32,815 nucleotides of DNA, from positions 1-32,815 of IMG/VR virus record IMGVR_UViG_3300046517_000749; one strand, written 5' to 3'. Both the position numbers and the translations under genes were made by a program. Source of the DNA: a virus. Of this stretch, positions 1-32,815 are shown piece after piece. Position 1 is the first letter of the stretch, and every line of letters starts with the position of its first letter. A model generated the notes under the pieces. That model was not told where the DNA came from. It made no database searches and was given only the letters and a program-made list of their open reading frames with translations.

Positions 1-494
1 ACCTTGCCGCCATAGCCCAGTGGGTGCGCGAAGGACTTCTCAGCGGACCATGGCTGCTTCCCGAACCATCCGCGGACAGCCTCATCCGTTTCGGCAACCC
101 ATGAGTCAAACTCTGCTGGCGGTAGGCCACCACAGTAATAAGCCTCGATAGCCCCATGGATCTCCGTCCCGCGCTCCCGCGCCTTCTTCCCCTGCTCGGC
201 GCTGTCCTTCCACACACGGTCTATCCAGGCTTCCTCGGACTCGCCTTCCAGGTGCGGCAGCGTCAGCCCGGCGTGCAGGAGCTGTTCGGCCTTCCACCGC
301 TCCAGGCCGAACTTGGACGCACAGTTGATGATGGTGGTGACGCTTGGGACATAACCGTGCTTCCTCGCGTCTCCGACGTGCGTGGCGCGCTCCTTGCCGT
401 TCTTGCCGATGACGGTGTAGCGCGGCTCACCGGTGACGGCGTCATACCAGTGGCCGGATTCGGATGCCCAGCCGCTAGAAGGGGATGTCGTCAT
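1..494 (-). CDS. RecB/RecE-type PD-(D/E)XK exonuclease, N-terminal part (runs off window)
   Basis: The 164 visible residues start at the ATG ending at base 494, behind a GAGGGGAG ribosome site and inside the last 20 bases of the upstream gene, in another frame. The N-terminus has YVPSVTTIINCASKFGLERW, then a helical stretch, then ARERGTEIHGAIEAYY around residues 105-120 and EKSFAHPLGYGGKV at the edge. The G-T-x-I-H motif followed by an E and a glycine-rich strand is what phage RecB-like/Cas4-like PD-(D/E)XK nucleases show before the catalytic Asp. The catalytic D and ExK lie beyond the window. Such nucleases resect DNA ends for single-strand annealing recombination, which fits the SSB-like gene just upstream. 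The frame is open to base 1. Confidence 0.75.
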   Translation of the reverse strand, partial: MTTSPSSGWASESGHWYDAVTGEPRYTVIGKNGKERATHVGDARKHGYVPSVTTIINCASKFGLERWKAEQLLHAGLTLPHLEGESEEAWIDRVWKDSAEQGKKARERGTEIHGAIEAYYCGGLPPAEFDSWVAETDEAVRGWFGKQPWSAEKSFAHPLGYGGK

Positions 495-1029
495 CCGCTC
501 CCCTCTCCGCGTCCGTGTGCGGCGGCGGCTCGTCCTCGGATTGCGGGACGGTCGCATACTCCGGTGGCTTGTACCCGACCCTTGCCGACACCCGCTCATA
601 ATCCCGGATGGACATGATCGGGGCGTTCGGCAGCGCCGGCATGATGCTGGCGATGTTGGCGTAGGTCTTCCCGTTGGTCTTCGCATGGACTACGTTCACG
701 AACGCCACCCTGTCCAGGAGTTTCTCGATGTCGAACTCCATGGCCTCCTCGTCCGTCAGCAGCCTCCCGAACCATGCCTCGATGTCCTTCCGGAGACTGG
801 CCTTTTCGTTGAGGCTGAGGGTGTACCGCTTGATGAGGAGGAACGGCTTGCCGGTCTTGGGGATGACGTGCTCGCTCTGCCACCGCAGCTGGCACTTGTG
901 CTGCATCTTGGCGAACTTCTGGTTGAGAACCATGCCGAGGTCAACCACGTCACAGCAGATGATGTGCTGGGGACCGGCGGGCGTCGGCTCGAACTCGGTG
1001 TTCCCTTTGTTACTGGCGTAAAGCGGCAT
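475..1029 (-). CDS. Phage single-strand-DNA-binding-like protein with acidic DDDIPF tail
   Basis: 184 residues from the ATG at 1029, four bases after GGAGGA. Its start overlaps the stop of the upstream gene (TGATG). The body reads as a beta-rich domain (TPAGPQHIICCDVVDLG, then KPFLLIKRYTLSLNEKASLR, then GKTYANIASIMPALP). This matches a widespread phage family found beside recombination exonucleases. The last six residues, DDDIPF, copy the acidic tip of bacterial SSB that docks partner proteins. I infer ssDNA binding during recombination or replication from the tail and the exonuclease neighbour. The core is not a clear canonical SSB OB-fold, so the exact family is uncertain. Confidence 0.65.
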   Translation of the reverse strand: MPLYASNKGNTEFEPTPAGPQHIICCDVVDLGMVLNQKFAKMQHKCQLRWQSEHVIPKTGKPFLLIKRYTLSLNEKASLRKDIEAWFGRLLTDEEAMEFDIEKLLDRVAFVNVVHAKTNGKTYANIASIMPALPNAPIMSIRDYERVSARVGYKPPEYATVPQSEDEPPPHTDAERGADDDIPF

Positions 1030-1232
1030 CAGTCCTCCTTGAAAAGGTCGCCCTGCGGCGAGCGCTTGAATAACTCCGTCAGGAAGCACCGGCATCCGAT
1101 GGTCATGCAGGCGAATCCATGCCGCCCCTTAATCCCGTCTCTCCCGTCCCCGGCCGGGCTCTGGTAGACCGATTGGTGGTAATAGCGCATGTGGTTGCAG
1201 ACCGGGCAGGGAACCCAATCCGGGTGCTTCAT
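1029..1232 (-). CDS. Small zinc-ribbon-like protein
   Basis: 67 residues. The start ATG at 1232 overlaps the stop of the preceding gene (ATGA) and follows GGAAGG. It carries CPVC near residue 9 and a second cluster CMTIGCRC near residue 42, which together could hold a zinc ion. The function is not recognisable. It belongs to a chain of translationally coupled Cys-rich microproteins that precedes the SSB-like protein and exonuclease. Confidence 0.6.
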   Translation of the reverse strand: MKHPDWVPCPVCNHMRYYHQSVYQSPAGDGRDGIKGRHGFACMTIGCRCFLTELFKRSPQGDLFKED

Positions 1233-1405
1233 GCCGCCTTCCGCTTCCGGTTACGTTTCCTCTGGCGGGCGCTGAATTGCTTCTCGGCCAGTTCCAGGTC
1301 CGGCGTCCACTTCATCACCGACTGAGTGAGCCGCACGTCGCAGCGGTGGAGTTGGACGTCGAGCCGGCTCCGCAGCGAGCACGCGCAGGAGGGGCAGCGG
1401 GTCAC
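1229..1405 (-). CDS. Cys-containing basic microprotein (58 aa)
   Basis: A GTG-started 58-residue gene. It is supported by GTGA overlap with the gene above (stop 1402-1404) and ATGA overlap with the gene below (start 1232), so it fills the operon gap exactly. It starts MTRCPSCACSLRSRL and ends in a strongly basic tail, RQRKRNRKRKAA. CPSCAC plus a later Cys could bind metal, and the tail could contact nucleic acid. There is no recognised family. Confidence 0.6.
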   Translation of the reverse strand: MTRCPSCACSLRSRLDVQLHRCDVRLTQSVMKWTPDLELAEKQFSARQRKRNRKRKAA

Positions 1406-1695
1406 GCGGCCCTCGACTTGTAGCGGCGGTGACGTTTATCCCTGACGGACTCGACGCGGAATGCGAGACGTTCCAGCCGCTTGGCAAATCGGCGCTCAAG
1501 GTAATGGCCCGCCCACTCGCAGGGAACGGGGCGCCAAGTACATGGCATTTCCGGATCTCCCTCCACATCCTCGACTGCGCCAGGGCTTTTTGCCCCCTCG
1601 CATGAACAGAGTTCCCCGTCTGCACGGCAGAACCCAGAGAGTCCGCGAAGGTCAGGATTCTGAGGTTCTGACAGGCAGGGGCATAAGTGGCGCAT
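1402..1695 (-). CDS. Small Cys-rich protein of early operon
   Basis: 97 residues from ATG 1695, chosen because AGGAG lies eight bases upstream. An in-frame ATG at 1716 lacks a ribosome site. The N-terminus MRHLCPCLSEP is followed by further Cys pairs (GFCRADGELCSC), then a basic helical C-terminus, RFAKRLERLAFRVESVRDKR. Function unknown. The sequence suggests a metal-stabilised N-terminus with a nucleic-acid-binding or oligomerising tail. Confidence 0.5.
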   Translation of the reverse strand: MRHLCPCLSEPQNPDLRGLSGFCRADGELCSCEGAKSPGAVEDVEGDPEMPCTWRPVPCEWAGHYLERRFAKRLERLAFRVESVRDKRHRRYKSRAA

Positions 1696-1739
1696 TTCAA
1701 CAATCTCCTGTCGCATCGTGCGGAGCCATCTCGGGGAAT

Positions 1740-2006
1740 TCACGCGCTCTCCTCGTCCGACGTGACTTCCACGTCCCTTTCGCAGTCGGCACACCAGAAA
1801 ATCGGCGGGTGGATCGTGTTGCAGCACCCACCCTTGACCGGCATCGGCTCACCGCACCGTCCGCAGATGACCGTGATGTCCGCGTGGCCCTTCTCGCAGC
1901 GCAGCCCGGGCGCTTTCGCTGGCGACAGGATTTTCCGGATGCGAATACAGCGTGGACAGTCGTCGCGCGATGGGCCGAGGAAATGATTATGGTCGCCAGT
2001 ATTCAC
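1740..2006 (-). CDS. Double zinc-ribbon small protein
   Basis: 88 residues from a GTG at 2006, preceded by GGGGAGGG and sharing GTGA with the stop of the gene above. Metal-binding signatures are CPRC near residue 14, CEKGH and CGRCGEPMP in the middle, and CADC near the end, consistent with two treble-clef or ribbon motifs. No enzyme motif is seen. It is probably a DNA- or RNA-binding accessory protein of the early operon. Confidence 0.6.
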   Translation of the reverse strand: MNTGDHNHFLGPSRDDCPRCIRIRKILSPAKAPGLRCEKGHADITVICGRCGEPMPVKGGCCNTIHPPIFWCADCERDVEVTSDEESA

Positions 2007-2215
2007 GCCGCCCTCCCCTGCACCCGCGAGTAGGTATCCGCGCAGTCCCTGCACAGAACGTCCTCGACCGCGCAGACACGCAGATGGCGACTGTGCCAGA
2101 CGCGCAGCACGAGCGCCCGCTTGGCCGGTCCATCTATTCTGGCCGGATGCCAACTCGGCAGCTGACGGTCCAGATCCACGTCGCACGAACGACACCTGAC
2201 GCGCGGGCTATTCAT
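2003..2215 (-). CDS. Small CxxC protein
   Basis: 70 residues. The ATG at 2215 overlaps the stop of the upstream gene (ATGA) and its own stop overlaps the next start (GTGA). It contains CRSCD near residue 8 and CRDCAD near residue 56, a likely four-Cys zinc site. Function unknown. The coupling on both sides is the main support for a real gene. Confidence 0.55.
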   Translation of the reverse strand: MNSPRVRCRSCDVDLDRQLPSWHPARIDGPAKRALVLRVWHSRHLRVCAVEDVLCRDCADTYSRVQGRAA

Positions 2216-2415
2216 GCTGTCCTCCGCGAGAAAGTCCGCCCGGCGGCGCGGGTCCGATCGCGCTCCCCCGCCGCCTGGGCAGACACCGGATCGACGGCTC
2301 CGGCGGGCCGTTCGTCATCCCCGTCCATGGTCGCTTGGGAGACTACTCGCACGGCCAGCGGCTCATGGGTACGGAGCGCGCTGTACTTCAGGGGCGGACG
2401 GGGAAGATTGTCCAT
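2212..2415 (-). CDS. First gene of the left early operon, unknown function
   Basis: 67 residues from ATG 2415, beginning MDNLPRPPLKYSALR. No Shine-Dalgarno is visible. The ATG lies only about ten bases from the -10 box of the promoter at 2425-2453, so the message would have almost no leader. The C-terminus is rich in Arg, Ala and Asp and looks disordered. It is coupled by ATGA to the following Cys-rich gene. Product unknown. Confidence 0.5.
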   Translation of the reverse strand: MDNLPRPPLKYSALRTHEPLAVRVVSQATMDGDDERPAGAVDPVSAQAAGERDRTRAAGRTFSRRTA

Positions 2416-2424
2416 GACGTGAGA

Positions 2425-2453
2425 ATAGTACGGCGTCGCCGTCAGGGTGTCAA
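2425..2453 (-). promoter_or_regulatory. Early promoter PL1 with palindromic operator in spacer
   Basis: Read on the minus strand: TTGACA (2453-2448), a 17-base spacer, then TACTAT (2430-2425). The spacer ends with the perfect palindrome CGGCGACGCCG (2441-2431) directly against the -10 box. It points into the gene at 2415. The same palindrome sits in the same place in two other promoters nearby. Confidence 0.8.
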
Positions 2454-2462
2454 GCCTTATTT

Positions 2463-2594
2463 TCAGGCAGCCCGCGCGGACTTCTTCGCCTGGTGCCGCT
2501 TCCGTCTCCGCAGTCCCTTCCGGCTGGCTTCGTAACGGGCGTTTCTCTGCTTACCTTTTTCCGTAGCGTTGTATCGCTGATCTCTCGTGGGCAT
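2463..2594 (-). CDS. Small basic phage protein (43 aa), probably leaderless
   Basis: 43 residues from ATG 2594, MPTRDQRYNATEKGKQ onward, ending KRHQAKKSARAA. The repeated pattern of Y, S/T, K-G then Arg/Lys clusters resembles short basic proteins common in phages. These are of unknown function and often annotated as hypothetical. About 17 of 43 residues are Lys, Arg or His. The A of the ATG is seven bases from the perfect TATAAT at 2606-2601, so transcription should begin at the start codon itself. Nucleic-acid binding is an inference from charge only. Confidence 0.6.
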   Translation of the reverse strand: MPTRDQRYNATEKGKQRNARYEASRKGLRRRKRHQAKKSARAA

Positions 2595-2600
2595 GGGGGA

Positions 2601-2629
2601 ATTATACGGCGTCGCCATCCGCACCGCAA
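2601..2629 (-). promoter_or_regulatory. Early promoter PL2, perfect TATAAT, shared operator
   Basis: Minus strand: TTGCGG (2629-2624, a poor -35), a 17-base spacer, then TATAAT (2606-2601). The spacer ends in TGGCGACGCCG, a 10-of-11 copy of the palindrome in PL1 and PR. A weak -35 with a perfect -10 may mean activation or competition with the divergent promoter PR. Confidence 0.75.
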
Positions 2630-2633
2630 GATA

Positions 2634-2648
2634 AGTCTTGACAAGACT
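2634..2648. promoter_or_regulatory. 15-bp perfect palindrome over the PR -35 box
   Basis: AGTCTTG-A-CAAGACT has seven-base arms around one central base. It contains the TTGACA of the plus-strand promoter and lies just upstream of PL2. It is a good candidate for a second operator, distinct in sequence from the CGGCGWCGCCG palindrome. Confidence 0.65.
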
Positions 2649-2666
2649 CCGGCGTCGCCGTAATAT
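2638..2666 (+). promoter_or_regulatory. Promoter PR driving the first pentamer array
   Basis: TTGACA (2638-2643), 17-base spacer, TAATAT (2661-2666). The spacer ends with CGGCGTCGCCG (2650-2660) against the -10 box, exactly as in the two minus-strand promoters. The expected start point is near 2673, about four bases before the first GGCNN unit, so the transcript would begin with the array. Confidence 0.8.
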
Positions 2667-2676
2667 GCAATATCTA

Positions 2677-2804
2677 GGCAAGGCTGTGCAAGGCGAGGAT
2701 TGGCATGGCTCGGCAAGGCTCGGCGAGGTCTGGCGAGGAAAGGCATGGCTCGGCAGGAAGGGGCGAGGCGGTGCGGGGCTAGGCGTGCCGTGGCTTGGCA
2801 AGGG
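2677..2804 (+). repeat. Degenerate GGCNN pentanucleotide array 1
   Basis: Twenty-five consecutive pentamers keep a strict 5-bp register (2677, 2682, 2687 and so on to 2797), and the array closes with GGG at 2802. Eighteen units are exactly GGC plus two variable bases. The others differ mainly by one substitution (TGC, GGA, GGT, GCC), with GAAGG the most divergent. There is no insertion or deletion. It lies between promoter PR and the gene at 2839, on the same strand. It is not a CRISPR: the unit is five bases and there are no spacers. Confidence 0.9.
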
Positions 2805-2813
2805 ACATTTTAA

Positions 2814-2826
2814 GCGCGTTGAGCGC
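2814..2826 (+). promoter_or_regulatory. Short GC hairpin before the ribosome site of the 2839 gene
   Basis: GCGC-GTTGA-GCGC, directly followed by AGGGGAG (2827-2833) and the ATG at 2839. It could modulate access to the ribosome site or mark the end of the array part of the RNA. A four-bp stem is weak evidence. Confidence 0.35.
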
Positions 2827-2838
2827 AGGGGAGACTAG

Positions 2839-3411
2839 ATGATCGTTAAGGTGGAAATCCGCGGAATTACGTCACTCTTGATTCATCGATTCGGAGAACA
2901 AGCGGAACAGGCCGGGAAAACGAGGAGGATCGAAGTAAAGAACCGAGATCCGCGAGAGGAAGCGACGAAGGCGGCTTATATCAATGCCAAGGATGGGACA
3001 TTCTATTTTTCCGCCTTCGCCATCCCCAACGCGATGTCCGCTGCCGGCGCCAATCACAAGGCCACAGGAACGCGCAAAACACTGCGCTTCACGGTCCCCT
3101 CCGCGGTGAGGATGCTTACCGACGCTGTGACCATTCTTAATGGCGATGGACCGGCCAAGTCGTTCGAGGTGGATTCCCGTCCGGTGACTATTCCGGCCAC
3201 GAAGGGGCGAATCATGCGCCATCGTCCGCGCTTCGATGTATGGGGCGCGAGATTCGATCTTGAGATTGATTCCGATCTGCTCTCCTCCGAGATGGCCCAT
3301 CAATTACTGAATGAAGCCGGACAGTCCATCGGGATCGGAGATTTCCGCCCGGAGAAGCGTGGGCCGTTTGGGCGATTCAGAGTTGTCTCTTTCGAAGAAC
3401 AATCAAAATAA
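2839..3411 (+). CDS. RAMP-like phage protein encoded between two pentamer arrays
   Basis: 190 residues, ATG five bases after AGGGGAG. The N-terminus (KVEIRGITSLLIHRF) is a strand plus a G-x-x-x-L-L-I-H motif. The middle is beta-rich, and the C-terminus has HRPRFDVWGARFDLEID and then GIGDFRPEKRGPFGRFRV (about 163-180). That glycine-rich loop between two strands resembles the signature loop of RAMP-superfamily proteins (Cas5, Cas6, Cas7), but the assignment is my inference and not a recognised family match. The protein is paralogous to the one at 29510-30073, most clearly over the last 60 residues. Its codons look clearly lower in GC than the surrounding phage genes, suggesting separate acquisition. 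It is one of only two plus-strand genes here. It shares a likely transcript with array 1, and array 2 begins four bases after its stop codon. RNA binding is plausible; activity is unknown. Confidence 0.88.
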   Translation: MIVKVEIRGITSLLIHRFGEQAEQAGKTRRIEVKNRDPREEATKAAYINAKDGTFYFSAFAIPNAMSAAGANHKATGTRKTLRFTVPSAVRMLTDAVTILNGDGPAKSFEVDSRPVTIPATKGRIMRHRPRFDVWGARFDLEIDSDLLSSEMAHQLLNEAGQSIGIGDFRPEKRGPFGRFRVVSFEEQSK

Positions 3412-3414
3412 CAT

Positions 3415-3594
3415 GGCGTGGCTGTGTTGGGCGTGGCTTGGCGAGGATTGCCGAGGCGTAGCTTGGCGAGGCAGGGCCTGATCTGGCAATGCCTGGCGCG
3501 GCCGGGCGGGGCAGGGCATGGAATTGCGAGGTATGGCAAGGTTAGGCAAGGCGCGGACCGGCCGGGCTGGGCGAGGCTGGGCAGGGCAAGGGAA
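3415..3594 (+). repeat. Degenerate GGCNN pentanucleotide array 2
   Basis: Thirty-six pentamers in unbroken 5-bp register from 3415 to 3594, starting four bases after the TAA of the 2839 gene. Twenty-four units are exactly GGCNN. The others are near variants such as TGC, GGA, GGT, GCC or AGC. It shares the run GGCGAGGATTG with array 1 and, like array 1, ends with GGCAAGGGA. The far end abuts the A-tract of the late-operon terminator, so the array fills all the space between gene and terminator. Confidence 0.9.
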
Positions 3595-3625
3595 ACAAAA
3601 ACCTCCGGGTGGGAGTGCCCGGAGG
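3593..3625 (-). terminator. Strong intrinsic terminator of the late operon
   Basis: On the minus strand CCTCCGGG and CCCGGAGG (3625-3618 and 3609-3602) form an eight-bp perfect stem with an eight-base loop, followed by TTTTTGTTT (3601-3593). It lies 22 bases after the last late gene and separates that operon from array 2. On the plus strand the hairpin lacks a T-tract. Confidence 0.9.
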
Positions 3626-3646
3626 CTTCCGGTCGGAGGGTGGAGA

Positions 3647-3928
3647 CTACGGAGCTGGTGCGGGCGGCGGCGGATTCAGCACGGCATCCACCTTGGCCGT
3701 CTCGGCCTTGGCGGCATCCACCAGGGACTGAACGTCCGCCAGCGTCTGGGCCGAGGCGATGTTATTCAGGATGGCGTCGACCTTGCCGATGAGATCCGCC
3801 AGTGCCGCCTTCAGGTCCGCTACTTCACTGCTGAGGTCTGCCATGTTCGATTCCTCCGTGAGAGAGAGACTGATTAACAGTGCCTCGATCCGGCCAAGTC
3901 TCTCCCGGACCTCGAAGCGGAAAGACAT
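3647..3928 (-). CDS. Small coiled-coil protein at end of late operon, two possible starts
   Basis: 93 residues from ATG 3928 (TAAATG junction with the gene above). An internal ATG at 3844 gives 65 residues and has the better ribosome site, GGAGGA seven bases upstream. The shorter form is a heptad-like helix (MADLSSEVADLKAALADLIG and on) with a Pro/Ala tail, NPPPPAPAP. The long form adds an N-terminal helix with a hydrophobic face. Dual starts are known for phage holins, but no membrane segment is clear here. Function unknown; it may be a lysis or accessory protein. Confidence 0.6.
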   Translation of the reverse strand: MSFRFEVRERLGRIEALLISLSLTEESNMADLSSEVADLKAALADLIGKVDAILNNIASAQTLADVQSLVDAAKAETAKVDAVLNPPPPAPAP

Positions 3929-4129
3929 TTACTTGGGGACAACCACCGTTCCGTCGATCTTGTGCGAGATGCCAGCGAAGGACGGCAGGATGGCCCCCAG
4001 AGCCGCCTGGAGGGCCAGCACATAGGGATTCATCCCGAGAGCAGGGAAGACGCCCAGAGCGTTATTCAGGACCGTGGCCACCAGGGCCAGAACGTTGAGC
4101 CACTGAGCTCCATGCAGATACTGCCGCAT
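3929..4129 (-). CDS. Putative holin-like membrane protein
   Basis: 66 residues from ATG 4129, chosen for AGGAGGG seven bases upstream. The alternative GTG at 4186 shares GTGA with the previous stop but lacks such a site. It has two hydrophobic segments, WLNVLALVATVLNNALGVF and YVLALQAALGAILPSFAG, joined by a short turn, as in class II holins. It lies just downstream of the M23 endolysin and a membrane-anchored coiled-coil protein, which supports a role in membrane permeabilisation. The family is not recognised. Confidence 0.55.
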   Translation of the reverse strand: MRQYLHGAQWLNVLALVATVLNNALGVFPALGMNPYVLALQAALGAILPSFAGISHKIDGTVVVPK

Positions 4130-4182
4130 AAGCGGACCCTCCTTCTTGAATAGTCGGCGAACAAAAAGCAGTTGGCGGATGT

Positions 4183-4521
4183 TCACCGGGGGATCCGCCC
4201 TTCCTTCATCATGGCCTGAAAGTAAGTCTGCATCATCTCATTGGTCTGCTTCACCTGCTCGGTCAAGGCAGAGATATCACGAGAGTTCCGCTCGATATCC
4301 CACCCCTGCCGTTCGTTGACTGCGTGGCAGGCTTCCACCTTGGGAACGATCTCCTTGAGCGTCTCGTCATCGGAATTGAGCATCCGCTGGGCGGTCACGC
4401 TCTGTTCGATCTTGGCTTCCCACCCGAGATAATACGACCACAGGGCCGTCAGGATGAGGCAGCCGCTGGCGATGGCAGCAAGGGTACCCACGAGTTTCCC
4501 CTTGCCGTTGAGGCCGATCAT
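4183..4521 (-). CDS. Membrane-anchored coiled-coil protein, Rz-like (i-spanin) candidate
   Basis: 112 residues, ATGA overlap with the endolysin stop. A single N-terminal membrane segment (LVGTLAAIASGCLILTALW, about residues 10-29) is followed by a long periplasmic-type helical region (EAKIEQSVTAQRML, then ISALTEQVKQTNEMMQTY). This N-in/C-out anchor plus coiled coil is the layout of inner-membrane spanins. No overlapping lipoprotein o-spanin gene is visible, so another holin-related or anti-holin role remains possible. Confidence 0.5.
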   Translation of the reverse strand: MIGLNGKGKLVGTLAAIASGCLILTALWSYYLGWEAKIEQSVTAQRMLNSDDETLKEIVPKVEACHAVNERQGWDIERNSRDISALTEQVKQTNEMMQTYFQAMMKEGRIPR

Positions 4522-4988
4522 GCCGCGGCATCCGGGCTCAGATGGTCGGGGAGATACATGGTCGGGTCTACCGGGACGGTGAGCTCCACATGGACGTGGC
4601 AGGTTATGTCGCCGATATGATCCGGGTGGGTCCGCCGGTAGTAGGAGGTCAAATCCTGGGCCGTGCCGATCTGGTCACCGGCGCTGACGATGGCCCCCGG
4701 CTGGACGGACGGCTTGACATAGAGGATCCGGCTGCCCCAGTCCTTGTACTCGTTGAGCCCCTCCAGCACCAGGAGCGTCATCTCCCCGTCCGGGTAGGCC
4801 CATCCAGAGCGCACGATCTTGGCGTCTATGGGCGCAAGTATTGCGTCCCCTGGAACCGTTATCAGGTCGCGCCCCATGTGCCTACGGGCCCCGGAATCAC
4901 GGCTGGCAAGGTAGACCCCTGAGCCATAGGAATCCGTGCCCCGGAAGCCCCTCCAGGGACGCACAGGGGGTATCAGGATTAAGCTCAT
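4518..4988 (-). CDS. M23-family (LytM-like) peptidoglycan endopeptidase, probable endolysin
   Basis: 156 residues. Zinc-ligand motifs of M23 metallopeptidases are visible: HMGRD with H37 and D41, and HVHVE near residue 130 supplying the H-x-H pair. Between them lie the usual beta strands (LAPIDAKIVRSGW, then VSAGDQIGTAQDL, the latter matching the V-x-x-G-x-x-I-G segment of the family). M23 enzymes cut peptide cross-links in the cell wall. The domain makes up nearly the whole protein and no signal peptide is seen, so export would need the neighbouring membrane proteins. It is coupled at both ends by ATGA overlaps. Confidence 0.8.
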   Translation of the reverse strand: MSLILIPPVRPWRGFRGTDSYGSGVYLASRDSGARRHMGRDLITVPGDAILAPIDAKIVRSGWAYPDGEMTLLVLEGLNEYKDWGSRILYVKPSVQPGAIVSAGDQIGTAQDLTSYYRRTHPDHIGDITCHVHVELTVPVDPTMYLPDHLSPDAAA

Positions 4989-5086
4989 AGACCACTCGTT
5001 ATGAGGAGGTAGATTAGTCCTGTGATCCAGTAGTGTGTTTCCTCTTTTTCAATCTCATTTGAGACGAGAAAACCGGAAGTGCTCAT
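4985..5086 (-). CDS. Single-membrane-span microprotein (33 aa)
   Basis: 33 residues, MSTSGFLVSNEIEKEE then HYWITGLIYLLITSGL. It fills the gap between its neighbours exactly, with ATGA overlaps at both ends, which is strong support for translation. A polar N-terminus and a hydrophobic C-terminus suggest a tail-anchored peptide. The YWI-x-GL motif also occurs at the end of the upstream microprotein. A role in lysis or its control is inferred from position only. Confidence 0.6.
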   Translation of the reverse strand: MSTSGFLVSNEIEKEETHYWITGLIYLLITSGL

Positions 5087-5181
5087 AGACCCATGATCCA
5101 GTAGCCCAGCACCCCGATGATGGTCGCCAGGATGAGGGACAGGCTGAAGAGTTTCAGATATTCCTTAACCTCTAGTTGCAC
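5083..5181 (-). CDS. Single-membrane-span microprotein (32 aa)
   Basis: 32 residues from a GTG at 5181 behind AGGAG, overlapping the end of the upstream gene by ten bases. Nearly all is one membrane segment, LFSLSLILATIIGVLGYWIM. Its stop overlaps the next start (ATGA). Together with the 33-residue protein it forms a tandem of hydrophobic peptides just before the endolysin, so holin or anti-holin functions are reasonable guesses. Confidence 0.5.
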   Translation of the reverse strand: MQLEVKEYLKLFSLSLILATIIGVLGYWIMGL

Positions 5182-5483
5182 GGGTCGGTGCTCCTGTTGC
5201 CGGAGGGGTCCACGGCGGCTATCCAGTCGAGATTGTAAGCGATCACCTCGTCCGGGCCCGGGTCCGGGATGGACGCCTGCGGCTGTGCCGTCTGGACCGC
5301 CAGGGTGTTCCACGTGGCACACGTCTGGACCTTCCCGTCCACGGTCAGCGGACACTCCGGACCGTAGTGCATGAACCCCCAGCGGTAGCCGACCGAATAG
5401 GTGAGCGTGGAGGTCTCCGGCGTGCCCCGGCAGGTCAGGGCGGGAGGCGTCCAGAAAAGGAGCAGCGCGAGCAGCGCGGTCAC
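5172..5483 (-). CDS. Small secreted protein with signal peptide
   Basis: 103 residues from a GTG at 5483 that overlaps the stop of the beta-helix gene (GTGA). The N-terminus TALLALLLFWTPPALTCRG is a plausible Sec signal peptide, possibly a lipoprotein signal with the Cys after Leu-Thr. The mature part has three more Cys and a fibronectin-like or small beta-domain look (TLTYSVGYRWGF, then AYNLDWIAAVDPSGNRS). Function unknown. It could be an accessory to the beta-helix protein or a superinfection-related envelope protein. Confidence 0.6.
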   Translation of the reverse strand: MTALLALLLFWTPPALTCRGTPETSTLTYSVGYRWGFMHYGPECPLTVDGKVQTCATWNTLAVQTAQPQASIPDPGPDEVIAYNLDWIAAVDPSGNRSTDPCN

Positions 5484-8263
5484 GGGCAGGTATCCCCCGA
5501 GGCGTCGCAGGCGCAGCCCTTGCCGTCCCCGTCGCCGTCGTACTGGTCCGGGTTCGGTGTCAGCGGGCAGTTGTCGATGATGTCCGGCACGCCGTCCTCG
5601 TCCGAGTCGGCGTTGCTCACCCCGTTCGCGATGTTCGGCGGGAAGGGCGTCACGGTCGCCCCGGTCGGGTCCCCGGCCGAATGCGTGAAGTCCAGCACCC
5701 CGGCCCACGCCGCCGAGATGCGCTCCCGGTTGAAGCGGAAGTAGCGGATGCCGACCGCCGACCCGTCGCTGGCCCCGGTGAGCGCCGGCGCGCCTGGCAG
5801 GTAGTTCCAGTCGTACTTCGCCCGGTCCCGGAAGCGCGGACTCCCCGCGATGCCAACCCGGTTGGTCGCGGAGGTCAGGTTCGTCGAGTCCCCGGCCGAT
5901 TCTGCGGCCACGGGCGAGTCGTTCTCGACGTAGTAACTCGCCGTGTCGGTCAGGTCCACGTCGGTTGAGCCGGAGACGAACGCCTGACCGCTCAGGTGCG
6001 TGAACAGCGAGTTCGTGACGCTGCCGGTCGCTGCGGACGTTGGTGTCCAGTCCACCCAGCGGATCCCCTGCGTCGCCGCCACGCCATTGCCGTCGCAGGT
6101 CAGGTGCGAGATGGGCTCCGAGCCGTTGAAGTTGCCGATCACCTGAGCACAATTGCGATTGCCACCCCCGCCAACGTGCATGAAGCCGATCACGTCGTCC
6201 GCGATGGTCACGGTCGGGCTGTCGGACATGTAGGTCGCATCGACGCGGGTATCGACGCCCGGCCCTGAGCAGCCGTTGCCGCCGCAACCCGTCCCTGTCA
6301 GCACCGCGTCGTCCTCGCCGACGAGGACGCTGCCCCTGATCGACCGCGCGTGCCGGACGATGTAGGTCCCCTTCGTGCTGTCCTGAGCGAGGCCGACGTT
6401 CCGCACGAAGTCGGAGAACAGGTTGCCGCCTTGGACGCCGATGCCTCCAATATTCGAGACGTAATTGTTCGTGACCCCGGCGCCCTTCCCGGCATAGCCG
6501 TTCCCCTGGTCGAGACGGATGCCGACGCCGCAGACGTTCACGATGTGGTTGTCGTGGATCGACAGGTTCGCAACGACATCCGATGGAGCGGTCGCTCCCG
6601 AGGACGACCGGATGCCATCGCCAGCCTTAGTTGACAGCGTCGCCCCGACCGTACAGATGTCGAACAGTTGATTGAAGGCGACCTCGCCACCCTTGGCGCA
6701 GTTGAATTCGAGGCCGCGGCACTCGAAGCCGTCCGAGGTCGTGCAGCCGCCATAGACGAGGTTGTGAATCACGCGCACGCCGGTCGCCGCGATCGTGCAC
6801 CCCGCGTTCTGGAAGTTCAGTCCATTGCCGCGGGTCCCGTAGAACGTCGAATCCTTGAGGGTGAAGTTGTCGGGCTTCGGAGTGGTCGAAGGGCCAGCCG
6901 CGACCGGCGAGAAGCAGCCCGCGGCATCCGTCGCATTCGGCCCGGCGTCGTGGCACGCCATCCCCTCCACTGTGTAGTCGTGGAAGGCGACGATGTTGAA
7001 GCCGGAGGCGCCGTTGTAATCGTGGAAGTTCACATCGACGAAGTTCGAGGCGACGGCGTTCTGGTTCGCGGTCGAGAACTGCACGCCGGAGTTGGCCCCG
7101 TCCGCGCTTCCCGCTCCCGCAATGTCCACCTGCTGAAGCGTCGGTGCTGTGTCGGCGTCAGAGGTGATGTAGTAGCCGTGTGTGCCGGCGGACTGGAGAA
7201 AGCGCACGTCGTCCATGATGCGCAGGCGGTCACTCACGGCCGGGAAGATCTGATAGGCGGTCCCGAGGCCCGTGCCCGTGCAGAAGGGGCGCGGCTGGTT
7301 GGCCGCCGTGCAGATGGCGTTCCCGGTCGGGTCCGGCGTCCAGTGCCGGGACTTCGTGGGCGCGGCGGTCGGAGTCGTGCTGTTCCCCGACGGGAACACT
7401 CCGGCCGTGACGTGCTCCGACAGGCGCGAGCCGCAAGAGTGAAGGACCCCGGCGGTACAGGCGATCCCCGTCGAGTCAGCCAGGTCGGTGCAGAAAGCGA
7501 TCTGGTTCGCGGCTAGCGCGTTCGTGATGCCGTTCACTGTGTCGCCGCCGACGCCCACGATCTCGAACTGCCGGACCGTCAGTTGGCCGTCGAGGAAGCG
7601 AATCCGCCGCCCGCGCTTGGCGATGGCCGCGCCGTTGTCCACCGTCAGGACATAGAGCATCGCCGCGGTCGAGCCGCACCACGTCGAGACGACGGGCGCG
7701 CCGAGTTGGCCGGAGACGGTCACGCTCGACGCGGCCCCGGTCGAGATCGCCGTGACCGTCGCGTCCCGGTAGTCCCCCTTGGCGACGAAGTTCGGCATGA
7801 TGAGCCGCGTCCCCGCGGTCGTGCCGCCGGTCGTGTCCACCTTGATGCGGGTCGAGGGCGAGATCCACACCTCCGACGTGGCTTGCCCGACGACCCCCAC
7901 GTTCGAGGAGTTCCCGACGATGGTGAAGTTGCGGAAGCCCTGCCCGTCGCGACCCGAGGCGGTATCCGAGAAGATGAGTCTTCCCGCGCTGGCGATGGCG
8001 AGCGGGGTCGTGGCCGAGCCCGACACGCCGACCGACAGGTTATCCGTCGTGACGATGACCGTGTCGGCGCCGAGGTTGACGGTGTAGGTGTTCCCGCTGC
8101 CGTCGTTATTATTCGGGTAGGTCCCGTTGCACGAGCTCCAGTTGTTGAGGTCCTCCCAGATCACCGGCGTCGCCGAGGCCCACGGCACGCAGGCGTACTG
8201 CGTCGCCTTCGCGAGCGATGGGGTGCAGAGAAGAGCGGCCAGCAGGACGAGCGCGCGCCTCAT
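5480..8263 (-). CDS. Secreted-type beta-helix protein with thrombospondin type 3-like C-terminus, candidate tail spike
   Basis: 927 residues from ATG 8263 (ATGA with the gene above). Residues 1-20 (MRRALVLLAALLCTPSLAKA) form a typical Sec signal peptide. The long middle is full of short Asn/Gly/Val repeats typical of a right-handed parallel beta-helix (for example LSIHDNHIVNVCGVGIRLDQ), as in polysaccharide-degrading tail spikes. The last 40 residues contain DSDEDGVPDIIDNC and DQYDGDGDGKGCACD, the Ca-binding pattern of thrombospondin type 3 repeats, usual in cell-surface proteins. I infer host-surface binding or glycan cleavage. The signal peptide is odd for a virion protein and suggests capture of a bacterial gene or a secreted product. 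Confidence 0.72.
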   Translation of the reverse strand: MRRALVLLAALLCTPSLAKATQYACVPWASATPVIWEDLNNWSSCNGTYPNNNDGSGNTYTVNLGADTVIVTTDNLSVGVSGSATTPLAIASAGRLIFSDTASGRDGQGFRNFTIVGNSSNVGVVGQATSEVWISPSTRIKVDTTGGTTAGTRLIMPNFVAKGDYRDATVTAISTGAASSVTVSGQLGAPVVSTWCGSTAAMLYVLTVDNGAAIAKRGRRIRFLDGQLTVRQFEIVGVGGDTVNGITNALAANQIAFCTDLADSTGIACTAGVLHSCGSRLSEHVTAGVFPSGNSTTPTAAPTKSRHWTPDPTGNAICTAANQPRPFCTGTGLGTAYQIFPAVSDRLRIMDDVRFLQSAGTHGYYITSDADTAPTLQQVDIAGAGSADGANSGVQFSTANQNAVASNFVDVNFHDYNGASGFNIVAFHDYTVEGMACHDAGPNATDAAGCFSPVAAGPSTTPKPDNFTLKDSTFYGTRGNGLNFQNAGCTIAATGVRVIHNLVYGGCTTSDGFECRGLEFNCAKGGEVAFNQLFDICTVGATLSTKAGDGIRSSSGATAPSDVVANLSIHDNHIVNVCGVGIRLDQGNGYAGKGAGVTNNYVSNIGGIGVQGGNLFSDFVRNVGLAQDSTKGTYIVRHARSIRGSVLVGEDDAVLTGTGCGGNGCSGPGVDTRVDATYMSDSPTVTIADDVIGFMHVGGGGNRNCAQVIGNFNGSEPISHLTCDGNGVAATQGIRWVDWTPTSAATGSVTNSLFTHLSGQAFVSGSTDVDLTDTASYYVENDSPVAAESAGDSTNLTSATNRVGIAGSPRFRDRAKYDWNYLPGAPALTGASDGSAVGIRYFRFNRERISAAWAGVLDFTHSAGDPTGATVTPFPPNIANGVSNADSDEDGVPDIIDNCPLTPNPDQYDGDGDGKGCACDASGDTCP

Positions 8264-8721
8264 CGAATCACGATCTTCCCGGTCGCCACGTCGATGAGCC
8301 CCTTTCCCGTCTGCATCAGCACGCGCGCGTCGTAGGTCGTGGGGTCGATGTCCCGGCAGTAGCCGCCGAGCGGCCGCGGCCGCGTCGCCACACACGGCGG
8401 GGGTACCACATAGCCGGTGCAGAACTGCCAGGCGAGCGCGCCGTCCTGATACTCCTGCACGCAGCCGGTGTCAGGATCGCGCGTGAGGTAGGTATCGCCC
8501 GCCGACCCTTCGAGGTTCACCTTCTGCCCCGCCGTCACCGAGACGCCGGACCCGAAGTTCCAGATCCCGCTCGTGGTGAAGTTGCCGACCTGCAAGGCCG
8601 CTCGCGTCAGCGTGTTCAGCACCTGCGCCTGAGCCTCACGCGGCACCGCGAGCCACACGCCGACGAGGAGCGCCGCCGGGAGCCAGAGCCAGAGAGCCAG
8701 TCGTTTCATGCGATCCCCCAT
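8260..8721 (-). CDS. Small protein with signal peptide, tail/adhesion region
   Basis: 153 residues from ATG 8721 (TGATG with the gene above). An ATG four codons later (8709) is an alternative. Residues 5-32 (MKRLALWLWLPAALLVGVWL to AQAQ) look like a signal peptide with A-x-A cleavage. The mature part has Gly/Asn-rich beta strands (WNFGSGVSVTAGQKVNLEG), like capping segments of beta-helix fibres, and five Cys. It may partner the beta-helix protein below, with which it is coupled. No known family. Confidence 0.6.
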   Translation of the reverse strand: MGDRMKRLALWLWLPAALLVGVWLAVPREAQAQVLNTLTRAALQVGNFTTSGIWNFGSGVSVTAGQKVNLEGSAGDTYLTRDPDTGCVQEYQDGALAWQFCTGYVVPPPCVATRPRPLGGYCRDIDPTTYDARVLMQTGKGLIDVATGKIVIR

Positions 8722-9521
8722 CACGCCGCCAGCGGCCGCCCGGTCGTGTAGGCGAGGCAGTAGTCGGTCCGCAGGTCGCCGCCGGCCGAGACGTAGGCCG
8801 ATCCGAAACACGGCTGCAACGTGTTCGTCGGGATCTTCGTGCCGTCGGTGAACGGCGACCCGGAGATGGCCGCGAGGTTAGCCTCCGTCGTCCCCGACGA
8901 GACGTCGATCTTCCTGTTCCCCGAAGTGGCCGAGCACGTGACGGTGATCCGGAAGACGCCCCACGCCGTCCCGGTTCCGATCCCCGTGGCAGTCGCCGAG
9001 ACGCCAGCCTTGGCGGTCTGGAACGTCCAGTTCCCGGTCCCGGCATCGCGGTAGAACCCGATGATGTTGTTGATGTTCGTGAGCCGATTGACCCCGGCGA
9101 CTCCGACGTCCTGCCAGCCCATGAAGTAGGAGTCCGAGTTCGCCCCGGCCCGGTAGCAGCGGAATTGCAGGACGGCGACGTACTCCTCGGCGATGGCGAT
9201 ACGCATCTTCCCGTCCGCTCCGTAGGCGACCGAGTAGTTCCCAGCGCCTCCGGTGTTGATCGGGCACTGCATCTGGTGCTGCGCGGTCACCACCGGGTCG
9301 TTCGCGCCTCCGAGGTGATCGACGTTCCAGACGGACGCGGCGACGCCGCCGGTCCCGGCCTTCCCGCTGAAGTCGTCGATGATCGCGTTGCTGCCGAAGG
9401 CGAAGGCCGCGAGGATGCGGCTCTCGTGGTCGTCCAGGTTGGTCCGGAACGCGTCCATGAGCGTCTGATCGACCGGGCTGTTCGCGTCTGTCTGCGAGGC
9501 GGCAATCGATGTGTATGACAT
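8721..9521 (-). CDS. Putative tail/receptor-binding protein with lectin-like fold
   Basis: 266 residues. The N-terminal helix YTSIAASQTDANSPVDQTLM and then LDDHESRI resembles the virion-attachment start of many phage fibre proteins. The rest is beta-rich (FSGKAGTGGVAASVWNVDHL, then YFMGWQDVG, then NIIGFYRDAGTGNWTFQTA), a pattern seen in concanavalin-like jelly-roll domains of phage tail proteins. There is no signal peptide, unlike its two downstream neighbours. Inferred role: carbohydrate or host-surface binding. Confidence 0.55.
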   Translation of the reverse strand: MSYTSIAASQTDANSPVDQTLMDAFRTNLDDHESRILAAFAFGSNAIIDDFSGKAGTGGVAASVWNVDHLGGANDPVVTAQHQMQCPINTGGAGNYSVAYGADGKMRIAIAEEYVAVLQFRCYRAGANSDSYFMGWQDVGVAGVNRLTNINNIIGFYRDAGTGNWTFQTAKAGVSATATGIGTGTAWGVFRITVTCSATSGNRKIDVSSGTTEANLAAISGSPFTDGTKIPTNTLQPCFGSAYVSAGGDLRTDYCLAYTTGRPLAA

Positions 9522-9527
9522 GGTCCC

Positions 9528-11924
9528 TCAGTAGATCGTGTAACCGTCGTCCGAAGCCGCGCCGACCTTGTTCGCTCCGGCCGTGCCGATGTAGCAGTAA
9601 CGCCGCTGATCGAATGACGCGCTGTCGTAGTCCGGGTAACCCGCGGGGGCGATGAAGCCAGGGCGGCCCGGGAGAACCGCGTCCACCAGCTGCAGGTTGA
9701 TCGTCCCGTCGTCCTGCGGCTCCTTCGAGACGACCAGCATCTGGCGATTGGAGTCGGTCGCCCCGGTCGCCTTCTGCAGGCGCTTCGTGGTCACCAGCAC
9801 GAAGTCGCCGGTCTTGACCGTGTCGTCCTTCAGATCGATCGCGGCGGCCACCTTCCGGACGCCTTGCCGATAGCGCCCGAGGATGTGCGCCGCCGCCTTG
9901 GTCGCGGTCGCTGAATCATTGATTCCGATCCACTGCGAGAGAATGATCTTCATGCGCTGCTCGCCGTAGCCGGCGACCGACTCCAGTTCCGGCTCGACCT
10001 CGACGACGCCGTCGTTGTAGTCGCCGACCGTGTCGCCCTTCGCGCCGGTCGCCAGGTCGTAGGCGACGATGACCCGCGTCAGCCGGCTCTCGTCGTTGTC
10101 GTCCACCGAGATCGAATCCGCCAGCAGGTTGGCGTCGTCGGTGAGGGTCGGCAGCGAGACGGTCGGAAGCGCCGGGGCGAACAGGTGCCCGGTGATGCTT
10201 TGGTTCTCGCCGACGAAGATGTCGAGCATGAGGACCTCGCGGACCTCCGTCAGGAGCTTCTCGAGATCGAGCTGGTCCGTGACGGTGCGGCGGAACAGGG
10301 TGCCCGTCACGATGCCGGTCGCCGGATCCACGGAGCCGGGGAACCAGGTGTCGCCCTGCGTCTGGAGTCCAGCCGAGTCGATGTCGGCCGCGGCGATGCC
10401 GCCCATCCGGACGAGCATGATCACCGCGTCCATGACCTTCATCCCGAGCGGCGTCAGGGTCGGCGTCGTCCGCTCCGTTCCGAACTCGGCCAGTTCCTTG
10501 ATCGCGCTGTTGTTGACGTGGGACGCTGCGGCCGTTCCCCAGCGAGCGCGCCCGTCCACCGTCAGGGTGTTCGCGGTCAGGTCGCGCGCCGTGACGTTCA
10601 TCTTCTCGGTGTCGATCAGGATGGTGACCTTGTAACTGCCATCGGTCGGCGGGTCGCTGAACTCTGAGGCGTCATCGACCGGGATCGTCGTGACCGCGTT
10701 ATCGATCGCCGCGCGCAGTAGGTTGGTCGTGCTGATCTTCGCAGGGATGTTCTTCCGCAGGAGTTTCAGCCGGTCGGTGAGGTTAAGCGCCGGGTTGCCC
10801 GATGAGTCGAACGAGATGTTCTGAATCAGGTAGCGCCCGCGCTGCTCGTAGAGCGCCTCGGTCATCCCGGCGGCGACGAAGCCGCGCTTGACGATGCCGT
10901 AGCAGTCCGGGTTCGCGTAGTTCTTGTAGATGGCCAGGAAGCGGCGGAAGAAGGTGCCCTGCTCCAGAGGCGTGTTGACCTTCGCCCCCTGCGTCGCCTT
11001 GTCGGCGTCCCAGAGGCCGGGAGCGTTGTCCTCCTCCATCTTCACGGAGACGCGCTCGGTGACGGTGATCGACTTCTCCGGGTCGATCTTCTGCGACGCG
11101 TGGTCGAGGCTCAGGATCAGCGGACGGATCGGCTCGCCTCCGAGCGGGGCCGGGGCGTTCTTCATGCAGAAGCGGAACTCGCGGATCCCCTTGAGCGCGG
11201 CCGTCGCCTCGAAGAAATTGCCGGGGTTGAAGTTCGCCTTGTCCTGACAGGTCGGGAAGGAGTAGTAGCAGCGGGCGCCGTCGCCGAGGTCGGGGGCGGT
11301 GCAGGAGCTGGCGTAGCGATTGACCGTCGCGTAGTCATCGGTCCCCACGCTCGGCCACAGATATGGCGCGTTGGCGTTCGTCGGGTTCTCGGTGACGTTG
11401 CCCCTCCACGCCACGATGGAGGCGAGATCGCCGGCCTCCCGCTCCAAGCGGACGGCAGGGTAGAGGACGGCGCCAGCCGTGAACAGCCGATGAATCGAAA
11501 AGCGCTGCCAGGTAGTCGTCAGGTTGCAGAGCACGGACGAGCTTTCCGTGTTCGTCGAGTCGGTGATGTAGAGGGTGAACGTGCCCGTGCCGCTCGCCGT
11601 TCTGAGCCATACGGAGGCGGTGAACGCCTTTGATGCGGCGGCCGGATTCGTAGCCAGCCCGAACAGCGGCCACCCATAGGTGTAATCGTTGACCGCAGCG
11701 AATGCGACGGTGTCGGCGGTCAGGCTGCCGTCAGGAGCAGCGTAGGTGTTCGGGGTGACGGTAACGCCGCTGCTCTGCCAGAGCCCGTTGTCGAAGCTGT
11801 CGCTCGCGGGAGGACCGAGCCCGAAGCGCTGCGCATACCAGTTCTGGCACTGGCGCACCCCGAGGGTGACGATGCTCTGCGGCGTCCGGGCGAGTTCGGC
11901 GCGCTGATCGGTGAGGACGCTCAC
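9528..11924 (-). CDS. Large tail-tip/baseplate protein with carbohydrate-binding-like insert
   Basis: 798 residues from a GTG at 11924 sharing GTGA with the upstream gene. The frame is open further upstream, but that part reads as out-of-frame translation of the neighbour. Residues about 45-160 (SDSFDNGLWQSSGVTVTPN, then FTASVWLRTASGTGTFTLYI) look like a jelly-roll carbohydrate-binding module. The remainder is typical of siphovirus tail-tip proteins, with a beta-hammerhead-like segment (ITVTERVSVKMEED), the DNAVTTIPVDDASEF strand and repeated TVDGRARWGTAAASH-type motifs. It probably forms the distal tail and contacts the host surface. Assignment is by position and style, not a firm family match. 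Confidence 0.6.
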   Translation of the reverse strand: MSVLTDQRAELARTPQSIVTLGVRQCQNWYAQRFGLGPPASDSFDNGLWQSSGVTVTPNTYAAPDGSLTADTVAFAAVNDYTYGWPLFGLATNPAAASKAFTASVWLRTASGTGTFTLYITDSTNTESSSVLCNLTTTWQRFSIHRLFTAGAVLYPAVRLEREAGDLASIVAWRGNVTENPTNANAPYLWPSVGTDDYATVNRYASSCTAPDLGDGARCYYSFPTCQDKANFNPGNFFEATAALKGIREFRFCMKNAPAPLGGEPIRPLILSLDHASQKIDPEKSITVTERVSVKMEEDNAPGLWDADKATQGAKVNTPLEQGTFFRRFLAIYKNYANPDCYGIVKRGFVAAGMTEALYEQRGRYLIQNISFDSSGNPALNLTDRLKLLRKNIPAKISTTNLLRAAIDNAVTTIPVDDASEFSDPPTDGSYKVTILIDTEKMNVTARDLTANTLTVDGRARWGTAAASHVNNSAIKELAEFGTERTTPTLTPLGMKVMDAVIMLVRMGGIAAADIDSAGLQTQGDTWFPGSVDPATGIVTGTLFRRTVTDQLDLEKLLTEVREVLMLDIFVGENQSITGHLFAPALPTVSLPTLTDDANLLADSISVDDNDESRLTRVIVAYDLATGAKGDTVGDYNDGVVEVEPELESVAGYGEQRMKIILSQWIGINDSATATKAAAHILGRYRQGVRKVAAAIDLKDDTVKTGDFVLVTTKRLQKATGATDSNRQMLVVSKEPQDDGTINLQLVDAVLPGRPGFIAPAGYPDYDSASFDQRRYCYIGTAGANKVGAASDDGYTIY

Positions 11925-12739
11925 GCGGCCACCATCTGGGCTTCCTCGAAAGCGAGTGGCGCCGTCATCCGGGCGTAGGTGCCACCGATGGCCGAGCGCG
12001 GCGCCATGGCGGCGTCCGGCTTCTTCAGGTAGTAGGCCGGGGAGAAGTCCGAGTCGCCGCTGTCGAGTTGGAAGACCCAAGGCTCGCAGCGCTTGTAGCG
12101 GGTCGTCAGGAACGAGTTGAAGTCCGAGGTCAGGAAGCTCCTGACGAGCCCCGCGTCGCCGCCGAAGCTCATGGTCCCGCGCCGCTTCACGCCGCGGAGG
12201 ATGACGCCGCCCGGGTTGCCCCCCTCGGTGCGGCTGCCCATCGCCTCGACCTCGTAGAGGAAGGGGTCGAGGTCCGGAGCGATGTACTCGGGCATGGTCA
12301 TCTTCAGGCCGAGCATCACCACCCCGGCGTAGGGGGCGTTGACGAACGGCGACCCCTTGTTGAACTCGACGCGCCAGTAGCGCTTCACGCCGGGGGCGGT
12401 GAACGTCTTCAGCTCGCAGGCATCCGAGGACGGCGTGTACGACGCCTGGACGACGTTCGTGGGCGGCGTCACGGTGTCGGCGTAGACCTTGAGCTGACCC
12501 CCCTCGGCGACCATGTTCGAGTTGACGACGGCGAGGCAGTCACCGTCCGCCGACCCCGAGACCCCGAGGTCGATGTCGATGTAGGAGGGGCTCGTCAGGC
12601 TCCCGGACTTCCAGAGCGTGTACGGGCGCCAGTCCTTGACGTTGGTGGCGGCGAAGTCTCCGGAGGCCGTCGAGGAGGCGGTGATCAGGGCGCCGGAGTT
12701 CCGGAGGATCGTGCGCCAGGCGATGACGGGGAACGCCAT
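11921..12739 (-). CDS. Distal tail-like protein with discoidin-like N-terminal region
   Basis: 272 residues. The N-terminus has SSTASGDFAATNVKDWRPY and then YIDIDLG, resembling the A-x-N, W and I-D-L-G landmarks of F5/8-type (discoidin) sugar-binding domains. The second half (PEYIAPDLDPFLYE, GVKRRGTMSFGGD) looks structural. It sits right after the tape measure, where siphophages encode the distal tail protein. Coupled by GTGA to the large tail-tip gene. Confidence 0.5.
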   Translation of the reverse strand: MAFPVIAWRTILRNSGALITASSTASGDFAATNVKDWRPYTLWKSGSLTSPSYIDIDLGVSGSADGDCLAVVNSNMVAEGGQLKVYADTVTPPTNVVQASYTPSSDACELKTFTAPGVKRYWRVEFNKGSPFVNAPYAGVVMLGLKMTMPEYIAPDLDPFLYEVEAMGSRTEGGNPGGVILRGVKRRGTMSFGGDAGLVRSFLTSDFNSFLTTRYKRCEPWVFQLDSGDSDFSPAYYLKKPDAAMAPRSAIGGTYARMTAPLAFEEAQMVAA

Positions 12740-12804
12740 CAGGCCACCCCGGCCTTGACTTCCGGCCCAGTTCGGCGCAGATTCCTGACAGGAGACCCCA
12801 TCAG

Positions 12805-13179
12805 ATGAAACGCTTCTCGCTGGTCGTCGCGCTGCTCGTGTGCCTGCCGGTCCTCGCCGCGGACGAGGCGAAGCCGTGGCCGCAGAAGGGGGACACGGTG
12901 TTCGTGGCGGGGGACCTGACCGGCAGTTTCATGTCGATGAGCCTGGTCCTTGGATGGACCACGATCACAGCGCCGGCCTGCGTCCCGATGACCGTCGCGT
13001 TCTCCCCGAAGCCGTCCAAGGCAATCATCCGCGACGAATCCCGCGGGGCTGCCTTTCAACTGTGCGGCGAATGGAGAACGTGGCTCAGTAAGTCGCGCGC
13101 GGATTGCAGCACGTCCGCCAGGGAGCACCAGATGACGTTCCAGAGGAAAGGCGACTGTTATTCCCCTGTCGCGGAGTAG
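12805..13179 (+). CDS. Plus-strand secreted moron-type protein inside the tail operon
   Basis: 124 residues, ATG 12805 with AGGAG about ten bases upstream. Residues 1-18 (MKRFSLVVALLVCLPVLA) are a convincing signal peptide, with cleavage before ADEAKPW. The mature part of about 105 residues has four Cys (CVPM, LCGEW, DCSTS, DCYS), suggesting two disulfides in the periplasm. It is the only gene against the direction of the late operon between 27 kb and 3.6 kb, placed between tape measure and distal tail genes, the classic position of a moron. A possible promoter is TTGACT at 12755 with a weak -10 near 12778. Its job is unknown; envelope modification or superinfection exclusion is a guess. Confidence 0.72.
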   Translation: MKRFSLVVALLVCLPVLAADEAKPWPQKGDTVFVAGDLTGSFMSMSLVLGWTTITAPACVPMTVAFSPKPSKAIIRDESRGAAFQLCGEWRTWLSKSRADCSTSAREHQMTFQRKGDCYSPVAE

Positions 13180-13181
13180 GT

Positions 13182-14558
13182 TCATCGCGTCGTTCCGCGT
13201 GCCACGACGGCGCTTGCCCCGCCCATATCCCTCGCTCCTAGCAGCCACAGATCGACGATGCCGCGCTGGAGTTGCTGCGGGCTTGTTCCGAGAAGCGAGC
13301 CGTTGACGTTGATGATGACCGTTGGGGCTCCACGGCTACCGCCTGGCTGCGCGAGGGCCAGCGCGGACGCGCCCCCGGCCGACGACTCACTGCCGCCTCC
13401 CAGAGCCCGAGACGCCAAACCCGCCGCGACCCCCACAGCCCCGAAGGCCGCCGCCGCCATCAGGAATTGGTGCGGCGTCCCCTGGGTGGCGATTGCGCCG
13501 ATCCCCGTTGATGACATGATGGCGCAAGCCACGTTCCAGAGCGCATAGGCAAAGGCCATCTGCGCCAGTGACTTCATCATGCCCGCCAAGGCATCGCGCA
13601 CGCTCTGTCCAGCCCCGGCGAATGCATTCGTCAGGATCGACGCCATCGTCTGAACTGCGATCGTCATTGCATCGAACGCAAAATGCACCTTGTCGCACTG
13701 CTCCGCGATGCCCTTCAGTTGCTTTTGGTACTCGGTCAATTTGGGAAGCTGCGGCCCCAGTCCCTTCACGAGCTTGTCCCACGTCTCGCCCATCTTCCCG
13801 GACTTGTCGTTGAGGTTCGCGGTGCTGTCGGTCAGCGCGTCGATGTGCTTGGTCGTGTCCTCCAGCCACTTTGGGTATTCCTCCAGAACCTTCGGCTCCA
13901 TCCACGGCTGCTTCGGCCCGTACACGTCTTGCCCGCCGTAGGGCGCGAGGTTGCCCTTCGGCTTCTTCTTCGTCGGGTCGTAGATGTTGTTGGAGTCGAA
14001 GCCCTTCGGCAGTAGAGGACCGATGAACGCCGACTGGGGTGCCTGGCCGGTCGCCTCCAGATACTTCGCGCCCAACTTGAACACGTCGATCATCTCGCCG
14101 GCCGTCGTGTTGCCCCACATGTAGCGGAGCATCACGCCGATCTTCGTCTCGCCGAGTTTGGCGATGCCATTTCCGATGGCTTCGATGTAGACCGACGCCG
14201 CCGCCAGGATGTCGTTGAGCCCGATGAGCGAGTCGATCAGCTTGCTCAACTGACTGGGGGCGCGATCGAGCTGCTCCGAGAAGAACTTGAAGTTCTCAGT
14301 GCTGTTCAGGATCGCAGTCTCGAACGACTTCAGGGAGCTGATCGCCCCGGCAACGGTGAAGCCACCGAGGACTGCCCCGGCGATGTGCCGCAGCGATAGG
14401 AAGCGCTCCTCGATCTTGTCGAGAGCGATGCCGCCGGTCTTCTCGAACCGCGTGAGGGTGGCGGCGCTCTCATCGACCGCATCGTTCCCGGCGGCCATGT
14501 TCTTGACCATGCCGGTCGTATCGACGGTGACGTTCGCGAGGACGAGGGTCTCGGCCAT
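13182..14558 (-). CDS. Tail tape measure protein (short)
   Basis: 458 residues. It has long helical stretches, hydrophobic middle segments (ALWNVACAIMSSTGIGAIA and FLMAAAAFGAVGVAAGLASR) and a Gly/Ser/Ala-rich C-terminus, typical of tape measure proteins that set tail length and pass into the host envelope. It follows the frameshifted chaperone pair by one base, the standard order. At about 1.5 angstrom per residue the tail would be short for a siphovirus, roughly 70 nm. No transglycosylase or peptidase domain is seen. Confidence 0.78.
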   Translation of the reverse strand: MAETLVLANVTVDTTGMVKNMAAGNDAVDESAATLTRFEKTGGIALDKIEERFLSLRHIAGAVLGGFTVAGAISSLKSFETAILNSTENFKFFSEQLDRAPSQLSKLIDSLIGLNDILAAASVYIEAIGNGIAKLGETKIGVMLRYMWGNTTAGEMIDVFKLGAKYLEATGQAPQSAFIGPLLPKGFDSNNIYDPTKKKPKGNLAPYGGQDVYGPKQPWMEPKVLEEYPKWLEDTTKHIDALTDSTANLNDKSGKMGETWDKLVKGLGPQLPKLTEYQKQLKGIAEQCDKVHFAFDAMTIAVQTMASILTNAFAGAGQSVRDALAGMMKSLAQMAFAYALWNVACAIMSSTGIGAIATQGTPHQFLMAAAAFGAVGVAAGLASRALGGGSESSAGGASALALAQPGGSRGAPTVIINVNGSLLGTSPQQLQRGIVDLWLLGARDMGGASAVVARGTTR

Positions 14559-14864
14559 CTAGCCGTCTCCCTTCGGCCGGTGCTCCTCGACGAGGGAGTG
14601 CAGGCGGATCAGGCGCTGCGCCATCTCCGGCCACTCATCACGGTCGATGCCGTCGATCTCCATGGCCGACTTCACCGCATCCAGAGAGAGCGCCGACGAC
14701 ATCCCGGCGAACTGGCCGGCCAGGTAGCGCGCGTAGAAGACCATCAGGTCGAGGTTGTCGGGGCTCGCCGACTCACGCCATGCCGAATACATGGAAAGGT
14801 CACGCGGCGTGGCTCCGTCGGCCTGGCGCTTCCGTTCGTTGTCGGCGACGAGCATCTCTCCCAT
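14559..14864 (-). CDS. Tail assembly chaperone, downstream (-1 frame) part
   Basis: 101 residues if started at ATG 14864. The frame is open upstream to the slippery site at 14918-14924, and the joined reading (RERRQRLDLELERIVPKW then MGEMLVADNERKRQ) has no stop. This matches the gpG/gpGT arrangement of lambda-type phages, where a minority -1 frameshift makes a long chaperone that bridges tape measure and tube protein. The gene lies between the upstream chaperone and the tape measure, as expected. Confidence 0.75.
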   Translation of the reverse strand: MGEMLVADNERKRQADGATPRDLSMYSAWRESASPDNLDLMVFYARYLAGQFAGMSSALSLDAVKSAMEIDGIDRDEWPEMAQRLIRLHSLVEEHRPKGDG

Positions 14865-14890
14865 CCACTTCGGGACGATCCGTTCGAGTT

Positions 14891-15226
14891 CTAGGTCGAG
14901 ACGCTGCCGCCGCTCGCGAAAAAAGCGTCCTGCCTCCCGACCGCCTCGGTGATCTCCTGGAGCGCCGACCCGATGGCGCCCATGACGCGCGCGAGGCTCT
15001 CGGGCTCGTACTGCACGGGCTCGCCGCCTCGGGACACGTCGCCACGCCAGTCCTTGACGTAGGCCTTGCAGAACTCCACGAGGTAGTCCTGCGCCCGACC
15101 GTCGGCGACTTCCGTCTCGCGGAAGATGCCCAGCGAGCGCATCTTGCGGCGGAACTTCTCGCCGTCCGCCGGGCTCGCGTACTGCACGAGCACCTCGACG
15201 CCCGCGAGCGGTCCCGACAGCTTCAC
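14891..15226 (-). CDS. Tail assembly chaperone, upstream (gpG-like) part
   Basis: 111 residues from a GTG at 15226. It is mostly an alpha/beta domain (VEVLVQYASPADGEKFRRKM, then YLVEFCKAYVKDWRGDV), of a size usual for tail chaperones encoded after the tube protein. It ends AFFASGGSVST. The AFF codons lie on the slippery run, so a -1 slip replaces the last nine residues with the downstream chaperone domain. Confidence 0.75.
   Translation of the reverse strand: MKLSGPLAGVEVLVQYASPADGEKFRRKMRSLGIFRETEVADGRAQDYLVEFCKAYVKDWRGDVSRGGEPVQYEPESLARVMGAIGSALQEITEAVGRQDAFFASGGSVST
14918..14924 (-). promoter_or_regulatory. Programmed -1 frameshift site in tail chaperone genes
   Basis: Minus-strand heptamer T TTT TTC in phase with the upstream gene (codons GCT TTT TTC). 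A -1 slip continues as CGC GAG CGG into the frame of the 14559-14864 gene without a stop. The phase, position and gene order are all as known for lambda-like G/GT. Confidence 0.75.
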
Positions 15227-15284
15227 CCAGCGCAGTTTCGGCGCCGTCAGTTCATCCAGGTTGAGCGTAGAGCCCCCTTTCGAG

Positions 15285-16265
15285 TTAGGTCTGCACGAGC
15301 GAGAACGAGTCCTCGCCCGCGTCGGTGTTGGCGCGCGCGACCCCTTCGAGCGCGGCCGTGGTGATGGTGTCCCGGTCCCCGAGCGTGCCCTTGGTGTACT
15401 GCGCGTTCGGGATCGTCAGGTTGAACTGGTTGTAGTTCGTGCCGTTCGACGGGAAGACGCCGGTCGTGATGCTGGCGAGGGCGCCCGTGAGCCACTCGTT
15501 CCACCAGTTCTTGGTCGCCGCGAGCTCCTCTTCCGGATCGACGGTGAAGGTGACCTTCCGGCCGCCGATCTGGTAGGCGAAGCACCCGGTCGTGGTGTTC
15601 GGTGACGGCCGCAGACCGATGACGTTCCCCACGTCGAGGGTGATGCCCTTGAGACGCGCCGTCGCGTATCCGGTGACAGTCATCACCGCCCCGAGGAACG
15701 GGGGTTCGACCACCGTCGAGTAGGTCGGCGAGAGGAGGGCGACGTCGGTCGGGGTGTTCAGGCAGCCCTCGAAGGAGAACTCCGCGAGCACCGGGATGCC
15801 GACGCTGAAGGTCAACTTCACGTTGCCGACCGCGCCGTGGATCAGGTACTGCTTCCCGTCCCGGTAGAGGGCGACCGAGCAGTTCGAGCCGGTGACGTAG
15901 GTCGTGGCGATTGTCACCGACGGTCCCCAGGTGGCGATCTCGTTCGGGTTGGCGCCGGAGTAGACCACGTCGAGGCCGCAGCCCTTGAACGGCACGGTGA
16001 AGTCGGAGGGATTGCCGACGAGGGGCGCCGTCGAGGTGCCGCGCAGGTACATCTTGAAACCGATCTTCGCCATGCGCGATCCGATGACGACGCCGCGGGA
16101 GTCGAACGACCTGGTGAGCGCCATGCGTTCGGTGACGATGGGCGTCGGCTCCCACGTCGGCCGGTCGGTCGTGAGGATGACGTTCCCGGCGGCGAGCGTC
16201 TCCGCGGTCCCCGCGACGGCTTCCTGCTTGATGGCCACCTGATTCCGATCCGCGAGAAGCGGCAT
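15285..16265 (-). CDS. Tail tube (major tail) protein
   Basis: 326 residues, ATG 16265 six bases after AGGAG. The opening LADRNQVAIKQEAVAGTAET is a hallmark of siphovirus tube proteins. The rest alternates beta strands (KIGFKMYLRGTSTA, VKLTFSVGIPVLAEFSFEG, GGRKVTFTVDPEEE), as in the phage tube/Hcp fold. It lies between the tail terminator candidate and the chaperone genes. High expression is expected, and it has the best ribosome site in the tail block. Confidence 0.75.
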   Translation of the reverse strand: MPLLADRNQVAIKQEAVAGTAETLAAGNVILTTDRPTWEPTPIVTERMALTRSFDSRGVVIGSRMAKIGFKMYLRGTSTAPLVGNPSDFTVPFKGCGLDVVYSGANPNEIATWGPSVTIATTYVTGSNCSVALYRDGKQYLIHGAVGNVKLTFSVGIPVLAEFSFEGCLNTPTDVALLSPTYSTVVEPPFLGAVMTVTGYATARLKGITLDVGNVIGLRPSPNTTTGCFAYQIGGRKVTFTVDPEEELAATKNWWNEWLTGALASITTGVFPSNGTNYNQFNLTIPNAQYTKGTLGDRDTITTAALEGVARANTDAGEDSFSLVQT

Positions 16266-16274
16266 GTCTATCTC

Positions 16275-16817
16275 CTACCGCGCCTCGATGCGGCGCACGT
16301 TGACGGGCACGGTGACCGTGCGGACGATGGCTCCGGACTCCTGCGCCTGCGCCGGCCCGAGCTGCACGGTGCCGGCCGTCTCGACGACGGTCGTCGCGGT
16401 CGGCGACCCCCACCGGACCGGATCCGCCAGGGTGTCGAGCCCGTTGTGGGCGATGAGCAGCAGCCGGCAGAGTCCGGCGGCGTAGCGGAAGCACATCTGC
16501 TGCAACCGGAGCGGGTTCGGACTTGAGACCCCGAGCGTGACGTGGACCATGCACTCGGCTCGGTAGACGGCGTTCAGGCGGCCCCCGAACTCGGTCGCGC
16601 GGGCCTCGACTGGGTCGAACTGCTGCAGCCGCATCGAGAACGCCGGGTAGGACGTGATGTCCGTGCGGTCCCACTGGAAGTAGTCGCCGTTGGAGATGTC
16701 CGGGGTCGCGAAGTCGTTCCCCTCCTCGGTGTCGATCAGGTTCAACTCGGCGGGGAGGTAGTCCTGCAGCACCTGGATGATGCGCGCTGGAATCGGGGAG
16801 GCCATCCGGAGGCTCAC
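16275..16817 (-). CDS. Putative tail terminator protein
   Basis: 180 residues from a GTG at 16817 sharing GTGA with the upstream gene. An alpha/beta pattern begins PARIIQVLQDYLPAELNLID, then FSMRLQQFDPVEARATEFGG and VHVTLGVSSPNPLRLQQM. It sits immediately before the tube gene and after the gp10-like gene, which is the usual place of the lambda gpU-type terminator that caps the tail. Family inferred from order and size. Confidence 0.5.
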   Translation of the reverse strand: MSLRMASPIPARIIQVLQDYLPAELNLIDTEEGNDFATPDISNGDYFQWDRTDITSYPAFSMRLQQFDPVEARATEFGGRLNAVYRAECMVHVTLGVSSPNPLRLQQMCFRYAAGLCRLLLIAHNGLDTLADPVRWGSPTATTVVETAGTVQLGPAQAQESGAIVRTVTVPVNVRRIEAR

Positions 16818-17392
16818 GGGAGCCTCGCGGCGCCCCGCGCGATCTGCGGGATGCGCTCCTGCGTGTACCAGCGGACGAACGCCTGGCGCAGCGCATCGAG
16901 CATGGCGGCGGTCTTGCCGATGGGGTCCCGGACGGGCAGCGAGGTCCCCGGACGCTTGAAGACCCGGCGGCCGAGGCCACTCTGCGGCGCCTTGTCCCCG
17001 AGCGCCGGGTTTCCGGCGGCGTGCGCGGCAGCCGCGGCCGAGGCGGCCCCGAACGAGAAGGTCCCGGTCGCTTCCCCGGTGGGGCTGTACTTCTGGATGT
17101 AGTTGGCGTTCGTGGCACCGGTGAGCCTCGACTTCATGTCCCCGGTGAGCGTCAGGATGCCCCGCAGACCGCCGAACTTGGCCTTCCGCGCCCGGTACTT
17201 CGGGGAGAGCGCTTTCCACGCCCCGCCGGCGCTCAGGGCGCCCTCGGAGGCGAAGATGGCGGTCTCCTGCTGCCGGTGCACCTGCCCGAGGCGCACGAGC
17301 ACCGGGCCCGCCATGTCGGCGTGCGTGATCTTGGTCGCCTCGGCGAGGCTCCGGAGCCGGTTGAACGCCTCCGGCTTGGGCGTCACGGTCAT
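16814..17392 (-). CDS. Tail completion/neck protein, HK97 gp10 or Mu gpG-like
   Basis: 192 residues from ATG 17392 (TGATG). The segment GAWKALSPKYRARKAKFGG followed by GILTLTGDMKSRLTG matches the W-x-x-L-S-P-x-Y and L-x-x-T-G-x-(M/L) landmarks of virion morphogenesis/tail completion proteins that join head and tail. The Ala-rich middle (GAASAAAAAHAAG) is a linker. Position between connector and tail terminator agrees. Confidence 0.7.
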   Translation of the reverse strand: MTVTPKPEAFNRLRSLAEATKITHADMAGPVLVRLGQVHRQQETAIFASEGALSAGGAWKALSPKYRARKAKFGGLRGILTLTGDMKSRLTGATNANYIQKYSPTGEATGTFSFGAASAAAAAHAAGNPALGDKAPQSGLGRRVFKRPGTSLPVRDPIGKTAAMLDALRQAFVRWYTQERIPQIARGAARLP

Positions 17393-18186
17393 CACCAGAC
17401 TGACCCCATGCCGAAGGTGATCCCGATGTCCTGGACGGTCTGAGCGTCCGCCGGCTGCGTGTCGCCGCTGACGATGTAGTCGGTCGCGAGCCCGGGCCCG
17501 GCTGCCTTGATCTCGATTTGCAGGTAGCCGTCCGCCTTGGCGGTCCCGGTGTACTGCTCCCACATCGCCTGAAGCGTGCCGATCCGGTCGGTCTTCGAGG
17601 GGGAGACGGCGAAGGTCTGCGCGATGGTGTAGTCGAGCGCGGCCCCGATGGCGTTCGCTTCCCGGAGGATGTCCTGAATCCGCGAGCCGTTGGTCACCGT
17701 CATCGGCGTGACCGAGGTCCCCCGCGCCAGGCACATCGACTGCAACAGGGACGCCCGCGCCTCCGCGAAGCCGGCCGTCTCGCTGTCGTTCGGGTCGGAG
17801 TTGGAATCGATGGAGGTCTGCACCCAGCGCTCGATGTCCGCCTCGGAGCAGAAGGCGCTCGCGTAGGACGGGATGAACACGGCGCCGGCGGACAGAACCT
17901 CGATGTCGGAGAAGCGGTACTGCCGCTGCATCGTGCCGGCGTTCAGTTCCTGCAGGCTGAGGATGTACCGGCCGGAGGTGTTCGGGGTGAACGCGACGAC
18001 GTAGGTCCCGGTCACCGAGGTAGCCGCCCACGAGACGCTCTCGGCCGCGGCCGCGATCGTGGTCCCGTTGTCGTAGAGGAGCGTCAGCGCCACGTCGGCG
18101 GGGCTGGTGAGGCCGCCGACAGGGGTCGTCCCGGTGGGGTCGAGCACCGTCCAGGCGTTCCGGTAGACGTTCCCCGCGACCGGCAT
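17392..18186 (-). CDS. Head-tail connector-like protein with N-terminal Ig-like domain
   Basis: 264 residues, TGATG with the gene above. Residues about 1-95 (DVALTLLYDNGTTI, then TGTYVVAFTPNTSGRYILSL) resemble a bacterial Ig-like beta-sandwich. From about 110 on the protein is helical (SEADIERWVQTSIDS, RIQDILREANAIGAALDY), like gp6-type adaptor proteins. If right, this is a fusion of a surface-type Ig domain to a connector. Both halves are tentative. Confidence 0.45.
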   Translation of the reverse strand: MPVAGNVYRNAWTVLDPTGTTPVGGLTSPADVALTLLYDNGTTIAAAAESVSWAATSVTGTYVVAFTPNTSGRYILSLQELNAGTMQRQYRFSDIEVLSAGAVFIPSYASAFCSEADIERWVQTSIDSNSDPNDSETAGFAEARASLLQSMCLARGTSVTPMTVTNGSRIQDILREANAIGAALDYTIAQTFAVSPSKTDRIGTLQAMWEQYTGTAKADGYLQIEIKAAGPGLATDYIVSGDTQPADAQTVQDIGITFGMGSVW

Positions 18187-18722
18187 CAGGCCACCATCGC
18201 GCCGGAGGGCACCGCGTAGGAGTTCGTCGCCGCGATGTAGGTGATGCTGCCGGAGACGAGAGAGATGTCGTTGCTGCCGACTTGACCGAACATCGACTGC
18301 ACGCAAACTTCCAAGCCGACCAGATCCGCCGCGCTCCAGGCGAGGCCCGTGATCGGGTTGGTCGAGAAGGTGCGGGTCGCCACCGAGTACGAGACGCCGG
18401 CCGTGAACGCGGTCGGGTCGAAGCCGGTCGCGCTGCCCCGGGCGAAGCCGATCTGCAGGTCCGGGTGGGTGGCGCCGACCTTGACGGCCGCCACGTTCAC
18501 CGTGAGGCTCTGCGGGATCATGTGCTCGGCCATCAGCATCACGGGGAAGCTGATGATGCCGGCTGGCAGCACGAGCCTCCCGAGGTTGATCTTCGTGGCG
18601 CCGCTGTCGTGAGTGGTGCCGTTCGAGTCGTCGATGCACTGGTAGGCGAACGGGGCGCCGGAGAAGGACGCCCAGCCCTGCCAGTAGCCGTCGCCCTGGA
18701 TGGTCAGCGGGAGGGTCGGCAC
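18186..18722 (-). CDS. Virion protein of unknown function
   Basis: 178 residues from a GTG at 18722. It is beta-rich, with PTLPLTIQGDGYWQGWASFS and ATKINLGRLVLPAGIISFPV. It lies between capsid and connector genes in a run of similar-sized beta-rich proteins, so a decoration or head-tail accessory role is possible. There is no family match I can name. Confidence 0.55.
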   Translation of the reverse strand: MPTLPLTIQGDGYWQGWASFSGAPFAYQCIDDSNGTTHDSGATKINLGRLVLPAGIISFPVMLMAEHMIPQSLTVNVAAVKVGATHPDLQIGFARGSATGFDPTAFTAGVSYSVATRTFSTNPITGLAWSAADLVGLEVCVQSMFGQVGSNDISLVSGSITYIAATNSYAVPSGAMVA

Positions 18723-18729
18723 GGCCCGC

Positions 18730-19284
18730 TTACTCTTCGGTCCAGAGGATCGTGTAGGCGTGCGTCTGTCCGCCGACGAGCGCGGCGCCCGCGAAGTTGA
18801 CCGCGATGTTCTCGGCGGCCCCTCGGAGGATCACCGGCTGCACGTACTGCGCCGGGTGGAACGCCTGCGACATGGGGAGCAATTCGAAGCCGGCATCCAG
18901 CGTCACGCCCGCGAAGGAAGCCGGAATGGCGGCGGGGCTCGGGAGCCGGAGTGTGTTGATCGTTCCGATTGCAGCCCCGAGACCGCCGGGGTTGGCGGTG
19001 TAGTGCCCGACCGTGACGGTCGAGGCGGGAGCGAGGGTGTCCATCGGCACGGCCGTTGCCGCGACGAAGGTGCCGGTCGTGTCCAGCGCCGACCGCTTGA
19101 TGACGGCGTACTGCTGAGAGCCGGCCGCCGTGTTCGTGGTCGTCAGCTTCAGCGAGATGAGGATGATCGTCTTCGTCGCCGAGCCGGTGATGGTGATGAT
19201 GTCGGTCGGCGTCGCCACCGGTGTGAACGTCGAGGAGGCGCAATAGGTCGTCCTGCGAGTCGGCTGTGCGTAGTTCCCGTGCAT
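18730..19284 (-). CDS. Virion protein of unknown function
   Basis: 184 residues, starting MHGNYAQPTRRTTYCASSTF. Thr/Ala-rich beta strands dominate (DIITITGSATKTIILISLKL; LGAAIGTINTLRLPSP). It follows the major capsid gene after a terminator-like hairpin. The composition suggests a capsid-surface or head-tail protein. Not recognised. Confidence 0.55.
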   Translation of the reverse strand: MHGNYAQPTRRTTYCASSTFTPVATPTDIITITGSATKTIILISLKLTTTNTAAGSQQYAVIKRSALDTTGTFVAATAVPMDTLAPASTVTVGHYTANPGGLGAAIGTINTLRLPSPAAIPASFAGVTLDAGFELLPMSQAFHPAQYVQPVILRGAAENIAVNFAGAALVGGQTHAYTILWTEE

Positions 19285-19302
19285 CTCCTCACCTCACGTC
19301 AG

Positions 19303-19334
19303 AAAGGCGGGGGCCGCTCGTACCGGCCCCCGCC
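19303..19334 (-). terminator. Strong hairpin after the major capsid gene
   Basis: An eleven-bp perfect stem (19306-19316 with 19324-19334, GGCGGGGGCCG and its complement) with a seven-base loop, followed on the minus strand by TTTCTG. The T-tract is short, so partial termination or 3'-end protection of the capsid mRNA is more likely than a full stop. Confidence 0.6.
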
Positions 19335-19348
19335 CATTCGTTGCCGTC

Positions 19349-20314
19349 TTACGAGAAGGTGATCTGCTGCGCTCCCTGCCACTGCCAGGGGAAGTAGGCG
19401 AACGCGGCCCACGAGCGGAGCCAGCCCTCACCCTTGTTCCAGTCGTCGCTGTCGTCGTTCCCGATGTTCGTGTTGAACTGCCAGTCGGACAGCGTGCCGA
19501 GCGCCAGAGCCTGCTCGTCGGCCTCCCCGTCACCGGCGAACAGGAACGCCTTGGTGAACGCGCCGCTCGTCAGCCCCGTGGTGGTGCAGTAGGCCGAAGC
19601 GATCAGCTCGACCAGGCCACGGAATCGTCCGGTCGCGCCGGACGCGTCGATGCTCTGCTGCGACATCGTCGGGTTGACCACCGTGTTGAACGCCGAGTAC
19701 TGCGAGACGTGGCAGAGGAGCTTGAACTTGCCGACGCCTTCGTTGACCGGCGTGCCCTGGTCATCGACCACCGCCAGAAACTTGGCGATCGCCGCGATGA
19801 GGGCGGCCTCCGCGTTCACGCCGGTCAGGGCCGATCCGATTCCGGTTCCGGTGTTGGTGTTGTCCTGGTTGGTGCCGCTCTCCGGATGCGCCGAGGAGAA
19901 CAGCGCCACGGCGTCGTAGCCGAGCGCGGTCGTCGAGATGAGGGCCTGACACAGCGTCCGGTCCATCCCCTTGACCGCCTTCGATGCGAGCTGCGAGGTC
20001 TTGTTCCGCACCTCGTCGAACTTGCTGACGGCGATGGAGCGGCGGATCGGCACGGTCTGCTCCCACTCGTAGGCCGTGCAGGTGACGGTCCAGTCCTTGA
20101 GTAGGATGCCCTGGCGCTCGCCTCCTCCGGCCACACCGGACATCTGACGGATTTCCGGCACTGAGCCGAGCGAGGTGAAGATGGTGGTGAGCTCGCCGAG
20201 CGTCTTCGGCATGGACAGGCGCGAGTAAAAGCGCTTGTTCTGGGCGCGTTCCACGGACGAGTAGAAGTCGTCGTGGATGATGTCGGTGTTGACGTTTGCA
20301 TTTACCGGCCACAT
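19349..20314 (-). CDS. Major capsid protein, Mu gpT-like
   Basis: 321 residues. It has features of the Mu gpT-type capsid family: an N-terminal helical arm, FYSRLSMPKTLGELTTIFTS, a central strand pair with WEQTVPIRRSIAVSKFDEV, and the segment LGYDAVALFSSAHPESG that corresponds to the L-F-S-x-x-H motif after the helix. It stands between the decoration candidate and connector genes. A strong hairpin follows it. HK97-fold membership is known for this family; here it is inferred by similarity. Confidence 0.75.
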   Translation of the reverse strand: MWPVNANVNTDIIHDDFYSSVERAQNKRFYSRLSMPKTLGELTTIFTSLGSVPEIRQMSGVAGGGERQGILLKDWTVTCTAYEWEQTVPIRRSIAVSKFDEVRNKTSQLASKAVKGMDRTLCQALISTTALGYDAVALFSSAHPESGTNQDNTNTGTGIGSALTGVNAEAALIAAIAKFLAVVDDQGTPVNEGVGKFKLLCHVSQYSAFNTVVNPTMSQQSIDASGATGRFRGLVELIASAYCTTTGLTSGAFTKAFLFAGDGEADEQALALGTLSDWQFNTNIGNDDSDDWNKGEGWLRSWAAFAYFPWQWQGAQQITFS

Positions 20315-20324
20315 GGCAGGCTCC

Positions 20325-20780
20325 TTACGCCGTCTCGGCGGTGACGGCCTTCTGACCCTGATCGATGTAGCCGCTGACGGCGGTCACTTCGATCATGATG
20401 ATTCGGCCGAAGGCTGAGGTGTTCCCCGCCGCGGTCGCGGTGAGGTCCGCCGGGTTGTCGCTCGATGCGAGCTGGTAGACGGTCCCGAACCCGGTGGCAG
20501 CGGCGATAGCCGCGACTCCGGTGAACCAGATCACCCCGTTGATCCAGCAGGGGATCGTGTGCGACGAGGCCCCCGTGGTCACCGTCTGCTTCTCGACGAT
20601 GCCGTAGGGGATGTCGGTCGTGACCGCGTTGCTGATCTTGATCAGGTTCGAGGCCACGGCCGCGGTCGCGATGGCGCCGCGGTAGAAGGTCGCCGCGCCC
20701 GCGCAGGCCGCCTCGATCTTCAGGTTGCCGTGGTTGCTGGGGATGCGCCAGCCGGTGAATGAAGCGCTGAGAGCGGCCAC
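20325..20780 (-). CDS. Capsid decoration/stabilisation-like protein
   Basis: 151 residues. The sequence runs as short hydrophobic beta strands (TFYRGAIATAAVASNLIKIS; IPYGIVEKQTVTTGASS; GFGTVYQLASSDNPADLTA), like small capsid-associated beta-barrel proteins encoded between protease and major capsid genes. No catalytic motif. It is two codons from the protease/scaffold stop. Confidence 0.5.
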   Translation of the reverse strand: MAALSASFTGWRIPSNHGNLKIEAACAGAATFYRGAIATAAVASNLIKISNAVTTDIPYGIVEKQTVTTGASSHTIPCWINGVIWFTGVAAIAAATGFGTVYQLASSDNPADLTATAAGNTSAFGRIIMIEVTAVSGYIDQGQKAVTAETA

Positions 20781-20781
20781 G

Positions 20782-22143
20782 TTAGGCCCCCTTCCCCTGC
20801 GCCTCGGCCTTCCGGCGCTTGTAGTCGGTGAAGTTCGCGGACCCCTTGACCTTCTTCAGGAGCTCGGGGTCTTTCCCCGCCAGCTTCGCGGTTTCGACAT
20901 CGGCGGCGGTCATCTCGCCGCCGCCCGCGTCGCCGGCGCCCGAGGTGAAGCCGCGGCTCGGCTTCTTCTCGACCATCGCCCGGTGATATTCGAGGAGCGC
21001 GATCTGCCCCTTGAACTTGCTGTTGGTGAAGCCGGTGAGCACCGCCTCGTCGGAGTCGTTGTCGTACCAGCCCCGGAGTTCCTCGGAGTTGATCTGCCGG
21101 TCGGCCATGATCTTTCCGGTGAGCCGGCGGACCTTCTCTGCCAGGTTGTGCCGTTCGAGCTGGCGGATCTTCTTCTGCGCCTCGCCGAGCGTCGGGCTCG
21201 AACGCAGCTCCTTCACCTCCGCGAGCAGGTTGTCGCGGCTGGCCGTGAGTTCGTCGATCAGGCTGTTCTTCTCGACGAGCAGGTTTTCCAGGTTCTCCAC
21301 CTTGTCGGTCAGGTTGACCGCGTCGGTGGAGTCGTCGGGCGGATCGGTGAGAGCCGGATCGCCCGCCTTGGTCTTCTTGTCGGCCATCGCGGCCTCCGTG
21401 AGGGCAGTGAAGTGGTACGCGATCGCCTCGCCGCCCTTGGCACGAGTCGCCGCGATGTTCATGCCCTTGATGTAGGGCTTGTTCGTGAGCACGACGTGAG
21501 CGAGAGCAGGTCCCATCGGCGAGCCGTCGTAGGCGGTGGCATCCACCGTCCCAATCGAGGCGCCGCGCACTTTGTCGGCGCGCACCATGTCGGCCGCGGG
21601 CCCGAGGATCTTCACGTTCCCCATGAGCCGATTCCCCTCGATCGCGAAGTCCTCGACCCAGCCATCCGGCTCCCACTGGTCGAGGTCCTCGGGGTGAGCC
21701 GGATCTTCCTTGCCGACCAGGTTGTAGATGGGGATCTGGCGCGGCTGCTTCGCCTGGTTGGCGACGAGGCGCTGGAAGTAGGCGAGATTCAGATCGCCCT
21801 TGCCGCCCGGGCCGTTGTCGAACGGACCGACCGCGGTGCAGAGCTGCATCCGCTTCCGCAGCACATCGACGCTCATCGCATCCGCCATCTGCGCGGACGG
21901 AGGACCATCTGGGTCGATGGTCTTCTTCCACGCGCCGACGATGTGACCCTTGATCGTGCCGAGCGCCGCCGAGTCGTACTTCGCCGCGTTGGCCGCCTTG
22001 TTGATGTAGTTCCAGGCCGCGCGGATGTGCTCCTCGGTGTCGATCGGGTACTTCTTGTTCGTCGGGTCGGCGTACTGCACGTCGCCATACTGCGAGGTGC
22101 CTTCCTTCGGGGTCACGTCCGTGCGCTTCGGAATCGCGCTCAT
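20782..22143 (-). CDS. Head maturation protease/scaffold fusion, Mu gpI-like
   Basis: 453 residues from ATG 22143 (ATGA). N-terminal module (about 1-80): YADPTNKKYPIDTEEHIRAA and IKGHIVGAWKK, a domain often seen at the start of phage prohead proteases. Middle: EGNRLMGNVKILGPAADMV then VRGASIGTVDAT, where Ser after Gly-Ala could be the nucleophile. C-terminal third: a long coiled coil (LTDKVENLENLLVEKNSL and on) and a Lys-rich tail, the scaffold part. Such fusions process themselves and the capsid during head assembly. The exact catalytic residues cannot be fixed by eye. Confidence 0.65.
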   Translation of the reverse strand: MSAIPKRTDVTPKEGTSQYGDVQYADPTNKKYPIDTEEHIRAAWNYINKAANAAKYDSAALGTIKGHIVGAWKKTIDPDGPPSAQMADAMSVDVLRKRMQLCTAVGPFDNGPGGKGDLNLAYFQRLVANQAKQPRQIPIYNLVGKEDPAHPEDLDQWEPDGWVEDFAIEGNRLMGNVKILGPAADMVRADKVRGASIGTVDATAYDGSPMGPALAHVVLTNKPYIKGMNIAATRAKGGEAIAYHFTALTEAAMADKKTKAGDPALTDPPDDSTDAVNLTDKVENLENLLVEKNSLIDELTASRDNLLAEVKELRSSPTLGEAQKKIRQLERHNLAEKVRRLTGKIMADRQINSEELRGWYDNDSDEAVLTGFTNSKFKGQIALLEYHRAMVEKKPSRGFTSGAGDAGGGEMTAADVETAKLAGKDPELLKKVKGSANFTDYKRRKAEAQGKGA

Positions 22144-22373
22144 CCTCGATACCTCTCGCGGCACTCGGCGCAGATCGCGTCGAGCGTCCGGTAACCCCAC
22201 TGCTTGTTGAAGGGGGACCACGAGTCGCGGCGGGTGATGCCGACCGGGTTCAGGAACGTCGCCTCGCGATTGCAGCGCTGGCAGATCGGGTTTCTCGGGA
22301 ACATCCCCATCGCGGCGCGCTCGTCTGCGTCGTACTCGCGGACCTTCGGGATCGACGTGAAGAGATCGATCAT
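22140..22373 (-). CDS. Small zinc-finger protein in head module
   Basis: 77 residues from ATG 22373, ATGA overlaps at both ends. It contains CQRC near residue 27 and CAEC near residue 69, a split four-Cys site. The rest is NPVGITRRDSWSPFNKQWG. Function unknown. Its place between the MuF-like protein and the protease makes it an unusual member of a head operon. Confidence 0.6.
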   Translation of the reverse strand: MIDLFTSIPKVREYDADERAAMGMFPRNPICQRCNREATFLNPVGITRRDSWSPFNKQWGYRTLDAICAECRERYRG

Positions 22374-22840
22374 GCCGTCCCCGTCTGGTAGAGGTAGAGG
22401 CCGCGGCACTGCTCGCGGCCGTCACAGCCGTTCGGCGGCATGTACTTGAAGTAGTCCGGCGAGTTCATCTCGACGACGGTCCCGTCGAGCGCCGAGCACG
22501 GCTCGCAGGTGTTCCTGTCGAGCACCTCGCTGCGGACGACCTGCGTCACCTTCGACGCACCGGCCTGCGCTTCGAGGTTGCGGCCGAGAGAGAACGCCTC
22601 GTGCGTCGCCTCGCGGCCGGCGCGGTCGAGTTGCGGGTCGAACATCGCCTGAAGCGCGGATGCGACCGCCTCGCCCAGCGCGTCGCCGGTCAGGCCCTGC
22701 TGGGAGTAGTCGGTGAACAGGCGCGCGGCTTCATTCGAGAGGCGCGTCGAGAGATCGGAGAGATCGATGCCGACGCGGACGCGGATCGCCTCGTCGGTGA
22801 TGGCGGGAGCTGCTGTGCCCTGCGGCGGACCCTGTGCCAC
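22370..22840 (-). CDS. Minor head protein, C-terminal MuF-like domain
   Basis: 156 residues from a GTG at 22840. The motif RSEVLDRNTCEPCSALDGTV and the following acidic stretch with YMPPNGCDGREQCRG is the C-terminal signature of Mu gpF-like minor head proteins, with four Cys that may bind metal. Full-size MuF proteins are about twice as long, so this is the C-terminal half. It begins 28 bases after a terminator, with only a weak ribosome site. Confidence 0.7.
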   Translation of the reverse strand: MAQGPPQGTAAPAITDEAIRVRVGIDLSDLSTRLSNEAARLFTDYSQQGLTGDALGEAVASALQAMFDPQLDRAGREATHEAFSLGRNLEAQAGASKVTQVVRSEVLDRNTCEPCSALDGTVVEMNSPDYFKYMPPNGCDGREQCRGLYLYQTGTA

Positions 22841-22867
22841 TCGCCGTCCGACTCGTCCAAGGCCACG

Positions 22868-22905
22868 AAAAAAGGGCCTGACGAGGTGACGGCCCCGTCA
22901 GGCCC
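22868..22905 (-). terminator. Intrinsic terminator after the portal cassette
   Basis: Minus strand: GGGCCTGACG (22905-22896), a 12-base loop, CGTCAGGCCC (22883-22874), then TTTTTT (22873-22868). A ten-bp perfect stem. Its first arm and loop share GGCCTGACGGGGCCG with the terminator at 25264-25300. Confidence 0.88.
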
Positions 22906-22959
22906 TTGATTCGTGTACCCGAGAGTCGAAGGGGTTGCAGACCCCTACGACGGCTGCGC

Positions 22960-23253
22960 CTACTGCCTGCCCAGTTCCCCCTTCACTTGCTCGCGGCCGA
23001 AGTCCCTGACCGCCTTGAGAGTCCTGAGCAATCGTTCCTTGACGGCCCGTCCAGGCTCCGTCACGCCGCCTATTGTGCGCAGAATCGCTCCGCTGTCAAT
23101 AGGTTGGGCCACCGCGTCGCTGATCCTGCCCACCAAGTTGGCCGCGAACTGCTTCAGTTCGTCGGCGTATCTGACCGCGTAGTGGTCGAGTCCGGTTTCG
23201 ATCTGAGCCAGGGCCAGGAGGCGAGATTCGTCAGCGGTGGGTTGTCGTCGCAT
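22960..23253 (-). CDS. Helical protein or frameshifted C-terminal extension of the portal
   Basis: 97 residues if started at ATG 23253. No ribosome site is present. The ATG follows a run of nine A and four C. The product is helical and charged (ADESRLLALAQIETGLDHYA, then ELKQFAANLVGRISDAV). The frame is the one reached by a -1 slip on the A9 run inside the portal gene, and it overlaps the portal C-terminus by 100 bases. It is therefore either a portal extension by frameshift, a coupled gene, or the true end of the portal gene split by a homopolymer error. Confidence 0.55.
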   Translation of the reverse strand: MRRQPTADESRLLALAQIETGLDHYAVRYADELKQFAANLVGRISDAVAQPIDSGAILRTIGGVTEPGRAVKERLLRTLKAVRDFGREQVKGELGRQ

Positions 23254-24842
23254 GGGGTTTTTTTTTCATCCGCGAGACCGAAGGCGCGGCCCAGCTTGTC
23301 CTTCCGCGGGCTGTTCGCGTCTGTCGGGGTCGCTGAGGTCGGACGCCCGCCCTTCGACGGGACCGCTGGGGTCGGAGGCGCTGGCGATATCGGCGCGCCA
23401 GGCTGCCCAGCCTCGGGGTTCCCGGAAGGCGTGCCGACGTCCACCACGCTGCGAGGACCGACCGCGTCGTCGAACTCGGCCTGCGAAAGGGTCGGCGCTC
23501 CGAGGCGGTCGAGCACGTAGTTCGTGATCTTCAGGTGCCGCGGCAGCACGCCAGCCTTCGTCAGGTCCCCGAGCAGCGTCATGTTATCGAGCATGTCAGC
23601 GGGGGAGATCGGCGAGAACACGATCTGCGGGCACTCCTTCACCGTCGCCGGGTCGAAGTTCTGGTAGATGAGGTCCTCGACGAGCCCGTTCAGGTAGCCG
23701 GCGCCGTGGTTGACCTGGTCCTGCAGCCACTTCACCACGGCGTTCAGCTGCTGCATGTAGGCGACCATCATCACGGACCCGCCAGCGCGCGATCCGGAGG
23801 CTGTCTGCCCGGCCTGCATGAAGTCGGTGGCGCCGCCCGAGGCGATGTCCATGTTCTGCTCGCTGACCATCGGGTGCGCATCCACGATTTGGCCGTTCGT
23901 GGTGAGGAACTCCATCTTCTGGCCGTTCGCCAGCACGAGGAACTGCCGCTCCTTGGAGCCCTGACGGAGGTCGCCGGCCATGGTCTTCAGCGTGTCGCGG
24001 TCGCCCTTCGCGTCGTTCGGCCCGAGCGTCGCCATGGGGATGCCGACCCCGCCGTTCATCAGCGCGATCATCCCGATCTTCGAGGCGAGGTTCTTCTTGA
24101 TCCAGGCGCCGTACATCGAGCGGATGAGCGGCTGGCCCTCCCAGTTCTCCCCGGTCTGCCACCACACCGACGCGTCGATGTCCTCGACCTTGATGCGGTC
24201 GTCGACGATCTGCTGGCCGTAGGGAAGACGGTAGTGCCGGTGCACCGCGACGAGGCGAGTACCGTCCGGCGTCCACTCCCACGGGCCGAGCGGGCCGCCC
24301 ATGCTCTTCGGGTGCAGATAGGTCAGGCTCCTGTAGATCTGGTAGCCGTCCACCGTGTCCCATGTCTTCCCGTGCAGGGAGAAGCCGTACTTCATCGACA
24401 GGAGTTTCTCGAGGAGCCGCTGATTCCACGACGTATCGCACCAGTAGCGCGGGTCGCCCTGCCGGAGGATGTTCTGCGAGATGAGGTCGCGCTGCTCCTG
24501 CGTGCCGCCCTCGACCTTCTGGCGCGCGGTGGAGATGATTGGCAGGATGTTCGCCCGGATCTGCGCGGCGATCTTCGCGTCGTTCGCCATCTGCTCGAAG
24601 ATGTCGATGCGCGAGCCGAGGTTCTTCAGTTCCGGGACGTACTCGGTCTGGATCTTTTCGAGGTTGATGTCGAGGCCGGCGACGAACTTCGAGCGCGCCT
24701 GCTGATTCGCGGCGGCGAGTTCGAGCCGCTGGACGAGATTCTCCGAGAGGCGGACGGTCTGCGGCGAGCGGGCGGCCTTCTTCGCGCCCGTGGCCCGGCG
24801 GGTGCGCCAGGCCTTCTTCACGCCCGCGGAGGTGCCGGGCAT
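23154..24842 (-). CDS. Portal protein, Mu gp29-like (DUF935 type)
   Basis: 562 residues in the annotated frame, TAGATG with the gene above. Central hallmarks are SLTYLHPKSMGG, WEGQPLIRSMYGAWIKK and then NGGVGIPMATLG with a tunnel-type helix region, as in Mu gp29-like portals. The dodecameric portal threads DNA and anchors the terminase. The last 32 residues after GLADEKKTP (from about 23250 down) read like non-coding translation, while another frame there encodes a good helical sequence. The A9 run at 23258-23266 sits at the switch point. Confidence 0.75.
   Translation of the reverse strand: MPGTSAGVKKAWRTRRATGAKKAARSPQTVRLSENLVQRLELAAANQQARSKFVAGLDINLEKIQTEYVPELKNLGSRIDIFEQMANDAKIAAQIRANILPIISTARQKVEGGTQEQRDLISQNILRQGDPRYWCDTSWNQRLLEKLLSMKYGFSLHGKTWDTVDGYQIYRSLTYLHPKSMGGPLGPWEWTPDGTRLVAVHRHYRLPYGQQIVDDRIKVEDIDASVWWQTGENWEGQPLIRSMYGAWIKKNLASKIGMIALMNGGVGIPMATLGPNDAKGDRDTLKTMAGDLRQGSKERQFLVLANGQKMEFLTTNGQIVDAHPMVSEQNMDIASGGATDFMQAGQTASGSRAGGSVMMVAYMQQLNAVVKWLQDQVNHGAGYLNGLVEDLIYQNFDPATVKECPQIVFSPISPADMLDNMTLLGDLTKAGVLPRHLKITNYVLDRLGAPTLSQAEFDDAVGPRSVVDVGTPSGNPEAGQPGAPISPAPPTPAVPSKGGRPTSATPTDANSPRKDKLGRAFGLADEKKTPCDDNPPLTNLASWPWLRSKPDSTTTRSDTPTN
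23258..23266 (-). other. Nine-A run at the frame switch in the portal gene
   Basis: Minus strand reads GATGAAAAAAAAACCCCATG. In the portal phase the codons are GAA AAA AAA ACC, containing A AAA AAA, a strongly slippery heptamer. A -1 slip enters the frame of the 22960-23253 reading. It is either a functional frameshift site or an assembly homopolymer error. Confidence 0.6.
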
Positions 24843-25049
24843 CTACGAGCCGTGCGGTCCGGCGTGGTTGATCGCCTGCGTGCAGGTCGCGTCGGGGCAG
24901 TCGAGCGCGCTTTTCGGCGCCGTCTCCGCGACGGGGAAATCGACGGTCGGGACGCTCTCGGGCGCCGGCGTGACGGCGACGTTCATCGTGACGGTGGTTT
25001 CCGGCTCCGGGGCCGTGGTTGACTTCGATTCGCCCTGTCGGAAGAACAT
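24843..25049 (-). CDS. Small protein with C-x4-C ... NHAGPH tail
   Basis: 68 residues from ATG 25049 behind GAGGG. The first two thirds are low-complexity and acidic/Thr/Pro-rich (ESKSTTAPEPETTVTMNV). The end, CPDATCTQAINHAGPHGS, is a mini metal motif with C-x4-C and H-x3-H. A similar C-x-GHxGPH pattern occurs in the small gene at 26932-27120. Directly joined to the portal start. Function unknown. Confidence 0.5.
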   Translation of the reverse strand: MFFRQGESKSTTAPEPETTVTMNVAVTPAPESVPTVDFPVAETAPKSALDCPDATCTQAINHAGPHGS

Positions 25050-25051
25050 GG

Positions 25052-25240
25052 TCAGACCCTCGGGATAGTGAGCAGGTCGGGGGAGCCGGCGCCGGCCGGC
25101 CTGAGGTAGAAGACGCTCTCGTCGCGGCGCTTCTCGTGGAGCAGCACGCTCTTGCACTTGCGGCAGCGGTAGAGGCCGGGCTTCTCGCGCCGGTTCCCCA
25201 TGCGGAGACCGCAGCCCGGGCACTTGCCGAAAGCGATCAC
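25052..25240 (-). CDS. Zinc-ribbon microprotein
   Basis: 62 residues, MIAFGKCPGCGLRMGN then LYRCRKCKSVLLHEK. CPGC and CRKC 19 residues apart are a textbook four-Cys zinc ribbon. It opens the portal cassette after the terminase terminator, and two bases separate it from the next small gene's start. Probably nucleic-acid binding or a small adaptor; not identifiable. Confidence 0.65.
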   Translation of the reverse strand: MIAFGKCPGCGLRMGNRREKPGLYRCRKCKSVLLHEKRRDESVFYLRPAGAGSPDLLTIPRV

Positions 25241-25263
25241 GACCGCCTCGACGCCTGGGCAAC

Positions 25264-25300
25264 AAAAAAGGCCCGGCGGGGTTGCGGCCCCGTCAGGCCT
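25264..25300 (-). terminator. Intrinsic terminator after the terminase gene
   Basis: Minus strand: AGGCC-TGA-CGGGG, loop CCGCAA, CCCCG-CC-GGGCCT arm, then TTTTTT (25269-25264). A ten-bp stem with a small internal loop. It shares 15 bases (GGCCTGACGGGGCCG) with the terminator after the portal. Confidence 0.85.
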
Positions 25301-25366
25301 GTGCGCTTCTCGTGACCGGGCGGCTTGCGGGCCGCCGGCCGTTCATTCAGTCGGGCGGATGATACA

Positions 25367-26932
25367 TCAGAAGACCCGCGACATGAATGCCCTCGGCAGG
25401 TCCCCCTCGCGCTCCGGAACCGTGAACCCGCGCTCCCGCATCAGCGCATCCTTCGTCTGCCGCATCGCCCCCTGGTTCAGGCTCTCCAGGTCCGCCCGAT
25501 TGATCATCGGCAGCAGGTCGAACACCACGCGCCGGAGCACCGACGACACGTCGTCGTGGGCGTTCCGCCGGTGCGGTGCCGAGATCCGCTTCCCCTTCCG
25601 CCGCAGCCCGAGAAGGTCGCGGGCGATCTCCTCGATGTCGAGCAGGCGCAGGCGGCGCGCGGTCATCACCGACAGCAGGTTCTTGTACTCCTTGAACTTG
25701 TTCTCCTCGTTCACCGGCCGCTCGATGAAGGTGATTCCCTCGTTCGCGAACGCCTTCGCCAGCGGCACGCCGCAGAACTGATCGCCGATCACCGTGTCCT
25801 GACCGTAGGCGATGAGAACCGGTGCCATCTCCGACGCCACCACGTCGTCGTCGAGCGGCCGCTCCGGCTGCGGCTTCCAGATCCCGAGGTAGCTCTGCAC
25901 CACGTCCGTCCCGTCGAGCCGGCCGATGCACAGCGGGAAGAAGTCGCTCTTGAACGCCGCGTCGATGTGCGCGATGTAGCGCTCGCCGGCGATCGGCGGT
26001 TCCGCGACGAGCGCCTTCACCGTGCACGAGTCCACCAACTCGCGGGTGAACAACTTCCCCTGCGTCGCGCTGCCCCACTTCGCCAGGTACTCGCGTTCGA
26101 ACGAGTCCGGGTCCGCGATGCGCTCCTGCTCGAGGAACTCCATCGAGATCGTTGGGTTCATGAACCGGGTCGGAATCTCGTGCATCACGAGCTGCCGCGT
26201 CTGGTGCCGACGCTTCCAGTCGTCGTGGAAGACGCCGATCTCATCATACGGGGTCGATGCCTTGATCAGCGGTACGCGGTATCCGCGGCTCTTCATCGTC
26301 GCGCGGGTCGGCCGAACCGCGCGGATGATCTCGACGTCCGCGTTGTAGGCGCCCTCCTCGAGTTGGAAGTGGCCAATCTCCTGGAGGTTGATCACGATCG
26401 TCGTCAGGCCGCGGGTCGAGACCTTCTTGCACGGCATGCACTTGACGATGACGCGGTTCGCGAGACGGATCTCCTCGGCCGTGACCGCCTTGCTCTGCGC
26501 AGAGCGCTCCTCGAACACCTTCCAGCCCTTGTCTTCGAGGATGGCGAACTTCGCTTCGACGTAGTCGCGGTCGATGCGCGCCTGCTTCTCGTTCTGCGCG
26601 ATGTCGATGCCGTAGGCCGTCTCCCCAGGCGCCAGGTGCTTCGGGTTGAACATCAGGCATTCGTAGGCGACGATCGGGGCGCCAATCTTCTCTCCCTTGC
26701 CACCGCGCCTGCCGCAGCCGAGAGACATTTCGTCGTATCCTCCAGCCCGCGGCGCCTTCCCCTCGTGCATCGCCAGGAAGGCCGCCATCTCCTCGCCTGT
26801 CATCTTCAGGCCGTAGAAGGCCTTCAGGATCGCGATCTGTGCCACGGAGAGCGACTTGTCCCCGAGGAAGTCGTCCCCCGTCACGAACTCGATGATGTCG
26901 CGCGGGGGACGGGGAGAACGGCGGGGAGGCAT
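25367..26932 (-). CDS. Terminase large subunit
   Basis: 521 residues from ATG 26932 (TGATG). The N-terminal ATPase has SLGCGRRGGKGEKIGAPIV near residue 70, the place of the Walker A P-loop, and TIVINLQEIGHFQ near 190 in the Walker B position. The C-terminal nuclease shows ERYIAHIDAAFKSDFFPL (first Asp), TVIGDQFCGVPLAKAF (second Asp) and RNAHDDVSSVLRRVV (third Asp region), the RNase H-like triad of packaging nucleases. Length is normal. The P-loop lacks the usual Ser/Thr after Lys, and Walker B has Gln-Glu where Asp-Glu is common. It packages DNA through the portal. Confidence 0.85.
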   Translation of the reverse strand: MPPRRSPRPPRDIIEFVTGDDFLGDKSLSVAQIAILKAFYGLKMTGEEMAAFLAMHEGKAPRAGGYDEMSLGCGRRGGKGEKIGAPIVAYECLMFNPKHLAPGETAYGIDIAQNEKQARIDRDYVEAKFAILEDKGWKVFEERSAQSKAVTAEEIRLANRVIVKCMPCKKVSTRGLTTIVINLQEIGHFQLEEGAYNADVEIIRAVRPTRATMKSRGYRVPLIKASTPYDEIGVFHDDWKRRHQTRQLVMHEIPTRFMNPTISMEFLEQERIADPDSFEREYLAKWGSATQGKLFTRELVDSCTVKALVAEPPIAGERYIAHIDAAFKSDFFPLCIGRLDGTDVVQSYLGIWKPQPERPLDDDVVASEMAPVLIAYGQDTVIGDQFCGVPLAKAFANEGITFIERPVNEENKFKEYKNLLSVMTARRLRLLDIEEIARDLLGLRRKGKRISAPHRRNAHDDVSSVLRRVVFDLLPMINRADLESLNQGAMRQTKDALMRERGFTVPEREGDLPRAFMSRVF

Positions 26933-27120
26933 CAGCGTCCCCACGAGACGGGCATGCGTCCATCTGGTCCGGTACGGCTCAGCAAGACCGCAGAGAGCCC
27001 ACCGTGCGGCCCGCGATGGCCTCGTCGCCGCTCGCACCTGATGCGCTCGTCGAACTGCGGGATCTTGGTCCGGAGCACCGAGCGGCAGCGCGTCGGCCGC
27101 GGGGCTCTACGGGGCGGCAT
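26932..27120 (-). CDS. Basic microprotein with C-x-GHxGPH motif
   Basis: 62 residues, TGATG overlaps at both ends. The motif CERRRGHRGPHGG near residue 30 could coordinate metal with one Cys and two His. Sequences of this C/GH/GPH type are common in small phage proteins. Its first residues, MPPRRAPRPTR, closely mirror the start of the terminase, MPPRRSPRPPR. No function assigned. Confidence 0.55.
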   Translation of the reverse strand: MPPRRAPRPTRCRSVLRTKIPQFDERIRCERRRGHRGPHGGLSAVLLSRTGPDGRMPVSWGR

Positions 27121-27386
27121 CAGAGCTCGTAGCGAATCGGAAGCGTCACGGAGACGTGGGTCAGGCCATGAAGCCTGTCGAGGTTTCCCGCGCTCTCATG
27201 CTCGCGGGCAGCCGTGATCGCCTGGTCCTGCAGCCAGAACTCCTCCGAATAGCTGCAGCCCTTGTCCCCACAGAACACGCGCCAGTGCGGCTTGACGCCC
27301 ACGCCGGCCTTCAGCACCGCGAGGATCTCCCGCAGCAGCACGACCTCAGGCTCACCGCGAAGCGGGCTGCCGCAGTCGCAGGCCAT
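27120..27386 (-). CDS. Small Cys-containing protein upstream of terminase
   Basis: 88 residues from ATG 27386 (TGATG). N-terminus MACDCGSPLRGEPEVVLLRE, middle WRVFCGDKGCSYSEEFWLQD, then beta-type end LTHVSVTLPIRYEL. Four Cys could form a zinc site. It is one of a chain of overlapping small genes that lead into the terminase. Function unknown. Confidence 0.55.
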   Translation of the reverse strand: MACDCGSPLRGEPEVVLLREILAVLKAGVGVKPHWRVFCGDKGCSYSEEFWLQDQAITAAREHESAGNLDRLHGLTHVSVTLPIRYEL

Positions 27387-27643
27387 CAGTCCGACTCCGG
27401 CTCGTTCGTGCGCGGCGGTTCCGGCACCGAACCGAACTGCGCATAGCCGGACACCAGTGGCCGCGGAAACGCCCACCTGAGGATCGGCCGACCAGGGCTC
27501 ATGTGCTGGTGAAAGGCGTACAGCGGATCCGTGCACATCGCCTCGTGCCCCCGCTCTCGCGTGCACTGCACGATCCCCTCGCCCTCGAAATCAATCGTCG
27601 CCTCGCACGTCTCTCGCGGGAGACCCGGCTCCAGGATCTTCAC
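27386..27643 (-). CDS. Small Cys/His protein
   Basis: 85 residues from a GTG at 27643 sharing GTGA with the previous stop. Segments ETCEATIDFEGEGIVQCTRE and RGHEAMCTDPL give three Cys and a His in a pattern like the C/GH motifs of neighbouring small genes. The C-terminus is Pro-rich. Not recognised. Confidence 0.5.
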   Translation of the reverse strand: MKILEPGLPRETCEATIDFEGEGIVQCTRERGHEAMCTDPLYAFHQHMSPGRPILRWAFPRPLVSGYAQFGSVPEPPRTNEPESD

Positions 27644-27765
27644 CCGCTCACCCTCCCGTCCAACACCACCCACGCCAGCAGCCCCTCGAAGTACCGCTCC
27701 TGCTCCTCTACCGTCCACTCGATGAGAGGCAGAGGAGCCAGAACCGAGAACGGGCGGAACGTCAC
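27640..27765 (-). CDS. Microprotein (41 aa)
   Basis: 41 residues, MTFRPFSVLAPLPLIEWT then an amphipathic helix EEQERYFEGLLAWVVLDG. Starts with a GTG at 27765 inside a GTGA overlap and ends inside another GTGA overlap, so it occupies the gap exactly. Function unknown. Confidence 0.5.
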   Translation of the reverse strand: MTFRPFSVLAPLPLIEWTVEEQERYFEGLLAWVVLDGRVSG

Positions 27766-27977
27766 GCCGCGAAACACTCCCGGTCGCCCCACTGCTTCCC
27801 GCACCACGTGCACGTGTTCACCCGCTCCTTGTACACCTGCGGCTCGTGACCCCTCGTCCACAAGCACCTCCACTCTCGCAGAAGTCGAAAAGACCGCGAG
27901 AAAAAACCTCTGGGCTGAGGGGCCGCGGCCTGGCCCTCGCTGTTCAGTGCCGAACCTTGCCGATGCTCTATCGACAT
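27762..27977 (-). CDS. Small Cys protein at head of pre-terminase operon
   Basis: 71 residues from ATG 27977 after a GAGGCGAGGCG stretch. A longer start at 28025 is possible. The C-terminal half holds CLWTRGHEPQVYKERVN then CTWCGKQWGDREC, a plausible Cys4 or Cys3His zinc motif related to that of neighbouring genes. Function unknown. Confidence 0.5.
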   Translation of the reverse strand: MSIEHRQGSALNSEGQAAAPQPRGFFSRSFRLLREWRCLWTRGHEPQVYKERVNTCTWCGKQWGDRECFAA

Positions 27978-28009
27978 CGCCTCGCCTCGCGTGAAAGCCG
28001 CTGTGGATG

Positions 28010-28035
28010 CCGGTTGACATAACACATATTACCGG
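28010..28035. promoter_or_regulatory. AT-rich inverted repeat upstream of the pre-terminase genes
   Basis: CCGGT and ACCGG flank a 16-base AT-rich core (TGACATAACACATATT), unusual in this GC-rich DNA and placed in the 96-base gap before the gene at 27977. It is a possible promoter or operator. I could not find a good -35/-10 pair toward the minus strand. Confidence 0.3.
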
Positions 28036-28073
28036 ACCCTGCGCCTACCACGAAATCCGATGCTGTGCAAGCA

Positions 28074-28553
28074 TCAGGTCGAGGCATCCCCGTCCGCTGC
28101 GTCTTCGACCGGTGACATGGGCGCTTTCTCCCACATGCTCTTGCCGTTCTGCGTCTTCGCCTTGGTCCTGCCTGCGATGGCTGCTATCTGGAATGTGCGC
28201 TTGAAGTTGTTGGCGTAGCGGATGAAGGCTGAGGACGAGCGCCTGTACTCGGCGGTGTTGGTGGTGAACTGGTCCACGGCCGCCATGAGGCGAAGCATCT
28301 GAGCGTAGGAGAACAGGCCGGCGGCGATGACGACGCGCTGCTCTTGGGTGAGGTCACGGCGGGCATAGTCGCGGAGCATGCGCTGGACGTGGAAGCGGTC
28401 GCGGTCGTTGAGGTTCTTGGCGGCGGCGATGCGGAGGGAGAGGTTGGTGAGCGGGTCCTTGGCCCAGGTACGGCGACCGCGGAACTGGATAGAGCCGGGG
28501 ATGCGGTGGCCGCACGGGGCGATGGATGGGTCGTGCCTGGCGGCCGCCTTCAC
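28074..28553 (-). CDS. Helical basic protein, possible terminase small subunit
   Basis: 159 residues from a GTG at 28553. It opens with a Cys/His segment (PSIAPCGHRIPGSIQF) and is then helical: LRIAAAKNLNDRDRFHVQRML and QRVVIAAGLFSYAQMLRLMA, ending acidic. It lies upstream of the large terminase with six small genes between. A small-terminase role would fit the size and helicity, but there is no clear DNA-binding helix-turn-helix. The assignment is tentative. Confidence 0.45.
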   Translation of the reverse strand: MKAAARHDPSIAPCGHRIPGSIQFRGRRTWAKDPLTNLSLRIAAAKNLNDRDRFHVQRMLRDYARRDLTQEQRVVIAAGLFSYAQMLRLMAAVDQFTTNTAEYRRSSSAFIRYANNFKRTFQIAAIAGRTKAKTQNGKSMWEKAPMSPVEDAADGDAST

Positions 28554-28828
28554 GGGGTGGATTCTACCGCCTTTCGGGTTGGGACCTTGACGTGCCTACG
28601 GCAACTGCTCTTGGCGTTGGGTGCATGTTCGTGACCCTACTGCTCTGCGTTCCACCCGGCTGAGAGGGAGACGGTCTGGCTCCCTCGGCCCGGGCTACGG
28701 GATGCCGCGCGTCCGTGTGCCGGACGATCCGTCGCGGTTGCACCCCTGCGAGGTGGCGAAGGTAGGCGTGATCCCGTGACCACCCGGAGAAGGGCAGCCG
28801 GTGCGAAGGTGCCTGTTCCGGCACGGGA
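28554..28828 (-). ncRNA. Gene-free, strongly structured stretch, candidate structured RNA
   Basis: 275 bases with no credible gene. Several perfect inverted repeats occur in order: TGCC-TAC-GGCA, GAGGGAG with CTCCCTC (28664-28670 and 28680-28686), CGTCCG with CGGACG (28710-28715 and 28721-28726), and a 14-bp pair (28765-28778 and 28822-28835) that overlaps the stop of the upstream gene. Strand is a guess from flanking genes. No known riboswitch, RNase P, tmRNA or intron core was recognised. Confidence 0.5.
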
Positions 28829-29257
28829 TCACGCCATGTCCTGCGCGGCCCCCGGGGATTGGGACCCGCCTTGTGCCAAAGGTTCCGCTGAGTCGGTCTG
28901 GTCCTGCCTGTCAGGTCGGTCGTTGGTCGTAGCCGCCTGGTAGTTCCTGATTCTGGTGTCGATGTCGTTGACCGCGAACAGGAGGATCCGCAGCGACTGC
29001 ATCACGATGCGGGTCGCTTCGAGGTTCATGAGGGCGAGTTCCTGCGCCGATGGGAGGTTGAGCCTGACGGCCTGGCCGCCGGGGAGGGCGATGAGGCCGT
29101 GGCCGTTCTGGTTGCCGCGCGCCTTGGAGAGGACCTCCATCAGCGCGTTCTCGTAGCCGTGGGCTCCGAGGGCGCCCTGTACCATCTTCCGGAAGTCCTC
29201 CTCCGGCATCGACGGGATCGTGGCAGGCTGGGGCTGTGGGGCGTCAGGCACGTGCAT
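28829..29257 (-). CDS. Helical protein of unknown function
   Basis: 142 residues from ATG 29257, with the excellent ribosome site GGAGGT eight bases upstream. It starts with a Pro/Gln-rich arm (HVPDAPQPQPATIPS), then helices (EDFRKMVQGALGAHGYENAL and LPSAQELALMNLEATRIVMQ), and ends in a disordered polar tail. It is flanked on both sides by structured non-coding DNA and could be expressed alone. No family recognised. Confidence 0.6.
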   Translation of the reverse strand: MHVPDAPQPQPATIPSMPEEDFRKMVQGALGAHGYENALMEVLSKARGNQNGHGLIALPGGQAVRLNLPSAQELALMNLEATRIVMQSLRILLFAVNDIDTRIRNYQAATTNDRPDRQDQTDSAEPLAQGGSQSPGAAQDMA

Positions 29258-29362
29258 CGGTATAGACCTCCTTGGACGGACTGTCAAACGGTGTTCATCC
29301 TTGGTCTTCTCGCGTCTGTCCTGATGTCGTCGGACCCCGGTGCGCTGCGTTGCCCTCTTCAG

Positions 29363-29398
29363 CGACCGAATCACGGTCGGACCCCCTTGCGGGGGTTT
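29363..29398. terminator. Tandem hairpins in the 252-base gap upstream of the 29257 gene
   Basis: CGACCG-AATCA-CGGTCG (29363-29379) is followed by ACCCCC-TTGC-GGGGGT and TTTCGGGCTTT on the plus strand, like a plus-strand terminator. On the minus strand the second hairpin has a GCAA (GNRA-type) loop. The rest of the 29258-29509 gap holds another imperfect structure near 29430-29475 and no gene. Confidence 0.45.
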
Positions 29399-29509
29399 CG
29401 GGCTTTCTGATGATTGGATCTCAGCTCGGCGCTCCTGGTAGGCTTACCGCTCTACGGCAGTGCGCGCCCGGGCCATGCGTTGCTTCGCAGTGACCTAGCC
29501 TCAGACTTC

Positions 29510-30073
29510 CTAGACTTCCTTCCATTCCGTCACGACGAACTTTCCCATCGGCCCCTGGTTCTGGACGCGCCACGCGCCCAGTCCCACATACTGGCCGGCG
29601 TTGTCCACAAGGCCGCGGACCTGTTCCTCCCCGAGGTGCTCCTCGTTGTAGGTCAGGCTGCCGCTGATCTGCCACTCGTCGAAGCGGGGTCGATACAGCA
29701 TCGTCCCGCCGCCTCCGAACCCTCCCTTGGCTCCGGCGCGGCGTGCGTCGAGCGTCCAGTTCTGCGGCTCGATCGGAAGGTGCATGTCGTCCACCGAGAT
29801 CGTTCGGATGAGCGACTTCCAACCCTTCCGGCGCCCCGGGCTCGGCATGTACGGGTACGCCGCCTGGATCGACTTCTGGACGTTGATTCCCGGCACGACG
29901 CAGGTCTCCTTGCCGGAAATCTTCACCTTGTGCAGGTGCGACTCGGCCTGTTCCTGCGCGGTCGGCTTGGCCTTCGTGACCTTGTTGCCGTTCCCATTCG
30001 TCTCCTCGTACGGCTGCTCGGCGGACAACATCAGAGGGCGCGTTCCCTTCAGCGTGAATCTGATCGTCTTCAC
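29510..30073 (-). CDS. RAMP-like protein, paralogue of the array-flanked 2839 gene
   Basis: 187 residues from a GTG at 30073, four bases after GGAGGTG. The N-terminus KTIRFTLKGTRPLMLSAEQ matches the strand and G-x-x-x-L-L motif of the 2839 protein. The C-terminus YRPRFDEWQISGSLTYNEEH then LVDNAGQYVGLGAWRVQNQ and GPMGKFVVTEW aligns with it without gaps over 60 residues, including the glycine-rich loop. A Gly-rich segment (KGGFGGGGTM) precedes this. No pentamer array flanks it. It is presumably the phage's resident copy, inferred to be an RNA-binding or nucleic-acid-binding beta-sheet protein. Confidence 0.75.
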   Translation of the reverse strand: MKTIRFTLKGTRPLMLSAEQPYEETNGNGNKVTKAKPTAQEQAESHLHKVKISGKETCVVPGINVQKSIQAAYPYMPSPGRRKGWKSLIRTISVDDMHLPIEPQNWTLDARRAGAKGGFGGGGTMLYRPRFDEWQISGSLTYNEEHLGEEQVRGLVDNAGQYVGLGAWRVQNQGPMGKFVVTEWKEV

Positions 30074-30169
30074 TCGTCACCTCCGTCATGGTGCGTTTGT
30101 GGGCATTTGATTACATCGCGGCTCAAAGCGTTACGGTTGCACTGATTGCATAGCGTCTGACATGCGATT

Positions 30170-30520
30170 TCACTTCGTCTCCATCTTCCCGGCGATGATC
30201 CGGTCCGCGTCCGTCATCGGCCTTCGCGCGAGCACCCGTCGCGTCGCCTCGCTCGCCAGCACCGTCTCCCCGGCCTCCGTGTCGTACCCGACCACGGCAT
30301 GCATGGCGACCGACTTGCTGCTCACCGCCACGAGCGCGCGTTCGAGGGCGCCGACGATCTGCGCCTCCTCGCGGTCGAGTGATTCATTCACCCGTTTTCG
30401 CAGTAGCCGATGGTCGCGAAGCTGGATCTGCGCCTCGACGGCCTGCTCAGTCGCCGCACGGCGCTCCGTCTCGGTGATCGGTCGGGCGACCACCTCGCTG
30501 TTCTGCGTCCACAGGATCAC
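30170..30520 (-). CDS. Protein of unknown function coupled to the resolvase
   Basis: 116 residues from a GTG at 30520 sharing GTGA with the resolvase stop. The N-terminal half is a long charged helix (ITETERRAATEQAVEAQIQL, LLRKRVNESLDREEAQIVGA). Then a strand-rich part MHAVVGYDTEAGETVLASE and a basic end. No family recognised. A 96-base gene-free gap separates it from the next gene. Confidence 0.55.
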   Translation of the reverse strand: MILWTQNSEVVARPITETERRAATEQAVEAQIQLRDHRLLRKRVNESLDREEAQIVGALERALVAVSSKSVAMHAVVGYDTEAGETVLASEATRRVLARRPMTDADRIIAGKMETK

Positions 30521-30990
30521 GCCGACCTCCGCTTTCCCGTGGTCTCCATCGCCCACCGGAGGATCCACAGCGCGTCGATCTCGTCCTCGGATCGGCGCGG
30601 CAGGTAGTTCCTATCCGCGGGATGAATGAGCCACCACGCCGCGCACATCTCCTCCTTCGACGCCCGGCCGCTCCCCGTCGCGTACTTCTTCAGCGTCGCG
30701 GCGTAGACGTGCGTCAACTCGACCGACTCCTCGGCGCACCAGACCTCCAGCGTCCCGACGAGCTTCAGATGAATCTCCCGCGCCGCCTGACCGCGCTGGA
30801 ACGACTTCTCGAACGCGAGCAGGCCGATGTCGGGGAAGCAGCGGCGCATCTCGACCAGGCAGCCGCGGAGCCGGATGTACCTCATCCCCGGCGACTCGCC
30901 GCGCTTCACGGACAGGTCCCACGTCCCGCTGGGCCCGTCGCTCACGGCCCAGCCGCAGGACGTGCCAGGGTCGATCGCGAGGATTCTCAC
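30517..30990 (-). CDS. RuvC-like Holliday junction resolvase
   Basis: 157 residues from a GTG at 30990 near GGATGGAG. RNase H-fold landmarks are VRILAIDPGTSCGWAVSDG (first Asp, residues about 6-8), IGLLAFEKSFQRGQ (catalytic Glu), YAATLKKYATGSGRASKEEM (the K-x-x-x-T-G-x-G-x-A-x-K motif of RuvC) and DEIDALWILRWAM (last acidic pair). Such enzymes cut four-way junctions and branched DNA before packaging. Slightly shorter than bacterial RuvC. The acidic residues needed for metal binding are all present. Confidence 0.8.
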   Translation of the reverse strand: MRILAIDPGTSCGWAVSDGPSGTWDLSVKRGESPGMRYIRLRGCLVEMRRCFPDIGLLAFEKSFQRGQAAREIHLKLVGTLEVWCAEESVELTHVYAATLKKYATGSGRASKEEMCAAWWLIHPADRNYLPRRSEDEIDALWILRWAMETTGKRRSA

Positions 30991-31137
30991 GACTCCATCC
31001 CCTCGATGATTCGGAGAACCTGCTTCGATACGAAGTTCGGGAGCCGGTCGAGGATTCGCAGCCACCTCCACGACAGCGAGCGCCGTCTGCATCCGCTGCG
31101 TCGTGACCGAGACGCGCAATTCCTTCCGCTGGCTCAC
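30987..31137 (-). pseudogene. Small gene with apparent single-base frameshift
   Basis: GTG 31137 shares GTGA with the previous stop and reads SQRKELRVSVTTQRMQTALA-VVE. From there the better coding frame is shifted by +1 and reads WLRILDRLPNFVSKQVLRII-EGMES before a TGA that overlaps the resolvase start (GTGA). Length 151 is one base more than a multiple of three. The joined product would be 49 residues. It may be a sequencing error, a broken gene, or a +1 frameshift at GTGGAGGTGG. In the unshifted frame it would fuse to the resolvase. Confidence 0.45.
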
Positions 31138-31322
31138 TTCTCCCCCCTCTTGCGACTCTTGCGCGGCTTCAGGACTTCGCGGACTTTGACGATCTCGCAG
31201 TCTGGGTATTCATTACTGGCCCACCGAGCAGAACCAATCCAAGCAGCGTCATTCACAAACTGCCCGTTCATGCTGAGCACTACAACGAACTCCCTCGCCT
31301 TCCTCCGCTTGGGCTTGCTCAT
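31134..31322 (-). CDS. Small basic protein
   Basis: 62 residues from ATG 31322, five bases after AGGAGG. A GTG two codons earlier is less likely. MSKPKRRKAREFVVVLSMNG, then WIGSARWASNEYPDCEIVKV and a very basic tail, KPRKSRKRGEK. The alternating hydrophobic pattern suggests a small beta-sheet. It overlaps its neighbours by ATGA and GTGA. Function unknown. Confidence 0.6.
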   Translation of the reverse strand: MSKPKRRKAREFVVVLSMNGQFVNDAAWIGSARWASNEYPDCEIVKVREVLKPRKSRKRGEK

Positions 31323-31486
31323 GGACACCTCCTAAAATGTTCCCCCATGAACGATTCTGCCACCACGCATCCACAACTTCCGCAAACCACTAAGTAATCA
31401 ATCTCAGGCTTACCGGGCCAGAATTTAGACTTAATCCTCTCGCGCATTCTCTGCTCGGCAAGTTCTTCAGCCTTGGGCTTACTCAC
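31319..31486 (-). CDS. Zinc-finger-like microprotein
   Basis: 55 residues from a GTG at 31486 (GTGA overlap). A helical charged start, SKPKAEELAEQRMRERIKSK, is followed by VVCGSCGCVVAESF and GEHFRRCP, giving a CxxC plus H-x3-C arrangement typical of a short zinc finger. Nucleic-acid binding is likely from this, without further detail. Confidence 0.6.
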   Translation of the reverse strand: MSKPKAEELAEQRMRERIKSKFWPGKPEIDYLVVCGSCGCVVAESFMGEHFRRCP

Positions 31487-32322
31487 GCCTTCGTCTCGGT
31501 GCGAGTGCGGAGTGCCGAACAATCAGGATCTACCGACTGACCGCGCAGTGACACAACTCCGCAACTACAATCCATGACATGCGCCTCCTTCAGCCTCTCC
31601 TCCGCCTCCTTCTGCGCCTTCTCTGCCGCCTCCAGTCGCGCGAACACCTTCGACGGCGAGTCGAACCCATAAGCCTCCATCTGGTTCCACTTGTCGCGGA
31701 GCATGTCGCGTTCCTTCTCAACCGCTTCAAGGTCGGCCCGCATAAGGCCCTCGTTGTACTCAGCGCCCTTGCGGTACATCTCGGCCTCCTTCTGCGCCGC
31801 GAGGGCCTTATCTCGTGCCTCAATAGCCAGTCCAGTTCGCATCATCAAAATTGTGCGATTGGTGTCGGCTTCTATAAACGCGGTTAGATTAGAGACAGCG
31901 GCATCGCGTTCCTTCACGCATTCCGCAAGCGCCTCCACGAGCCCATCCCCGCCCATCGACTTATGGCACTCCGGACAGGTGATCGTCCCGTCAGAGTTGT
32001 GTGGCTTCAGGAGGGCGTCCCGCTCCCTCATGACCTCAGCATGCAGCACCGCATTCCTCTCCGCCCGTTCCTCCATCTCGTTCGCTTGCTTGGCGAGGGC
32101 ATCACGGGCGCGGAGAGCGGCGTCGCGTTCCTCTTTCAGCAAGCCACACGCCTTGACCCCGTGTTCCCACTGGCTGGCGATGATGTGCCTTTCGTTCACT
32201 GCCTTCTCGACGAGCGCGACGAGGGCGTCAACGAAACTAGACGGACCATCTGCGGCCACAGCCTCTCCTTGGCGTAGCCTCCGCGCCTGAGCCACATCCG
32301 GGTCGAGAGGTTCATTCGCCAC
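31483..32322 (-). CDS. Long coiled-coil protein with central CxxC
   Basis: 279 residues from a GTG at 32322. A GTG at 32388 would add 22 residues but would overlap the Cys-rich microgene more. Two long heptad-rich helices (KEERDAALRARDALAKQANE; LEAAEKAQKEAEERLKEAH) flank a TITCPECHKSMGG zinc knuckle and a further Cys cluster, MDCSCG, near the end. It resembles phage coiled-coil proteins of unknown role in the early region. The codon use and lower GC differ slightly from the tail genes. Confidence 0.6.
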   Translation of the reverse strand: MANEPLDPDVAQARRLRQGEAVAADGPSSFVDALVALVEKAVNERHIIASQWEHGVKACGLLKEERDAALRARDALAKQANEMEERAERNAVLHAEVMRERDALLKPHNSDGTITCPECHKSMGGDGLVEALAECVKERDAAVSNLTAFIEADTNRTILMMRTGLAIEARDKALAAQKEAEMYRKGAEYNEGLMRADLEAVEKERDMLRDKWNQMEAYGFDSPSKVFARLEAAEKAQKEAEERLKEAHVMDCSCGVVSLRGQSVDPDCSALRTRTETKA

Positions 32323-32431
32323 TGTGGCACCGGCAATGTTCCTTACAACAGGTGCATCGTGGACACTCGCCTCCTCGTGGGCATCCACCCCTCGGGCAGA
32401 ATCCGAATGCGTCCGGTTCAGTCGTTGTCAT
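32312..32431 (-). CDS. Extremely Cys-rich microprotein (39 aa)
   Basis: 39 residues, MTTTEPDAFGFC then CPRGGECPRCTCCKEHCRC and HSGE. Eight of 39 residues are Cys, with two CPRGG repeats. ATG 32431 overlaps the upstream stop (ATGA), and the stop overlaps the next gene's start region. It is a likely tight metal binder (one or two zinc ions). Confidence 0.5.
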   Translation of the reverse strand: MTTTEPDAFGFCPRGGCPRGGECPRCTCCKEHCRCHSGE

Positions 32432-32625
32432 CCGAGTCTCCCAACCTTAACTACCTCGCGTAAGAGAGCATCAATGCTATTCAGCGCCGCCGCAATCCTA
32501 TTCTGGTTGCAGAGTTCGAGGGCGCGAAGGTGCTGTGCGGTGTACATGTTCCCGGCAGTCAATGTGTAAAACTTAACCGTACAGCGCGGGTCGGAGCACC
32601 TCTTGCACACCTTCGGCTCACTCAT
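32428..32625 (-). CDS. Small Cys/helical protein
   Basis: 65 residues from ATG 32625. CKRCSDPRC near the start is followed by a helical body, YTAQHLRALELCNQNRIAAA, and NSIDALLREVVKVGRLG. ATGA overlaps at both ends. Looks like a metal-stabilised start with a helical hairpin. Function unknown. Confidence 0.55.
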   Translation of the reverse strand: MSEPKVCKRCSDPRCTVKFYTLTAGNMYTAQHLRALELCNQNRIAAALNSIDALLREVVKVGRLG

Positions 32626-32726
32626 CTCCACACCGGACCTTCCTGCATGAGAAGGCAAATGATCGATTTAGTCGCATGGACTACCCACTGTCCAATGTAT
32701 CTCTCGGGCTTCTCGGGGGCGCTCAC
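32622..32726 (-). CDS. Microprotein (34 aa)
   Basis: 34 residues, MSAPEKPERYIGQWVVHATK then SIICLLMQEGPVWR. The GTG start at 32726 overlaps the upstream stop (GTGA) and its stop overlaps the next start (ATGA). No family. Confidence 0.45.
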   Translation of the reverse strand: MSAPEKPERYIGQWVVHATKSIICLLMQEGPVWR

Positions 32727-32815
32727 TTGGCACCTTCGAGGCAGCGGGGATCGCGATCGCCACACGCCTGACCCGCCGGATGCTTACATTCTAGATGGCA
32801 CACACAGCCACGAGC
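32723..32815 (-). CDS. C-terminal end of a Cys-rich small protein (runs off window)
   Basis: The last 30 residues of a frame open to the window edge: ARGCVCHLECKHPAGQ then ACGDRDPRCLEGAK. Five Cys and two His form a zinc-knuckle-like pattern. It is supported by the GTGA junction with the next gene. The N-terminus is outside the window. Confidence 0.4.
   Translation of the reverse strand, partial: ARGCVCHLECKHPAGQACGDRDPRCLEGAK

What the first reader, a model, noticed from the sequence alone, without database searches (positions are those of the whole stretch)
2425..2666. Three promoters share one palindrome at the same place
PL1 (2453-2425), PL2 (2629-2601) and PR (2638-2666) all have a 17-base spacer that ends with CGGCGWCGCCG (one copy 10 of 11) directly against the -10 box. 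Two point to the early operon and one into the array cassette. The identical geometry argues for one regulator acting on all three, so the array cassette is under early phage control and not a random insertion. No gene for an obvious repressor is in the window.
Basis: seen in the sequence. Interest (0 to 1): 0.7.

Follow-up and report, generated by a model that had tools for sequence, protein, structure and literature searches.

The report
Shared operator on VIPR phage promoters
Three promoters in a phage carry the same short palindrome wedged against the -10 box, most likely one repressor-binding site that couples the phage's leftward early genes to a newly described RNA-guided anti-phage cassette (VIPR); the promoter design is of a known type, and it is the link to VIPR that is new.

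Summary
PL1, PL2 and PR have 17-bp spacers ending in CGGCGWCGCCG (PL2 one mismatch) directly against the -10 box. Nine of the 11 palindrome columns are identical in all three; none of 3 million random triples matched that. A close relative (G001; 84-96% identical over the shared early region) keeps all three sites, and they are its only CGGCGWCGCC words. Among viral contigs scanned, only that relative has more than one such site. The likely function is an operator for one dimeric repressor acting on all three promoters. Phage BPs, with a 12-bp palindrome between -10 and -35 of a divergent early promoter, is a close precedent. The 'array cassette' is a VIPR system: a RAMP-fold Vipr protein flanked by GGY/NN guide-RNA arrays. 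PR starts at the first array, so guide RNA and Vipr would be co-regulated with the leftward operon. Other VIPR loci lack the palindromic promoter, so it belongs to this phage, not to VIPR; the VIPR guides do not match the operators. No repressor gene was found; the record lacks about 2.6 kb present in G001. PL2 would give a leaderless mRNA for a 43-aa basic protein, an untested candidate regulator. Binding and transcription starts are inferred.

The parts
2425..2453 (-). PL1 promoter: TTGACA - 17 - TACTAT
   Evidence: conserved in G001 as TTGACATTCTGACGGCGACGCCGTATTAT
2431..2441 (.). Operator copy 1, CGGCGTCGCCG (13-bp perfect palindrome ACGGCGWCGCCGT)
   Evidence: unchanged in G001 although 3 other bases of PL1 changed
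2601..2629 (-). PL2 promoter: TTGCGG (weak) - 17 - TATAAT
   Evidence: identical in G001
2607..2617 (.). Operator copy 2, 10 of 11 matches
2638..2666 (+). PR promoter: TTGACA - 17 - TAATAT, back to back with PL2 (8 bp between the -35 boxes)
   Evidence: identical in G001
2650..2660 (.). Operator copy 3, CGGCGTCGCCG; centre 43 bp (4.1 turns) from copy 2
2463..2594 (-). Gene after PL2: 43-aa very basic protein MPTRDQRYNATEKGKQRNARYEASRKGLRRRKRHQAKKSARAA; ATG where transcription should start (leaderless)
   Evidence: 4 synonymous and 2 non-synonymous codon changes against G001; helical in the AlphaFold model
2212..2415 (-). Gene after PL1: 67-aa protein, start 10 nt past the -10 box (nearly leaderless)
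   Evidence: 6 of 8 substitutions at third codon positions
2674..2806 (+). 5' GGY/NN array (VIPR guide-RNA type), about 25 in-register pentamers, starting at the expected PR start site
   Evidence: one difference from G001, at a Y position
2839..3411 (+). vipr gene, 190 aa, RAMP fold
   Evidence: phrog_4652; PDB 36pp_D SUSP1 Vipr E=1.6e-16; Csm RAMP folds by Foldseek; 21 synonymous, 0 non-synonymous changes against G001
3415..3591 (+). 3' GGY/NN array, about 35 pentamers
3596..3631 (-). Inverted repeat after the 3' array; scored as a terminator on the minus strand (14 pairs, then a T-run)

Best explanation
CGGCGWCGCCG is the operator of one dimeric repressor. Bound in the spacer against the -10 box, the repressor would keep sigma-70 RNA polymerase off PL1, PL2 and PR, so the leftward operon and the rightward VIPR cassette switch on and off together. 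SHOWN from sequence: the three sites, their geometry, conservation in G001, and that a PR transcript would begin at the VIPR guide array and run into vipr. INFERRED: that the boxes are active promoters, that a protein binds, that it represses, and that one protein serves all three. WHO BINDS is open: the 43-aa basic protein made first from PL2 (autoregulation), a protein encoded outside the record, or a host regulator.
For: Nine of 11 palindrome columns are identical in three spacers whose other six bases are unrelated, with none of 3 million random triples as similar. A palindrome is the usual signature of a dimeric DNA-binding protein (general knowledge). All three sites are kept in G001 and are its only CGGCGWCGCC words. 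The 78 bp with PL2 and PR are 100% identical, while neighbouring genes are 92-96% identical; in PL1 the changes fall outside the palindrome. A relaxed promoter-plus-palindrome pattern hits 30 contig stretches; only G001 has more than one site, and it has three. Full -35 boxes at PL1 and PR with 17-bp spacing need no activator. Precedent: in phage BPs the operator lies between -10 and -35 of PR, divergent from Prep (PMC4557955).
Against: No repressor gene identified: no HTH_3 domain in the window, and the Pfam/PHROGs scans of early genes gave no confident regulator. Only one relative carries the region, and it is close, so conservation partly reflects common descent. Promoter calls rest on consensus only; PL2 has a weak -35. 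No binding or start-site data.
Confidence: 0.7

Rival explanations
1. The site is bound by a host transcription factor, so the phage reads the host's state through a host operator.
For: No phage repressor found; a compact GC-rich palindrome could be a host operator.
Against: Among 84,980 species genomes only six stretches have TTGAC-N7-CGGCGWCGCCG-TANNNT, in unrelated phyla, each single, about what chance gives. The host is unknown and host sites may be degenerate or spaced differently.
Confidence: 0.15
2. The VIPR complex itself binds these sites and autoregulates.
For: The cassette encodes an RNA-guided DNA-binding repressor (PMC13142463) and lies beside the sites.
Against: Decoded NN guides from both arrays give no match in the window above shuffled guides under the 1-nt skip rule, and none of the best ones lies at the promoters. 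The 11-bp palindrome is much shorter than a 9-16 repeat target.
Confidence: 0.03
3. The palindrome acts as a DNA hairpin or is part of the promoter itself, as in the hairpin early promoters of phage N4.
For: CGGC-GWC-GCCG could fold as a 4-bp stem with a 3-nt loop; N4 has three early promoters with GC-rich hairpins (general knowledge).
Against: Ordinary sigma-70 boxes at 17 bp are present. N4-type promoters need a giant virion RNA polymerase; the longest listed ORF is 971 aa, in the structural region.
Confidence: 0.04
4. The shared sequence is the trace of a duplicated promoter, or chance, without a regulator.
For: The genome is GC-rich and two further exact copies lie in structural genes.
Against: Bases between -35 and the palindrome and those after the -10 are unrelated among the three; chance is remote; in G001 the sites are the only copies.
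Confidence: 0.08

Closest known systems
Mycobacteriophage BPs PR/Prep control by repressor gp33 (PMC4557955)
   Same: Divergent promoters; a palindromic operator (12 bp, CGACATATGTCG) between -10 and -35 of the early promoter; copies at further promoters.
   Different: Different sequence; BPs full sites have two half-sites; the gp33 repressor gene is adjacent, whereas no repressor gene is recognised here; BPs is temperate, lifestyle here unknown.
Lambda OR/OL with CI and Cro
   Same: Operators overlap early promoters; the cI message from PRM is leaderless (general knowledge), like the 43-aa gene here.
   Different: Tripartite 17-bp operators; here a single 11-13 bp site per promoter and no CI or Cro homologue recognised.
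VIPR systems (PMC13142463, 2026 preprint)
   Same: RAMP-fold Vipr protein with sense-strand GGY/NN arrays on both sides of the gene, in a phage.
   Different: Arrays of about 25 and 35 pentamers against 9-16 repeats per vrRNA, so probably several or staggered guides; no vap gene recognised beside it; own divergent promoter with a phage operator, which the main text of the paper does not describe.

Membership tests
Phage repressor-operator system of the BPs/lambda type | Palindromic site overlapping the RNA polymerase site of early promoters | tested here: met
   (promoters by consensus only)
Phage repressor-operator system of the BPs/lambda type | Site repeated at more than one phage promoter and conserved in a relative | tested here: met
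Phage repressor-operator system of the BPs/lambda type | Phage-encoded DNA-binding repressor gene | tested here: inconclusive
   No HTH_3 in the window; record lacks about 2.6 kb relative to G001; none recognised in the G001 genes of that segment that were scanned
Phage repressor-operator system of the BPs/lambda type | Repressor binds and shuts the promoters | not testable with these tools
   needs EMSA or reporter assays
VIPR | Vipr protein homology and RAMP fold | tested here: met
   (36pp_D)
VIPR | GGY/NN pentamer arrays flanking the gene, sense strand | tested here: met
VIPR | Accessory vap gene | tested here: inconclusive
   No other gene between PR and the 3' array; vap1-6 sequences not available here
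VIPR | vrRNA made and targets DNA by the 1-nt skip rule | tested here: inconclusive
   No target in the window or in 1.8 Mb of fetched loci above background; whole collections not searched; transcription not testable
N4-type hairpin promoters | Giant virion RNA polymerase | tested here: not met
   longest listed ORF in the (incomplete) record 971 aa, in the structural region

The most novel reading that the evidence does not exclude
A phage couples an RNA-guided anti-competitor weapon (VIPR) to its early transcription switch through one shared operator, and the regulator is the 43-aa leaderless basic protein made first from PL2, a small DNA-binding protein without a recognised family.
Probability: 0.15. 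Interest if true: 0.7.

Novelty: new member of a known kind. Interest (0 to 1): 0.45.

Why it matters
VIPR was described only in 2026, and the main text of that paper does not discuss how phages time its expression. This locus makes that question testable: the operator, its three promoters and the two transcription units are defined to the base, so one reporter experiment can ask whether VIPR is deployed with the early genes and shut off with them. The operator design itself is of a known type.

Tried and rejected
VIPR guides aimed at the operators: no match above shuffled guides. Palindrome as a general VIPR element: absent from the promoter region of the vipr relatives inspected; only 2 of 12 whole records tested hold the 11-mer, once each. 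Host regulon: only chance-level hits. Widening the set of relatives: queries with the 184-aa early protein, the 67-aa and the 43-aa proteins returned only G001; terminase gave G002 and G003, which share structural genes but not this region. Family searches for the 43-aa protein: nothing in Pfam, PHROGs, PADLOC or phage records, and no credible PDB match. No known RNA family at gathering threshold.

Full report
OBSERVATION. The three promoter-like sites are present exactly as described. Their spacers are all 17 nt and end in the palindrome against the -10 box: CCCTGA|CGGCGACGCCG (PL1), TGCGGA|TGGCGACGCCG (PL2), AGACTC|CGGCGTCGCCG (PR). The six bases before the palindrome are unrelated. Nine of the 11 palindrome columns are identical in all three, the other two being the central W and the first base of PL2. 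In 3 million random triples of 17-mers from the same DNA no 11-nt block had nine identical columns (post hoc, so an order of magnitude only). PL1 and PR are the only two sites that pass the consensus scan in 1800-4200. PL2 has a perfect TATAAT but only 3 of 6 at -35. The exact 11-mer also occurs at 8165 and 9338 in structural genes without promoter boxes, which I take for background in a GC-rich genome.

CONSERVATION. The window is a whole IMG/VR record of 32,815 bases. The nearest relative found, IMGVR_UViG_3300047471_000919 (G001, 21.7 kb), shares the early region but has an unrelated structural module. It keeps all three sites, and they are its only CGGCGWCGCC words. From 2595 to 2672, spanning PL2 and PR, the two phages are identical over 78 bp, whereas the 43-aa gene is 92% and the PL1 gene and vipr 96% identical. 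The three changes in the PL1 promoter region lie in the -10 box and in the non-palindromic part of the spacer. A relaxed promoter-plus-palindrome pattern hits 30 contig stretches in the viral collection: G001 has three sites, the other 29 have one each. The site set is thus real but confined, as far as can be seen, to this pair of phages. Terminase relatives G002 and G003 share structural genes at 64-74% nucleotide identity but not this region, so they neither support nor refute.

WHAT THE PROMOTERS DRIVE. PL2: the ATG of a 43-aa, strongly basic protein lies 7 nt past the -10 box, where transcription should start, so the message would be leaderless. PL1: the ATG of a 67-aa protein lies 10 nt past the -10 box, leaving no room for a ribosome-binding site. 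Codon changes against G001 are mostly synonymous, so both genes look real. PR: the expected start at about 2672 coincides with the beginning of a 5'-UTR made almost wholly of GGC-NN pentamers, followed by the 190-aa gene 2839-3411, a second pentamer array, and an inverted repeat. In the window this cassette is read rightward, against the direction of the recognised phage genes.

THE CASSETTE IS VIPR. The 190-aa protein belongs to phrog_4652. A profile of 30 relatives matches PDB 36pp_D, 'SUSP1 Vipr protein', at E=1.6e-16. An AlphaFold model (mean pLDDT 85) matches Csm RAMP subunits of type III CRISPR complexes with Foldseek E down to 3e-6. In nearly all of the 40 relatives examined the gene is flanked upstream, downstream or on both sides by a GGY/NN array on its sense strand. 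These are the components described for Viral Interference Programmable Repeat systems (PMC13142463): a RAMP-like protein and vrRNAs of alternating GGY/NN motifs that read DNA with a one-nucleotide skip and repress competing phages. The only difference between the 5' arrays of the window and G001 is C/T at the Y of one GGY, which the VIPR code predicts to be neutral. Vipr itself has 21 synonymous and no non-synonymous changes. The main text of that paper has no mention of a repressor, palindrome or autoregulation.

IS THE PALINDROME PART OF VIPR? No. The vipr relatives inspected lack a palindromic promoter; in most the array follows directly on an upstream gene. Of 12 whole records tested only two hold the 11-mer, once each. 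Nor do the VIPR guides point at the operators: decoded dinucleotides of both arrays give no match in the window above shuffled guides, and nothing convincing in 1.8 Mb of fetched loci.

MECHANISM. The most economical reading is a repressor operator in the spacer, as in phage BPs, where a 12-bp palindrome lies between -10 and -35 of the early promoter PR, divergent from Prep, with further copies at other promoters (PMC4557955). Repression is preferred over activation because PL1 and PR have full -35 boxes at optimal spacing. The PL2 and PR operators are 43 bp apart, 4.1 helical turns, so on the same face; whether dimers interact across that distance is speculation. The binder is unknown. No HTH_3 domain is in the window. 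The record lacks about 2.6 kb that G001 has between its positions 4335 and 6920; the G001 genes of that segment that I scanned gave no recognised repressor. G001 does encode an Xre-type HTH fused to sigma-70 region 4, but in its own module, which the window does not share, so it is not the common regulator unless the window's phage has a homologue outside the record. The 43-aa basic protein is an attractive autoregulator by position, but its fold is predicted from two sequences only and nothing in the databases resembles it.

VERDICT. Observation confirmed; the interpretation of one regulator is well supported but unproven; the cassette is a VIPR system and its PR promoter carries the same operator as the leftward promoters. 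The operator type is known; the coupling to VIPR appears new. Steps shown: sequence, geometry, conservation, identity of the cassette. Steps inferred: promoter activity, binding, repression, timing, identity of the regulator.

Noticed in passing
window 2673-3599: The array cassette is a VIPR system: Vipr RAMP protein with GGY/NN arrays on both sides. Near-universal pairing of array and gene in the viral-contig relatives examined.
   Followed up: yes
window 29510-30073 (-): A second, divergent Vipr homologue (22% identity to the first; phrog_4652; 36pp_D E=1e-6) without any array, in the leftward genes.
   Followed up: partly
window 3412-3599 against G001: The first part of the 3' array differs in its NN dinucleotides between the two phages while the second part is nearly the same: guide turnover in close relatives.
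   Followed up: partly
window 2463-2594 and 2212-2415 (-): Both leftward promoters would give leaderless or nearly leaderless mRNAs.
   Followed up: partly
L170:2700-3320 (G001): Protein with an N-terminal Xre-type HTH and a C-terminal sigma-70 region 4, lying among sugar-nucleotide genes of a phage contig.
   Followed up: partly
window 1 and 32815: Alignment to G001 suggests the window's two ends are neighbours in a permuted genome with about 2.6 kb missing between them.
   Followed up: partly
L058:4839-5522 (G001): Protein with a weak DUF7666-like match near its N-terminus and a long AAWDARDAA-type repeat tail in the segment missing from the window.
   Followed up: no
window 29287 (-): Promoter-like TTGACA-17-TATACC without the palindrome, a possible promoter for the terminase and structural genes.
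   Followed up: no
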